From: Methylophaga sp.
GTDB lineage: Bacteria > Pseudomonadota > Gammaproteobacteria > Nitrosococcales > Methylophagaceae
Direction: 5' to 3'
Length of the DNA stretch: 64,000 nucleotides
NCBI GenBank assembly: GCA_011053005.1
Contig: DRHW01000016.1
Location: forward strand, 126,025 to 190,024
In this document: in pieces, positions 1 through 64,000 of the stretch
Position numbering within the stretch: position 1 is the first letter of the stretch
How the letters are laid out: the number at the start of each line of letters is the position of its first letter
Translations under genes and position numbers: made by a program
The notes under the pieces: generated by a model
Seen by the model: the letters and a program-made list of their open reading frames with translations, nothing else
Databases searched by the model: none
What the model was told of the DNA's origin: nothing

Positions 1-1
1 T

Positions 2-94
2 TCAGCACATGAGCTATTAGAAGAAGTCTTTTCATTAGAACAACATGAAGCGATGCGAATATCACAAAGTGCCAACCGCCTGGAAGATATGTAA
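2..94 (+). CDS. C-terminal end of a CDS entering the window (hypothetical)
   Basis: Open frame from window start ...SAHELLEEVFSLEQHEAMRISQSANRLEDM*; too short to assign. Confidence 0.4.
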   Translation, partial: SAHELLEEVFSLEQHEAMRISQSANRLEDM

Positions 95-103
95 TCGATT
101 AAT

Positions 104-1195
104 CTAATTCGGTGGTGTTGGCACTATAAAACGAGTGCTTTCAAATTTATTCAATAATCGATGCATTAAATAAACAGCAATTAATGTCACCGCCACTGAA
201 ACTGAAACCGACGTAAACCGGTACAAAGTGTTATAGACCAAGTCATGTTGAGGCGATAAATATTGGCCGAATAAAATGCCCATTGTCGTCATCGCACCAA
301 AACCAGCACCCGAACCGCCACCTTCAAGCATGTGGTGACGTGCAAATAACATGATGCTGATCCATAAGGCGATGCTGACAAACCATAAAATACCGGAATG
401 ATCTAACAAAACCAATTGCCACGCCAGACCAACATTACAACCAATCAAAGTACCGATTGCTCGATTAAATGCCGCACGCCCAGCACCATATAAATTCAGT
501 GGAAATAAAATCAATACTGACGAAACTTGTGCTGACAAGGAATCTTGTAGGTCAAGCACCTGAAAAACAACGAAGGATAGGGTGGCGATTGTTGAAGCCA
601 AAATCACTTCATGATGACTGTTACTCTTGGGTTTGATGACGACTGGACGCATTGCTCGTGGTTGAACATCAGGAAATATGATGTGCATCAACATAGCAAC
701 TAATACCGTTAAAAGGCTCGCCGCAATATTTGACATCACCAGATCATTGACTGAAGCAGTACTATAGCTGGCGAAGTGTAATTGCATGGACAAACCGACC
801 ACGCCCAAGGCACCAAATAAATAATGAGCACCTTGTGACATACAGCGAAACATAAATGCCAAAATTATAAAGACGGCAATCGTCATTGGTACCGGTTGAT
901 TGCCAAACATACCTTGAACGATAAGAACAAAAACCGTTACCAAGGTCATATTAGCTAAAAACTGGCGAATGATATGACTGTTTAATACGGGAACTAAGCC
1001 AAGCAACAACATCGGATAAACCGTAAAAAATGTGCCGTAATTCCAGCCCATTAATTTACTAATGGTAAAACCTAAGGTCGCACCAAAAGCAACGCGTAGG
1101 CACTGACGAACTTCATTAGCCGTCAAAGGCCTATGAGCAGGGTTGATTACACTACCACGACGGAAAATAGGTAATTTAAGAAGCGTTTTTTTCAT
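104..1195 (-). CDS. DUF2955/FUSC-like multi-TM inner-membrane protein, probable efflux component
   Basis: 363 aa ORF with many hydrophobic segments; adjacent to HlyD-type adaptor and MarR regulator. Confidence 0.75.
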   Translation of the reverse strand: MKKTLLKLPIFRRGSVINPAHRPLTANEVRQCLRVAFGATLGFTISKLMGWNYGTFFTVYPMLLLGLVPVLNSHIIRQFLANMTLVTVFVLIVQGMFGNQPVPMTIAVFIILAFMFRCMSQGAHYLFGALGVVGLSMQLHFASYSTASVNDLVMSNIAASLLTVLVAMLMHIIFPDVQPRAMRPVVIKPKSNSHHEVILASTIATLSFVVFQVLDLQDSLSAQVSSVLILFPLNLYGAGRAAFNRAIGTLIGCNVGLAWQLVLLDHSGILWFVSIALWISIMLFARHHMLEGGGSGAGFGAMTTMGILFGQYLSPQHDLVYNTLYRFTSVSVSVAVTLIAVYLMHRLLNKFESTRFIVPTPPN

Positions 1196-1204
1196 AGTAT
1201 TAGA

Positions 1205-2269
1205 TTAATAAACGTAGTGAATAATACTGATAACATAGATTTGTACTCGACCTAACCAGCTGGCAATGCCATCAACAGGATGTAACTGCACCGTCGCTCT
1301 TGCACCTGAAGGCAATGATTGCAATAACTGTGGAGCTTCAAGTAAGGCAATATGTGTTCGTATATATTGAGCATCACGCACCCAACGATCTGAATTAACC
1401 GGATCTGCCAATGAGCCATCGGCATTAATTTGACCATCTTTTACACCTGCATCAATCGCTGTCAGTTTGCCACTAAATACCTTGCCAGGATAAGCATCGA
1501 ACACAATTGATGCTTCATTGCCAATATGTACTTTGCTTAATGATTTCTCTCTGAAATCAGCAACGATGTCGCCGTTATCGACAACGATAGCTGCGACAGG
1601 CGATCCTGCTTGTGCGTACTTTCCTGGTTGCAGCTGTAAATTAGCAATTTGACCTGAGACTTCTGAGCGAACATTGGTATACCTCAGTTGCAATTGTGCA
1701 TTTTGTAGATCATTTATTGCCTGGCGTAATAATAAATTATCGTCATTATTCTGGCCTCGTTGAGCCTCAAGCTTGGCAACATCAGCTTTTGCCGCTTCGA
1801 CTTTAGCTTTGGCAGCACGATAGCTAATGGACTTTTGATCGTACAACTGACGTGACACACTATTTGATTTAAGCAACATTTTAGCGCGATCGACTTCTAA
1901 CTTTAATTCTTCAACATTAGCCTTTGATACTAATACCATCGCCTGTGCAGCATTAATTGACGCATCTAATTCAAGGTTAGTTTGAGCCGCACTTTCTAGT
2001 GCTAATTTGGCTTTATCAACGGCTATTTCATAAGTCCGTTTATCCAAACTAAATAATAACTGTCCTTTTGTAACCCTTTGATCATTTTGCACATAGATGT
2101 TTTCAATTTGGCCACTAACCATTGCAGACACATTAACAACCGGGTGTAAAACGCGTGATTGTGTGCTTAAAGGCATCCATAAATCAGCAAGTAAGAAATA
2201 GGTGAAGGAGAGGGCAAACAGGGTGAGCGCAACGCGAACCCAGCGTTTGAATATTTGATCCGGTGTCAT
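1205..2269 (-). CDS. HlyD/EmrA-family membrane fusion (periplasmic adaptor) protein
   Basis: N-terminal TM, lipoyl-like half motifs, coiled coil, beta-barrel region; operon context. Confidence 0.85.
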   Translation of the reverse strand: MTPDQIFKRWVRVALTLFALSFTYFLLADLWMPLSTQSRVLHPVVNVSAMVSGQIENIYVQNDQRVTKGQLLFSLDKRTYEIAVDKAKLALESAAQTNLELDASINAAQAMVLVSKANVEELKLEVDRAKMLLKSNSVSRQLYDQKSISYRAAKAKVEAAKADVAKLEAQRGQNNDDNLLLRQAINDLQNAQLQLRYTNVRSEVSGQIANLQLQPGKYAQAGSPVAAIVVDNGDIVADFREKSLSKVHIGNEASIVFDAYPGKVFSGKLTAIDAGVKDGQINADGSLADPVNSDRWVRDAQYIRTHIALLEAPQLLQSLPSGARATVQLHPVDGIASWLGRVQIYVISIIHYVY

Positions 2270-2271
2270 CT

Positions 2272-2754
2272 CTATTTTCCTCCTTCGTATGGCTTATTAA
2301 GTTTCTTGCAGGCGTTATACTCAATTTTTTTAAGCACATTAAAAAGCGTGGACAACTCCTCATCACTAATACCGTTGGTTAGCTCATCCCGTACTAAATT
2401 AAACGAACCAGTTAAAGTCTGAATGCTTACTTTTCCTGCCGGTGTAAACCATAAACAATGGCAGCGACCATCGCTTGGGTGAGCACGTCGTTCAACTAAA
2501 TTTAACTCAACAAGTTGATTAACAGTACGATTCAATGATGACATTTCGATACCCAATTCAGTAGCCAAACTATTTTGCGAAGCACCTTCACCTAAGACTT
2601 TTAGCGTTATCATCACTGACCATCGTGCCTCAGTCATTCCCATTGGGTTAACAGTTTGAGAGATAGCACCGCGCCATAAACGAGATGATCGACTTAACAA
2701 CCAACCGATGGTCGGTGCATTTAAATTTTTATCATCATGCAATGAATTAGACAT
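2272..2754 (-). CDS. MarR-family transcriptional regulator
   Basis: wHTH sequence ASQNSLATELGIEMSSLNRTVNQLVELNLVERRAHPSDGRCH; start trimmed to MSNSLHDD, preceded by a GGAG RBS. Confidence 0.85.
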   Translation of the reverse strand: MSNSLHDDKNLNAPTIGWLLSRSSRLWRGAISQTVNPMGMTEARWSVMITLKVLGEGASQNSLATELGIEMSSLNRTVNQLVELNLVERRAHPSDGRCHCLWFTPAGKVSIQTLTGSFNLVRDELTNGISDEELSTLFNVLKKIEYNACKKLNKPYEGGK

Positions 2755-2790
2755 ATTAAACTCCACAATATTAGCTGTTTGAAAAGCCAT

Positions 2791-2845
2791 TTACTTAGTA
2801 TGCTAACTATTATACTCATAGGAGTTTAATTAGCAAGCTAAGTAA
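2791..2845. promoter_or_regulatory. Pair of TTAGN4CTAA palindromes upstream of marR (putative MarR operators)
   Basis: TTAGtatgCTAA (2795-2806) and TTAGcaagCTAA (2830-2841), 35 bp centre to centre, inside a larger inverted repeat TTACTTAGTATGCTAA / TTAGCAAGCTAAGTAA. Confidence 0.6.
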
Positions 2846-3260
2846 TAGCGTTGTATTTTGGCGAATACAGAAAAAAGCTTTTTCAATAAGAATATAAATG
2901 AAACATCTTTAAAGAGTGAATTTGCAGCTAACTTAATTTGAATGAGCCATGATTCACAGAAATAAAATTTTAACGATGCTTAACAAATGCAAAAGCTCTC
3001 TGATATGAACATTTCATAATTTAAAATCTATTAGTTCATCCTGGTAAATTACCCACAAGATTTAAAATCTCACTGCTTTGAAATCTGATAAAGATCGCTA
3101 AACCTACAAGTAAAGACACATTAACTATTTAACAAAACTTAAATTATCCAAATGCTAAAAAGTAACGTTTTTCCCAATTTGGGCGGTGCTTTCTGAATAA
3201 TAACAGGTTCGCATAATGTATATTATGTTAAATAGTATATTTTAATGTAAATACTCACAC

Positions 3261-3288
3261 TCGGTTTACTATCGGTTTACTATCGGTT
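3261..3288. repeat. Short tandem repeat, 11-bp unit TCGGTTTACTA, about 2.5 copies
   Basis: TCGGTTTACTATCGGTTTACTATCGGTT. Confidence 0.7.
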
Positions 3289-3315
3289 CTATCTGGAGTT
3301 TCGTTCGACTACGTT

Positions 3316-3732
3316 TTATTCACCTTGAATGGTGACAATCACACGGCGTTGATATCTATGTGTACGGTGTTCCCACAAATAGATGCCTTGCCAAATACCT
3401 AAACTGCATTGGCCGGCACTTACTGGTATGGTTAAATCAGGATTTGTAAGCACAGTTCTAATATGTGCACTCATGTCATCAGGACCTTCATCTTGATGCA
3501 AAAACATGGGATCACCATCCGGCACAATATGTTGCATATACGTTTCTAGATCACGTCGAACATCAGGATCTGCATTTTCACATAACATAATTGATGCACT
3601 GGTATGTTGGACAAAAACATGACAAGTTCCGATTTTGATTTTTGATTGAGCTACCAGATTTTGAATTTCAGCCGTAATATTGGTCGTACTACGTCCAGAT
3701 GTTGAAATTAGGAGCTCTTGTTGAAAGACCAT
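3316..3732 (-). CDS. YjbQ/UPF0047 family protein (secondary thiamine-phosphate synthase family)
   Basis: HVFVQHTSASIMLCENADPDVRRDLE and GTWQGIYLWEHR-type motifs typical of UPF0047. Confidence 0.9.
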   Translation of the reverse strand: MVFQQELLISTSGRSTTNITAEIQNLVAQSKIKIGTCHVFVQHTSASIMLCENADPDVRRDLETYMQHIVPDGDPMFLHQDEGPDDMSAHIRTVLTNPDLTIPVSAGQCSLGIWQGIYLWEHRTHRYQRRVIVTIQGE

Positions 3733-4799
3733 TATTTGATTCCTCGTTCAAAAACGGTTTTAGCTTTTCCTGATGTAATAACTTGGCGAACATGATCAGC
3801 CGCTTGTTTTGGCGATGTTATCAAACCGCAGTGCCACAATGTCATGGCTGCGCCATACACTAAGCTATCAAATGCTGGGCCTGCTTTTCCGGATAATGCA
3901 TCCATGCCTAATTCAACGGTGTGTTTGGCAGTAACTGTTTGATCCAATTCAGGTAAAACGCCTCGTGTTGTTTGCTCGATGCCATATTCTGTAGGATTCA
4001 TAACAATGGTTTCAACCAGATCTTCCCACGTTCGGAAACAGTTAGCAGATTCTCGCAAAGTAGGTAACACCCCTCCTTCTAAGCCTCTGATAACTAAGGC
4101 AGAATGGAAACCAACTTGCTGTGCTAACCAGGCTAATACATTTGGATATGCTTTATGAACAAAGCCGATTTGTAAATGAGTACGACCTTTCGCTTTAATC
4201 GGCATGATTAACTTTTCTAATGCTGCCAAACTTGGCCGTTTGATCATTTTTGTACGTAAATCTTCTAAGGCATATAACGCTGGTGTGGCATGTTGTTGAT
4301 CGACATACGACCAAGCAATATCAGGATTACTTACTCGGTCAGTTGCAGCTTGCACTGAAAGATCGACATTCATGCCCGCTTCTGCCAATACTTGAGAATG
4401 TGTAACCCCAAATTTTGGACCCATTTCTTTTACGCCTTGCGATACCGCAGGTAATCCTGATGCTGCTAAAACAGCAGGTAAAAAAGCAGTAATAGGACAG
4501 TGGCGGTTATAGCCATTAAAAGGTTCAGATAAAATAAGTAAATTATCAACATCAGCCTGACATTGTGCCGTTGAAGATTGTAATGCTTGTAAAATACCTA
4601 AGTTTTCATCATTTGTTTCTGTTTTCATTCGTAAAGCGATGAAAAATATCGCTGCTCGAACTGGATCTGCTTCGCCAGATAAAATTTCTAACATTGCAGC
4701 ATTGGCTTCTTCACACGATAAATCTTTGCTTAAATGTTGGCCTGTAGCGACTTTTTTAATGGCTTCAGCCAAAGCAGTATTATTAGTGGGAGCAGTCAT
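3732..4799 (-). CDS. YbiB/TrpD2-like glycosyl transferase family protein (anthranilate phosphoribosyltransferase-like)
   Basis: TrpD-like fold motifs, including the LRTKMIKRPSLAALEKL region. Confidence 0.75.
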   Translation of the reverse strand: MTAPTNNTALAEAIKKVATGQHLSKDLSCEEANAAMLEILSGEADPVRAAIFFIALRMKTETNDENLGILQALQSSTAQCQADVDNLLILSEPFNGYNRHCPITAFLPAVLAASGLPAVSQGVKEMGPKFGVTHSQVLAEAGMNVDLSVQAATDRVSNPDIAWSYVDQQHATPALYALEDLRTKMIKRPSLAALEKLIMPIKAKGRTHLQIGFVHKAYPNVLAWLAQQVGFHSALVIRGLEGGVLPTLRESANCFRTWEDLVETIVMNPTEYGIEQTTRGVLPELDQTVTAKHTVELGMDALSGKAGPAFDSLVYGAAMTLWHCGLITSPKQAADHVRQVITSGKAKTVFERGIK

Positions 4800-4808
4800 A
4801 TCATTTTC

Positions 4809-7734
<2,926 letters not shown>

Positions 7735-7799
7735 TTATTGTGGAACCTCTGTTTCAACTAAGGGATAATGATTGTTTTTAATTATGATTGAGCATTTTC

Positions 7800-8189
7800 A
7801 TGACTACACAACCAAGCAAACAATTGGAAACCTTCGACAACGCTGTGCCGGAGCGTGATTATACCATTCACATTGAAACACCTGAATTTACTTGTCTATG
7901 TCCTAAAACCGGACAACCAGATTTTGCGACTATTAAAATCGACTACGTACCTGATTTAAAGTGTGTGGAATTAAAGGCTTATAAACTTTACTTATGGTCG
8001 TTTCGTAACGAAGGTGCCTTCCACGAAAAAGTGACAAATCAAATTTTAGATGACTTGGTTGCGATTTGTGATCCTCGTTTTATGCGTATTACTGGCGTAT
8101 TTAATGTACGTGGCGGTGTTTACACAACGGTTATTGCAGAACACCGTAAAGCGGGCTGGGTTGCACCAACACCTGTTCAGCTACCGTAA
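7800..8189 (+). CDS. queF: NADPH-dependent 7-cyano-7-deazaguanine reductase QueF (short type)
   Basis: [27 protein letters not shown]...[21 protein letters not shown] signature. Confidence 0.95.
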
Positions 8190-8204
8190 TTTACATGTAG
8201 CGTT

Positions 8205-9515
8205 ATGAATAATAACGCCTATATCGGCATTGATCTCGGCACCTCTGGGTGTCGAGCAATCGCCATCGATGATGCCTCAAATATTATTGCTCGCAGTCAG
8301 TTAGCCTTTAACGATTCCGATACTTCCCCTTATTCTACTGAGCAAGATCCGCTCTATCATTGGCAATGTGTTTATCAAGTTGTATCACAGCTTATTGCCA
8401 AAATCTCACAACAACAGTATAAAATTCAATCCATTGCAGTTGATGCAACATCTGGTTCGATACTCGTCACCGACCAACTGGGTAATCCGCAAACACCTAT
8501 TTTAATGTACAACGATGCCCGCGCTGTTGAGCAAGCTAAGACAATTGCTGACATTGCACCTGCTCAATCAGGTGCACATGGTGCAAGCAGTGGTTTAGCT
8601 AAATTACTTTATTTACTACAACATAACCCGTTATTGCAGTCACCCGATATCCATTTATTACACCAAGCAGATTGGATTAATTTTAATCTTGGTGCGTCAT
8701 TAGGTATTAGTGATGAAAATAATGCATTAAAAACAGGCTATGACCCAATTAATCGTTGTTGGCCAGATTGGCTTAATTTACTAATCAACCCTGTTGTTTT
8801 ACCTACGGTTGTTCCACCCAGTACAGTTATTGGTGTTTTATCAGACACACTCTGCACCGCATTCAACTTGTCATCAGCACCGAAAATTGTAGCCGGCACT
8901 ACCGATAGTATTGCCGCGATGATGGCGACGGGTGCTAATAATATAGGTGATGCAGTGACCTCTCTAGGTTCGACCTTAGTGGTTAAATTGATAACAGATA
9001 GACCTATTTTTTTACCTGAACAGGGAATTTATAGTCATCGCTTTATGGATAAGTGGTTAGTAGGTGGCGCATCCAATACCGGCGGTGCAGTGTTAAAAAA
9101 ATATTTTAATGATCAACAATTACAAAGTCTTAGCCAAGAAATCTCATTAGATGATAATGTGCCAGATTATTATCCTTTATTAACTGAAGGCGAACGTTTT
9201 CCGATTAATGATCCCTGTTATCCACCTAGACTATCGCCCCGGCCCATTAGCGATATCACATTTTTACATGGATTATTAAAAGGCATGGCAAGCATTGAGC
9301 AACTGGCTTATCAAAAACTACAGCAAGCAGGCGAATCGCCCATTAAATCAATCAGAACCGTTGGCGGCGGTTCGGTGAATCAAGTTTGGCAAGCGCTTCG
9401 TCAGCAACATATACTCGTCCCTTTTATTGCCGCGAAACAGACAGAAGCGGCGTTTGGTGTGGCTTGTTTAGCTAAAAAAGCAATATCCACCTCACCACCT
9501 CTGACCAATCATTAA
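8205..9515 (+). CDS. FGGY-family carbohydrate kinase
   Basis: YIGIDLGTSGCRAIAID phosphate-binding motif, GTTDSIAAMMATG, TVGGGSVNQVWQALRQ. Confidence 0.88.
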   Translation: MNNNAYIGIDLGTSGCRAIAIDDASNIIARSQLAFNDSDTSPYSTEQDPLYHWQCVYQVVSQLIAKISQQQYKIQSIAVDATSGSILVTDQLGNPQTPILMYNDARAVEQAKTIADIAPAQSGAHGASSGLAKLLYLLQHNPLLQSPDIHLLHQADWINFNLGASLGISDENNALKTGYDPINRCWPDWLNLLINPVVLPTVVPPSTVIGVLSDTLCTAFNLSSAPKIVAGTTDSIAAMMATGANNIGDAVTSLGSTLVVKLITDRPIFLPEQGIYSHRFMDKWLVGGASNTGGAVLKKYFNDQQLQSLSQEISLDDNVPDYYPLLTEGERFPINDPCYPPRLSPRPISDITFLHGLLKGMASIEQLAYQKLQQAGESPIKSIRTVGGGSVNQVWQALRQQHILVPFIAAKQTEAAFGVACLAKKAISTSPPLTNH

Positions 9516-9529
9516 CTTAAGAGTTGTTT

Positions 9530-10258
9530 ATGCAAGATTTATTTAAAGGCGCGCGTTTTTTAGTATTAGGTTTTCGTCTCATTAATCAAAAGGGAATACG
9601 CCGGTTTGCGTATATTCCTATGGCAATTAATACCTTATTATTCAGCTTTGCTATTTGGTTAGGCGTCACGAAGTTTGATCAATGGATCAATAACATGATG
9701 CCAAACTGGATCCCTGAATGGCTCTTAGGCTGGTTAATGTGGATAATTTGGCCGCTATTTGCCATTTTATTAAGTCTGTTTGTATTCTTCAGTTTTTCTA
9801 TTATTGCTAATTTCTTGGCGGCACCCTTTAACGGTATTTTGGCTGAAGCAGTAGAAACCAAATTATCAGGCCACCCCCCCTCTGCCATGCCTTGGCAAAA
9901 AATGATCAAAGATACGCCGTCATTATTATGGAATGAAATCCGAAAACTGGCTTATGTCTTAATGTGGATGGTGCCTTTATTCATTTTGTCGTGGATCCCT
10001 GTCGTCAATATCATCGCCCCAATTTTGTGGGTATTGTTTTCAAGTTGGATGTTGGCGTTGGATTATCACGATTACCCGATGGGCAACCATGACCTTAAGT
10101 TTCCACAACAACGCGCAATTTTAAAACAAAACCGTTCTCTGGCGATTGGTTTTGGTTTAGCAACGTTAGGTGCGACATTGATTCCATTTATCAATTTCTT
10201 AGTTATTCCAGCCGCTGTTGCCGGAGCAACAGCATTATATCTGGAACGTTTAAAATAA
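9530..10258 (+). CDS. cysZ: Sulfate transporter CysZ
   Basis: Four-TM EI24/CysZ-type protein; FNGILAEAVETKLSG and LALDYHDYPMGNHDLKF motifs. Confidence 0.85.
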   Translation: MQDLFKGARFLVLGFRLINQKGIRRFAYIPMAINTLLFSFAIWLGVTKFDQWINNMMPNWIPEWLLGWLMWIIWPLFAILLSLFVFFSFSIIANFLAAPFNGILAEAVETKLSGHPPSAMPWQKMIKDTPSLLWNEIRKLAYVLMWMVPLFILSWIPVVNIIAPILWVLFSSWMLALDYHDYPMGNHDLKFPQQRAILKQNRSLAIGFGLATLGATLIPFINFLVIPAAVAGATALYLERLK

Positions 10259-10268
10259 CATCAAATCA

Positions 10269-12509
<2,241 letters not shown>

Positions 12510-13688
12510 TTAAATAATGTGTTTGATACGTTCGATAGCCAGCATCAGTCGCTCTTCATTAGCTGTATAGGCAAATCGAATATGAGATTCAGCTAAATAA
12601 TGGCCAAAATCATTACCCGGTGTTACCGCGACACCGGCTTGCTGTAACCAATGTTTTGATAATGCCATACTATTCGGGCATTGTTCGGTCAGCAATTGTC
12701 GACAATCTGCATAAATATAAAAAGCGCCTTGTGGCGGTGCATCTATCTTCAAGCCAATGGAACGTAATGCGGGCAATAAACTATTTCGCCGTTGTTCAAA
12801 AGTATGTCGACGCTGCTCTAATATAGCGAGTGTTTGGCTGTTAAATGCGGCTAATGCAGCATATTGCGACATCGTTGGCGCGGCTAAAAATAAGTTCTGT
12901 GCTAAACGGTCCATCACTTGTTCATAAGCTTCAGGTACCACCAACCAACCTAAACGCCATCCCGTCATACCAAAATATTTGGAAAAACTGTTAATCACAA
13001 AGGCATTTTGGTTTATCGCTAAAACAGTCGGTGCATCATAACCATCATATGTAAGGCCATGATAAATCTCATCAACTACTAAATGGCCATTTTTTAAAGC
13101 GACAGCGTCCGATAATGACTTTAATTGTTGTTGATTAAGTACGGTGCCCGTTGGATTAGACGGCGAAGCAACGAGTGCCAAAGCCGTATTGTCATCCCAA
13201 TATTGCTCGATATGCTCAGCCGTGAGTTGATAATTAGTACTCGCATCAACATTGACTGTTTTTGTTTTGCCTTCAACAAAACGAGCAAAATTACGGTTAC
13301 AGGGATAACCTGGATCGGCCAATAAAACATTGCGACCTTGTTCTAATAACGCACCCATGACCAATAACAAAGCCCCCGATGCACCAGGTGTAACAATAAT
13401 ACGATTTGCTGAAACCTTCACTTGATAACGCGTTTCATACCAAGCAGCAATTGCTTCTCGTAGTTCAGGTAAACCTAGTGCTGGCGTGTAATGGGTTTTA
13501 CCGGCTTTTAATGCTTTTATTCCGGCTTCTATGATGGGCTGAGGCGTGTCAAAATCAGGCTCCCCTACTTCCATATGAATAATGTCTTTACCCTGCGTTT
13601 CGAGCCGTTTAGCTTGTGCCAGAATATCCATTACATGAAAAGGTGTAATGGCTTGGGCGCGTCCTGCGATTCGGGATGGATCAATCAT
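12510..13688 (-). CDS. Pyridoxal-phosphate-dependent aminotransferase (class I/II)
   Basis: HMEVGEPDFDTP, ASPSNPTGTVLN, NSFSKYFGMTGWRLGW motifs. Confidence 0.92.
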   Translation of the reverse strand: MIDPSRIAGRAQAITPFHVMDILAQAKRLETQGKDIIHMEVGEPDFDTPQPIIEAGIKALKAGKTHYTPALGLPELREAIAAWYETRYQVKVSANRIIVTPGASGALLLVMGALLEQGRNVLLADPGYPCNRNFARFVEGKTKTVNVDASTNYQLTAEHIEQYWDDNTALALVASPSNPTGTVLNQQQLKSLSDAVALKNGHLVVDEIYHGLTYDGYDAPTVLAINQNAFVINSFSKYFGMTGWRLGWLVVPEAYEQVMDRLAQNLFLAAPTMSQYAALAAFNSQTLAILEQRRHTFEQRRNSLLPALRSIGLKIDAPPQGAFYIYADCRQLLTEQCPNSMALSKHWLQQAGVAVTPGNDFGHYLAESHIRFAYTANEERLMLAIERIKHII

Positions 13689-13884
13689 GTTTGTATTATT
13701 CTTTTAAAAATGTGCTGGAGATTAATGTTAAGTGACAAGTTAAGTCAGACATTCTCTATTTAATACTTGTATTGCCTGACTCTTGATAAATGACTCGACA
13801 TAAGGATAACCGCCAAAAAATAAAGTTCAAATAAACTGTTTTTATATAGCTTATAAGCGGCTATTTTTCCTATAAATAGTCATT

Positions 13885-14010
13885 CTAAACGCTGATTAAA
13901 ACCTTGTTAATCAATGCGCGATTCTGAGCTATATTCTCATCACCAAACATCGCCGCAAATAAAGCCCTATCAACATCTAAGATAACGATTTTTAATGCTT
14001 CATCGCCCAT
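13885..14010 (-). other. Small ORF (41 aa), possible gene remnant
   Basis: MGDEALKIVILDVDRALFAAMFGDENIAQNRALINKVLISV*; no convincing RBS. Confidence 0.2.
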
Positions 14011-14113
14011 TTATCGACACAAAATTAATCAGTAATGATATCAAACTTTTGCACATCTAGGTTTCATCTGGTATAGATGCGCCCTTAATTTTTAAAGTTT
14101 TGAGGTTTTTTAC

Positions 14114-14536
14114 ATGGAATCATTGCCGACAAATGCACAGGTTACTCCCTACCAAGAAAAGGCAGGAGAAGAGTATATGAATGCAGCTCAAGTCACTCAT
14201 TTCCGGACTATATTAAACGGTTGGAAAAGAGAGTTAATGGAAGAAGTTGATAATACCGTTACTCATATGAAAGATGATGCAGCGAACTTTCCTGATCCTA
14301 ATGATCGTGCCACTCAAGAAGAAGAGTTTACGTTAGAACTTCGTACACGTGATCGTGAACGCAAACTAATTAAAAAGATTAATCAATCATTAGAAGACAT
14401 GGATAAAGGAGACTACGGTTTTTGCGAATCGTGTGGCACAGATATCGGTCTTCGCCGCCTTGAAGCGCGTCCAACAGCTAACTTATGTATTGACTGCAAA
14501 ACACTTGCTGAAATTAGAGAGAAAAACCGCGTTTAA
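14114..14536 (+). CDS. dksA: RNA polymerase-binding transcription factor DksA
   Basis: DRATQEEEFTLELRTRDRERKLIKKI and GDYGFCESCGTDIGLRRLEARPTANLCIDC zinc finger. Confidence 0.97.
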   Translation: MESLPTNAQVTPYQEKAGEEYMNAAQVTHFRTILNGWKRELMEEVDNTVTHMKDDAANFPDPNDRATQEEEFTLELRTRDRERKLIKKINQSLEDMDKGDYGFCESCGTDIGLRRLEARPTANLCIDCKTLAEIREKNRV

Positions 14537-14560
14537 TATCAAGCGATGAACCTCAACTAA

Positions 14561-14593
14561 AAAAAAGCCCCGAATAAATCGGGGCTTTTTTTT
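14561..14593. terminator. Bidirectional Rho-independent terminator between dksA and the peroxiredoxin gene
   Basis: AAAAAAGCCCCGAATAAATCGGGGCTTTTTTTT. Confidence 0.9.
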
Positions 14594-14615
14594 GTTCAGA
14601 ATAAACTAATATTAA

Positions 14616-15215
14616 TTATAGTTTGTCTGCATTTTTTGCTAAGTAATCAGCAACGCCAGCAGCATCAGGTTTCATACCTTCATCGCCTTTGTTCCAACCA
14701 GCTGGGCAAACTTCGCCATGTTCTTCAGTAAATTGTAATGCATCAACTAAACGTAACATTTCATCTACTTCACGACCTAATGGTAAATCGTTGACGACTT
14801 GATGACGAACAATACCGTCTTTATCAATCAAGAATGAACCACGTAATGCAACACCTGCAGGGTGTTTAACACCATATGCTTCAACGATGGTGTGTTGAAT
14901 ATCGGCAACTAACGGGAAATCAATTTTACCGATACCGCCATTTTTAACTTCAGTGTTACGCCATGCTAAGTGAGTGAATTGTGAATCAATAGACACACCA
15001 ATTACTTGTACGCCACGTTTTTCAAATTCAGCAACACGGTGGTGATGAGCAATAATTTCAGATGGGCATACAAAAGTGAAATCTAATGGGTAAAAGAATA
15101 AAACAATATATTTACCTTTGTAATCTGACAATGAAAAGTTTTCATTGATGCTGTTGTCAGGCATTACTGCTGCTGCAGTAAAGTCTGGGGCTGGGCTAGT
15201 AACTAATACGCTCAT
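14616..15215 (-). CDS. 2-Cys peroxiredoxin (AhpC/Prx1 family)
   Basis: FFYPLDFTFVCPSEI and GEVCPAGWNKGDEGMKP motifs. Confidence 0.95.
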   Translation of the reverse strand: MSVLVTSPAPDFTAAAVMPDNSINENFSLSDYKGKYIVLFFYPLDFTFVCPSEIIAHHHRVAEFEKRGVQVIGVSIDSQFTHLAWRNTEVKNGGIGKIDFPLVADIQHTIVEAYGVKHPAGVALRGSFLIDKDGIVRHQVVNDLPLGREVDEMLRLVDALQFTEEHGEVCPAGWNKGDEGMKPDAAGVADYLAKNADKL

Positions 15216-15334
15216 ATAATGGCTCCTAAAAGTCTATTATTGGATGGGGGGAAGTCATCTGACGATGACTCAATGAATTACCTAGTAAAACACTCGGCTA
15301 TGCTATCAATATCATATAGTAATGTCTATCCGTT

Positions 15335-18300
15335 TTAGCGCTCATGAGTGTATAACAAATCAACGCTGCTCTCGGTTCCAGACTCTGCTTTTAAGCTCCA
15401 AATCTTACTTAATGTGTAACGCATAATAACGGTGCTGACTGGCTCAAAAATACCAATGCCATAACCCAGGTATAATTTTGGTGACAGATATTTACCCACT
15501 TGTAGTGCCGTATCATCGCCACCAGAACCAGCAATAGATACGTTATCAAGCCCAAAAGTACTGGCAATTCTTTCACCGATTTGATTACCGCCATCAATGC
15601 CTAATCCTGTTGCCGCTGAAGCAAGTAAGGCGGCATCTGTTGCAGATGCTTCACCAAGAGGTCGCCCTAAAACGATGTAAGAAAGAACATTATCTTGGCT
15701 CATTGCAGGCTCTGAAAATAGTGTGATCTGTGGATTATTAGCTGCACCTTGTACATGAAGACCCGCTACAAAATTTTCACCTGTACGAATGGCTTTAACA
15801 TCAAGCTGAGGGTTATCAATCGCACCACCTGAAAATAATATTTGACCATTATCAACCGTTAATTTTTGGCCATAAGCATTGTATTTACCATCTTTAATAA
15901 CTATCGCTCCGGTGCCTAATATAATTTTACTGGTATCGCCTGTCACCAAGAGTTTTCCAGTTAATCGGCTATTAAAACCAGCCGCTGATATTTTCACTTT
16001 GTCACCTAACGCAACATTAATATCCAGCAATGTCGGGAAAGGTTTCTCTTCATCCGGTGTTTCGTTAGTAATGATAATGACATCTTTACTCGGTGTAACA
16101 GGACTATTGAATTGTAAAGGTGCTAACTCAGCCTCAGGAATGGTGACAGAGCCTTTTACTTGTGATGACTCAGGATTCACTAAAATCGTTAAATCAGTAG
16201 TAGCAACGACATACGCTTCCGGTAAGTTGACCACTTCAGCATTATTTGCTTTAAGGTTCGCATCCATTTGCCAAGTGTCATTTTTAACAATAAATTGACC
16301 GCCGCCGATCAAGTTACCTTTGCCTGATATAGCTTGATAATCAAATTCAATACCTTTATCGAGACTGCCTTTTGCATTGACCTTCATATCGGTCAACATT
16401 AATCCAGCGCTTGGCAATTCGACAGATACTTTGTCTAATGCAATTTTACCGACAAGCGCTGGATTTTTAACCGTACCGCTTAATGATATATTGACATTTA
16501 ATTGTCCTTTTAGATTGTCATATTCAGAATTAAAATCATCAAATATCGACAAATCATCGACATTGGTTATAATCATACCGCTCAAAGCTGCATTATCAGG
16601 ATCGTTGATAACCGTCTCTAAAATAGGTAACTCAGCGTTAGCGACTAAGGGCGACATACCTTTTAAGTCAGGTGCAACTAATAAATTCACCGTCGTTTTT
16701 TCATCGTTCAATAAATAATCGAGTTTCACTGTTTTAAAGTTGATGATTCTCTTGTCTTTTTGACCCACCGCATCAACAGCTATGCTTGCATTAACCAAGC
16801 TTATTTCGCCTTGCCCTTCAGTTGGATATTGGTTGCTACTTGATAACTCAAGCTGTCCTTGAAGTTGCCCTTCAACAGGCTCAAGTGCTGCTGAAAACGC
16901 ATGAAATAGTTTCATTGAAACATTATTAAAGTGAGTCGCAGCTTGCCAGCCACCGGCTGATGAATAATTGCCTTGAAAACAAATATTGCCTTGATCTGAC
17001 TGCAAACACTGTTCGTCAATCTGACCTTTATCAGCGGCAAGATCTATAGGACCTTGTTTGGTTAACTGCCATTGCCCTGCTTTAGTTTGTTCAAATTCCA
17101 GCTTAGTCAGCTGACCCTGCCAGTTTTTATTGACCAACTGCCCTGCAATATTACCTGATGCTTTAAGTTGGTCGCCTGTAACATCAAATGAAAGCTGATG
17201 CTGAGCCTGATTGCCTTCAATATTAAGTTGGGCATTTAGAGCTGGCAATGTGTTGGCTTTGATACCTGTCAGTACTATTTTGCCATCAACTTTACTATTC
17301 GCATTTAAACTAAAATCAGTATTTGCATTGGCAATAGTAAGCGTATCGCCATAAGCAATTTTTTGGCCTGATAATGTGGCCTCAATAATAGGGGCAGCAA
17401 GCTTACCAGTAATGGTCGCATTCGCTTTAAGTTGTCCGCCAAGATCGGGATAAAAATCTGCCAAATCAGGCGAATTTAATTGTAAATTAAACGCTAAATC
17501 CTTTTTTAACTGCCCATCCACTGAGATAGTTGATTTTCCAGAAACCAGTTCTAAATTAGGAATATCGAGTTCGCTTTTAATATAAGAAAGCGCCCCTTGG
17601 AGTGTGAGCGGACGTTCTCTTAAACTACCTTTTACATCTAAATCTACTATTCGAATATCGGCCATTTGATCATGCACATTATCAACCGACATTGTCCAGC
17701 CACCTGATAAATCTCCCTGCCAATCGGGTGCGAATAATGCAGGATTTACATTATGTAAGTTAACTTTACCGTTCACTTTAATGCTATCAAGCCAGAATGC
17801 CTCACCGTTAAAATCAAGCTCACCAGATCCCGTTTTTGCATTAAAATTCAGTTGCTTAAAACCTTTATCCGATCCTGTTCCTTTAATTAAAATAGTGGCA
17901 GGTTTATCATCAAGCGCTAAAGCGATATCTGACGTTAACATGAACGTTTCTGTGGTACCTGCTATGTTAATATCCCCTTTTTTACTCCGGATCATTAACG
18001 GACTTAAAGCTTCTGGCACAATAATATCTTGCCAATTCGTTGTAATTTCAAAACGAGGCACCGACTGCCAATTAAACCAGCCAGCCAGTTTCATATTACC
18101 ACCCATGCCAGTAATTAATAGTTGCTCTAAATCAATTTGATTGGCTGTGCCATGAGCATCAGCCTGCACGATAAATGCTTGCTGATCTGCTACCAAGCCC
18201 CCTTTCAACGCAAATACATAATTTTCAAGATCACCATTAACACTGAAATTACCTTGCTTACTCGCCACAGTTTTTTTAGCTTCAAGCAAAGGCCATGCGA

Positions 18301-19357
18301 GTTGCTGCCATTGTCCTGTTAACGCTAAAGTTGGTGTTGTTGATACGTTATTAATATCGCCTTTAATAGAAAGCTTTGCACCCTCTTTTGTGCTGACATT
18401 AGTATCAGTAAACCAATTATCAAAATCATCGGTTGAAGTTTGACTATGTAAGTTGAATGTCGGTAAACCTGCTTGCTCAAATTGGCTATCAACTAAGATA
18501 TCCGCGCTGGTTAAATCGCCATTGGCATTAACGATTAAGTCATTTACCACGCCCGTTTGGCCTTCAACAAAATCAGCTAAAGCAAGTTGTGGTAGATGAA
18601 TATCCGCTGTCCATGTAAGTTTGCCTAAGAGGTCTGACGCCGTTACATTTTGAGTTGATTGCATAGGTTTAAGTAACTGTTGTTCGATCTTTAATTCAGT
18701 TAAATCACCTTGAATAGTACCTTGTGCATTAATTGTTTTTAATTTTGGATCAAGCACTGTCCACTGATAAGTTAAATCTGTTTTATAGTTGTCACTGAGT
18801 GTTATTTGACCATTGAGTTCAAGGCTCACATTATCAGCATAGTTGATCGATAAAGCTTGAATTTTAAGTGCATCACTCCACGCTGATATTTCAGTTTTAA
18901 AACCACTGATGACTGTTGTTTTGTTTTGATCTTTATCCACTAGAGCAAGACTATTAAGGCTCAAGTTTTTAAGTGAAATGCCAATTGGAATATTGATATT
19001 GGGTAATTCAATGGGCGATGTTTCCGTTGCCTTTTCACCATTTTGTGTCAAAACAACATCACCAATAAGCAGCTTATCAATGACTAGTTGCCCAGAAAAT
19101 AAACGCATGGTCTGCCAACTAATAACGAGATTACTTATCGACACACTACTGTTTTCATCGATTTGATAATTTATGTGTTCAAACTCAGCGCCATCGTAAA
19201 ATCGACCAGCCGTTTTTTGTATCGTTAAAGCAGGTACAAATTTTTGTGCTTGAGATATAGCGAAGGATAAGCCTGATTCGGTTAGCCCTAACCAAGCAAT
19301 AAAAGCCGCTAACAACATTAAAATGCTGAGAACAATTATTAAAATACGGCGGATCAT
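15335..19357 (-). CDS. tamB: Translocation and assembly module protein TamB
   Basis: 1340 aa, N-terminal signal anchor, long beta-rich repeats, C-terminal DUF490 domain (NPQLDVKAIRTGENFVAGLHVQG...LSYIVLGRPL); adjacent to tamA. Confidence 0.93.
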   Translation of the reverse strand: MIRRILIIVLSILMLLAAFIAWLGLTESGLSFAISQAQKFVPALTIQKTAGRFYDGAEFEHINYQIDENSSVSISNLVISWQTMRLFSGQLVIDKLLIGDVVLTQNGEKATETSPIELPNINIPIGISLKNLSLNSLALVDKDQNKTTVISGFKTEISAWSDALKIQALSINYADNVSLELNGQITLSDNYKTDLTYQWTVLDPKLKTINAQGTIQGDLTELKIEQQLLKPMQSTQNVTASDLLGKLTWTADIHLPQLALADFVEGQTGVVNDLIVNANGDLTSADILVDSQFEQAGLPTFNLHSQTSTDDFDNWFTDTNVSTKEGAKLSIKGDINNVSTTPTLALTGQWQQLAWPLLEAKKTVASKQGNFSVNGDLENYVFALKGGLVADQQAFIVQADAHGTANQIDLEQLLITGMGGNMKLAGWFNWQSVPRFEITTNWQDIIVPEALSPLMIRSKKGDINIAGTTETFMLTSDIALALDDKPATILIKGTGSDKGFKQLNFNAKTGSGELDFNGEAFWLDSIKVNGKVNLHNVNPALFAPDWQGDLSGGWTMSVDNVHDQMADIRIVDLDVKGSLRERPLTLQGALSYIKSELDIPNLELVSGKSTISVDGQLKKDLAFNLQLNSPDLADFYPDLGGQLKANATITGKLAAPIIEATLSGQKIAYGDTLTIANANTDFSLNANSKVDGKIVLTGIKANTLPALNAQLNIEGNQAQHQLSFDVTGDQLKASGNIAGQLVNKNWQGQLTKLEFEQTKAGQWQLTKQGPIDLAADKGQIDEQCLQSDQGNICFQGNYSSAGGWQAATHFNNVSMKLFHAFSAALEPVEGQLQGQLELSSSNQYPTEGQGEISLVNASIAVDAVGQKDKRIINFKTVKLDYLLNDEKTTVNLLVAPDLKGMSPLVANAELPILETVINDPDNAALSGMIITNVDDLSIFDDFNSEYDNLKGQLNVNISLSGTVKNPALVGKIALDKVSVELPSAGLMLTDMKVNAKGSLDKGIEFDYQAISGKGNLIGGGQFIVKNDTWQMDANLKANNAEVVNLPEAYVVATTDLTILVNPESSQVKGSVTIPEAELAPLQFNSPVTPSKDVIIITNETPDEEKPFPTLLDINVALGDKVKISAAGFNSRLTGKLLVTGDTSKIILGTGAIVIKDGKYNAYGQKLTVDNGQILFSGGAIDNPQLDVKAIRTGENFVAGLHVQGAANNPQITLFSEPAMSQDNVLSYIVLGRPLGEASATDAALLASAATGLGIDGGNQIGERIASTFGLDNVSIAGSGGDDTALQVGKYLSPKLYLGYGIGIFEPVSTVIMRYTLSKIWSLKAESGTESSVDLLYTHER

Positions 19358-21108
19358 AAATCAGGTCCAATAACAACATGTATACCAATAGGATTATCGT
19401 CTTGTGATAAGCCTGTCGCGACATCAAGACGAATGAGCCCAACGGGCGAACGCCAACGAGCACCAACACCAACACTGTATTCCAAGGGATCATCCCAAGT
19501 ATTCATTGCATTACCAAAATCAGTAAATACTGCAGCACCCCAATTACCTACAATCATTTGCTCATATTCCAAGCTACCGACCGCTAAATATCGTCCGCCT
19601 TCTACTTTGCCATCATCACCTAATGGGCCTAAAGATTCGAAATCAAATCCACGAATACTGTTATCACCACCGGCAAAGAAACGTAATGAACTAGGTAGTT
19701 TAGTAAAATCTGTTACCTCTGTAGCACCCAGTGTGCCTCGCGTGATAAAACGTCCATTTTCGGTCACTGATTTAATATATTTTCCTCTTACTACCACTTG
19801 GCCAAATGAGGTATCTGACAATATTGATTCACTGGCACCCGATAACGATACCGATAGCTTGCCGCCATGTTTAGTATAAATGGTGTCGTCAGCCCAGATT
19901 CTTGACCACGAAACACCTGGAATTAATAACAGCGAAGTGTCTGAATCTTGTGATACATCGTAGTTTTCATTTAATAATTTAAGCGTGCCCGTTTCATTCC
20001 AGCCCCAACGCATCGTTTTATAGTAGCTACCGATTGCAAATGAAGTGCTGTCACTGGTGTCCGTACTTTCTTGTTTATATTCAGTATTAAAACCGACTGC
20101 TGAAATCGTTTCACTCCAAAAAGGCATCGTGTAATCCAAGCCCACACTATTTTTTATTTGTGAAAATAACGCATCTGCAGATAAACGGTGTCCTCGCTTA
20201 TTCACATACCTATTTTCCCAACCTAAGCTAACTCGTGGCCCACTATCTGTCCCATAACCGACACCGGCAGTGTAACGATGCTTGTGGCTTGGCTCAAAAG
20301 AAATATCTAGTGGTACCTCGCCATCTTTGCGTTGATCAATTAAGGTTCTCACAGCAACCGAATCGAAATAACCACTGTTGGTTAAATTGTTGCGGAGCTT
20401 TAATACATCTGAAGCCAAGTAAGGTTCGCCAGCCTTAATAGGAGTGATTCTTGTTAATAGATCATTGGTGATTATTGTCTCTGGGAACTGCACTTGAGAA
20501 AAGTGATATCGAATACCAGAATTGTAATTTAAATAGATAGTTGCCGTGTTATTCACACCATCCACTTCAACTTTATGTTCGGTTAATTCAGCATCAAAAT
20601 AACCACGTTCCGCACCAATTCTAACTAAGGTTTTTTTTGATGATTCATAGACCTGATGATTTAAGCCGTCGCCCTTTTTAATAGGAAAGTATTTAACGAA
20701 TTTTTTGAACGCCTCATCATCAGCGGCTTCGCCTTCTAATATTACCTCTACTTTAGCTAGTTTTACCCGCGGACCTAATTTCAGTTTATAAACTGCTTGC
20801 CAGTTATTCTCTTTAATCAGTTTTAAGTCACTGGTCACTTCTACATTGTAATAACCATATACTTGCAGCATTGTTTTGAGTTCAGAATCTGCACTTTCGT
20901 AAAGCTTTTGTATTTGACGAGCAGACAAGCGATCACTGTCTTTTTGTCGTTCAATACTCAATCCACTGATTAAAGTGTCTGTTCTGCCTTCAGGCGCACC
21001 TGATAATTCCACCTCAATGTTTATATCGTTAGCGTGTACTAGCGTAGTCACTAATAACAATAGCGCCATAACATAAAACTTAAGTGAGTTAGCATGCAGT
21101 GTTAACAA
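19354..21108 (-). CDS. tamA: Translocation and assembly module outer-membrane protein TamA (BamA family)
   Basis: POTRA-like N-terminus and barrel with RFFAGGDNSIRGFDFESLGP; start overlaps tamB. Confidence 0.93.
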   Translation of the reverse strand: MLTLHANSLKFYVMALLLLVTTLVHANDINIEVELSGAPEGRTDTLISGLSIERQKDSDRLSARQIQKLYESADSELKTMLQVYGYYNVEVTSDLKLIKENNWQAVYKLKLGPRVKLAKVEVILEGEAADDEAFKKFVKYFPIKKGDGLNHQVYESSKKTLVRIGAERGYFDAELTEHKVEVDGVNNTATIYLNYNSGIRYHFSQVQFPETIITNDLLTRITPIKAGEPYLASDVLKLRNNLTNSGYFDSVAVRTLIDQRKDGEVPLDISFEPSHKHRYTAGVGYGTDSGPRVSLGWENRYVNKRGHRLSADALFSQIKNSVGLDYTMPFWSETISAVGFNTEYKQESTDTSDSTSFAIGSYYKTMRWGWNETGTLKLLNENYDVSQDSDTSLLLIPGVSWSRIWADDTIYTKHGGKLSVSLSGASESILSDTSFGQVVVRGKYIKSVTENGRFITRGTLGATEVTDFTKLPSSLRFFAGGDNSIRGFDFESLGPLGDDGKVEGGRYLAVGSLEYEQMIVGNWGAAVFTDFGNAMNTWDDPLEYSVGVGARWRSPVGLIRLDVATGLSQDDNPIGIHVVIGPDL

Positions 21109-21394
21109 TTAATATCCTTTATGACTGGCTATAGCTGCTTTAAGACAGATGATTTTAAGCTTATTTTCATCTTGTGATTATAGCGATAAGCTAATAATTA
21201 TTCGTAGGTGATTTCATTTTTGATCGAGAGGAAACTGAACAAATGAACAACGTAGCGATTGATGTTTCGTTCATAACAAGCTGATTTATGACAATAATAT
21301 AATGCTATAAGTGCCCATCAAATTTTTTAATCTCAAAACATCTAAGCTGAATATTTTAAATATCTAATCATTCAGCATAATTAAAGTATGCGAA

Positions 21395-22732
21395 TTATAA
21401 TAAAAACATCGTCCCTAAACTTAGGAACACGACAAAACCGACAACATCAGTAACCGTGGTCAAAATCACAGAACCTGATAAAGCGGGATCGATATCAAAT
21501 TTATCCAACACAATCGGCACTAATACGCCAGCAAATGCCGCAGAGATGATATTCAGCACAATAGCGGCGGCAATCACTAAACCAATATTCATACTATCAA
21601 ACCAAATGGATGTTATTACGCCAATGACTATTGCCCACAAAACACCATTTAAAGCACCCACACTTACTTCTTTAATTAATAGCGGCGACATATTACCTTT
21701 AGAAATCTGTCCGAGCGCGATTCCTCTGATAATTAAGGTTAATGTTTGACTACCCGCGATGCCGCCCATCGATGCAACAATCGGCATTAATACTGCTAAA
21801 GCCACGACTTGTTGTAGTGTCGCTTCAAATAAGCCTATCGCCCACGATGCTAGAAAAGCGGTTAAAAGATTAATGCCTAACCAGGTTGCACGACGTTTTG
21901 AGCTACGAAATACAGGAGCGAATAAATCTTCATCTTCATTCAAACCGGCTGTTGCCATTAATTGACTTTCATAATCTTCGCGGGTGATTTCTATTGCTTG
22001 TCGTAAGGTAATTCTACCCGATAATTTATTATTATCATCAATAACAGGCAAGGCAGTGAAACCTGAATGTTCGAGTTTATCAGTGGCATCAGTGAGATAA
22101 ATATCAGCAGAAATAGTAATAGGGTCTTCTATACTTAATTCCATCAAAGGCTGTTCTGGCAAAGCAGCATAAAGCTTTTGAATGATGACCGTGCCCGCAT
22201 AATCGCCATTACGCTGAATAAGATAAAGACTATCGGTATATTCCGGTAGAGATTTTTTTATCAAACGCATTGCATCTCTAACCCGGGCTGTTTTGGGCAA
22301 AATAATCAGTTCGTGATCAACATAACGACCAATTTGATCATCATCGTATTGTGCCGAGCGTTGATAGTGCTGAAGCTGCATTGCATCCATGCTTTGCAAA
22401 GCCTTATCAACAACCGTATCAGGTAATGATTCCGCTAGTTCAATTAAGTCTTCCGCATGTAAATTGCTTAATAATGCTTGTAATTCTTCATCATCAAACG
22501 TCGCAAAAATAGTTTGGCGTGGCTCAGATCGCATCGCCACTAACACATCAACCCGATCATCTTCAGGTACTTGTAACCAACGTTCGAGTCGTTCAGATAA
22601 AGGCAATGACTCTAATAAGAATGCCAATTCACTACTTTCTAGCTCGATTACTGCTTCTTCAAACACAGCCATTTGTGCGTCATCGCTTGCATCATTAAGA
22701 CGCTCAACCAAAGGGCTGATTTCTTCCGTCAT
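21395..22732 (-). CDS. mgtE: Magnesium transporter MgtE
   Basis: MgtE_N repeats, CBS domains, TM region with MPIVASMGGIAGSQTLTLIIRGIALG. Confidence 0.95.
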   Translation of the reverse strand: MTEEISPLVERLNDASDDAQMAVFEEAVIELESSELAFLLESLPLSERLERWLQVPEDDRVDVLVAMRSEPRQTIFATFDDEELQALLSNLHAEDLIELAESLPDTVVDKALQSMDAMQLQHYQRSAQYDDDQIGRYVDHELIILPKTARVRDAMRLIKKSLPEYTDSLYLIQRNGDYAGTVIIQKLYAALPEQPLMELSIEDPITISADIYLTDATDKLEHSGFTALPVIDDNNKLSGRITLRQAIEITREDYESQLMATAGLNEDEDLFAPVFRSSKRRATWLGINLLTAFLASWAIGLFEATLQQVVALAVLMPIVASMGGIAGSQTLTLIIRGIALGQISKGNMSPLLIKEVSVGALNGVLWAIVIGVITSIWFDSMNIGLVIAAAIVLNIISAAFAGVLVPIVLDKFDIDPALSGSVILTTVTDVVGFVVFLSLGTMFLL

Positions 22733-23052
22733 TTCTGTCTCCGGTATGAAGTTTTAAGGCACTGCAATTATTGGGTTAAAGATGTTAGCAGCCTGAACAG
22801 CCGCTGATGCCACTTTAATTTATGTAATTCTAACAGTAGTGCGTTAAAGCTGCGAAACCTAAGTGGGCGCTTTCATTTAAAGATTCATTGATTAAAACTA
22901 ATAATAGAATTGAAATTGACGAGAGATTTGTTTTATCCGATTCAGGATAAACTCAAATTACGTCAATCTTGTTCATAAATGAATGATTGAGTTTAAGTTG
23001 GAATGGGCTAAATAAGCGGTTATTTTAATTTAAGGACAATTATAAAACTTAC

Positions 23053-24018
23053 TTAGTGACCATAGTGATTGAGACGATAAGCCGTTGGCGAACAACCATA
23101 GAACTGAGTAAAGCGTCGACTAAAATGGCTTAAATCATTAAAGCCCACATCGTAACATGCTTCTGTTACCGTTTTACCCGCGCCAATCGCTATTGCAGAA
23201 GCTTTTATGCGTAATTGTTGCTGAAACTCACCTGGCGAACAACCCAATTGTTTTTTAAATTCTATATAAAACTTGCTTCTGCTCATACAAGCATGACGAC
23301 TTAACTGATCAATATTAAGTGGTATTGCAAGATTTTTTTCTAGAAAATGAATTGCCGCAATAATACCGCTAGTATCCGGTGCTTGCTGACTATAACTGAG
23401 CAATATTTCTCTGCCCTGCTGCCTGAGCAATCGAATAACCAGTTCAGATACACCTAAATCAACCATCATTTCTTTGTCAGGATGATTTTGTGTAAATAAA
23501 GACACTAGCTTTTCTAATAATTGCTGCGTATCTGTCGTGTGGTGTGTATGAATAATATGCGGTTGATATTGCCAATCATGTTCTACTGATTCCAATGTGG
23601 TCAGATCGCGCATTCTTTCAGAAATCGTTTCAATTCGTTCTTTTGTAAACTCAATGGTTAGACAGGTAGTAGGTTGCTCTTCATTCGCTTCAGGAAAATC
23701 AATTTCGACGAACGCATTCGGCGGGATAACAAATGATTCATGTGGCAAAAAGATTTCGCCCTGCTCATTACCTGACTGAGTATTATTCCCGTACATGATT
23801 TTTTTACCCTTAACCATGCCGCAATACAAGAGTTGCTGTGAACCTAAGCCGACACGTGATGCCGAACGATAAGTATCATAAATACTGAGCTCTGATGCTG
23901 ACCCTGTAAAGCTTAGTTTATTTTCAACCAATGATTGACGTTGATCGCCACTTCTTTTTGCTAAAGTTTGCGAAACTGATGTATTGTTTTGAGAAGCATC
24001 TTTATTCATATTCTGCAT
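23053..24018 (-). CDS. AraC-family transcriptional regulator
   Basis: C-terminal double HTH: HACMSRSKFYIEFKKQLGCSPGEFQQQLRIKASAIAIGAGKTVTEACYDVGFNDLSHFSRRFTQFYGCSPTAYR. Confidence 0.93.
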   Translation of the reverse strand: MQNMNKDASQNNTSVSQTLAKRSGDQRQSLVENKLSFTGSASELSIYDTYRSASRVGLGSQQLLYCGMVKGKKIMYGNNTQSGNEQGEIFLPHESFVIPPNAFVEIDFPEANEEQPTTCLTIEFTKERIETISERMRDLTTLESVEHDWQYQPHIIHTHHTTDTQQLLEKLVSLFTQNHPDKEMMVDLGVSELVIRLLRQQGREILLSYSQQAPDTSGIIAAIHFLEKNLAIPLNIDQLSRHACMSRSKFYIEFKKQLGCSPGEFQQQLRIKASAIAIGAGKTVTEACYDVGFNDLSHFSRRFTQFYGCSPTAYRLNHYGH

Positions 24019-24147
24019 TTTGTGACCGATGTGGATTGTAAGTCAAGTGATAGAGATTTTCAGTCAAGACAATTCAACGCTGCCGATTTATTCTAACGAA
24101 CAAAAAAAATATTTAACTATAAATAATAACTACAGAGAGAGAAACTA

Positions 24148-25668
24148 ATGATCTATGCAAATCCAAATACTCAAGGCTCTTTAACGTCATATGAATCACG
24201 CTATGGTAACTATATTAATGGCGGCTGGGTAGCACCGGTTAAGGGTCAATACTTCACTAATGTCAGTCCAGTCACAGGTGAAGGCTTTTGTGAAATTCCT
24301 CGCTCGACGGAAGAAGATATCAACTTAGCGCTTGATGCAGCGCATGCCGCCAAAGATGCCTGGGCTAAAACATCCGTCTCAGCGCGTTCTAATATATTGT
24401 TAAAAATAGCTGATCGCTTAGAACAAAATCTAGAAATGATGGCCGTAGCTGAAACATGGGATAACGGTAAAGCCGTAAGAGAAACACTCAATGCCGATGT
24501 GCCTTTAGCCATCGACCACTTCCGTTATTATGCTGGTTGTATTCGCGCCCAAGAAGGCACAATGGGTGAGATAGATGACACTACTGTTTCTTATCAATTC
24601 CACGAACCCTTAGGTGTGGTTGGACAAATTATTCCTTGGAACTTCCCATTATTAATGGCTGTGTGGAAAATAGCACCCGCTTTAGTCACCGGTAACTGTA
24701 TTGTTTTAAAACCCGCGGAACAAACACCATATTCAATTCTTAAACTTGTCGAATTAATTGGTGATTTATTACCACCTGGTGTACTAAATGTGGTGAATGG
24801 TTATGGTAAAGAAGCGGGTCAGGCACTAGCAACCAGCAAGCGTATCCAAAAAATTGCTTTTACCGGTTCAACGCCTGTTGGCGCGCATATATTAAAATGT
24901 GCCGCTGAAAATATTATCCCTTCAACGGTAGAATTAGGTGGTAAATCACCCAATATTTTCTTTGAAGATATCATGCAACAAGAAGATGATTACATCAGCA
25001 AATGTGCCGAAGGTGCCGTTCTTGCGTTCTTTAACCAAGGCGAAGTTTGTACTTGCCCTTCTCGTGCATTAATTCAAGAAAGCATTTACGATGAATTCAT
25101 TGCCATCGTGATTGAACGTGCTCAAAAAATCATTCGTGGCAACCCGCTTGATACCAATACTCAAGTAGGCGCTCAAGCATCACAAGAGCAATACGAAAAA
25201 ATCTTAAGCTATATGGAAATTGGTCAACAAGAAGGGGCTGAATTATTAATCGGCGGTAAGATCGCACAAGTCGGTGCTGAATTTGATAAAGGTTATTACA
25301 TTGAACCCACCATTTTCAAAGGCACTAATAATATGCGTATTTTCCAAGAAGAAATTTTTGGGCCTGTCGTATCAGTCACCACATTCAAAGATGAAGCCGA
25401 AGCACTCGCAATAGCTAATGATACTGAATTTGGTTTGGGCGCTGGATTATGGACGCGTGATATGAACCGTGCTTATCGCATGGGACGTGGTATTCAAGCG
25501 GGTCGTGTCTGGACAAACTGTTACCACCTTTATCCTGCTCATGCTGCTTTTGGTGGCTATAAAAAATCAGGTATAGGCCGTGAAACACATAAAATGATGC
25601 TCGATCATTATCAACAAACCAAGAACCTTTTAGTGAGTTACAGCACAAGTCCACTTGGTTTCTTTTAA
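24148..25668 (+). CDS. Aldehyde dehydrogenase, ExaC/AldB-like (acetaldehyde type)
   Basis: [12 protein letters not shown] and [16 protein letters not shown] catalytic motif; divergent from the AraC regulator. Confidence 0.9.
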
Positions 25669-25683
25669 AGAAAATTAAAAAAC

Positions 25684-25721
25684 ACCATGCCTCCATAAGG
25701 CTGCTTATGGAGGCATTTTTG
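25684..25721 (+). terminator. Rho-independent terminator after the aldehyde dehydrogenase
   Basis: TGCCTCCATAAG-GCTG-CTTATGGAGGCA followed by TTTTT. Confidence 0.88.
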
Positions 25722-25855
25722 TGTTTCATTTCTGATAAATACAGCGCTATACTCTAGCTTGAAATTCCTTATAGAAATCCTATTTCACGATGCATTGTCA
25801 CGGGGAATAGTACTATGAAAATAGTATTTTCTTATACGATACTAAGGTAACAACT

Positions 25856-27820
25856 ATGTCTGAACACAACATCGAATCAACATTGCATGAAGATCGTCAC
25901 TTTCCACCACATGCAGATTTTATAAAAAAAACATCAATAACCACTGAAAAATTAACCGCTTTATATAAAAGTGCTGAAATTGATAATCAAGCTTTTTGGG
26001 CGGATCAGGCAAGAACTGAATTAGATTGGCAAACACCATTCAAAACCACACTAGATTCATCTAATGCACCTTTTTACCGTTGGTTTCCTGATGGTAAATT
26101 GAATGCTTCATATAATTGCCTTGATCGTCAACTAGCCCAAAATGCCGACAAAACCGCCATTATTTTTGAAGGTGATGCAGGTGATGTGCAACATATTAGT
26201 TATCGTGAACTCCACACACGAGTATGTACCTTTGCTAATGCCTTAAAAGCACAAGGTATTAGCAAAGGTGATCGGGTCATTATCTATATGCCGATGATTG
26301 CCGAAGCTGTTATTGCAATGCAAGCTTGTGCCCGTATAGGCGCTATTCACTCAGTTGTATTTGGTGGTTTTTCTGCTTCATCATTAAAAGATCGCATTGA
26401 AGATACAACAGCAAAACTAGTTATCACAGCCGATGGTGGACATCGCGGCGGTAAAATCATTCAACTCAAATCAACAACTGATACAGCTCTAGAAAGTGGC
26501 TGTGACAGTGTTGAAAAGGTCATCGTATTTAAACGTACTGGCCACGATATCGCCATGCAAGCTGGTCGTGATATTTGGTGGTCGGATGCAGAACAAGACC
26601 AAAATGCTGAATGTGAACCTGTTTGGGTCGAGGCAACACATCCGCTGTTTATTCTTTATACATCCGGTTCTACGGGTAAACCAAAAGGTATTCAGCATTC
26701 AACAGGTGGTTATTTATTAAATGCCATCACTTCAATGCGCTGGGTATTTGATATTCAACCGTCAGATGTTTTTTGGTGTACGGCCGATGTTGGCTGGATA
26801 ACAGGACATTCTTACGTTGCTTACGGACCATTAGCGACAGGCGCAACAATCGTTATTTTTGAAGGTGTGCCAACATATCCAGATGCTGGACGTTTCTGGG
26901 ATATGTGTCAGCGTCATCAAGTCAGTATTTTTTACACAGCGCCGACGGCTATTCGTGCCTTAATGAAAGCGGGTGCTGACATTCCTAATAGTTATGATTT
27001 ATCTACATTACGCTTACTGGGAACAGTAGGCGAACCGATTAATCCAGAAGCATGGATGTGGTATCACACGGTTATTGGTAAAGAAAAATGTCCAGTTGTT
27101 GATACTTGGTGGCAAACTGAAACAGGCGCTCACATGATTGCCCCCGTACCCAGTGTCACCGTGACTAAACCTGGTTCATGTACACGTGCCCTACCTGGAA
27201 TTGATGCCGCCTTAGTGAATCAAGAAGGCATTGAAATAACTGAAGCAAATCAGGGTGGCTACTTAGTTATTCGTCAGCCTTGGCCATCAATGGTTCAAAC
27301 TGTTTGGGGAGATGATCAACGTTATAAAGATTCGTATTGGCCCTATTTTGATGGTAAATATTACTTAGCTGGCGACAGCGCACGTCGTGATGAAGAAGGA
27401 TATTTTTGGATCATGGGACGAATTGACGATGTATTAAATGTCTCAGGGCATCGTTTGGGCACAATGGAAATTGAGTCAGCACTGGTTGCACATCCACGTG
27501 TTGCAGAATCTGCTGTGGTTGGTAAACCTCATGATATTAAAGGTGAAGCAGTCGTTGCTTTTGTTGTGTTAAATGGAGATCGACCTGATGGTGGAATTGA
27601 TGAAGCATTAACGGAAGAGCTTCGTACATGGGTCGGTGAACAAATTGGTGCAATTGCTAAACCAGATGAAATTCGTTATTCCGATAATTTACCCAAGACA
27701 CGATCAGGTAAAATTATGCGTCGTTTATTAAGAAACATTGCTAAAGGTGAAGAGATTACACAAGATACATCAACCTTAGAAAATGAATCGATATTGCCTC
27801 AATTAGAAGGCAAAGCTTAA
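25856..27820 (+). CDS. acs: Acetyl-CoA synthetase
   Basis: 654 aa; [47 protein letters not shown]. Confidence 0.97.
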
Positions 27821-27980
27821 ATAACAATGGCGACAGTCAATGTTAACTCACACATTGACAGACACGCATAGGAGATTGATAAATAATATAAATTTATCTT
27901 TTTTTCATATGAAATATAGACTTTTTTTAAGAAGATAAATAATCAATTGAGATAGATGGTTTTTAATTTAGGAATACTTA

Positions 27981-28385
27981 ATGGCACAACAGCCTGAAGC
28001 TGAAGATAATAGCCAAAGACTTGATAAATGGTTATGGGCCGCGCGTTTTTATAAAACGCGCGGCCTTGCCGTCGAAGCAATTAATGGCGGCAAAGTGCAT
28101 CTCAATAAACATCGAACAAAACCTAGCCGCAATGTAAAACAAGACGATGTATTGACGATATCTAAACCACCATACGAACATGTGATTACGGTATTAGATG
28201 TCGCTAAACAACGTCGCCCAGCTTCAGAAGCCCAACTGCTTTATATTGAAAGTGATGACAGCTTAGCAAAAAGAGAAAAATTGAAATTAGAGCTAAAAGA
28301 TCAGCCGCTCGGTTTTAGACATGATAAAGGTCGTCCAAATAAACGCGACCGTCGACATATTATTAAATTTACCCGTAAAGAGTAA
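27981..28385 (+). CDS. hslR: Ribosome-associated heat shock protein 15 (S4 domain)
   Basis: QRLDKWLWAARFYKTRGLAVEAINGGKVHLN S4 RNA-binding motif. Confidence 0.92.
   Translation: MAQQPEAEDNSQRLDKWLWAARFYKTRGLAVEAINGGKVHLNKHRTKPSRNVKQDDVLTISKPPYEHVITVLDVAKQRRPASEAQLLYIESDDSLAKREKLKLELKDQPLGFRHDKGRPNKRDRRHIIKFTRKE
28037..28065. repeat. Perfect inverted repeat (13-bp arms, 3-nt loop) inside hslR
   Basis: GGCCGCGCGTTTT-TAT-AAAACGCGCGGCC. Confidence 0.95.
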
Positions 28386-28523
28386 GTGTTTAATTAATGC
28401 GCTCATTAATTATTTAAAACGTAAGAACAAATTTTCATGATTAATGTTTTTTTTGATAAATACACACTAAGCATCAATATTGCTCGTTCAGTCGTTGCTC
28501 ATCAATCTAGTTGAAAATTAATT

Positions 28524-28543
28524 ATTGTGAACCAGTTCACAAT
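28524..28543. promoter_or_regulatory. Perfect palindromic putative operator upstream of the VPLPA-CTERM gene
   Basis: ATTGTGAAC-CA-GTTCACAAT, 58 bp before the ATG. Confidence 0.5.
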
Positions 28544-28600
28544 TAAAGATAACTACTGTATAAATGCAGATGATTTTTTAATTTTAATGCAAGGATTACC

Positions 28601-29200
28601 ATGAAAAAAGTATTACTAGCGACAGCCCTCCTTGCCACAAGCTTTGGAGCAAGCGCTGCGACAATAAGTTCATTGAACGACAATTTTGACAGCATCTCAA
28701 ACTCAACGTTAAACATACCATCATCGGGTCTTGCTAATTGGGATGTTTTAAATGGCACAGTAGACGCTATTTCTACACCAAACTCATTTGGTCTTTCATG
28801 CAACGGTGGCTGTATTGATCTTGATGGCTCAAGTCGCAATGCTGGCGATCTAGTGAGTAAATCTGGTTTCTCTGCCGGTCTCTATTCATTGTCTTTTGAT
28901 TTATCAGGCAACCAACGTAGTGGCACAGATAGCCTAACTGTTAGCTTTGGTGATTATTTACAAACATTTACTTTAGCTTCTAACGCAGCATGGACTAATA
29001 TCCTGATTTCACTAGTTAATGTAAATGAAGGCGATAAGCTTACATTTAGTCATGCTGGTGGCGATAATATTGGCATCTTGTTAGACAATGTATCAGTATC
29101 TTCGTCAGTCTCTGCAGTACCTCTTCCAGCTGCTGCATTCTTATTTGCTCCAGCATTATTCGGTTTTATGGGTTTCCGTCGTAAAGCTAAAAAAGCATAA
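28601..29200 (+). CDS. Secreted protein with VPLPA-CTERM (PEP-CTERM-like) sorting signal
   Basis: Signal peptide MKKVLLATALLATSFGASA; C-terminus AVPLPAAAFLFAPALFGFMGFRRKAKKA. Confidence 0.85.
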   Translation: MKKVLLATALLATSFGASAATISSLNDNFDSISNSTLNIPSSGLANWDVLNGTVDAISTPNSFGLSCNGGCIDLDGSSRNAGDLVSKSGFSAGLYSLSFDLSGNQRSGTDSLTVSFGDYLQTFTLASNAAWTNILISLVNVNEGDKLTFSHAGGDNIGILLDNVSVSSSVSAVPLPAAAFLFAPALFGFMGFRRKAKKA

Positions 29201-29227
29201 CAATAATAAATAGTAGAGTAGTATTTA

Positions 29228-29260
29228 AAGCCGTGATAGCTTCGCTATCACGGCTTTTTT
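29228..29260 (+). terminator. Rho-independent terminator after the VPLPA-CTERM gene
   Basis: AGCCGTGATAGC-TTC-GCTATCACGGCTTTTTT. Confidence 0.9.
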
Positions 29261-29436
29261 ATGTTTTTTAGTAATAGAATATCCTTGAACAGCCCCCTAA
29301 CGTTGGCTTGTTCTAACTGAACCTATTGCACAAGTTCAGTGACGACAGGTTGCAACTATAAGCAGTAAACAAGCTCGTAGCTAATTACAGGCCAAAATAT
29401 TATATAGCCTGGCCAGTATTATTTAATCGTATGAGT

Positions 29437-30717
29437 TTAAAGTATCACTAATGCATAAAAAAATGACACAAGTGCTGATACAATAAGCCATGAACCCGCC
29501 ATGTATGCATATCTATTACGTCCTAAAACCATCGCATAGCATGCTTTCATCAGATTATTACTCGCCGTAGCAATAATAATCGCTGTTACTATTTGTTCAC
29601 TAGTCACCTGAAAATCACCTGCCATCAGTGACAAAATAAACGGATCGATATCCGTTAAACCTACGATAAATGACATTACCGTTAAACCACTATGACCATA
29701 GTGCATTAGTACTATCTTGGTTATCGCCGCAAATAAAACAAATAGTAATGCAAAAATGATCGCAGTACGGAATTCCAAAGGATGACGAATAATCATCTTT
29801 TTTATTTCTAATACGCCATTTTTATGAGATTGAGAAATGTATATTGTAATCAGTACCGAACTAATTACCAGCAGAGCAAATGGATATATTAATTTTTCTG
29901 CTTCAGCACTATGGCCTAAGAACATCGTTAACAATAATAAACGTAAATACATCATCGCTGTAGCGAGAATAATTGCATTAGCATAACGGTGATTAGGCTC
30001 AGATGTTCGAGAGCGTCTAGCTAATACGATTGTCGTCGCAGTGCTCGAATATAAGCCTCCTAATAATCCAGAAAACAACACTCCTTTTTCTTTAAAAACA
30101 TATGACTGAGCCAGATAGCTAAGGTAGGATAAACTAGATACAACTAATAATGACAGCCAAATTTGATAATAAGTCACAGTGATATATGGAGCATAGACTT
30201 GTTGATCCGGCAACAAAGGTAACACCACGCCCGTCATGATTAAATACTTAGAAAAGGTAACCATTTCTGCATTATTAAATCTATCTGAAAAATTTCTGAT
30301 CTCTAGTTTTTCGCTAAGAATTAATAATAAAGTCACCACAAATAAAATACTGAACCATGCAGGAAAGACGTCCAATATCGGAGCGAGTAAAAAGGTCGCT
30401 ATCGCCAACATTGGACTAATTAACGAATACAACCTCTCGTCACTCCGGCTATGATAATAAACGGCAAGAAAAACGATTAAAGCAATAAAGCCAGCTCCGT
30501 AAAATAAGCGCTGTGAGTCTAACGCATATAAAACATAACCCAACATGCCAATTAACGTAAACGTACGCGTTGTACCAAAACCTAAATCTTGATTACTCGC
30601 ACGCCGATAACTGTGCAGCTCTAATCCAATGGTGAAGCTCAATGCCACGACTAATAAAAAATGGCTCAATAATGGAGGCAATGATATTACTGAAAATAAA
30701 TCGCTAATTGCAGGCAT
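29437..30717 (-). CDS. MgtC/SapB-type and DUF4010 domain membrane protein
   Basis: N-terminal MgtC-like segment (ALSFTIGLELHSYRR...FGTTRTFTLIGMLGY) and C-terminal multi-TM (VMSFIVGLTDIDPFILSLM). Confidence 0.8.
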   Translation of the reverse strand: MPAISDLFSVISLPPLLSHFLLVVALSFTIGLELHSYRRASNQDLGFGTTRTFTLIGMLGYVLYALDSQRLFYGAGFIALIVFLAVYYHSRSDERLYSLISPMLAIATFLLAPILDVFPAWFSILFVVTLLLILSEKLEIRNFSDRFNNAEMVTFSKYLIMTGVVLPLLPDQQVYAPYITVTYYQIWLSLLVVSSLSYLSYLAQSYVFKEKGVLFSGLLGGLYSSTATTIVLARRSRTSEPNHRYANAIILATAMMYLRLLLLTMFLGHSAEAEKLIYPFALLVISSVLITIYISQSHKNGVLEIKKMIIRHPLEFRTAIIFALLFVLFAAITKIVLMHYGHSGLTVMSFIVGLTDIDPFILSLMAGDFQVTSEQIVTAIIIATASNNLMKACYAMVLGRNRYAYMAGSWLIVSALVSFFYALVIL

Positions 30718-30846
30718 AAGTTACCCTAGTACAAAGATGGATACTCTTATTCTAGCGCGTAACTTATAGCTATAGTTAACAAGTAATTTTTGGTACAGAG
30801 ACTATCGTAATTCACAACTCTCAAGCATAAGATGAATCATTGATCA

Positions 30847-31089
30847 GTGTGCGTCGTGCGACGGGATAATTTTCATGACAATGAGTTGTATAAAGATTTT
30901 TCGCCACGATTAAAAAGCAAATTATTAGAAATTAGAAAAAGGATCTATCCGACAAGAAACGATGAAAAGCCTGAGATAGTTAATTTTATAGGAAGGCTTT
31001 ACTATCCGATAAAGCATCATTCTCATACAGGAGGTGTTTCAGCTGATAAATTTGAGGAGGCGTGTTTTACGGAATTACTGATTGTCTAG
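30847..31089 (+). CDS. Hypothetical 80-aa ORF (GTG start), possibly a fragment
   Basis: Open frame in an otherwise empty intergenic region; no recognised family, no clear RBS. Confidence 0.25.
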   Translation: MCVVRRDNFHDNELYKDFSPRLKSKLLEIRKRIYPTRNDEKPEIVNFIGRLYYPIKHHSHTGGVSADKFEEACFTELLIV

Positions 31090-31153
31090 TGACAAGATGA
31101 CAGTTCCACATGCTAAACAACATCATTATCATTTTTTATATTTAGGCCTTATG

Positions 31154-31420
31154 TTAAACCGACTTTGGTTTAGGTAAAGCAACAAACCACCCAAGTAATG
31201 ATAAGGCTGCAAACCACATAATAAATGGACCATATAGCTCTAGACATAGCAATACAACGCTTGGCAATAAACACACTGACCAGGCTATAAAATCGAATTT
31301 AGGTTTAGTCCAAAGTGGTAACTTAAAAACTCTTCGCCGCTTAGTATCGGTATTTCTCAAATATACTAAAGCTGCCAAACTGACTAATAATGCAAGTAAT
31401 GTAGCGATTTCAGTGGTCAT
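31154..31420 (-). CDS. Small inner-membrane protein (hypothetical), co-transcribed with PepSY gene
   Basis: Two to three hydrophobic segments; start overlaps the upstream gene end. Confidence 0.65.
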   Translation of the reverse strand: MTTEIATLLALLVSLAALVYLRNTDTKRRRVFKLPLWTKPKFDFIAWSVCLLPSVVLLCLELYGPFIMWFAALSLLGWFVALPKPKSV

Positions 31421-33008
31421 AGGCACTCCTTTCTGGATTCAAATCTTTTGATTTGGTCTCATCTTTAATAAAGTGAGCATTTGATTTACGACTGACTACC
31501 AATAAAATAATACCGCTGATTATTAATGATATATCCAAAGCCACTATACCTACATCACCAATATAAATTTCATGGCTAAAGCCTCGAATAACAGGTAATA
31601 AAATAAGTCCTACACCTAAAACACGTTGTAATACCTGCTTACTTTTTTCTGCTGTCCTTAACGACAAACCAATAATAAAACTAATAACGATACCAATTAA
31701 AAAACCATCAACCGTCCAGCTTTCAACAAGTTCAGTGGAATGAGAATAAGTCAAAATGAATCCAATGGCTGCACCGACCATAGCGATAGGTAAACCATAA
31801 CCTACAATAGGAATTAACTTTGCTAGTTCCTGCCAACGTTCTTCTTTTTCTCTGCGTTGCACCCAAAGTTGTAGACCAGTAATTGTTACATAGCACGTAG
31901 CCAAACCAAGTGATAACCAAATAATTCGAGAAAATAGTCCCGCAAACCAACCAAAGTGTAAAACACCCATCATGCCAATTAATGCACTACCAGCTGAAGG
32001 TTGAGTCCCGACGGCTGATTTCTCACCGATATACTTCCCTGTCGTACCGCTAAACTTATGCGTTGTGTAAAGAATATGATCATCACTTGGTTGATGGATA
32101 GTTGAAACCAAAGCATCTGCCCTTCCCCAGTGTTCAATAAAAACAAAAATGGGGTCACTACCAGCGATATTCGCCTGTTTTGATTGTGCAATAATATCTT
32201 CAATACCTATAAATTTTTCTGGCGTTGAATCAACCACAGCTGGCTCGCCATAAATTGCAGTTATTGCTTTTTCCTGGTCACCACCAAAAGCGGTCATTGC
32301 TATTACAGGGAGGCCTAACGTGGTTGCAAAACTAAAAAAAGCCCCCGTGAATGCAAGAACAATAGAAAAGACTAATCCCCAAGAACCGGCCAAATTGTGA
32401 CGATCTCTCGTGTTGAGTAAACGTGTATTTAGCCTAGGCGAAATGAAAATATCTTTAATTAAATGACGATGAATAATAAAGCCCGATACCGCTGAAACTA
32501 ATAGTACCAAGCCTAAAATACCTGTCAAATACAAGCCGATAGGATCTGGAGCATGCAACTGAATATGTAGTTTGACTAAAAATTCTTCCAAAAAACCGCT
32601 GGTAACATGAGGAAGTTCGTCATTATACCCTTCCAACTGACTAATAATGGCAAGCGAATTAGGGTCTAAAACAAATCGAGTGCCTTTCTCTTTTATCTTG
32701 CCAGCCTCATCCTTAACATGGGTATGAAAAAAGGCGATCAACTCTCCAGATGAGTTTTGCCAAATTCCTACTTCATCTTTATATTCTTCTGGTATGGTGC
32801 TTGATAATTCAACAAGACGATGATCTATTTTACCCTGTAAACCATCTCCTAGCTTATGGCCACTCACTGACCATGCGCCAATTTCATGTGAAAACACCAC
32901 TATCGCACCAGAAAATACTACGATATATAAAGCCAAACCAAACAATACACCCGCCCAACCATGAATGTCGGTCAAACGTCGTCCCGAGATATTAGATAGA
33001 TTAATCAT
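31410..33008 (-). CDS. PepSY-associated TM helix domain protein
   Basis: RRLTDIHGWAGVLFGLALYIVVFSGAIVVF...LHIQLHAPDPIGLYLTGILGLVLLVSAVSGFIIHRHL; start MINLSNISG, ATGA overlap with upstream stop. Confidence 0.88.
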   Translation of the reverse strand: MINLSNISGRRLTDIHGWAGVLFGLALYIVVFSGAIVVFSHEIGAWSVSGHKLGDGLQGKIDHRLVELSSTIPEEYKDEVGIWQNSSGELIAFFHTHVKDEAGKIKEKGTRFVLDPNSLAIISQLEGYNDELPHVTSGFLEEFLVKLHIQLHAPDPIGLYLTGILGLVLLVSAVSGFIIHRHLIKDIFISPRLNTRLLNTRDRHNLAGSWGLVFSIVLAFTGAFFSFATTLGLPVIAMTAFGGDQEKAITAIYGEPAVVDSTPEKFIGIEDIIAQSKQANIAGSDPIFVFIEHWGRADALVSTIHQPSDDHILYTTHKFSGTTGKYIGEKSAVGTQPSAGSALIGMMGVLHFGWFAGLFSRIIWLSLGLATCYVTITGLQLWVQRREKEERWQELAKLIPIVGYGLPIAMVGAAIGFILTYSHSTELVESWTVDGFLIGIVISFIIGLSLRTAEKSKQVLQRVLGVGLILLPVIRGFSHEIYIGDVGIVALDISLIISGIILLVVSRKSNAHFIKDETKSKDLNPERSAYDH

Positions 33009-33331
33009 GACAACCACCCTTTCATTGATGCGATTACTGGAATAGCATTCACCGATAAAACGAGCATTAACACGATCCAAGCACGTTTAATATTTACCTC
33101 TAATACCGAATAAAAAAAACTAATCGCCCAAATTAAAGGGAATAAAATCAAGGGAAAAACTAAGTTGTTAACCCCTGCAATACCGGGTGGAAACCAAAGT
33201 GACATGGCAGCCATAATAAAAATTGATACCGCTAATGTAACTGGGCCAGCCAACCAAAATCGATGTTTTTTGAAAACGCTAGATTTTGTAGATAGTGGTG
33301 TATATTGTGACGTCAAAATGTACCTACACAA
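33005..33331 (-). CDS. Small multi-TM protein upstream of the PepSY gene
   Basis: About 3 TM segments, translationally coupled (ATGA) to the PepSY ORF. Confidence 0.7.
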   Translation of the reverse strand: MCRYILTSQYTPLSTKSSVFKKHRFWLAGPVTLAVSIFIMAAMSLWFPPGIAGVNNLVFPLILFPLIWAISFFYSVLEVNIKRAWIVLMLVLSVNAIPVIASMKGWLS

Positions 33332-33472
33332 GTTTAATAAGTTTAAGGGAATTTAACTCGTGATAATAACACTAAATAGAAATCATTAGTATTTAGATTT
33401 AATTAACTACTCTCTTTGACCAAACAATAAATGTTAATTTTATTTTAATGAGTCATCGTATAGTCATTGATA

Positions 33473-33940
33473 CTATTCATGCTCACTATCATTTTGTATA
33501 GGAAAAGTAAGAATACGTACACTGCGAGTGGCAAGTCGGACTTCGTGTAAAAAGAAGGCAAGTCCAATGATAAGCGATAATGTTGAGGCCATAAAAAAAG
33601 CACCTATCAGCCATTTCAAGCTGAAATTCATTAATGCTTCTATGAACATAACAGATACCACTGAGCATACTAATAAGCATGACCATACACACATGGATAT
33701 TGCCATACTTGCTGAATGACGACGAAGCTCAAGACAGTCAAACTCATATTTATCTTGGTCAGATAATCCTCTAGCTGTGGAAAAATTTTCAGTGAGATCA
33801 CGACCTCGATCAATAATGCGGGCGAGTCTGTTGGCCATCACACTCAAAATACCCGCCATTCCCGTTAACAGGAATGCGGGCGTTAGTGCTAATTGAACAG
33901 CGTGATTGACATCACCTAAATTAGAGAGAAATGTAAACAT
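33473..33940 (-). CDS. DUF2721 family membrane protein
   Basis: ALTPAFLLTGMAGILSVMANRLARIIDRGRDL motif. Confidence 0.85.
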   Translation of the reverse strand: MFTFLSNLGDVNHAVQLALTPAFLLTGMAGILSVMANRLARIIDRGRDLTENFSTARGLSDQDKYEFDCLELRRHSASMAISMCVWSCLLVCSVVSVMFIEALMNFSLKWLIGAFFMASTLSLIIGLAFFLHEVRLATRSVRILTFPIQNDSEHE

Positions 33941-34030
33941 GTATATTCATCCGTCAGATCGTTTATATGTTAAAGAGTAAGTGTCTAGCGAAATATGAGA
34001 ACTCTAAACAGCCTAAAACCATCAACAAAC

Positions 34031-34046
34031 ATTATCATTATTATTC
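34031..34046. promoter_or_regulatory. Weak Fur-box-like sequence upstream of the DUF2721 gene
   Basis: ATTATCATTATTATTC, tandem ATTATC-like hexamers. Confidence 0.35.
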
Positions 34047-34161
34047 AGAAGATATCAATAAATTGATAACGAACTAAAAAATCGATATTTAATGACCATT
34101 CATGTCATTACAATTTAATAAATGATGTCTCTAGGTGACGTAATACCAAGCTAAATTATCC

Positions 34162-36603
34162 TTAGAATTTCCAGTTTAATCTTAGATAAACAGAACGATC
34201 TGTTGATTCCGTTGCTTTAGTAAATGAATCTAAATCGCCACTAGCAAGCACTATTTTATCTGTCTGCGTTTGTGATGGCGCTAAAAGGTTAAGCAAGGAT
34301 AAGCTTAAGGAAACATCCTTGCTCAGATCTGTTTTCGCTGACATATCTAATCTATTCAATGACGTTAAAGTCGTTTTTGTTGATGAATTATCATTGTTCT
34401 TAACTGTTTGGTCATAACCGCTTACCCAGTTTGTACTGACACTAAAGGTTGAACGCCAAGAAGATACAAACCAATCCAAACCGAGATTGGCAACAGCATC
34501 GTTTTGCTCTAAGAATCGTCTCGATTCACCTGAAGCTGTATCGACTTCAGAATCTATATATGTCGCATTAGCCCATAAGGTCACATTGGGTAACTCAAGT
34601 ATATCTAAAGGAAGTCGGCCCTCAAGTTCGACACCAAACACTTGTCCATCGCCTATATTTTTGGGTCTAGAAACATAGCGAGTACCTTCAAGCTCCCTAA
34701 TATTTTCAATTTTATCGGAAAATTTACGTGCAAATACATTAACCGAGGCCAGTCCACTACCATTATAAAAATAGTGATCAATCCCCGTATCCAATCCCCA
34801 AATAGATTCTGGACTTAAGGTTGGATTGCCTGCACTATCTGGATCAAATAATGTACCACTTTCATCAGATATCGTTGGTGATAGCTCATTGAGGCCAGGT
34901 CGACGTAATGTTCTAGCAACACCTATCCGCAAATCAGTCTGCTCTCCCAATTTATTAACAATATTTAAAGATGGCAGTGCGAAGAGATTTGATTGTGTCT
35001 GACTAAGACCATCAACGCCAGTGGTTTTAGTCGATGAATCTTCCAATCGTAATCCACTAGTTAACATTATTTGATCATTGACTTGCCAAATATTTTGTAC
35101 AAAGCCATTCAATCGGTTTTCTTTTATATCAACAATACTGGTATCAACCGCGACACCATTTGTAACATCGCCTTCTTCACGTTTAGATTGACTAAAATCG
35201 CCTCCCCAACTTAGCTCATTATTACCGATGCTATGATTAAATAGAATTGCCGGGCTTATACGTGTAAATTCTTTTTTTTGTGTTTTGAGCTTTTGTGAGT
35301 CAAACTCATTGACAGGCTTAAACTTGGTTTCATCACGTTTTGTATTTTCACTGCCCTTTTGTGTATCAAGACTCACGGTAAAATCACTCATTGATGATAA
35401 CTCATGTTGCCATGACGTGAGTAAACCGACATTCTCGCGAACTCGCTTTCGTTTCTTTATATTAATTTCAGTAGTGGAAAGTTGATCTTTACTTAACTTA
35501 CTAATAGGGTTGTAACGGATTTCCTCGGTATATAAGTAACTTGGTTCGAAACGAATCATGTTTCTCTCACCTACGTCTAACTCAAAGGCGGGTACTAAAT
35601 TTAATTGATTGTATTTTCGTTCATTAGGTTTTGTTGATCCACCATCAGGCGTTCCATCACCTTTAAACTCGTAAACGTTTTCATTTTCATTACGACGCTG
35701 AACCTGTACACCACCCAATAATGCATAGCGAAAAGCACCAATCTCACCTGCATTTAGAATGGAAACATCACCGACACCTGCGGTGTCCTCTAAATATCCG
35801 CCACCAACACCCATTTCAGTTCGTGGTGTAAAATCTGTGTTTTTCCAAACAATGTTTAAGCTTCCAGCAGCACCTTGTCCATCTTGACTTGCTAGCGGTG
35901 CATGAATGATATCCACCCGTTCAACGAGTGAGCTTGGAATTCTATCAACCTGAACTGAGCGACTTGAACTACCATCAATTAACGATCTATTATTAACTAA
36001 AACCTGTGTGTATTTACTACTTAATGCCCTTAGTTGTACTTCGCGAGCACGGTTGGCATCGCCAAATGTCACGCCAGGTAAACGACGTAATGTATCACCT
36101 AGAGGTTGATCACCAAATTGATTAAGTTGTCCTGCTTCTATTGAAGTGATTGCATTAGGTGCATTTCGTTTACGTGAAATTGAATTTTCAGCTGAATGGC
36201 CTATTTGATCATCTTCAATCATAATTGCATCGAGATTGATGACACCAAGATCATCGCTTTTGTACCTTACTATCAGAGTATTAGCTTCAGTTAACCGCCA
36301 TGACAAACCGCTGTCTTTAAATAATATATCTAAACCTTGTTGAATAGTATATTGACCATGCAGGCCTTGGCTTTTTTCATTTTTAATTAATGTTGATTCT
36401 GCAGATAACGCTATTCCCGATTCATCGGCAAACTGAGATAAAACCGCTTTAAGCGAGCTTGCAGGAATGTCGTAAATATCCTGTTCCTTTGCTTCAACAT
36501 TGGCAACAGCCATATTTAAAGTAATGGCTGTCATTATTAACAAACTAGTTTTTATTGCCCCTCTGTGAACATTTTGATCTAATTGATTATTAATATTTTG
36601 CAT
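34162..36603 (-). CDS. TonB-dependent outer-membrane receptor with N-terminal STN (secretin/TonB short N-terminal) domain
   Basis: Signal peptide, STN region IYDIPASSLKAVLSQFADESGIALSAESTLIKNEKSQGLHGQYTIQQGLDILFKDSGLSWRLTEANTLIV, plug and barrel ending ...RLNWKF. Confidence 0.93.
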   Translation of the reverse strand: MQNINNQLDQNVHRGAIKTSLLIMTAITLNMAVANVEAKEQDIYDIPASSLKAVLSQFADESGIALSAESTLIKNEKSQGLHGQYTIQQGLDILFKDSGLSWRLTEANTLIVRYKSDDLGVINLDAIMIEDDQIGHSAENSISRKRNAPNAITSIEAGQLNQFGDQPLGDTLRRLPGVTFGDANRAREVQLRALSSKYTQVLVNNRSLIDGSSSRSVQVDRIPSSLVERVDIIHAPLASQDGQGAAGSLNIVWKNTDFTPRTEMGVGGGYLEDTAGVGDVSILNAGEIGAFRYALLGGVQVQRRNENENVYEFKGDGTPDGGSTKPNERKYNQLNLVPAFELDVGERNMIRFEPSYLYTEEIRYNPISKLSKDQLSTTEINIKKRKRVRENVGLLTSWQHELSSMSDFTVSLDTQKGSENTKRDETKFKPVNEFDSQKLKTQKKEFTRISPAILFNHSIGNNELSWGGDFSQSKREEGDVTNGVAVDTSIVDIKENRLNGFVQNIWQVNDQIMLTSGLRLEDSSTKTTGVDGLSQTQSNLFALPSLNIVNKLGEQTDLRIGVARTLRRPGLNELSPTISDESGTLFDPDSAGNPTLSPESIWGLDTGIDHYFYNGSGLASVNVFARKFSDKIENIRELEGTRYVSRPKNIGDGQVFGVELEGRLPLDILELPNVTLWANATYIDSEVDTASGESRRFLEQNDAVANLGLDWFVSSWRSTFSVSTNWVSGYDQTVKNNDNSSTKTTLTSLNRLDMSAKTDLSKDVSLSLSLLNLLAPSQTQTDKIVLASGDLDSFTKATESTDRSVYLRLNWKF

Positions 36604-36773
36604 GAACATTTCCTAAGTTTTAATTCATTAGAGCGAACTCCTTAGCTTAGGAAATTTACGGCTCAACAAGATTAAATAGATAATTAATCAATCTTATCCG
36701 TGTGTACTTTAAAAATAAGATTGATTCGGCTTTGAATAACTTCCGCGTAGTTTGCCACTACACGACATCAAAT

Positions 36774-36793
36774 GCAAATGATTATCATTACTG
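36774..36793. promoter_or_regulatory. Fur box upstream of the TonB-dependent receptor
   Basis: GCAAATGATTATCATTACTG, close to the GATAATGATAATCATTATC consensus. Confidence 0.75.
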
Positions 36794-36955
36794 TTAATGT
36801 GAAAATGAGACTTTTATTAAATTAATTTTAAAGTTTGAAAAACATAGGGCGAGAATATGGTATGTGATGATACCGTAGATAAATTTACACAACGAATATA
36901 GAGCATGACGATAATGCACTGGTTTCAGTACTTTATCGCCATGATTTGACTATCG

Positions 36956-38479
36956 TTATTTCTTCCAAACTAAATCATAAAGATCGGTTCGGCGATCTTT
37001 CAGATTATTAACCGAACCTTCACTACGGGTAAACGTCAATTTATCAAGATCTAAGTCTGAAAACATGATCATTTCTGTATTTGGCGTCGTTTCAGCCATC
37101 ACCGCATCATGAGGATATGAGAAGTCAGACGGTGAAAATACCGCTGCTTGTGAGTATTGAATATCAAGGTTTTCAACCTGCGGTAAATTGCCACAACTTC
37201 CACAAATAACCACATAACATTCATTTTCAATGGCGCGAGCTTGAGCACAATGACGCACACGTAAGTAACCATTTTTAGTGTCTGTCCAAAATGGCACAAA
37301 CAAAATATCCATATCTTGCAACGCTAAAATACGAGCTAATTCAGGAAACTCAACGTCATAACAGATTAATATCCCCACCCTTCCGGCATCAGTATCGAAT
37401 ACACGTAATTCATTACCGCCCTCGATGATCCAATCACGTCGTTCGTGTGGCGTGATATGAATTTTCTTTTGCATTTCAACAGTGCCGTCACGTCGACAAA
37501 GATACGTAACGTTATATAGAACATCATCCTCAAAAATAGGCATCGAGCCAGTAATGACATTAATGTTATAACTCAAAGCCATCTTCGACATTTCAACTTT
37601 AAAGCGTTCCGTATAACTTGCAAGAAAGCGAATGGCTGCATGTTGATTACGTTGATCAGGACTTAAGCCCATTAAGGGCGCATTAAAAAACTCAGGAAAT
37701 AAGGCAAAATCGCTTTGATAATCGGATAATGCATCAATGAAGTATTCAACTTGTTGTAACAATTCTTCTACCGATTCAACCTCACGCATTTGCCATTGAA
37801 TAGCGCCAATTCGCACATCACGTTTACGAGTTTCAATAACGCTACTTTGTGGCTCATAAAAGATATTACGCCACTCAAGTAAAGTCGCAAAACCTTGTGA
37901 TTTTTCATCTTCAGGTAGATATTTTTTTAATACTCGGGTGACTTGAAAGTCATTTGATAATTGAAACGTTAAAATCGGATCATAAATACGTTTATTTTTA
38001 ACGGCTTCAAAGTATTCCGCTGGCGACATTTCATCAGCATGTTTGTAGTAGTTAGGTATTCGTCCTCCGGCTAAAATCGCACGCAGGTTGCGTTGCCGAC
38101 AAAATTCTTTTCGTGCTTCATAAAGGCGACGGCCTAATCTAAAACCCCGATAATCAGGGTGGATCAGCACATCTAAACCATATAAGGCATCACCCTTTTT
38201 ATTATTGATGATCGTTTCTGCTTTACTAATCAAATCATCATAAGTATGGGGATTGCTAAACCGCTGATAATCGACTTGCACAGATAAGGCGACGCCAACG
38301 ATTCTGTCATGATCAATAAGACAAATCTGACCTTCTGGTATATCTGTCATTAATTTCAAAATAGTGTGTTCTGGCCATGCACCACCGATGTCATCATAAA
38401 CACGATCCATCAATTCTTTTAATTGAGGATAATCACTCGGTTCTAAATTACGAATTTTTAAGTGTAAATCTTCAGGCAT
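36956..38479 (-). CDS. GNAT acetyltransferase / carbon-nitrogen hydrolase (nitrilase superfamily) fusion
   Basis: N-terminal GNAT (LDVLIHPDYRGFRLGRRLYEARKEFC), C-terminal nitrilase (FALFPEFFNAPL, GILICYDVEFPELARIL). Confidence 0.9.
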   Translation of the reverse strand: MPEDLHLKIRNLEPSDYPQLKELMDRVYDDIGGAWPEHTILKLMTDIPEGQICLIDHDRIVGVALSVQVDYQRFSNPHTYDDLISKAETIINNKKGDALYGLDVLIHPDYRGFRLGRRLYEARKEFCRQRNLRAILAGGRIPNYYKHADEMSPAEYFEAVKNKRIYDPILTFQLSNDFQVTRVLKKYLPEDEKSQGFATLLEWRNIFYEPQSSVIETRKRDVRIGAIQWQMREVESVEELLQQVEYFIDALSDYQSDFALFPEFFNAPLMGLSPDQRNQHAAIRFLASYTERFKVEMSKMALSYNINVITGSMPIFEDDVLYNVTYLCRRDGTVEMQKKIHITPHERRDWIIEGGNELRVFDTDAGRVGILICYDVEFPELARILALQDMDILFVPFWTDTKNGYLRVRHCAQARAIENECYVVICGSCGNLPQVENLDIQYSQAAVFSPSDFSYPHDAVMAETTPNTEMIMFSDLDLDKLTFTRSEGSVNNLKDRRTDLYDLVWKK

Positions 38480-38597
38480 TATGATTCCTTGTGACATGAC
38501 TATTACTTCGTTGAGTTATTTATTAATTAAACCAATACGACCTTTAACATGGTTACATCAGGCATGTTAAAAGTCTTATTAATTTTATTTTGGAAAG

Positions 38598-41450
38598 CTA
38601 ACCGGTATTACGCAGACCCGTTGAAAGCGCACTAATCGTCCGTAATAAAGGATCACGCCAGCGATCACGTTCAGTATCGCTAAGGTGCTCATTGCGGTAG
38701 CGTTTTAATAATACTATTTGTATATGATTAAGGGGATCCAAATAAGGATTTCGACGACTTAACGATAAGGCCAGCACAGGATTATCTTCAATCAACGTCG
38801 AAGTGTTCATCACCGTAAAAATCCAAGCCAAAGTACGTTTGTATTCCGTTAAAATCGTTTCATATACATGTTGAGCCGATACTGGGTCTAAACACAACGC
38901 GGCATATTCTCGCGCGATCCCCATATCTGCTTTCGATAAGGCCATTTCAGTATTACTCAGTAATGCTTTGAAAAAAGGCCAGCGCTGATACATTTGTTGT
39001 AAATCAGCTAAGCGCTCCGGCCTATCGGCACACCAAGATTCTAATGCACTTCCGATACCATACCAACCAGGCAAAGTCTGCCTAGATTGTGCCCAAGCAA
39101 ATACCCAACCTATTGCTCGAACCGAATTTTTAGACCGATCGCCTTTTTTACGATGTGAAGGACGCGAACCTATATTCATCATGCCAATTTCAGAGACTGG
39201 ACACGCTTCATAAAAATAATCTAAAAAGCCTGGCGACTGTTCAGTGAGTTCTCGGTAATGCTTTTCGCCCTCTGCGACTAGATGTTCCATAACTAAATGG
39301 CAATCAATAGCATTTTCTTCTTTTACTTTTTGTGCTTGGCTGATAAAAGCTCGGCTTGCTTTCATTAAACCAGAGACCCCCATACCTAACTCATAGGCAG
39401 CAGTTTCAATATTGCCGTATTTGTGTGACAACACTTCGCCTTGCTCGGTAAACTTAATTTGGCCGTGAACCGTACCTGATGGCTGTGACAGAATCGCTTC
39501 GTGCGTTGGGCCACCACCTCGACCAACCGTACCGCCTCGACCATGAAACATACGACATTTAATGTTACGTTCTGTTGTCAGGTTAGAAACAATGCGTTGT
39601 GCTTTATACAAATTCCAGCCTGAGGCTAAAATACCGCCATCTTTACAGGAGTCAGAGTAACCTAACATCACTTCTTGTAAGTTACCGGAAGCACTTAATA
39701 AACCTCGATAAATACTGCTTTCTAACAAGGTATTCATCACATGTTCAATACGAGACAAGTCACCAATAGTTTCGAATAACGGCGCTACCTTAATGTGGCA
39801 AAACCATTGATTATGCTCATCATAACCACATAAACCGGCAAAACGAGCAAGTAACATCACTTCTAATATATGACTGGCTTCATGTGTCATTGAAATAACG
39901 TAACTGCCAAATACTTTATCGCTAATCTCAGTACGCAAGCGGTTCATCAACATAAATACAGCGAACGTTTCTGCCGTGTTTTTGGTTAAATCTTCCGTGC
40001 CACGTATATCAGGCAAGGTTTGTTCGGTCAATAATTGACTGAGCAATGAAAAACGTTGAGATTCATCGCGTAAGGTGTAATTGCGTGCAATTCCAAGTTG
40101 TTCAAGTAATTCACCTACCGTTTCAGTATGGCGTGTTGATTCTTGACGTAAATCCAGTTGAAATAAGTAAAAACCAAACGTGCCCACTAAACGAATCAGA
40201 TCCAATAACTCGCCATTGGCAATATCAAAATCACCCGTCGCCAATAAAGAATCCTGAATCAATCTTAAATCAGCCATCAGCTCATCTTCTGACTTATAAA
40301 ACACACCATAAGGTGCTGGACTAGCATCAGGTGTGAAATATTGCTGGCTAACACGTAAATTGTCTTCTAAACGATAACGCATCATATAAAGCTTACGGCG
40401 ATAAGGTTCAGTGATAAAGCGTTGAGGCTTTACACCAAACGCTGCCATATACGTTTTTTCATCGCTGGCAATATTATCTGCTAGCGCATTGCTAATTTTA
40501 CTTAACGGCGTGGAATGGGTGAGTATATGGCTCAGCTTAGTAATCGTTTCCAAATAACGTCGTAATACGGTACGTTTTTGTAGTCTCACTGCCATTTCAG
40601 TAGTATCGGCAGTAACAAATGGATTACCATCTCTATCGCCACCAATCCACGATCCAAACGTTAGGAAATTAGGCACATTAATCGTTTGCCCTTGTTCTAA
40701 CTCATCGCCATATAATCGATTAATCGACAATTCCATGTTGCGGTAGGTTTTAGGTACAGCATCAAAGAGACTGATATTAAAGTAAAATAAACCATTTTTC
40801 ACTTCATCACGTACAGTGGGTTTTATTGCTCTTACTTCATCGGTTGCCCATAAGATTTCGATTTGGGTTTTGATCTTCGCTCTAAGCTGTTTTTTATCGT
40901 AAGGCGTGAGTGGCAAATTAACCAGCTTTTCATCCAACACAAATATACGACGCAAACCTTCCATCACCGCCCGACGTTTCGACTCAGTTGGATGAGCTGT
41001 AAATACCGGCGTATAGTTCAGCTCATTTAGCAATTCTTGCAATTGCGGTAAAGACACGCCTTGATTTTTAAACTGCTCTATCGTATCGTTGAATGAACCG
41101 CGCCATAGCTTGTCATCATTACGCAATTGAATCATTCGATTATGGTGCTGATGTGCTTCTTCTGCGGTATTAACAAGACTAAAATACAAGTTAAAAGCAC
41201 GAATGACTTCGGTTAGCTGCGCTTCATCTACCAGCGCAATATGGTTCATTAATTTAGCTCGTAGTTCAGGATCATCCTGTTTACGCAAACTAATAAAGCC
41301 TTTGCGTAATAATTCTACAGTTTCATAAACTTCAATTGGACAATGGCTTTTAATGACTTCACCCAATAACACACCGAATAGTCTGACGTGACGGCGTAAA
41401 TCGGCATCCGTAAGTAAAATTAGATCGGGTACAGTATCATCTTGGGGCAT
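38598..41450 (-). CDS. ppc: Phosphoenolpyruvate carboxylase
   Basis: 950 aa; VFTAHPTESKRR, FGSWIGGDRDGNPFV, MFHGRGGTVGRGGGPTHEAI, terminal RNTG. Confidence 0.98.
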   Translation of the reverse strand: MPQDDTVPDLILLTDADLRRHVRLFGVLLGEVIKSHCPIEVYETVELLRKGFISLRKQDDPELRAKLMNHIALVDEAQLTEVIRAFNLYFSLVNTAEEAHQHHNRMIQLRNDDKLWRGSFNDTIEQFKNQGVSLPQLQELLNELNYTPVFTAHPTESKRRAVMEGLRRIFVLDEKLVNLPLTPYDKKQLRAKIKTQIEILWATDEVRAIKPTVRDEVKNGLFYFNISLFDAVPKTYRNMELSINRLYGDELEQGQTINVPNFLTFGSWIGGDRDGNPFVTADTTEMAVRLQKRTVLRRYLETITKLSHILTHSTPLSKISNALADNIASDEKTYMAAFGVKPQRFITEPYRRKLYMMRYRLEDNLRVSQQYFTPDASPAPYGVFYKSEDELMADLRLIQDSLLATGDFDIANGELLDLIRLVGTFGFYLFQLDLRQESTRHTETVGELLEQLGIARNYTLRDESQRFSLLSQLLTEQTLPDIRGTEDLTKNTAETFAVFMLMNRLRTEISDKVFGSYVISMTHEASHILEVMLLARFAGLCGYDEHNQWFCHIKVAPLFETIGDLSRIEHVMNTLLESSIYRGLLSASGNLQEVMLGYSDSCKDGGILASGWNLYKAQRIVSNLTTERNIKCRMFHGRGGTVGRGGGPTHEAILSQPSGTVHGQIKFTEQGEVLSHKYGNIETAAYELGMGVSGLMKASRAFISQAQKVKEENAIDCHLVMEHLVAEGEKHYRELTEQSPGFLDYFYEACPVSEIGMMNIGSRPSHRKKGDRSKNSVRAIGWVFAWAQSRQTLPGWYGIGSALESWCADRPERLADLQQMYQRWPFFKALLSNTEMALSKADMGIAREYAALCLDPVSAQHVYETILTEYKRTLAWIFTVMNTSTLIEDNPVLALSLSRRNPYLDPLNHIQIVLLKRYRNEHLSDTERDRWRDPLLRTISALSTGLRNTG

Positions 41451-41734
41451 ATATATCCTTGAACGTTGAGAATGAAAAAAATACTTTGTTATAAAGTGTA
41501 TTTTAATATTTTTAGTGAATGGATCTAGAACAATTAACTTGTGAGATTAATCCACAAAAACATTATGAGCGACGTCTTAATAAGATCTAATTTATCAGTA
41601 AATAACCTTTCGTATAGGTAATAAATTTAAACATCATCAAAGCATCCTGAAATTGGTAACAACTATGACGTTTAATTAAATAGATTAAGATGCGTTCACA
41701 ACAAGTATTGGCCGCACAGTATAACATCCACGGC

Positions 41735-41768
41735 GACTTCAATATTAGCTATATCTAATATTGAAGTC
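41735..41768. repeat. Perfect inverted repeat (14-bp arms, 6-nt loop) immediately beyond the rarD stop
   Basis: GACTTCAATATTAG-CTATAT-CTAATATTGAAGTC; no U-tract. Confidence 0.9.
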
Positions 41769-41774
41769 ATAAAT

Positions 41775-42644
41775 CTAATTCGTTTTACGCATTTTCCATA
41801 AGCCAATCATAAATAATAATAAGGCAAACCAAATAATACAAAATGTCACCATTCTTTGTGGCGGGTAAGCTTCATTAAGCACAAATACGGCGATTAAAAA
41901 CTGTATTGTTGGGTTGATATACATAATAAAACCAACAATTGACAAATCAGCACGGCGGGCAGCCATCGCAAATAAAACTAATGGTAAGGCAGTTACAAAA
42001 CCTGAACTAATCAGCAATAGTGTGATCTTAGGCGTGCTACCAAAAGCAACAGCATTATGCAGGCCAAAAACTTGCCAACCAATCCAAGTTAATCCCAGTG
42101 GCAATAGCCAAAACATTTCTACTGTTAAACCGCTAATGCCGTCTATATTGCAATATTTTCTAACCACGCCATAAAAGGCAAAAGCCATCGAAAGCACAAG
42201 GCTGATCCAAGGTATGGCGCCAAGACTAATAAACTCCCAAACAATAGCGACAGTGGCAAAAAGTCCAGCCCATGCTTGTAGCGGGTGAAGTTGTTCTTTA
42301 AAGAATAGTCTGGCTAACATCAAGCTGACAACCGGCGTCATAAAATAGCCTAAACTAGATTCTAATACACGGTGATTTGTCACTGCCCAAATATAGGTCA
42401 TCCAGTTGATACCAATGAGCAATGCAGATAATCCCATCCACGCGAGAAGCTTTTTATCTTGTAACGCAGCTAATAATTTTCCCCAACGTCTCAATACTAA
42501 ACCAAGTAAAAGCATTGCCACTAATGACCAAATAATACGATGCGTTACCACTTCTACAGGTGAAATATCACTCAGATAGCTGAAAAAAAGAGGAAAAAGT
42601 CCCCAAAGACTATAAGCCGCAATGGCCAGTATGATTCCCTGCAT
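41775..42644 (-). CDS. rarD: EamA family transporter RarD
   Basis: AIAAYSLWGLFPLFFSYL, HRIIWSLVAMLLLG, YFMTPVVSLMLARLFFKEQLHPLQ. Confidence 0.92.
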   Translation of the reverse strand: MQGIILAIAAYSLWGLFPLFFSYLSDISPVEVVTHRIIWSLVAMLLLGLVLRRWGKLLAALQDKKLLAWMGLSALLIGINWMTYIWAVTNHRVLESSLGYFMTPVVSLMLARLFFKEQLHPLQAWAGLFATVAIVWEFISLGAIPWISLVLSMAFAFYGVVRKYCNIDGISGLTVEMFWLLPLGLTWIGWQVFGLHNAVAFGSTPKITLLLISSGFVTALPLVLFAMAARRADLSIVGFIMYINPTIQFLIAVFVLNEAYPPQRMVTFCIIWFALLLFMIGLWKMRKTN

Positions 42645-42663
42645 TCTTCCTCACTATTTATAA

Positions 42664-43281
42664 TTAAGCTTTCTGTAGTGCATATTGGCAGGCTGATCGT
42701 TGATACATTCTATATGTATATTCTTTTAAATTATCTGGCACGCTAAATTTAGCATTTTCAGCCCAATGTAATGTATGTGAAATTAAAATATCGGCCATTG
42801 TGAAATGATTGTTTATTGCAAACTCTTTGTCGTTTAAATAGTACTGTAAAGCCTTAATTGATTTAGCAAACTCATATTCTATCGTTAGCTTTATTTCTGA
42901 CAGTCTTAATTCTTTAGGCAATAAAAAACGATGTTTGGAATGAGTCCATAAAGCTTGTTCTAACTCGGCTAGCACAAAAAAACACATTTCGTCATATTGT
43001 GCTTTCAAATAAATATCATCTACAGGCATAAGATTTTTATTTGGTGCTCGTGCGGCGATGTAATTTAATATTGCTGCACTTTCTGTAATAGTAAATTGCT
43101 CATCGACTAATGTGGGTATTTTCCCTTGCGGATTAATGCGCTTATATTCGTCAGTCCTACTACCATTTATTTGATCGCTACCTAGTTTGATTTTTATATA
43201 ATTGTAAGGAAGTTCAGCTTCTTCTAAAGCCCATAATGCACGGAAGGATCTGGTCAGTTTAGCGCCATAAAGTGTTATCAT
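42664..43281 (-). CDS. Glutathione S-transferase family protein
   Basis: RINPQGKIPTLVDEQFTITESAAILNYIA thioredoxin-fold G-site. Confidence 0.9.
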   Translation of the reverse strand: MITLYGAKLTRSFRALWALEEAELPYNYIKIKLGSDQINGSRTDEYKRINPQGKIPTLVDEQFTITESAAILNYIAARAPNKNLMPVDDIYLKAQYDEMCFFVLAELEQALWTHSKHRFLLPKELRLSEIKLTIEYEFAKSIKALQYYLNDKEFAINNHFTMADILISHTLHWAENAKFSVPDNLKEYTYRMYQRSACQYALQKA

Positions 43282-43326
43282 TTAGCTTTCCTTTTACGCT
43301 TGGTTCTAAACCAAAAACTATTATCT

Positions 43327-43527
43327 ATGACCGATATACTTGATGAAATAATTTGTGATTGTAGTGGCACGACTAAAGCCAAAATCAATCAGTTAATTGA
43401 TGACGGTAAAGACAGTTTTGAGAAAATCGCTTCTGCAACAGGTGCAGGCACTGGCTGTGGTTCGTGTGACGTATTAATTATGGATATACTTGCTGAAAAA
43501 AGTATTGAGGCACCAATAAAAAATTAA
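43327..43527 (+). CDS. BFD-like [2Fe-2S]-binding protein
   Basis: IICDCSGTTKAKI...TGAGTGCGSC cysteine pattern. Confidence 0.85.
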   Translation: MTDILDEIICDCSGTTKAKINQLIDDGKDSFEKIASATGAGTGCGSCDVLIMDILAEKSIEAPIKN

Positions 43528-43562
43528 TTTTTCTGGTGCCTCATCGATAATTAAGTTGTAGC

Positions 43563-44306
43563 TTATTTTTCTTGGTGACGTTCAGCACGACGCTCACGCA
43601 ATTTAATCAGGGTTAGCACTGGTCCAGATAATGCGTACAAAGCAAAACCGCCGAATAAGATAAGCGGTGGATCAATGGCTACTAAAGCGAAGATCAACAC
43701 TAATACCAACATCACAACAAAAGGTACCTTGCCATGTAAATCAAGCTCTTTGAAGCTTGAATATCGCACTGTACTGACCATTAATAAACCAATTACAAAA
43801 GTAAGCGGCAGAGCAATAAACGTCATTAATGCAGGATTAAGATCATTACTCGCTCCTGCCCATACCCAACCTGCTAAACATGCAGCAGCAGCAGGACTCG
43901 GTAAACCTTGAAAATAACGTTTATCGGCTATACCGAGCTGAGTATTAAACCTAGCTAAACGTAAAGCACCACAAGCGGCATAAATAAAGGCGACCATCCA
44001 TCCAAACTTGCCCATATCCAACAATGCCCATTGAAAAATGACTAAGGCCGGTGCTAAACAAAATGAAACCATATCGGCCAAACTGTCATATTCGGCACCA
44101 AAATCACTCTGCGTATTAGTCATTCGAGCAATACGACCATCAAGCCCGTCCATTATCATTGCAATGAATATAGCGATAGCTGCGGACTCAAAATCACCAC
44201 GAATAGCAGCAACAATGGCATAGAAGCCAGCAAACAACCCTGCTGTTGTGAATAAATTAGGTAATAAATAAATACCGCGATTTTGTTGTTTTTCTTTTTC
44301 TACCAT
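43563..44306 (-). CDS. pssA: CDP-diacylglycerol--serine O-phosphatidyltransferase
   Basis: MDGLDGRIARMTNTQSDFGAEYDSLADMVSF CDP-alcohol phosphotransferase motif. Confidence 0.95.
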   Translation of the reverse strand: MVEKEKQQNRGIYLLPNLFTTAGLFAGFYAIVAAIRGDFESAAIAIFIAMIMDGLDGRIARMTNTQSDFGAEYDSLADMVSFCLAPALVIFQWALLDMGKFGWMVAFIYAACGALRLARFNTQLGIADKRYFQGLPSPAAAACLAGWVWAGASNDLNPALMTFIALPLTFVIGLLMVSTVRYSSFKELDLHGKVPFVVMLVLVLIFALVAIDPPLILFGGFALYALSGPVLTLIKLRERRAERHQEK

Positions 44307-44473
44307 AATTAAATTTCCATAGCCGTTAGTAAATATTCATACATAATGATAGCAGACAACGTCAATGCTGAGATTATCTCATCAGTTATTTTGTAACATT
44401 TTGGCTTTTCAATAGTCTTACAGTTATAAGCCTAAAGAACGCTTACCGTATTTAATTATTAAAGGTCAATAAT

Positions 44474-44818
44474 ATGAGACACATACCTATCATCGCACTT
44501 TCTACTTGTCTGTTATCCTCTATTGCATCGGCAAACTCGCCTATTCAACCAACCACTAATTCTTTGTCTCAAGCGGTATTAGAAATAAACGCGATGCATG
44601 CACCAGCTCAAACAAATATGACACCAGCTAAACCTTATACCAATGAAAGCGAAAAAAACAATTCACTTTCACGCGCAGCACTCGCGATGCAAGAAGCACA
44701 CATGAAAACGCATAAGCCTAATGATCAAGTGGTTCAGTCAGCAACGACATCAACCACTACTCAGCAAAGTTCATTTTACGGTGCAGTATTAGATAAACAA
44801 TTTAATCGTTATAAATAA
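44474..44818 (+). CDS. Small secreted protein with internal repeats (unknown function)
   Basis: Signal peptide MRHIPIIALSTCLLSSIASA; repeats NSLSQAVLEINAMH and NSLSRAALAMQEAH. Confidence 0.65.
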   Translation: MRHIPIIALSTCLLSSIASANSPIQPTTNSLSQAVLEINAMHAPAQTNMTPAKPYTNESEKNNSLSRAALAMQEAHMKTHKPNDQVVQSATTSTTTQQSSFYGAVLDKQFNRYK

Positions 44819-44844
44819 CACATAAAATCTTATGTTGATTAAAC

Positions 44845-44884
44845 AAAACGGGGGGCTGACATTTACACATCAGCCCCCCGTTTT
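44845..44884. terminator. Bidirectional Rho-independent terminator
   Basis: AAAACGGGGGGCTGA...TCAGCCCCCCGTTTT. Confidence 0.92.
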
Positions 44885-44902
44885 ACTTCAAATTATTGAT
44901 AA

Positions 44903-45952
<1,050 letters not shown>

Positions 45953-45967
45953 TTAAGAGGTTGCAGT

Positions 45968-46462
45968 TTATACCTGCAAACTTTTCTCGCCGCGTGCGAT
46001 GCCCGACACGCCAGACCGTACTGTTTCAATAATCTTATGTTCAGCCAAAGCTTCAATAAAAGAATCTATTTTTTGACCTGACCCTGTCAGTTCAATCGTA
46101 AATGTCGTTGGCGTAACATCAATGATATTGCCTCGGAAAATATCAGATAAACGTTTCACATCTTCTCGTTGTGCCATCGTTGCTGCTTTAACTTTTATCA
46201 GCATCATTTCACGTTCGATATGCGGACCTTCAGACAAATCTAATAACTTAACAACATCAATTAACTTATTGAGTTGCTTAGTAATTTGCTCAACTATCCT
46301 GTCCGTTCCTTCCGTCACAATGGTCATGCGTGACAAGGTTGGATCTTCAGTCGGTGCAACCGTTAATGACTCGATATTGTAAGCACGCGCCGAAAATAAA
46401 CCTGCTACGCGTGATAAAGCCCCTGCTTCGTTTTCAATTAGAATTGAAATAATATGACGCAT
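45968..46462 (-). CDS. ilvN: Acetolactate synthase small subunit
   Basis: RHIISILIENEAGALSRVAGLFSARAYNIESLTVAPTEDPTLSRMTI. Confidence 0.97.
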   Translation of the reverse strand: MRHIISILIENEAGALSRVAGLFSARAYNIESLTVAPTEDPTLSRMTIVTEGTDRIVEQITKQLNKLIDVVKLLDLSEGPHIEREMMLIKVKAATMAQREDVKRLSDIFRGNIIDVTPTTFTIELTGSGQKIDSFIEALAEHKIIETVRSGVSGIARGEKSLQV

Positions 46463-48207
46463 TATGACAACTCCCTATGTGGATCTTGTGGCAACTCGCC
46501 GCCGTGTGGCGATAAATGCATTTCGTTATGTGCCATACCCGCTCTAATCATTGGATAAACGTTTTCTGTTTGATCGGTCACGATATCAAAAAAGACTAAA
46601 CGATCTTTCATTGCAAAACCTCGTTCAAGTTCTGCTTTCAAATCCTTAGGATCTTCAATTCGAATCCCGACATGGCCATAGCTTTCTGCCAACTTCACAA
46701 AATCAGGCAATGATTCCATATATGAAGACGAATAGCGGTTTTCATAGAAGAATTCCTGCCATTGGCGGACCATACCTAAATAACGGTTATTCAAAGCAAT
46801 AATTTTAATCGGCAAGCCATATTGCAAACAGGTTGATAGCTCCTGAATACACATTTGAATACTGCCTTCCCCCGTCACACAAGCAACGGTTGCTTCTGGA
46901 TAAGCGAGTTGTACGCCCATCGCGGCAGGTAAACCAAAGCCCATCGTGCCGAGGCCGCCAGAGTTTATCCAACGATTCGGTTTTTCAAAGCCGTAATATT
47001 GAGCGGCCCACATTTGATGCTGGCCTACGTCAGACGTTATATAGGCATCACCACCTGTTATTTCATGGACTAGTTCAATTGCATGCTGAGGTTTTATTTG
47101 ATCGCTACTACGATCAAAATTCATGCAGTTAGTTGCACGCCAGCTATTAATTGTTTTCCACCATTCAGCTAATGCTTTTTTCTTCGGCTCTTTTTTACCG
47201 GTTTGCAACAAATGATTCATCTCTTGCAATACGCCAGCAACGTCACCGACGATCGGAATATCTACGGTAATTGTTTTTGAGATCGAAGAAGGATCAATAT
47301 CAATATGAATGATCTGTGCCTCAGGACAAAATTCAGCAATTTTTCCAGTAACACGATCGTCAAATCGAGCACCAATAGCGATCAATACATCACAACCATG
47401 CATTGCCATATTGGCTTCATAAGTACCGTGCATACCTAACATGCCAAGATTTTGCTTATCACTTGCAGGATAAGCACCTAAACCCATTAATGTTTGAGTA
47501 ATCGGATAACCAAGATGGCGCACAAAAGTACCTAGTTCTTCTGAAGCATTACCTAAAACAACACCACCACCAGAATAAATCATTGGTTTTTTGGCATTTA
47601 ATAATAAATCAACGGCACGTTTAATTTGGCCTGAATGACCTTTAACCGTTGGTTGATATGAACGCATCGTGACTTTATCAGGATAATGATATGGAATTTT
47701 AATCGCAGGATCAGTCATATCTTTAGGCACGTCAATAACAACTGGACCCGGACGACCAGTGGTTGCCACATAAAATGCTTTTTTAATCGTTTCAGCTAAT
47801 TTAGTAACGTCCTTAACCAAAAAATTATGTTTAACACATGGACGAGTAATACCCACCGCATCAACTTCTTGAAACGCATCACTACCAATTACTGCAGACG
47901 GAACTTGGCCCGTAATAACAACCATTGGAATAGAATCCATATATGCTGTAGCAATACCGGTTACCGCATTCGTTGCGCCTGGGCCAGATGTGACTAAAAC
48001 AACACCAGGTTTACCTGTCGCGCGCGCATAACCATCAGCCGCATGAGTTGCAGCTTGTTCGTGGCGTACTAGAATATGTTTTACGTCATCTTGTCGATAA
48101 AGTGCATCATATATATGAAGCACTGAACCACCGGGATAACCAAACAAAAATTCAACACCTTCGTCTTTTAAACTACGAACCAGAATTTCGGCACCGCTTA
48201 ATTCCAC
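46462..48207 (-). CDS. ilvB: Acetolactate synthase large subunit
   Basis: ThDP enzyme motifs (GYPGGSVLHIYDAL, GLGTMGFGLPAAMGVQLA); GTG start at VELSGAEILV preceded by AAAGGGGA RBS. Confidence 0.95.
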   Translation of the reverse strand: MELSGAEILVRSLKDEGVEFLFGYPGGSVLHIYDALYRQDDVKHILVRHEQAATHAADGYARATGKPGVVLVTSGPGATNAVTGIATAYMDSIPMVVITGQVPSAVIGSDAFQEVDAVGITRPCVKHNFLVKDVTKLAETIKKAFYVATTGRPGPVVIDVPKDMTDPAIKIPYHYPDKVTMRSYQPTVKGHSGQIKRAVDLLLNAKKPMIYSGGGVVLGNASEELGTFVRHLGYPITQTLMGLGAYPASDKQNLGMLGMHGTYEANMAMHGCDVLIAIGARFDDRVTGKIAEFCPEAQIIHIDIDPSSISKTITVDIPIVGDVAGVLQEMNHLLQTGKKEPKKKALAEWWKTINSWRATNCMNFDRSSDQIKPQHAIELVHEITGGDAYITSDVGQHQMWAAQYYGFEKPNRWINSGGLGTMGFGLPAAMGVQLAYPEATVACVTGEGSIQMCIQELSTCLQYGLPIKIIALNNRYLGMVRQWQEFFYENRYSSSYMESLPDFVKLAESYGHVGIRIEDPKDLKAELERGFAMKDRLVFFDIVTDQTENVYPMIRAGMAHNEMHLSPHGGELPQDPHRELS

Positions 48208-48381
48208 GTGTTCCCCTTTGAGTCGCCGTAACGATAAATATGAACAAAAAATATAAAACGTGTAAATGTACTTGGAATGCCACTTTCGGTCAAGAAGAAC
48301 CGAGGAAAAAGCCATTTACAAAGCATGGCTTTATAAGTATAAATATCCGCTAATTATATAGCTATGGCATAATTGGCGTCT

Positions 48382-49431
48382 ATGACTAAATCACACACTA
48401 CACAGTTAACTCTCACCCAGCCAGACGATTGGCATCTTCATTTGCGCGATAATGCGGCATTGAAACGCACCGTGCCTGATACAGCACGTTATTTTAATCG
48501 TGCTGTCATCATGCCTAATTTACGGCCCCCCGTTACCACAACTGTATTAGCCATTGAATATCGTGATCGTATTTTAGATGCCTGTCCTACTGACAATAAT
48601 TTCATGCCGTTAATGACGTTGTATCTAACTGACAATACTTCTGAAGAAGAAGTTCAGCGTGCTTATGACAGTGGTATTGTTCATGGTTTTAAACTTTATC
48701 CTGCTGGTGCTACAACTAATTCAGATGCGGGTGTAACCGATTTGAATCTCTGTGCAGCAGCGCTGACGGCTATGCAACGCTTGCAAATACCTCTACTCGT
48801 TCACGGTGAAGTAACCAGTCCTGAAATCGATATTTTTGATCGTGAAAAAGTGTTTATTGATCAGATTTTAAAACCTCTACATCAACAATATCCAACATTA
48901 AAAATCATTCTAGAACACATCACAACCGCTGATGCCGTAGAGTTTGTATTAGCAACGGATGAGCATATTGCGGCAACCATCACACCACATCATTTGTTAT
49001 TAAATCGAAATGATCTGTTAGTGGGTGGTATACATCCGCATAATTATTGTCTGCCTGTATTAAAACGTAATACCCATCAACAAGCGCTAATTAAAGCGGC
49101 AACCAGTGCTAATCCTAAATTTTTCCTTGGTACCGATAGCGCGCCCCATGCCCAAAATTTAAAAGAAAGTGCCTGTGGATGTGCAGGTATTTACAGTAGT
49201 CATGCTGCAATTGAGTTGTATGCTGAAGCGTTTGAAGCGGCTAATGCACTCGATAAATTAGAAGGCTTTGCTAGTCATTTTGGTGCCGATTTTTACGGTT
49301 TACCAAGAAATACCGGCAAAATTACACTGATAAAAGAATCATGGCGTGTACCCAATTTTTTAAGCTTTGCAGATGAAACATTAATCCCGATGCGTGCAGG
49401 CGAACATATACGCTGGAAAGTTAAAGGCTAA
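48382..49431 (+). CDS. pyrC: Dihydroorotase (type I PyrC)
   Basis: [47 protein letters not shown]. Confidence 0.96.
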
Positions 49432-49449
49432 TCTCTTTAGTCATCAACA

Positions 49450-49767
49450 TTAATCACCGATTAAGATTAATTTTCCCGTTTTAGGATCACGAAACACCTG
49501 ACCCACTGCTTCAAAGCCATCAGCTCCACCTTGGCGACCAAGTGGTGATTCAGGTATTTCTTTTCCTGTTTCAACAATTTCTTTTTCTGAATAAGCTGAT
49601 TGATTAGAAGATTGTTGAAAATGGTCTTGCAATTGATCACTCATCGCAATCAACGCCGCTATTAATCCACATGCAAATACTAACATCAGATCAAGAAAAT
49701 TAGCCATTGGCCCTAATGGCTCTTCGCTTTCAGCGCTGAATCTATTCTTTTGCCATGATCTTGCCAT
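49450..49767 (-). CDS. DUF2149 family single-TM protein, putative ExbD/TolR-like partner
   Basis: TM segment NFLDLMLVFACGLIAALIA; C-terminal VGQVFRDPKTGKLILI; last gene of the cobN-like operon. Confidence 0.8.
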   Translation of the reverse strand: MARSWQKNRFSAESEEPLGPMANFLDLMLVFACGLIAALIAMSDQLQDHFQQSSNQSAYSEKEIVETGKEIPESPLGRQGGADGFEAVGQVFRDPKTGKLILIGD

Positions 49768-49768
49768 C

Positions 49769-50230
49769 TTAGTTCCCTACACCTAATTCTAATTTCTGTT
49801 CCATTGTTGTTAATGCCGTGTCATACCAACGACGCCGAATGCGACCTAAAACGAAACCTGTAATCCCGACTAACAAACCTAAAACCGTGGTATCAAAAGC
49901 AACACTCATTGCCGTTGTTAAGATATCTAACTCACCAGAACCTAAAGCTGAGAGACCTGGGCCTAAAGGTATTAATGTGCCCATTAATCCTAACATCGGG
50001 GCAATTCTAGCTAAAAAATCACTACGTTCAATACGACGTGTAGCCATCTTTTCTAAACCTGCAATATCGCCACTTTTAATCCATAACGGCAAGGCCCTAA
50101 AGCGTTCAGATAATGCTATACCGACATCTAACAATGCAACCGCCGATAAGAATAATAATAGATAAATCACTGGTTCCAATAAATAGCCAACAAAACCATG
50201 CATGATCCCAATCGAAGCTGAACTTAACAT
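49769..50230 (-). CDS. MotA/TolQ/ExbB proton-channel family protein
   Basis: 153 aa; ARIAPMLGLMGTLIPLGPGLSALGSGELDILTTAMSVAFDTTVLGLLVG matches the ExbB/TolQ core. Confidence 0.9.
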   Translation of the reverse strand: MLSSASIGIMHGFVGYLLEPVIYLLLFLSAVALLDVGIALSERFRALPLWIKSGDIAGLEKMATRRIERSDFLARIAPMLGLMGTLIPLGPGLSALGSGELDILTTAMSVAFDTTVLGLLVGITGFVLGRIRRRWYDTALTTMEQKLELGVGN

Positions 50231-50233
50231 AAA

Positions 50234-53200
50234 TTAATTATTTCCTTGTTGTCGGTGTTTTTTCGGCATAAAGAAACCACGTAAACCACCCATAACGAGC
50301 AACAAAATAGCTGAAAACAATAAGATTAAATCTAGGTTAGAATCGTCATTTTTAGTCTCTTGCTTAGTTTTATCTTGTTCAGATTGATCTTGCTGTTGTT
50401 GAGTTTCAGGCTTTTCTTGTTGATCTTCTAGATTAACTTCAACAATAGTTGAAGGTAAAGTCACTGCTTCTGACGTATTTTTTGTCGACTCCACTAATGC
50501 CATTAATTTCTGATATGACGCTTGTTCAACATACGGCGCTAACCAAGGGTAAATAGGATTATCAGGATTAGTATGGCCACTGCCAGGTAAACCATGTTCA
50601 AGTACCAATGCAGTAAAGGCATCGGCGAGTTGCTTAATGTCTTTATCATCAGCATCCCAAAAATCTTTTTCTGCCGCAACTAACATCACTGCCAACATAT
50701 TAGTTTTGACATGAACATTCTGACCTTGTTGTAAAAAGTCATCTAAACCTAGTTCTAATTTATCATCAATATAAACGGCTTTGACTTCATCCCATACCCA
50801 GCTTTTTACCACACCAGGATTCGTTACTTGCCAGCCCCAAAGATATTCTAAAAACTCGCTGCCCATCGTTCTGGCACCGGCATAGCCTTCATTCATTAAA
50901 GGTTTAAGCCATTGCGGATTAAGATAACGGCCACGTAATTCTGATAATAAAGCGGTCTCTAATGGATCAATCTTCATATTATTACTGTCGGCATACGATA
51001 AGATAAAATTATTGGGTACCACGCCATTTTGCACTGTTTCAACCGCCAAACTTAACCCGCCCATGTAATCAAACGAATCATTATTATCCAGCAGGCCATA
51101 TAAATTACTGGCACGACCTAGATACGTATTATCAACCGTTGCTAATCGTTGTTTGAATAGGTTTTGATTCGGTTCGCCTTGTATATCATTGCCATAGGCA
51201 TGACCCATTCGATTAATATAAGTCTCGGCTATTTGGCTTCTATCTTGCCAAGCACCAGAACGTTCAACTAAACGATTCACACCCGCACCATAGGTGCCCG
51301 GCGTGGTGCCAAAAATACGATAACTTGCTTCACGACCTGCTTGCTCATCACCCATGCCGGCATTCAATGCCGCACTAGCATCTTTAACCCAACGTGCTGC
51401 AACACGATTGACCTCTAATGATTCATTGCCAGGATCAGTCATGCCATCTAATGGTGTTAGGGCACTATTCAAAGCATGTGTTAAAGCGGGGTAATCTTTG
51501 CGAATTAAATCAGATGATCCATCTAATGCTAATAATACGGCGCGTTCCAACCATATTAATTGGGCACCATATAAGTCACGAAATAAGCCTGATGTTGTAA
51601 ATAAAGTATCGTGCCTGACACGAAGAACAGGATTACCGTCAACATCTTTATCAGGTGTTTTACTGACATCAAAGCGTTCTAAACCTTTGAATATTCCACG
51701 ACTATTCCATGTCGGTTTGACGCCTAACATATCAAAACCAAAGCCAATCATCGCGCCTTCATCACGTACAACATCTGATGCCCACAATACGATTGCATCT
51801 GATCCTTTTAGATCTTCATTGCTTGGTTTCGATGATAAAGGGTTAGGTTCTGATTTTTTACTAGTATCTAAATTCGTTTGAATACGTGCTTTAGTAGCTA
51901 GTTCAACACCCACGTTATAACCCAAACGTGATGGAATTAAACTGCCATCCATTGCATAAAAATTTCGACCTGTTGGCAAAACTTCTGGTGTACGAATAGG
52001 ATCATTCCCTTTACCCACATTGACATACTGACCATTAAGCGCACCCAATAAAGCATCCATTTCTGCTTTCGGTGATTTTGCTAATAAATCATACCAACTT
52101 TTATCTAATGTTTGATTTTGACTCATTGATGTCACCATCGTTTCGATAGCATCCGTCGACCAATCACGACCAAATACATGTAAACCTAATGGCATAAAGT
52201 CTTCTTGTAATTTAGTTAAATAATGACCTACCTCATGCACTAATAACTCGTCATCAACTTGATCAAACTCGGTGATACCTCGTACGGCCAATTCGCTTGC
52301 CATACTAGTTTGTAGTTCATCTCGAAGATTAAGCTCATCGACCAGTTTTTTAATTTCATCAATCGCACGATGACGTATCGCTTTGGCATCAACAGGCGCT
52401 GATTCAAAACTTTCAACCACTTGGCGTAGCGATAATAAATCATCATAAAGCGCCGTACTTTCAAGCGGCGGTGTTAAGTGATCAATCATTACCGCTAAAC
52501 CACGGCGTTTAGCTTGAATGCCTTCGCCAACACCATCCACAATATAAGGGTAAATACTCGGTAAATCGCCTAATATTAAAGATGGATAATCTTCATCACT
52601 CATCCCTACTCGATGACGTGGTAAAAATTCATAAGTTGAATGACGGCCTAAATGAATGAGCGCATCGGCTTTAAAGTCTTTTTGTAACCATTGATAAAAA
52701 GCCACATATTGATGTGGCGGTGGGAATGATAAATTGGCATGTAATAACTCTTCGTTTATTTCCCAACCACGCGGCGGTTGTGGACCGATAAATACATTTC
52801 CAAATTGAATCCCAGGTAAAACCAAGTTGTCATCATGCACCATCACATAACCTGGCGCTGGCCCCCAACCACGAATACCTTCTACGCCTTGATTTGCAAT
52901 AGCATCAACCAACACTTTCGCTTTGTCCCAATCTACTTGCCTCGGATCGGCATACATCGCTTCTAATTGTTCAAGTAAATTCAAAGCACGATTACGGGCA
53001 GGATGATCAACGCCATCTAGAGCATGATGCAAGTCTTTAATCACCCTTTCCATTAAATGTTGGCCAATGGTTTTATCTTCTAAATTAACGGCACGTTGCA
53101 ACATAATATGTAGATAACCCAGCGGCCCGTTGACCATTTCTTGTTGAACACCTTCAGGAAAATCAGCAAACCATTTTAAATATTCAGCCTTACTGACTAA

Positions 53201-54631
53201 CTGAACCTTCGATGACATTTCTTTTAAGGCTAGACCATCTTCAGGTAAATTAACGCCCTTTTCTTGCAGCATATCGAGTAATTTTTCAGATGAACTCGGT
53301 AGCTCGCCAGTTTGATAACCCGCCGCTTTTAATGCATTCAACATATCGAATAATGATTCGGGCACATTCAAATTATCAGCGCCGATATTGTGTCTACCCG
53401 GAGGATGGTTGTAATAAATAATGGCGACTTTTTTATCTTTATTTTGTTTTTGCTGTAATGCCAACCAACGATTAGCACGCTGTGCCATTAACTTAACTTG
53501 TTTTTCAATCGGTAACGTCAGTGATATTTCAGCACCCGTTAATTCATCTATGGTTGATTTACTCATTGCAGCCACAACTACCGGCTGGCTAATGCCTTGT
53601 AACTCAGGCATCGCAACAAGGTAATGCACTGAATTCCAGCCTAAACCTTCTTCCGATAATAACCATTCATCTTCCGTATTATCAGCAAGTCGAATGCCTT
53701 TCAGCACAGGCACACTTAATTCAGATAAATATTGATTAACCTGTTCTCGTCCTTCACCCGCACCGACAACAAAGTTTTGTAAAGATATGATTAAACTGAT
53801 TTTTTTCTTATTTTCAGCCAGCAGTTTTACTGCATCGACGCTTGCTTCACCCCAACCAGCTAACACCGTCATACAACCTATATCCGCTGATTCAATTCCC
53901 ACGCACAACGAATCTAATAATGCTTTTTCAGCATGACGATCACCGGTTTCGTAATCTAATAAGACGACCCATGATTTTTTCTGTGAAAAATCAAACTGTG
54001 ACAATGGCTCGACATGATCTAAATAATAAGCACGTAGTGGGGTGACTAACTTAGGTACACGAGTTGATTGAGTATCAGTTAATAGATGACTGAGTTGTTC
54101 GAATAAACCACGCATATTACTACTGTCGCGACCAAGCCAAAATAAACGGGTTAACAACCAGTCATTGTGTTGAGGAAACTTGGCGATGTGTTGATTAAGC
54201 CAAATTTCAGGTGTTAATAGTGGATCAGGATTTGCCATCAAACCATCAATATCAGCATTCGCCAATAATGATTTGCCATGTAATGTAGAGGCGGCGACTA
54301 AACGTCGGTCACTATGTACAGCAATAAAATTATCTTTCTGATGTTGCGATAAAGCATTATTTAATAACTCTGCACTACTTCCAAACACACCGCCTGTAAA
54401 AACGATATCAGCTGATTTTAACAAGCTATTTTGTTGCTCTAGGGGTAATGATGACCACTGCGTCGTAGTGCGAATAGTGATCTGGTCAGATGGCTTATCT
54501 TTTAAATAATCATGAGCGCCTGACACCACTTCTGACACATTGCGTTGAGACACAATCGCCAATATGGTGTCAGCGTAAACAGGAGTGGCAAACACCGATA
54601 AAAGAAGTATTGAGAAAATAGTTTTGATCAC
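50234..54631 (-). CDS. CobN-like cobaltochelatase/Mg-chelatase H-subunit family protein with signal peptide and C-terminal TM anchor
   Basis: 1465 aa, GTG start; IYYNHPPGRHNIGADNLNVPESL, GPQPPRGWEINEELLH, ADALIHLGRHSTYEFLP, QAKRRGLAVMIDHLTPPLEST; N-terminal MIKTIFSILLLSVFATPVYA; C-terminal LDLILLFSAILLLVMGGLRGFFMPKKHRQ. Confidence 0.92.
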   Translation of the reverse strand: MIKTIFSILLLSVFATPVYADTILAIVSQRNVSEVVSGAHDYLKDKPSDQITIRTTTQWSSLPLEQQNSLLKSADIVFTGGVFGSSAELLNNALSQHQKDNFIAVHSDRRLVAASTLHGKSLLANADIDGLMANPDPLLTPEIWLNQHIAKFPQHNDWLLTRLFWLGRDSSNMRGLFEQLSHLLTDTQSTRVPKLVTPLRAYYLDHVEPLSQFDFSQKKSWVVLLDYETGDRHAEKALLDSLCVGIESADIGCMTVLAGWGEASVDAVKLLAENKKKISLIISLQNFVVGAGEGREQVNQYLSELSVPVLKGIRLADNTEDEWLLSEEGLGWNSVHYLVAMPELQGISQPVVVAAMSKSTIDELTGAEISLTLPIEKQVKLMAQRANRWLALQQKQNKDKKVAIIYYNHPPGRHNIGADNLNVPESLFDMLNALKAAGYQTGELPSSSEKLLDMLQEKGVNLPEDGLALKEMSSKVQLVSKAEYLKWFADFPEGVQQEMVNGPLGYLHIMLQRAVNLEDKTIGQHLMERVIKDLHHALDGVDHPARNRALNLLEQLEAMYADPRQVDWDKAKVLVDAIANQGVEGIRGWGPAPGYVMVHDDNLVLPGIQFGNVFIGPQPPRGWEINEELLHANLSFPPPHQYVAFYQWLQKDFKADALIHLGRHSTYEFLPRHRVGMSDEDYPSLILGDLPSIYPYIVDGVGEGIQAKRRGLAVMIDHLTPPLESTALYDDLLSLRQVVESFESAPVDAKAIRHRAIDEIKKLVDELNLRDELQTSMASELAVRGITEFDQVDDELLVHEVGHYLTKLQEDFMPLGLHVFGRDWSTDAIETMVTSMSQNQTLDKSWYDLLAKSPKAEMDALLGALNGQYVNVGKGNDPIRTPEVLPTGRNFYAMDGSLIPSRLGYNVGVELATKARIQTNLDTSKKSEPNPLSSKPSNEDLKGSDAIVLWASDVVRDEGAMIGFGFDMLGVKPTWNSRGIFKGLERFDVSKTPDKDVDGNPVLRVRHDTLFTTSGLFRDLYGAQLIWLERAVLLALDGSSDLIRKDYPALTHALNSALTPLDGMTDPGNESLEVNRVAARWVKDASAALNAGMGDEQAGREASYRIFGTTPGTYGAGVNRLVERSGAWQDRSQIAETYINRMGHAYGNDIQGEPNQNLFKQRLATVDNTYLGRASNLYGLLDNNDSFDYMGGLSLAVETVQNGVVPNNFILSYADSNNMKIDPLETALLSELRGRYLNPQWLKPLMNEGYAGARTMGSEFLEYLWGWQVTNPGVVKSWVWDEVKAVYIDDKLELGLDDFLQQGQNVHVKTNMLAVMLVAAEKDFWDADDKDIKQLADAFTALVLEHGLPGSGHTNPDNPIYPWLAPYVEQASYQKLMALVESTKNTSEAVTLPSTIVEVNLEDQQEKPETQQQQDQSEQDKTKQETKNDDSNLDLILLFSAILLLVMGGLRGFFMPKKHRQQGNN

Positions 54632-54780
54632 GTCGTATCCAGTAAATAATGAGCATACTGAACGACCATGGGATAGCGAAACGACACGACAATTGCTTTA
54701 TGAAACGCAAGATTATGCATCATTTAAAAGCGGAAATCCGCCCCGACTGCACCCCCCGGCCATCAGAAATAATGTCAAAA

Positions 54781-54962
54781 TGGCAGGTCTACTGGCTCAC
54801 GTTTCATAGTTTGTCACCACCTTCCCAAAGCTTACGATCAAGCTTCAGTGGTGTTATCAGTAAAAACTGAGGTGACGCACTCCACGTATACAGTTGCGGG
54901 GACAGCTTCGCTTGCAAAATTAGTTTGCACAAATTCCCTATTATCTCAATCAAGAGACCATT
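54781..54962 (-). promoter_or_regulatory. Cobalamin (B12) riboswitch upstream of the cobN-like operon
   Basis: Minus strand: AATGGT...GGGAATTTGTGCAAACTAATTTTGCAAGCGAAGCTGTCCCCGCAACTGTATACG...CACCACTGAAG...GGGAAGGTGGTGACAAACTATGAAACGTGAGCCAGTAGACCTGCCA, matching B12-element conserved blocks. Confidence 0.92.
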
Positions 54963-55054
54963 AAAACGAGCTAAAGTATACGTCAAACAAGGTGTTTCGT
55001 AGTAGAAATTAATCAGTAAGAGCTAATGTAAATTGAAAAGTTAAATTTAAACCA

Positions 55055-55096
55055 TAAAAAAATCCCCATTGTTTGAGGAACAATGGGGATTTTTTG
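55055..55096. terminator. Rho-independent terminator downstream of purC
   Basis: AAAAAAATCCCCATTGTTTGAGGAACAATGGGGATTTTTT. Confidence 0.92.
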
Positions 55097-55121
55097 TAGC
55101 AAACTAAGACGTTAAGGGCGT

Positions 55122-55835
55122 CTAAAGTTTGACACCAATTCGTCTAGCGACCTCTTCATAGGCTTCAATCACGCCACCAAGACCTTGGCGGAAACGATCT
55201 TTATCTAATTTTTCGCGTGTTTCAGCATCCCATAAACGACAACCATCAGGACTGAATTCATCACCCAGAATAACTTCGCCTTTAAACAAACCAAATTCAA
55301 GTTTGTAATCGACTAAAATCAACCCTGCATCAGCAAATAATGACTTCAATTCAGCATTAACTTTAAACGTTAACGCTTTCATTTTACTTACAGAATCAGC
55401 AGAAGCCCAACCAAATGTTTCAATGTGAAATTCATTAACCATAGGATCGTGTAAAGCATCATTTTTTAGGAAAAATTCGAAGATTGGTGGATTTAATTCC
55501 ATGCCATCTTCGACGCCTAAACGACGAACTAAACTACCAGAAGCAACATTTCTAACCACACATTCAACCGGAATCATTTTCATGTTTTTAACTAATGATT
55601 CAGTGTCATTTAATAATTTTTCAAAATGCGTTGGAATACCGGCATTGGCTAGATATTCCATAATGAAGGCATTAAATTTATTATTCACTTCACCTTTACG
55701 GCTTAGCTGTTCAATACGTTCACCATCAAAAGCAGATGTATCATCACGAAAACTTAAAATGACAAAATCTTCATTATCCGTTGAAAAGACGCTTTTTGCT
55801 TTGCCTGCGTATAATAATTCTTGTTTTTTTTCCAT
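55122..55835 (-). CDS. purC: Phosphoribosylaminoimidazole-succinocarboxamide synthase
   Basis: [39 protein letters not shown]; start trimmed to [11 protein letters not shown]. Confidence 0.96.
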
Positions 55836-55845
55836 AATTAAATCT

Positions 55846-56613
55846 CTAACTATTAGTCGTTTCGCGCCAGTCAAAACCCAACTCTTGATCGGCAATACCA
55901 ATCCAGCTTTCATCACAGTTTAACGCCTGTGAAAATAATGGGGTCACAATATTTGGCGAATTATTTTTTTCACTTAAATGCATAGCAACTATATGTTGCA
56001 GACGCGATGTATCAATTTTTTCTAAAATTTTAGCGGATTGAACATTATTTAGGTGCCCTAATCGGCCAGAAACGCGATATTTTAAATGATCAGGATATTC
56101 ACCATTATCTAACATCGTCATATCGTGATTTGCTTCTAATAATAAAGCATCACACCCCGACAGAGCTTGCTCAATAATCGGTGTTGTCATCCCGACATCC
56201 GTTAATAAACCCACGCGATGTTGACCATTTGTAAACACAAATTGACTGGGTTCACGCGCATCATGTGGCACCGGAAATGGTTCAACATTTATATCATTAA
56301 TCTGAAAATGTTCATGACAACTAAATTCAGTGACTAAATGCACTAAATCTGCAGCCATACATCCTGCTGTACCTGCGGTAGCATAAACAGGAATATTATA
56401 TTTTCTAGCTAGAACACGCACGCCATTAATATGATCTGCATGTTCATGAGTAATTACAATGCCGGTCAACTGGTCGGCGGTCATCGCCAAACGTTGCAAA
56501 CGTTTTTCTGTTTCTTTAGCAGAGAAACCACAATCAACTAGCAATGTGGTTTCTCTATAGGAAATCAGTGTTCCATTACCTTTACTTCCGCTACCTAGCG
56601 AAGCAAAACGCAT
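55846..56613 (-). CDS. MBL-fold metallo-hydrolase (YycJ-like)
   Basis: [21 protein letters not shown]; position between bamC and purC. Confidence 0.9.
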
Positions 56614-57641
56614 TATTGTGAAAGTTGTTCCTGCATTAACGTTAATAAACGTACTGCGGTTTCTGATGATGTGCGTTTTTCTTTTGCATCTAAAACGACA
56701 ACTTTCGTTTTATCGGCATCAGAAATAAGTTTGATGTAATAAAACTCTTTTGGTGATTTTTCAACATCATCTTTCCAGAACGCTAAGCCACTGAAAAAGC
56801 CTGACTCTTCTTGTTCTTTATTCATTGGATCTAAATAACGTACAAAATAGGTACCGCGAGAACGGTCACGATCTTCAACAGCAAAACCTTTACTATCTAA
56901 AACACGTCCTACACGATTCCACACATCAGAAAAGTCTTGGTTAACCAATAACGCTTTTTGATCACCATTTTCATCCACTAGCTGTGCACTCACCGCAGAT
57001 GCTACTTTAGGTTGGCTTTGTTGTACTGCTTGTGCTTTAACTTGTTGTTGTTGATAGATAACACCTAAGAAATCAGCTAATTGGCGTAACATCGCTTCAT
57101 CTTTTTGCGCATTATTTTCGCCTGTGACTTCACCCACATAAATAGATGATGTTTTTGATGTGTCGCCACGTTCCATTCTGATGCGATAAGCATAACCATC
57201 AGACATTTGGTCAGTATCCATCAAACCAATGCGTATATCTTTACGAACAACGGAAACATTTTTTTGTGCCCAGAAATCTAAAATTTGCGCCCAAATCGCT
57301 TCACGATCACCCGGTACAATTAAATGACGCTTACTACCTTCGCCAGATAAAGCGGGTTTGGTCTCAGCTGCAATATTGTATTTAGAAGCCAATGGATTAT
57401 TGGCTGCTTCTTCAAACTCAGAATACGTTGCAGTATTATTTTGATTTCCTACGATATCATCGTTAATACGTATAGTGCTCAAATCAGGCGGTACATCAAG
57501 CGGTGGCATGGTATCAGCTTTGCGATATTTTTTAGAGTTGTCAGGTATAACCTCATCTAAGGATGAAAAAGCGCCACAACCACTGACGGTTGTAGCCAGA
57601 AGTACAGCCAAAGAAATATATTTCAAACGGTTATCTTTCAT
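56613..57641 (-). CDS. bamC: Outer membrane protein assembly factor BamC
   Basis: Lipoprotein signal SLAVLLATTVSGC, unstructured Pro/Asp region, paired domains; dapA-bamC synteny. Confidence 0.88.
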   Translation of the reverse strand: MKDNRLKYISLAVLLATTVSGCGAFSSLDEVIPDNSKKYRKADTMPPLDVPPDLSTIRINDDIVGNQNNTATYSEFEEAANNPLASKYNIAAETKPALSGEGSKRHLIVPGDREAIWAQILDFWAQKNVSVVRKDIRIGLMDTDQMSDGYAYRIRMERGDTSKTSSIYVGEVTGENNAQKDEAMLRQLADFLGVIYQQQQVKAQAVQQSQPKVASAVSAQLVDENGDQKALLVNQDFSDVWNRVGRVLDSKGFAVEDRDRSRGTYFVRYLDPMNKEQEESGFFSGLAFWKDDVEKSPKEFYYIKLISDADKTKVVVLDAKEKRTSSETAVRLLTLMQEQLSQ

Positions 57642-57663
57642 GTAGTTAAGTTCACTTAAAAAA

Positions 57664-58542
57664 TTAGTTTAACAAACTGGCAGCCATGAGTGCTTCACGC
57701 ACTGACTGATGATATTTTTCTGACAATACAGTCATAGGCAAACGAATGCCTTTTGGAATCAAGCCCATTTCTGTTAAAGCCCATTTAACAGGAATAGGGT
57801 TTGATTCTATAAATAATACTTTATTTAATAGATCCAACTGATTATTAATATCTCGTGCAGCGTGTTCATCGCCCGCTAGTGCAGCATCACACATAGCTTG
57901 TACTAATGCAGGTGCCACATTTGCAGTAACAGAAATAACACCTTGACCGCCGGCCAATATAAAATCGACTATATTGGCATCTTCACCCGTGTAAAGTTCC
58001 ATGGTATCACCACATAATGCTTTTATTTGTGGGACGCGGGATAAATCTCCCGTCGCTTCTTTAATACCAATGATATTTTTGATGTTTGCGAGACGAGCCA
58101 CTGTTTCAGGCAATAGATCACACGCTGTTCGACCTGGAACATTGTAAAGAATTTGCGGCACATCGACGGCTTCAGCAATCGCTTTATAGTGCAAATACAA
58201 GCCTTCTTGAGTCGGTCTATTATAATAAGGAGTCACCAATAATACGGCGTCAACCCCTAAGTCTTTTGCATACTGCGTGAGTTCGATTGCTTCGCGGGTG
58301 GAGTTTGCACCTGTACCGGCAATAACCGAAATACGGCCATTAACTTGCGTAACAACTTGTTTAATAACGGCACAATGTTCTTTAACTGTTAGCGTAGCAG
58401 ATTCGCCAGTCGTACCGACGGCAACGATCGCCTTGGTACCGTTAGCAATGTGGAACTCAATCAAATTGTTCAGACAGTCACTATCCAACGAACCATCTTC
58501 TCGCATGGGTGTGACCAGTGCTACCATACTGCCGCTAAACAT
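57664..58542 (-). CDS. dapA: 4-hydroxy-tetrahydrodipicolinate synthase
   Basis: MFSGSMVALVTPMREDGSLD, GTTGESATLTVKEH, YNVPGRTACDLLPETV. Confidence 0.97.
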   Translation of the reverse strand: MFSGSMVALVTPMREDGSLDSDCLNNLIEFHIANGTKAIVAVGTTGESATLTVKEHCAVIKQVVTQVNGRISVIAGTGANSTREAIELTQYAKDLGVDAVLLVTPYYNRPTQEGLYLHYKAIAEAVDVPQILYNVPGRTACDLLPETVARLANIKNIIGIKEATGDLSRVPQIKALCGDTMELYTGEDANIVDFILAGGQGVISVTANVAPALVQAMCDAALAGDEHAARDINNQLDLLNKVLFIESNPIPVKWALTEMGLIPKGIRLPMTVLSEKYHQSVREALMAASLLN

Positions 58543-58696
58543 GTTCGTAAGACTCCAAAAATAAACCGCCATGTTACTTTGCCCGCTACAAGATGACAAG
58601 AAGCGAATATCACTAAGATATACCGTTGATAAACATCGACGCACTTGTATAAGGGTTATTTAAACTTTAGATAGCAGCCTAAATAGGAAATATTCA

Positions 58697-59164
58697 ATGA
58701 ACAGCGTACAACTCGACCAAACAGTGCCCGATTTTGAACTACCAAGTACAGGTGAAACTCACTTTCGATTGTCAGAACATAAGGGTAAAAACATCATTAT
58801 CTATTTTTACCCTAAAGACAATACACCGGGTTGCACATTAGAAGGTCAACAGTTTCGCGACCATATCGATGAATTTACATCATTAAACACCATCATTTTA
58901 GGTGTGTCCCGCGATAGTGTACGCGTTCATGAAAACTTCAAAACGAAACATCAATTTCCTTTTGAATTATTGTCCGACGCTGAAGAAATGGCATGCAATC
59001 TTTTCAATGTTTTACACTTAAAAAAGAATTATGGTCGTGAATATATGGGCATAGTGCGCAGCACATTTTTAATCAATACCGAGGGTGTATTGATTCATGA
59101 ATGGCGCAATGTAAAAGTCAAAGAACATATTTCAGATGTCATCACTACTCTAAAGTCTTTGTAA
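58697..59164 (+). CDS. bcp: Thioredoxin-dependent thiol peroxidase, Bcp-type peroxiredoxin
   Basis: YFYPKDNTPGCTLEGQQFRDHIDEF. Confidence 0.93.
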   Translation: MNSVQLDQTVPDFELPSTGETHFRLSEHKGKNIIIYFYPKDNTPGCTLEGQQFRDHIDEFTSLNTIILGVSRDSVRVHENFKTKHQFPFELLSDAEEMACNLFNVLHLKKNYGREYMGIVRSTFLINTEGVLIHEWRNVKVKEHISDVITTLKSL

Positions 59165-59178
59165 CAGCTATCAGTAAG

Positions 59179-59204
59179 TTGGGCTTTAGATTTCTAAAGC
59201 CCAA
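59179..59204. repeat. Hairpin downstream of bcp
   Basis: TTGGGCTTTAGATTTCTAAAGCCCAA, no U-tract. Confidence 0.7.
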
Positions 59205-59399
59205 TAGCACCAACCGAGTGCGTTCACACCACTGTAAACCTTCTTTTTGCACCATACCTAGCTTACAGATCATTAGTAAATACTTCATAAAAACCAGCTA
59301 AAGCAATGTTATTTAATATAAATAACAAAATGGCTCCACACTTGCATAATTCTTTTCGTTTAAATGTCCTGTTTAATTTAACAATAGAGAATTCATCAG

Positions 59400-61547
59400 A
59401 TGAGTACACTTAAAAGTAGTTCAATGAACCTCAGCCTAAAGGAAAAAAAATGGCTGCCTTGGTTTGGCCAAACAGGAAAGTTGGCTATGTACAAATCATG
59501 TTTCTTAAACCGCCATATATATAGTTCAGTTGAAAAAACCTTTGAAGGGATTGCCGCAACTCGGGTAAAAATTCTTAATCAATGGGTTGATAGCCAATGG
59601 GAACAATTAGAATTTATGGCGGGGCACATTTCAACTAGCTTTCCGGCTGTCGATCTTGCTTGGTTAAATGAACGTTTAGATTCGGCAGTCGATTTTTCTG
59701 AGCTATTTGTTATCAATATGCATGGCGAAGTTATTAGCTCGACATATAGCGCCCATATTGGCGTTAATAATTTAGCGACGAATGCGGTAGCACAAGGTGT
59801 TAATAAACCTTTTTTACATGGTCCTTATATTGATCCTATGACCTTGAAAATTGGTCGTTCTAGCTCTAAATTTCATGATGAAGTCACGCTGATGTTTTAT
59901 CAGCCGATTGAGCGCAACGGTATTTTTTATGGCGCTATTTGTGGCCGCGTACCTAATGATGTTTTGGGTGATTTAATTCAACGTGAAGCGGGACATATTT
60001 ACCCAGAATCAGGTGACAACTATATCTTTATGGTTGATTCAAATTTTGACAACCGTATTCAACAAGGCACCGCCCTCTCTCGCTCACGCTTTGAAGATAA
60101 TACATTTTCACATGGCGAAAACTTAAAAAGTGGCATTCATACACCTTGGGGTGTCGTTAAAGTTAATCATCATACTGAACTAGAATTACGCTTTACCGAT
60201 CCGGCAACAGGACAACTTCATCCCGGGGTACGTGAAACAATTCGTAATGGACAAAACGTCTTCATCACCTATCCTGGCTATTCAGATTATCGACATATTC
60301 CCGTTATCGGCAAAGGCGTCACCTTCCAACTTAAAGGTTCGCCTGATCGTTGGGGCATGATGTGTGAAGGTGATTTAGAAGAAGTTTATCGTCGACGCTC
60401 GATTAATCTCGGACTAATGAAAAGATTTATGCTGGCAAGTACAGCTATTCTTGCCGTCAATACCGGCCTGCATTATTTAACACCATTGCCACCATTAGTT
60501 ATTAATGCCCTATCACTGCTAATGATTATCTTCACCACCTTGATATTTCCTAAGTTCAGCACTAACCGCCTAGCCACGCGTTTAGATGAAATGACTGAAG
60601 TTATTCGAACGATTGCTGAGGGTGAAGGCAATTTGAGACAACGGATAGCACAAGAACAAATTGTCGCTGATGAAACGGGTGATATGGCACGTTGGATCAA
60701 TAGTTTTATTGATAGTTTGGATGGCATCGTGGGTCAAGTTATCGCCACCAGTAGTAATGTTAAACACACCAATCAAGCGATGCTCGATACCAATAAAGAA
60801 GCCTATCAAGTATCAGGGGAAGTATCGGATGCGATAAAAGAAATGCTGACTTTATTAGAAGAACAACTAGTCGAAATTAGTCAAGCAACGACGACCGCTG
60901 AAGCCTTGAAAGATGCGATGGATAGCGTGGTTCGTGAAGCGCGCGAACAATTTGAATCAGTACGTTCTGGTACCCAAGATATTCGTAATATCGTCGAAAC
61001 ATCAGCTAAAACAGTGCAATCATTGAATAGTCGTACCGTTGAAGTGGGTAATATCATCGGTGTTATTACAGAGATTACTAATCAAACCAACTTATTAGCA
61101 TTAAATGCAGCTATTGAAGCGGCTCGTGCAGGTGAACATGGTCGTGGTTTTTCTGTCGTTGCCGATGAAGTTCGTGGGCTTGCCTCTCGTACTTCTGGCT
61201 CAGCCAGTGAAATTCAAAAAATGATTGAAGGTATTCAACAAGAAACACAATCAGCCGTCACGTTTATGGAAACAGGTGTTCAAAATGTTGATCGCAGTTT
61301 GAAAATGACCGAAGAGGCCTCTTCAGAAAATACGCATTTGCATAATCTTGTTGAACAAATGTTCTCTACCATCAAACAACTTGATGAAAATAGTCAGCGT
61401 CATGGTGATACGGCTCGGCGTGTAGGTATATCAGCACAACAAATGAATGGTTCAATAGGCACACTTCAAGACCGTTCAATATCCGTCAAGAATACCGCTC
61501 AAAGATTAAGCAAACTAGTCGGTGTTTTTCAAGTGACTGCACATTAA
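59400..61547 (+). CDS. Methyl-accepting chemotaxis protein with N-terminal Cache-like sensor domain
   Basis: C-terminal hairpin signature [52 protein letters not shown]-like segment after a TM hairpin. Confidence 0.93.
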
Positions 61548-61600
61548 TTAAAGTTTACAAAACCTTATTTATTTTTTTTCAAACGCATATATTCATAATT

Positions 61601-61652
61601 AAAAAGCCAGTTTGTTTAGACATCTATTTTGGACTAACAAATTGGCTTTTTA
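61601..61652 (+). terminator. Rho-independent terminator after the MCP gene
   Basis: AAAAAGCCAGTTTGTTTAGAC...GGACTAACAAATTGGCTTTTT. Confidence 0.75.
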
Positions 61653-61799
61653 ACATCGGTAATATACGGAATAAAATTCATATTTTGCTAAAAATAGCGC
61701 ATCGTTTGACTCATCGAAAAAATAATTTATACCGGCATTATTTTATGACATTTTTGACAAAGGCCCACCCCAGCTAGGTCGCATAGCAGTCTGAAAAAG

Positions 61800-61819
61800 T
61801 TATCCACACCTTACTCACA
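61800..61819. promoter_or_regulatory. DnaA box plus adjacent near-match upstream of nrdA
   Basis: TTATCCACA (61800-61808, exact consensus) and TTACTCACA (61811-61819, one mismatch to TTWTNCACA). Confidence 0.5.
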
Positions 61820-61856
61820 AAACGATACATTTTCACCACTTGTTTAAATCATAAAA

Positions 61857-61904
61857 ACACACTATCTTGTGGTTTACATTTTATTAAACCACTACAGCTT
61901 GTGG
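61857..61904. promoter_or_regulatory. Two NrdR-box-like sites upstream of nrdA
   Basis: ACACACTATCTTGTGG (61857-61872) and CCACTACAGCTTGTGG (61889-61904), 32 bp apart; compare acaCWATATATWGtgt. Confidence 0.75.
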
Positions 61905-61953
61905 TTTATGATTTTCAAAATTTTTTCTACACCTAGCGCAGGAATTACTAATT

Positions 61954-64000
61954 ATGGCAGCCGAATTAGCATCAAACTCATCCTCTTCAAGTCAATATCA
62001 AGTCATTCGCCGTAATGGCCAAGTTACTGACTTTGATAGCAGTAAAATTGCAATTGCGATTACTAAAGCGTTTCTTGCCGTAGAAGGAGACTCAGCTAAA
62101 GACAGTCGTCGCATTCATGATGTTGCAGCTAATATCACTAAACAAATTGAACAAAATCTAACACGTCGTTTAGATAATGGTGGCACCGTTCATATTGAAG
62201 ATATTCAAGACCAAGTAGAGTTAGCATTGATGCGTGCTGACCAGCACAAAGTTGCTCGCGCTTACGTACTTTACCGTGATCATCAAGCTCAAAAACGTGC
62301 AGAAGAAGAAAAACAACACCCAACACCTGTGTCTGCAAACGTTATTAATGTCACCGCGTTAGATGGCAGTAAAGCACCGCTTGATATTAACCGCCTACAA
62401 AACTTAATTATTGAAGCCTGCGAAGGGTTAAAAGAAGTCGATAGCGCCGCTATTTTACGTGATACTCAACGTAATATTTTTGATGGTGTTAAAGAAGCTG
62501 ACGTTGAAAAATCACTCGTCATGTCAGCCCGTACTTTTATTGAAAAAGATCCTGACTACAGCACTGTAGCCGCCCGTTTATTGATGGATAGCATTCGTCG
62601 TGAAGCATTGACCTTTGTATATAAACAACCTCGTCAAGCTTCGCAGCATGACATGATGGATGTCTATCCCGATTATTTTAAACGCTATATTCACCTTGCG
62701 ATTGACCACGAACTAGTCGCACCAGAATTAGCTGAATATGACCTAGAACGTATGGGTAAAGCATTGAAACCAGAAAACGATTTCAGCTTTACTTACCTAG
62801 GTTTACAAACGTTGTATGACCGTTACTTCATTCATAAAAATAATGTACGTTTTGAACTTCCACAAGCCTTTTACATGCGTGTTTCAATGGGTTTAGCAAT
62901 TAACGAAGAAGATCGCGAAGGTCGTGCTATCGAGTTCTATAACTTATTGTCTTCATTCGACTTTATGAGCAGTACGCCTACTTTGTTTAACGCAGGTACT
63001 TTACGCCCACAATTATCATCATGTTACTTAACAACTGTACCTGATGATCTTGGCGGTATTTACAGTGCGATGCGTGATAATGCTTTGTTATCAAAATTTG
63101 CTGGTGGTTTAGGTAATGACTGGACACGCGTTCGCGGTTTAGGCGCTCATATCAAAGGTACTAATGGTAACTCACAAGGTGTTGTGCCTTTCTTAAAAGT
63201 AGCCAATGACACTGCTGTTGCCGTTAACCAAGGTGGTAAACGTAAAGGTGCCGTTTGTGCGTATTTAGAAACATGGCACATCGATGTTGAAGAGTTTTTA
63301 GATTTACGTAAAAACACCGGTGATGATCGCCGCCGTACTCACGATATGAATACAGCAAACTGGATCCCAGATTTGTTCATGAAACGTGTCGCTGAAAATG
63401 GTAACTGGACATTGTTCTCACCAGAAGAAGCACCGGATCTACATGACTTAGTCGGCTTGAAATTTGAAGCGGCGTATGAAGCGTATGAAGCGAAAGCGGC
63501 TCGTGGTGAAATGCGTAACACCAAAACACTGCCAGCGAATGACTTATGGCGCAAAATGTTAGGCATGTTGTTTGAAACAGGTCATCCTTGGATTACGTTT
63601 AAAGATCCATGTAACTTGCGTAGCCCACAACAACACGTTGGCGTCGTTCATAGTTCAAATTTATGTACAGAAATCACATTAAATACATCAGATGATGAAA
63701 TCGCGGTATGTAACTTAGGTTCAGTCAACTTGCCACAACATGTCGGTGAAAATGGTTTAGATTTAGAAAAACTAAAACGCACTATCACCACAGCAATGCG
63801 CATGTTAGATAACGTGATTGAATACAACTATTACAGCGTGCCACAAGCGCGTCATTCAAACCTATTACACCGCCCTGTTGGTTTAGGCATTATGGGTTTC
63901 CAAGATGCACTTTATAAATTACGCCTTCCATATAGCTCAGATAGCGCGGTTGCGTTTGCTGATACATCAATGGAAGCAGTGAGTTATTACACCATCGAAG
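61954..64000 (+). CDS. nrdA: Class Ia ribonucleoside-diphosphate reductase alpha subunit, truncated by window end
   Basis: MAAELASNSSSSSQYQVIRRNGQVTDFDSSKIAIAITKAF...; SSCYLTTVPDDLGGIYSAMRDNALLSKFAGGLGNDWTRVRG; GKRKGAVCAYLETWHIDVEEFLDLRKN; VCNLGSVNLP. Reads open to the window end, absent from the supplied ORF track. Confidence 0.96.
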   Translation, partial: MAAELASNSSSSSQYQVIRRNGQVTDFDSSKIAIAITKAFLAVEGDSAKDSRRIHDVAANITKQIEQNLTRRLDNGGTVHIEDIQDQVELALMRADQHKVARAYVLYRDHQAQKRAEEEKQHPTPVSANVINVTALDGSKAPLDINRLQNLIIEACEGLKEVDSAAILRDTQRNIFDGVKEADVEKSLVMSARTFIEKDPDYSTVAARLLMDSIRREALTFVYKQPRQASQHDMMDVYPDYFKRYIHLAIDHELVAPELAEYDLERMGKALKPENDFSFTYLGLQTLYDRYFIHKNNVRFELPQAFYMRVSMGLAINEEDREGRAIEFYNLLSSFDFMSSTPTLFNAGTLRPQLSSCYLTTVPDDLGGIYSAMRDNALLSKFAGGLGNDWTRVRGLGAHIKGTNGNSQGVVPFLKVANDTAVAVNQGGKRKGAVCAYLETWHIDVEEFLDLRKNTGDDRRRTHDMNTANWIPDLFMKRVAENGNWTLFSPEEAPDLHDLVGLKFEAAYEAYEAKAARGEMRNTKTLPANDLWRKMLGMLFETGHPWITFKDPCNLRSPQQHVGVVHSSNLCTEITLNTSDDEIAVCNLGSVNLPQHVGENGLDLEKLKRTITTAMRMLDNVIEYNYYSVPQARHSNLLHRPVGLGIMGFQDALYKLRLPYSSDSAVAFADTSMEAVSYYTIE

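Follow-up and report, generated by a model that had tools for sequence, protein, structure and literature searches.

Class I chelatases are ATP machines. Those of the aerobic B12 pathway, CobNST and CobN-ChlI-ChlD, contain a PF02514 subunit, CobN, which in its canonical form is cytoplasmic, has AAA+ and VWA partners and is usually encoded next to CobW. In Bacteroidota hmu operons, the class I chelatase HmuS (BtuS2) occurs with HmuU (ExbB family) and HmuV. HmuS requires His538 for its activity and removed metal in vitro without ExbB/DUF2149 or ATP, with 1-2 turnovers only; its authors view HmuU and HmuV as the power source for HmuR (PMC12583661). A Zur-regulated CobN-like operon, PA1922-PA1925, has been described in Pseudomonas aeruginosa (PMC4542158). 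A further protein group, which probably includes the type of protein studied here, was proposed to act in metalloporphyrin salvage and was set apart from B12 synthesis, with no mention of an ExbB/DUF2149 motor or a replacement-cobaltochelatase role (PMC6460266). In our literature search, we found no paper linking ExbB to cobaltochelatase function for B12. E. coli strains engineered to produce hydrogenobyrinic acid have been described (PMC7268678). Here we analyse a locus in a 64-kb window (the whole stretch of DNA under study). Judged by its sequence, with a signal peptide, a membrane anchor and adjacent ExbB-family and DUF2149 genes, it belongs to the exported CobN/ExbB/DUF2149 trio type (hmu, Zn, Ni, B12).

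Organization of the locus

The riboswitch and the three genes (Table 1) form a near-gapless unit on the minus strand, with intergenic gaps of 3 nt and 1 nt. The RF00174, PF02514, PF01618 and PF09919 matches bear out the sequence-only reading, which described a minus-strand unit of riboswitch, exported CobN-like, ExbB-like and DUF2149 proteins. Every part lies where it had been placed, and the riboswitch reaches 54977, slightly beyond the end at 54962 given there. The RF00174 match covers the full-length model (E 2.9e-21) and was the sole Rfam match within the window. The fold of 54612-54800, where we searched for an expression platform, was not distinctive (z -1.35). A separate terminator (55095-55057) closes off the upstream gene, and the gene on the downstream side runs convergently, which leaves the unit standing alone. 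We recognised no cob gene, cobS/T or chlI/D among the window's ORFs, in agreement with the earlier statement that no cobS/cobT, chlI/chlD or other B12 biosynthesis gene is present here.

Table 1. Features of the riboswitch and trio unit in the window.
Feature	Coordinates	Strand	Evidence
Cobalamin (adenosylcobalamin) riboswitch, RF00174	54765..54977	-	cmscan 91.1 bits, gathering 31.5
CobN-like ORF	50234..54631	-	GTG start, 1465 aa; PF02514 810 bits, cut-off 24.5
ExbB-like ORF	49769..50230	-	153 aa; PF01618 39.0 bits, cut-off 22.9
DUF2149 ORF	49450..49767	-	105 aa; PF09919 39.4 bits, gathering cut-off 27.1

The exported CobN-like protein

The CobN-like protein comprises a signal peptide (MIKTIFSILLLSVFATPVYA, about residues 1-20), a chelatase body, a Q/E/K-rich linker (about 1385-1430) and a C-terminal membrane anchor (about 1432-1450) accompanied by a basic tail. 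Together with the PF02514 match, these segments support the earlier view that it is an exported relative of CobN. The protein did not reach the CobN equivalog cut-off (TIGR02257, 491 bits versus 822) and scored under the cut-off for all PRK05989-type models. A signal peptide and a C-terminal anchor are present in nearly all trio CobN members, and the anchor was absent from the canonical CobN and BchH proteins examined. With CobNST and CobN-ChlI-ChlD the window's protein shares the PF02514 subunit, the B12 context and the reaction that we propose below.

The top PDB match was HmuS (9d26, E 6e-102), and the invariant, catalytic-type His664 aligns with HmuS His538, which substantiates the kinship with hmu/HmuS loci suspected earlier; the alignment barely spans the head/neck region, where the HmuS heme-site residues Met79 and His254 belong. 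Common to both proteins are the class I chelatase body, the catalytic His, export with a membrane anchor, an ExbB-family partner and a small membrane protein, which in an Aureibacter hmu-like locus is DUF2149. They differ in that the window's protein falls in a clade of its own, carries the motif GRHSTYEFLP around His664 where HmuS has GTHGSLEFTP, and stands in a corrinoid context (B12 riboswitch, BtuB, cob genes) instead of a heme context. The HmuY/HmuR setting of hmu operons was not found, with no HmuY or receptor in the window's unit. Because of the riboswitch, the B12-operon context and the separate clade, the protein is very probably an exported class I chelatase dedicated to corrinoids, and the corrinoid link drawn in the sequence-only reading is thereby strengthened.

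The channel protein and DUF2149

The 153-aa protein is an ExbB/TolQ/MotA-family channel protein. Its PF01618 match lies above the cut-off, it carries LGLMGT and AFDTT motifs, and its model (pLDDT 90) has an ExbB-like fold, with ExbB/TolQ as top Foldseek matches (E 0.03, probability 0.97-1.0), as expected for the ExbB-type channel first proposed. The DUF2149 protein has one membrane helix with a conserved Asp26, which matches the position of ExbD's proton-carrying Asp, and a C-terminal hairpin with a YRDPxTGK-type motif (FRDPKTGK in the window copy); these features were counted in 76 of 78 copies. Its model was of low confidence (pLDDT 62) and contained no globular domain. The description of this protein as ExbD-like holds for the membrane segment with its Asp, which is its sole basis; profile and structure work gave no significant match to ExbD, with a model too poor for a fold search, and on profile or structure we did not retain DUF2149 as an ExbD homologue. 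The pair resembles the ExbBD, TolQR and MotAB stators in its ExbB-family fold, channel Thr and single-helix partner with an Asp, but differs from them in that DUF2149 has no recognisable ExbD/TolR periplasmic domain and the presumed load is a chelatase.

Distribution of the trio

The B12-type trio forms a well-supported clade, which we followed through 80 loci in Pseudomonadota, Campylobacterota, Nitrospirota, Nitrospinota and Myxococcota. ExbB is present in all 80 and DUF2149 in 78, with median gaps of -1 and -11 nt, and the clade has the motif GRHST-EFLP instead of GxHG--E[WF]-P. Many copies belong to B12 operons; a B12-riboswitch pattern match was found in 51/80 loci, and 33/80 contain BtuB or a gene of B12 salvage/synthesis. 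The gene order CobB-CobN-ExbB-DUF2149-CobO recurs and follows the sequence of the reactions on either side of cobalt insertion. CobB was rejected as a trio-specific partner: genomes G145 and G058 encode it but have no B12-type trio, and it is missing from the B12 operons found in G126 and G226. An apparent 'CobG' adjoining the trios of Pseudomonas, Stutzerimonas and Azotobacter was also discarded, as the ORF (552-582 aa, 21-24% identity) proved to be sulfite-reductase-like. Azotobacter chroococcum has the trio plus a canonical CobN. The laboratory isolate Methylophaga aminisulfidivorans likewise carries the trio.

The sister groups of this clade consist of exported trios associated with zinc, nickel or heme (HmuS). 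In a quick tree, a 100* branch separates canonical CobN from all exported trios, the window's protein included. The window's genome itself holds a second trio of exported CobN-like, ExbB-type and DUF2149 proteins with a TonB receptor, a composition that it shares with PA1922-PA1925 as known from the literature. This type differs from the window's trio in its zinc context (Fur-family regulator, ZrgA, COG0523), at about 35% identity, and its DUF2149 belongs to another subfamily (94 versus 39 bits).

Proposed energy coupling and chelatase partners

The ExbB/DUF2149 pair probably drives the chelatase. The indications for this coupling are confined to the linkage, the matching topology, the conservation of channel residues and a single possible case of joint loss, a Marinobacter copy that lacks all three of anchor, ExbB and DUF2149. 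To this extent, the motor that was proposed earlier to power the chelatase is a plausible candidate. The pair could instead serve TonB-dependent uptake through BtuB or periplasmic corrinoid handling, with the CobN-like protein acting as a corrinoid-binding shuttle or motor-free chelatase and the linkage reflecting co-regulation only. Many operons include BtuB, genome G077 has a tonB gene placed between the trio and BtuB, and both the activity of HmuS without the pair and the assignment of HmuU and HmuV to HmuR agree with such a role. We consider it improbable, however, since the two genes accompany exported CobN across the 80 loci and in the zinc, nickel and heme versions, a neighbouring BtuB or tonB gene is often lacking, DUF2149 is not recognisable as ExbD, and the Marinobacter copy lacks anchor and pair alike.

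We found that PF06213 CobT is absent from the window's genome and that TIGR02442 (ChlI/D-type) gave background matches only (about 32 bits or less, cut-off 779), consistent with the earlier proposal that AAA+ ATPases are not the energy source of the CobN-like protein. PF02570 CbiC/CobH is also absent from this genome, which encodes one short CbiX/SirB-like protein and holds a corrinoid-salvage gene set; its contig C3 carries two further B12 riboswitches, BtuB and a CobB-to-CobO operon. An ordinary cytoplasmic-type cobaltochelatase, with the CobN-like protein relying on ATPases that escaped recognition at other sites, might draw on the generic MoxR-like and VWA proteins that gave weak matches in all genomes, and a CobS/CobT-like pair (492 and 335 bits, each short of its cut-off) occurs in one of the trio genomes, G126. 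The signal peptide and outward topology of the protein, the lack of CobT or a ChlI/D-type ATPase in the window's genome and in the three genomes described below, and the lack of an adjoining AAA/VWA or CobW gene at any of the 80 loci (bar one zinc-type COG0523) make this explanation highly unlikely.

Direction of the reaction

In three late-cobalt genomes (G077, G209 and G104), the trio lies in one operon with CobA, CbiD, CobG, CobH, CobI, CobJ, CobK-like, CobL and CobM. Their CobG proteins score 247-323 bits against TIGR02435 (cut-off 235), and the trio CobN is their only PF02514 protein. Searches of the three genomes for CobT, a ChlI/D-type ATPase and CbiX found none; a match in G077 was rejected as CobT (23 bits versus 759). 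Because a late-cobalt operon is present with no CobT, ChlI/D, CbiX or other CobN, the trio is the best candidate cobaltochelatase in these genomes, which are close relatives (CobN 79-83% identical) and count as one case. In the contrasting genome G176, CbiC occurs with a zinc-like trio and CbiX adjoins CbiC. Between CbiD and CobG, each of the three operons encodes an ABC-2 type transporter, and CobW and CbtAB are missing from all of them, a pattern compatible with a cobalt-insertion step that is not cytoplasmic; the transporter possibly exports metal-free corrin. Of the candidate roles listed in the sequence-only reading (cobalt insertion, cobalt removal and corrinoid salvage), we therefore favour insertion over removal as the likelier direction, since the three genomes have the trio but none of the tested known cobaltochelatases.

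The opposite direction would make the exported protein a corrinoid dechelatase or metal-exchange enzyme that strips imported corrinoids or porphyrins of cobalt, or of a wrong metal, within the periplasm, so that the cell uses the released metal or ring. HmuS, the nearest solved relative and the only characterised exported one, removes metal; the exported trios group together in the tree, and the metal-acquisition settings of the zinc, nickel and heme sister trios are easiest read as metal release. Still, cobalt removal makes little sense for cobalamin-repressed genes beside CobB, CobO and BtuB, and it would leave the three late-cobalt producers without any known cobaltochelatase. We regard removal as unlikely, if less so than the other alternatives.

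Discussion

We propose that the trio may be an exported cobaltochelatase for corrinoids, probably proton-driven, a reading to which we give a little short of an even chance; against it, the majority of carriers, among them the window's genome, look like salvagers that would have to obtain metal-free corrin from outside, with no obvious source of it. We infer substrate, reaction direction and energy coupling as follows. When adenosylcobalamin is scarce, the riboswitch would permit expression of the operon. The CobN-like protein would be secreted and tethered through its C-terminal helix to the outer side of the inner membrane, where it would bind a metal-free or wrongly metallated corrinoid, supplied by BtuB uptake or, in full producers, by export from the cytoplasm, and then insert cobalt. 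The ExbB-like ring and DUF2149 would convert the proton gradient into the conformational work for which CobST and ChlID spend ATP in the cytoplasmic systems. Once it carries cobalt, the corrinoid would cross the inner membrane by way of BtuFCD or a different importer and be handed on to CobB, CobO and CobQ.

A wider and decidedly tentative extension, which we think has the weight of doubt against it, is a periplasmic cobalt loop. A ring made by the cytoplasmic CobG-type route would be exported by the ABC-2 transporter, given cobalt by the proton-driven exported CobN and re-imported by BtuFCD; salvagers like the window's organism would keep the second half, metallating scavenged metal-free corrinoids. 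The proposed reading predicts an exchange of metal-free corrinoids between bacteria. If it is true, an exported clade tied to an ExbB-type channel and replacing CobNST would represent a different way to power metal insertion, part of B12 synthesis would take place outside the cytoplasm, and hundreds of proteins annotated 'CobN' would form a separate, testable system.

Window unit and host genome

We confirmed the single unit of riboswitch, CobN-like, ExbB-family and DUF2149 genes described in the sequence-only reading: the riboswitch scores 91 bits, the ORFs encode 1465, 153 and 105 aa, and the genes are separated by 3 and 1 nt. The unit is free-standing, bounded by a strong terminator at the end of the upstream gene and by a convergently oriented gene downstream. 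The CobN-like protein has an N-terminal signal peptide of typical form and, at its C-terminus, a Q/E/K-rich linker followed by a membrane segment and basic tail, a topology predicting that its body should face the periplasm.

The nearly complete genome (2.89 Mb) contains three B12 riboswitches, preceding the trio, BtuB and a cob operon. The latter encodes a 240-aa membrane protein, CobB, BluB, CbiB, CobC, CobQ, CobU, CobT, CobS and CobO, named from translations, with Pfam used for the CobB-like and BluB-like proteins. Genome-wide searches found no CbiC/CobH, no chelatase subunit CobT (distinct from the CobT beside CobU) and no ChlI/D-type ATPase, extending to the whole genome the earlier observation that no ATPase partner was visible. 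These absences make the organism an apparent corrinoid salvager, with no known ATPase partner for its CobN-like protein; a single short protein resembling CbiX/SirB is encoded. The only other PF02514 gene lies in a second exported trio, split between two contig ends that we infer belong together. A TonB receptor gene lies ahead of this trio, and genes for a COG0523 GTPase, DUF1826, ZrgA and a member of the Fur family come after it, an arrangement similar to that of the P. aeruginosa zinc-starvation operon PA1922-PA1925 (PMC4542158).

A distinct clade of exported trios

A quick maximum-likelihood analysis of 53 sequences, in which long branches leave the inner order uncertain, placed the B12-type proteins in one group (support 100). 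They joined the zinc, nickel and heme trios, apart from canonical CobN (100) and BchH (99). The motif G-R-H-S-T-x-E-F-L-P occurs in 90/90 B12-type sequences and G-x-H-G-x-x-E-[WF]-x-P in most others. Its invariant His is equivalent to His538 of the heme dechelatase HmuS, where mutation to Ala abolishes activity (PMC12583661).

DUF2149 is present in 19 of 323 genomes of the class, and PF02514 in all 17 DUF2149 genomes searched for it. By score the DUF2149 proteins split into a zinc-like and similar set, at about 94-108 bits, and the window type, at about 20-50 bits. RF00174 matches are present in every genome of the window type, and BtuB or cob genes adjoin the trio in most loci of these genomes. 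A GTDB scan gave 282 relatives, the best 80 of which (Pseudomonadota, Campylobacterota, Nitrospirota, Nitrospinota and Myxococcota) served for the co-occurrence survey suggested previously. ExbB was found in 80/80 of these loci and DUF2149 in 78/80, mostly overlapping their neighbour; 51/80 matched a B12-riboswitch pattern, which is not a covariance search and recovered nearly all Rfam matches inside validation loci, and 33/80 contained a B12 gene or BtuB. CobB presence does not follow trio presence, and in Azotobacter chroococcum a canonical CobN exists alongside a trio.

Several loci carry further genes (table). The Arenicella genome with a CobS-like/CobT-like pair has an exported trio CobN as its sole CobN, and CbiC is absent from the genome with a CbiE-like gene between ExbB and DUF2149. 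A membrane protein of about 180-240 aa, without Pfam or NCBIfam match, repeatedly adjoins BtuB or a B12 riboswitch; we take it to be possibly a BtuM-type importer.

Coordinates of features in the window and compared loci
Feature	Location	Remarks
Cobalamin riboswitch	54977-54765	window, minus strand, 91 bits
Second trio, zinc-type paralogue	L007:7482-10545 + L006:7624-14721	ends of contigs C25 and C7
B12-type CobN, truncated C-terminus, no anchor	L159:8992-13194	Marinobacter sp. M3C plasmid
tonB	L041:15586-16392	G077, between btuB and trio
CobS-like + CobT-like pair	L206:1777-4546	G126, Arenicella
CbiE-like precorrin C5-methyltransferase	L045:9118-9789	G123
Membrane protein, about 180-240 aa	L011:8899-9621; L045:3613-4185; L188, L190, L191, L193	
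Suggested nickel-version trio	L161 119-10836	Runella slithyformis plasmid pRUNSL01
Exported, anchored CobN-like protein	L163 4296-8414	Cupriavidus campinensis plasmid

A candidate cobaltochelatase in late-cobalt genomes

CbiC/CobH lies beside the trio in three window-type genomes (G077, G209 and G104), near relatives that therefore count as one evolutionary case. Their operons open with CobN-ExbB-DUF2149 and continue with BluB, CobO, CobB, CobA, CbiD, an ABC ATPase, an ABC-2 permease, CobG, CobH, CobI, CobJ, a CobK-like protein, CobL and CobM; BtuB, BtuCD, CobU and CobT lie further along in G209 and G104. In each of the three genomes CobG exceeds its equivalog cut-off; the substrate of CobG is an intermediate still devoid of metal, which requires a late cobalt insertion step. 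Since the trio's CobN is also their sole PF02514 protein, and searches for chelatase CobT, ChlI/D-type ATPase and CbiX found none, the trio stands out as the strongest candidate for the cobaltochelatase that these genomes would otherwise lack. In contrast, genome G176 combines CbiC and a zinc-like trio with a CbiX adjoining CbiC. Weak points of this reading are that most trio carriers appear to be salvagers, the lack of a tie between CobB and the trio, the CobS/CobT-like pair of G126 and the canonical CobN of A. chroococcum. The tonB gene of G077 is possibly dedicated to BtuB.

A periplasmic chelatase could serve a cytoplasmic pathway only if the corrin were exported and re-imported. Between CbiD and CobG, all three operons (L050/L041, L051/L043 and L052/L046) encode the ABC-2 transporter, of the DrrAB/YadH-like type; such systems are mostly exporters. 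This pair, not found in other window-type loci, is a possible corrin exporter. Corrin would leave through it, meet the periplasmic chelatase and return to the cytoplasm. BtuFCD occurs in many trio operons; in L142 and L144 it immediately follows the trio. CobW, a cytoplasmic cobalt chaperone, usually accompanies cobN (PMC7689651); neither CobW nor CbtAB was found in trio loci, the sole COG0523 match, in Arenicella, being a zinc-type neighbour.

Energy coupling

That an ExbB/DUF2149 motor drives the chelatase is a hypothesis with points on both sides. In its favour, the pair is constantly linked to an exported, anchored CobN-like protein in B12, zinc, nickel and heme versions, the channel Thr is kept in 74/80 ExbB and the membrane Asp in 76/78 DUF2149 proteins, and a structure model of the ExbB-family protein is ExbB/TolQ-like. 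Anchor, ExbB and DUF2149 are lost together in the Marinobacter sp. M3C plasmid operon (BtuB-BtuFCD-CobB-CobN-CobO-CobQ), but this looks like one recent deletion. Against it, no ExbD domain was detectable in DUF2149, and HmuS is active in vitro with NADH and without such a pair, albeit for only 1-2 turnovers (PMC12583661). HmuT, HmuU and HmuV have been named as possible influences (PMC13227078).

Relation to known systems

The linkage recurs in the heme-version Aureibacter locus and in the Runella trio, whose position inside a hydrogenase hyp gene cluster, with a TonB receptor and a NicO-like transporter (sub-threshold match), suggests a nickel version. Two ORFs tested upstream of the Cupriavidus protein were neither ExbB nor DUF2149. 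Exported CobN-like proteins are already known, namely HmuS, PA1923 and BtuS, the last put forward by Rodionov 2003 (cited in PMC6460266), and most of the superfamily is not reliably annotatable (PMC12583661). In our literature search, no paper was found that assigns a cobaltochelatase function to the ExbB/DUF2149-bearing clade associated with B12 riboswitches. Genomic context suggests this as a candidate role for the clade, for which we infer substrate, direction and energy source.
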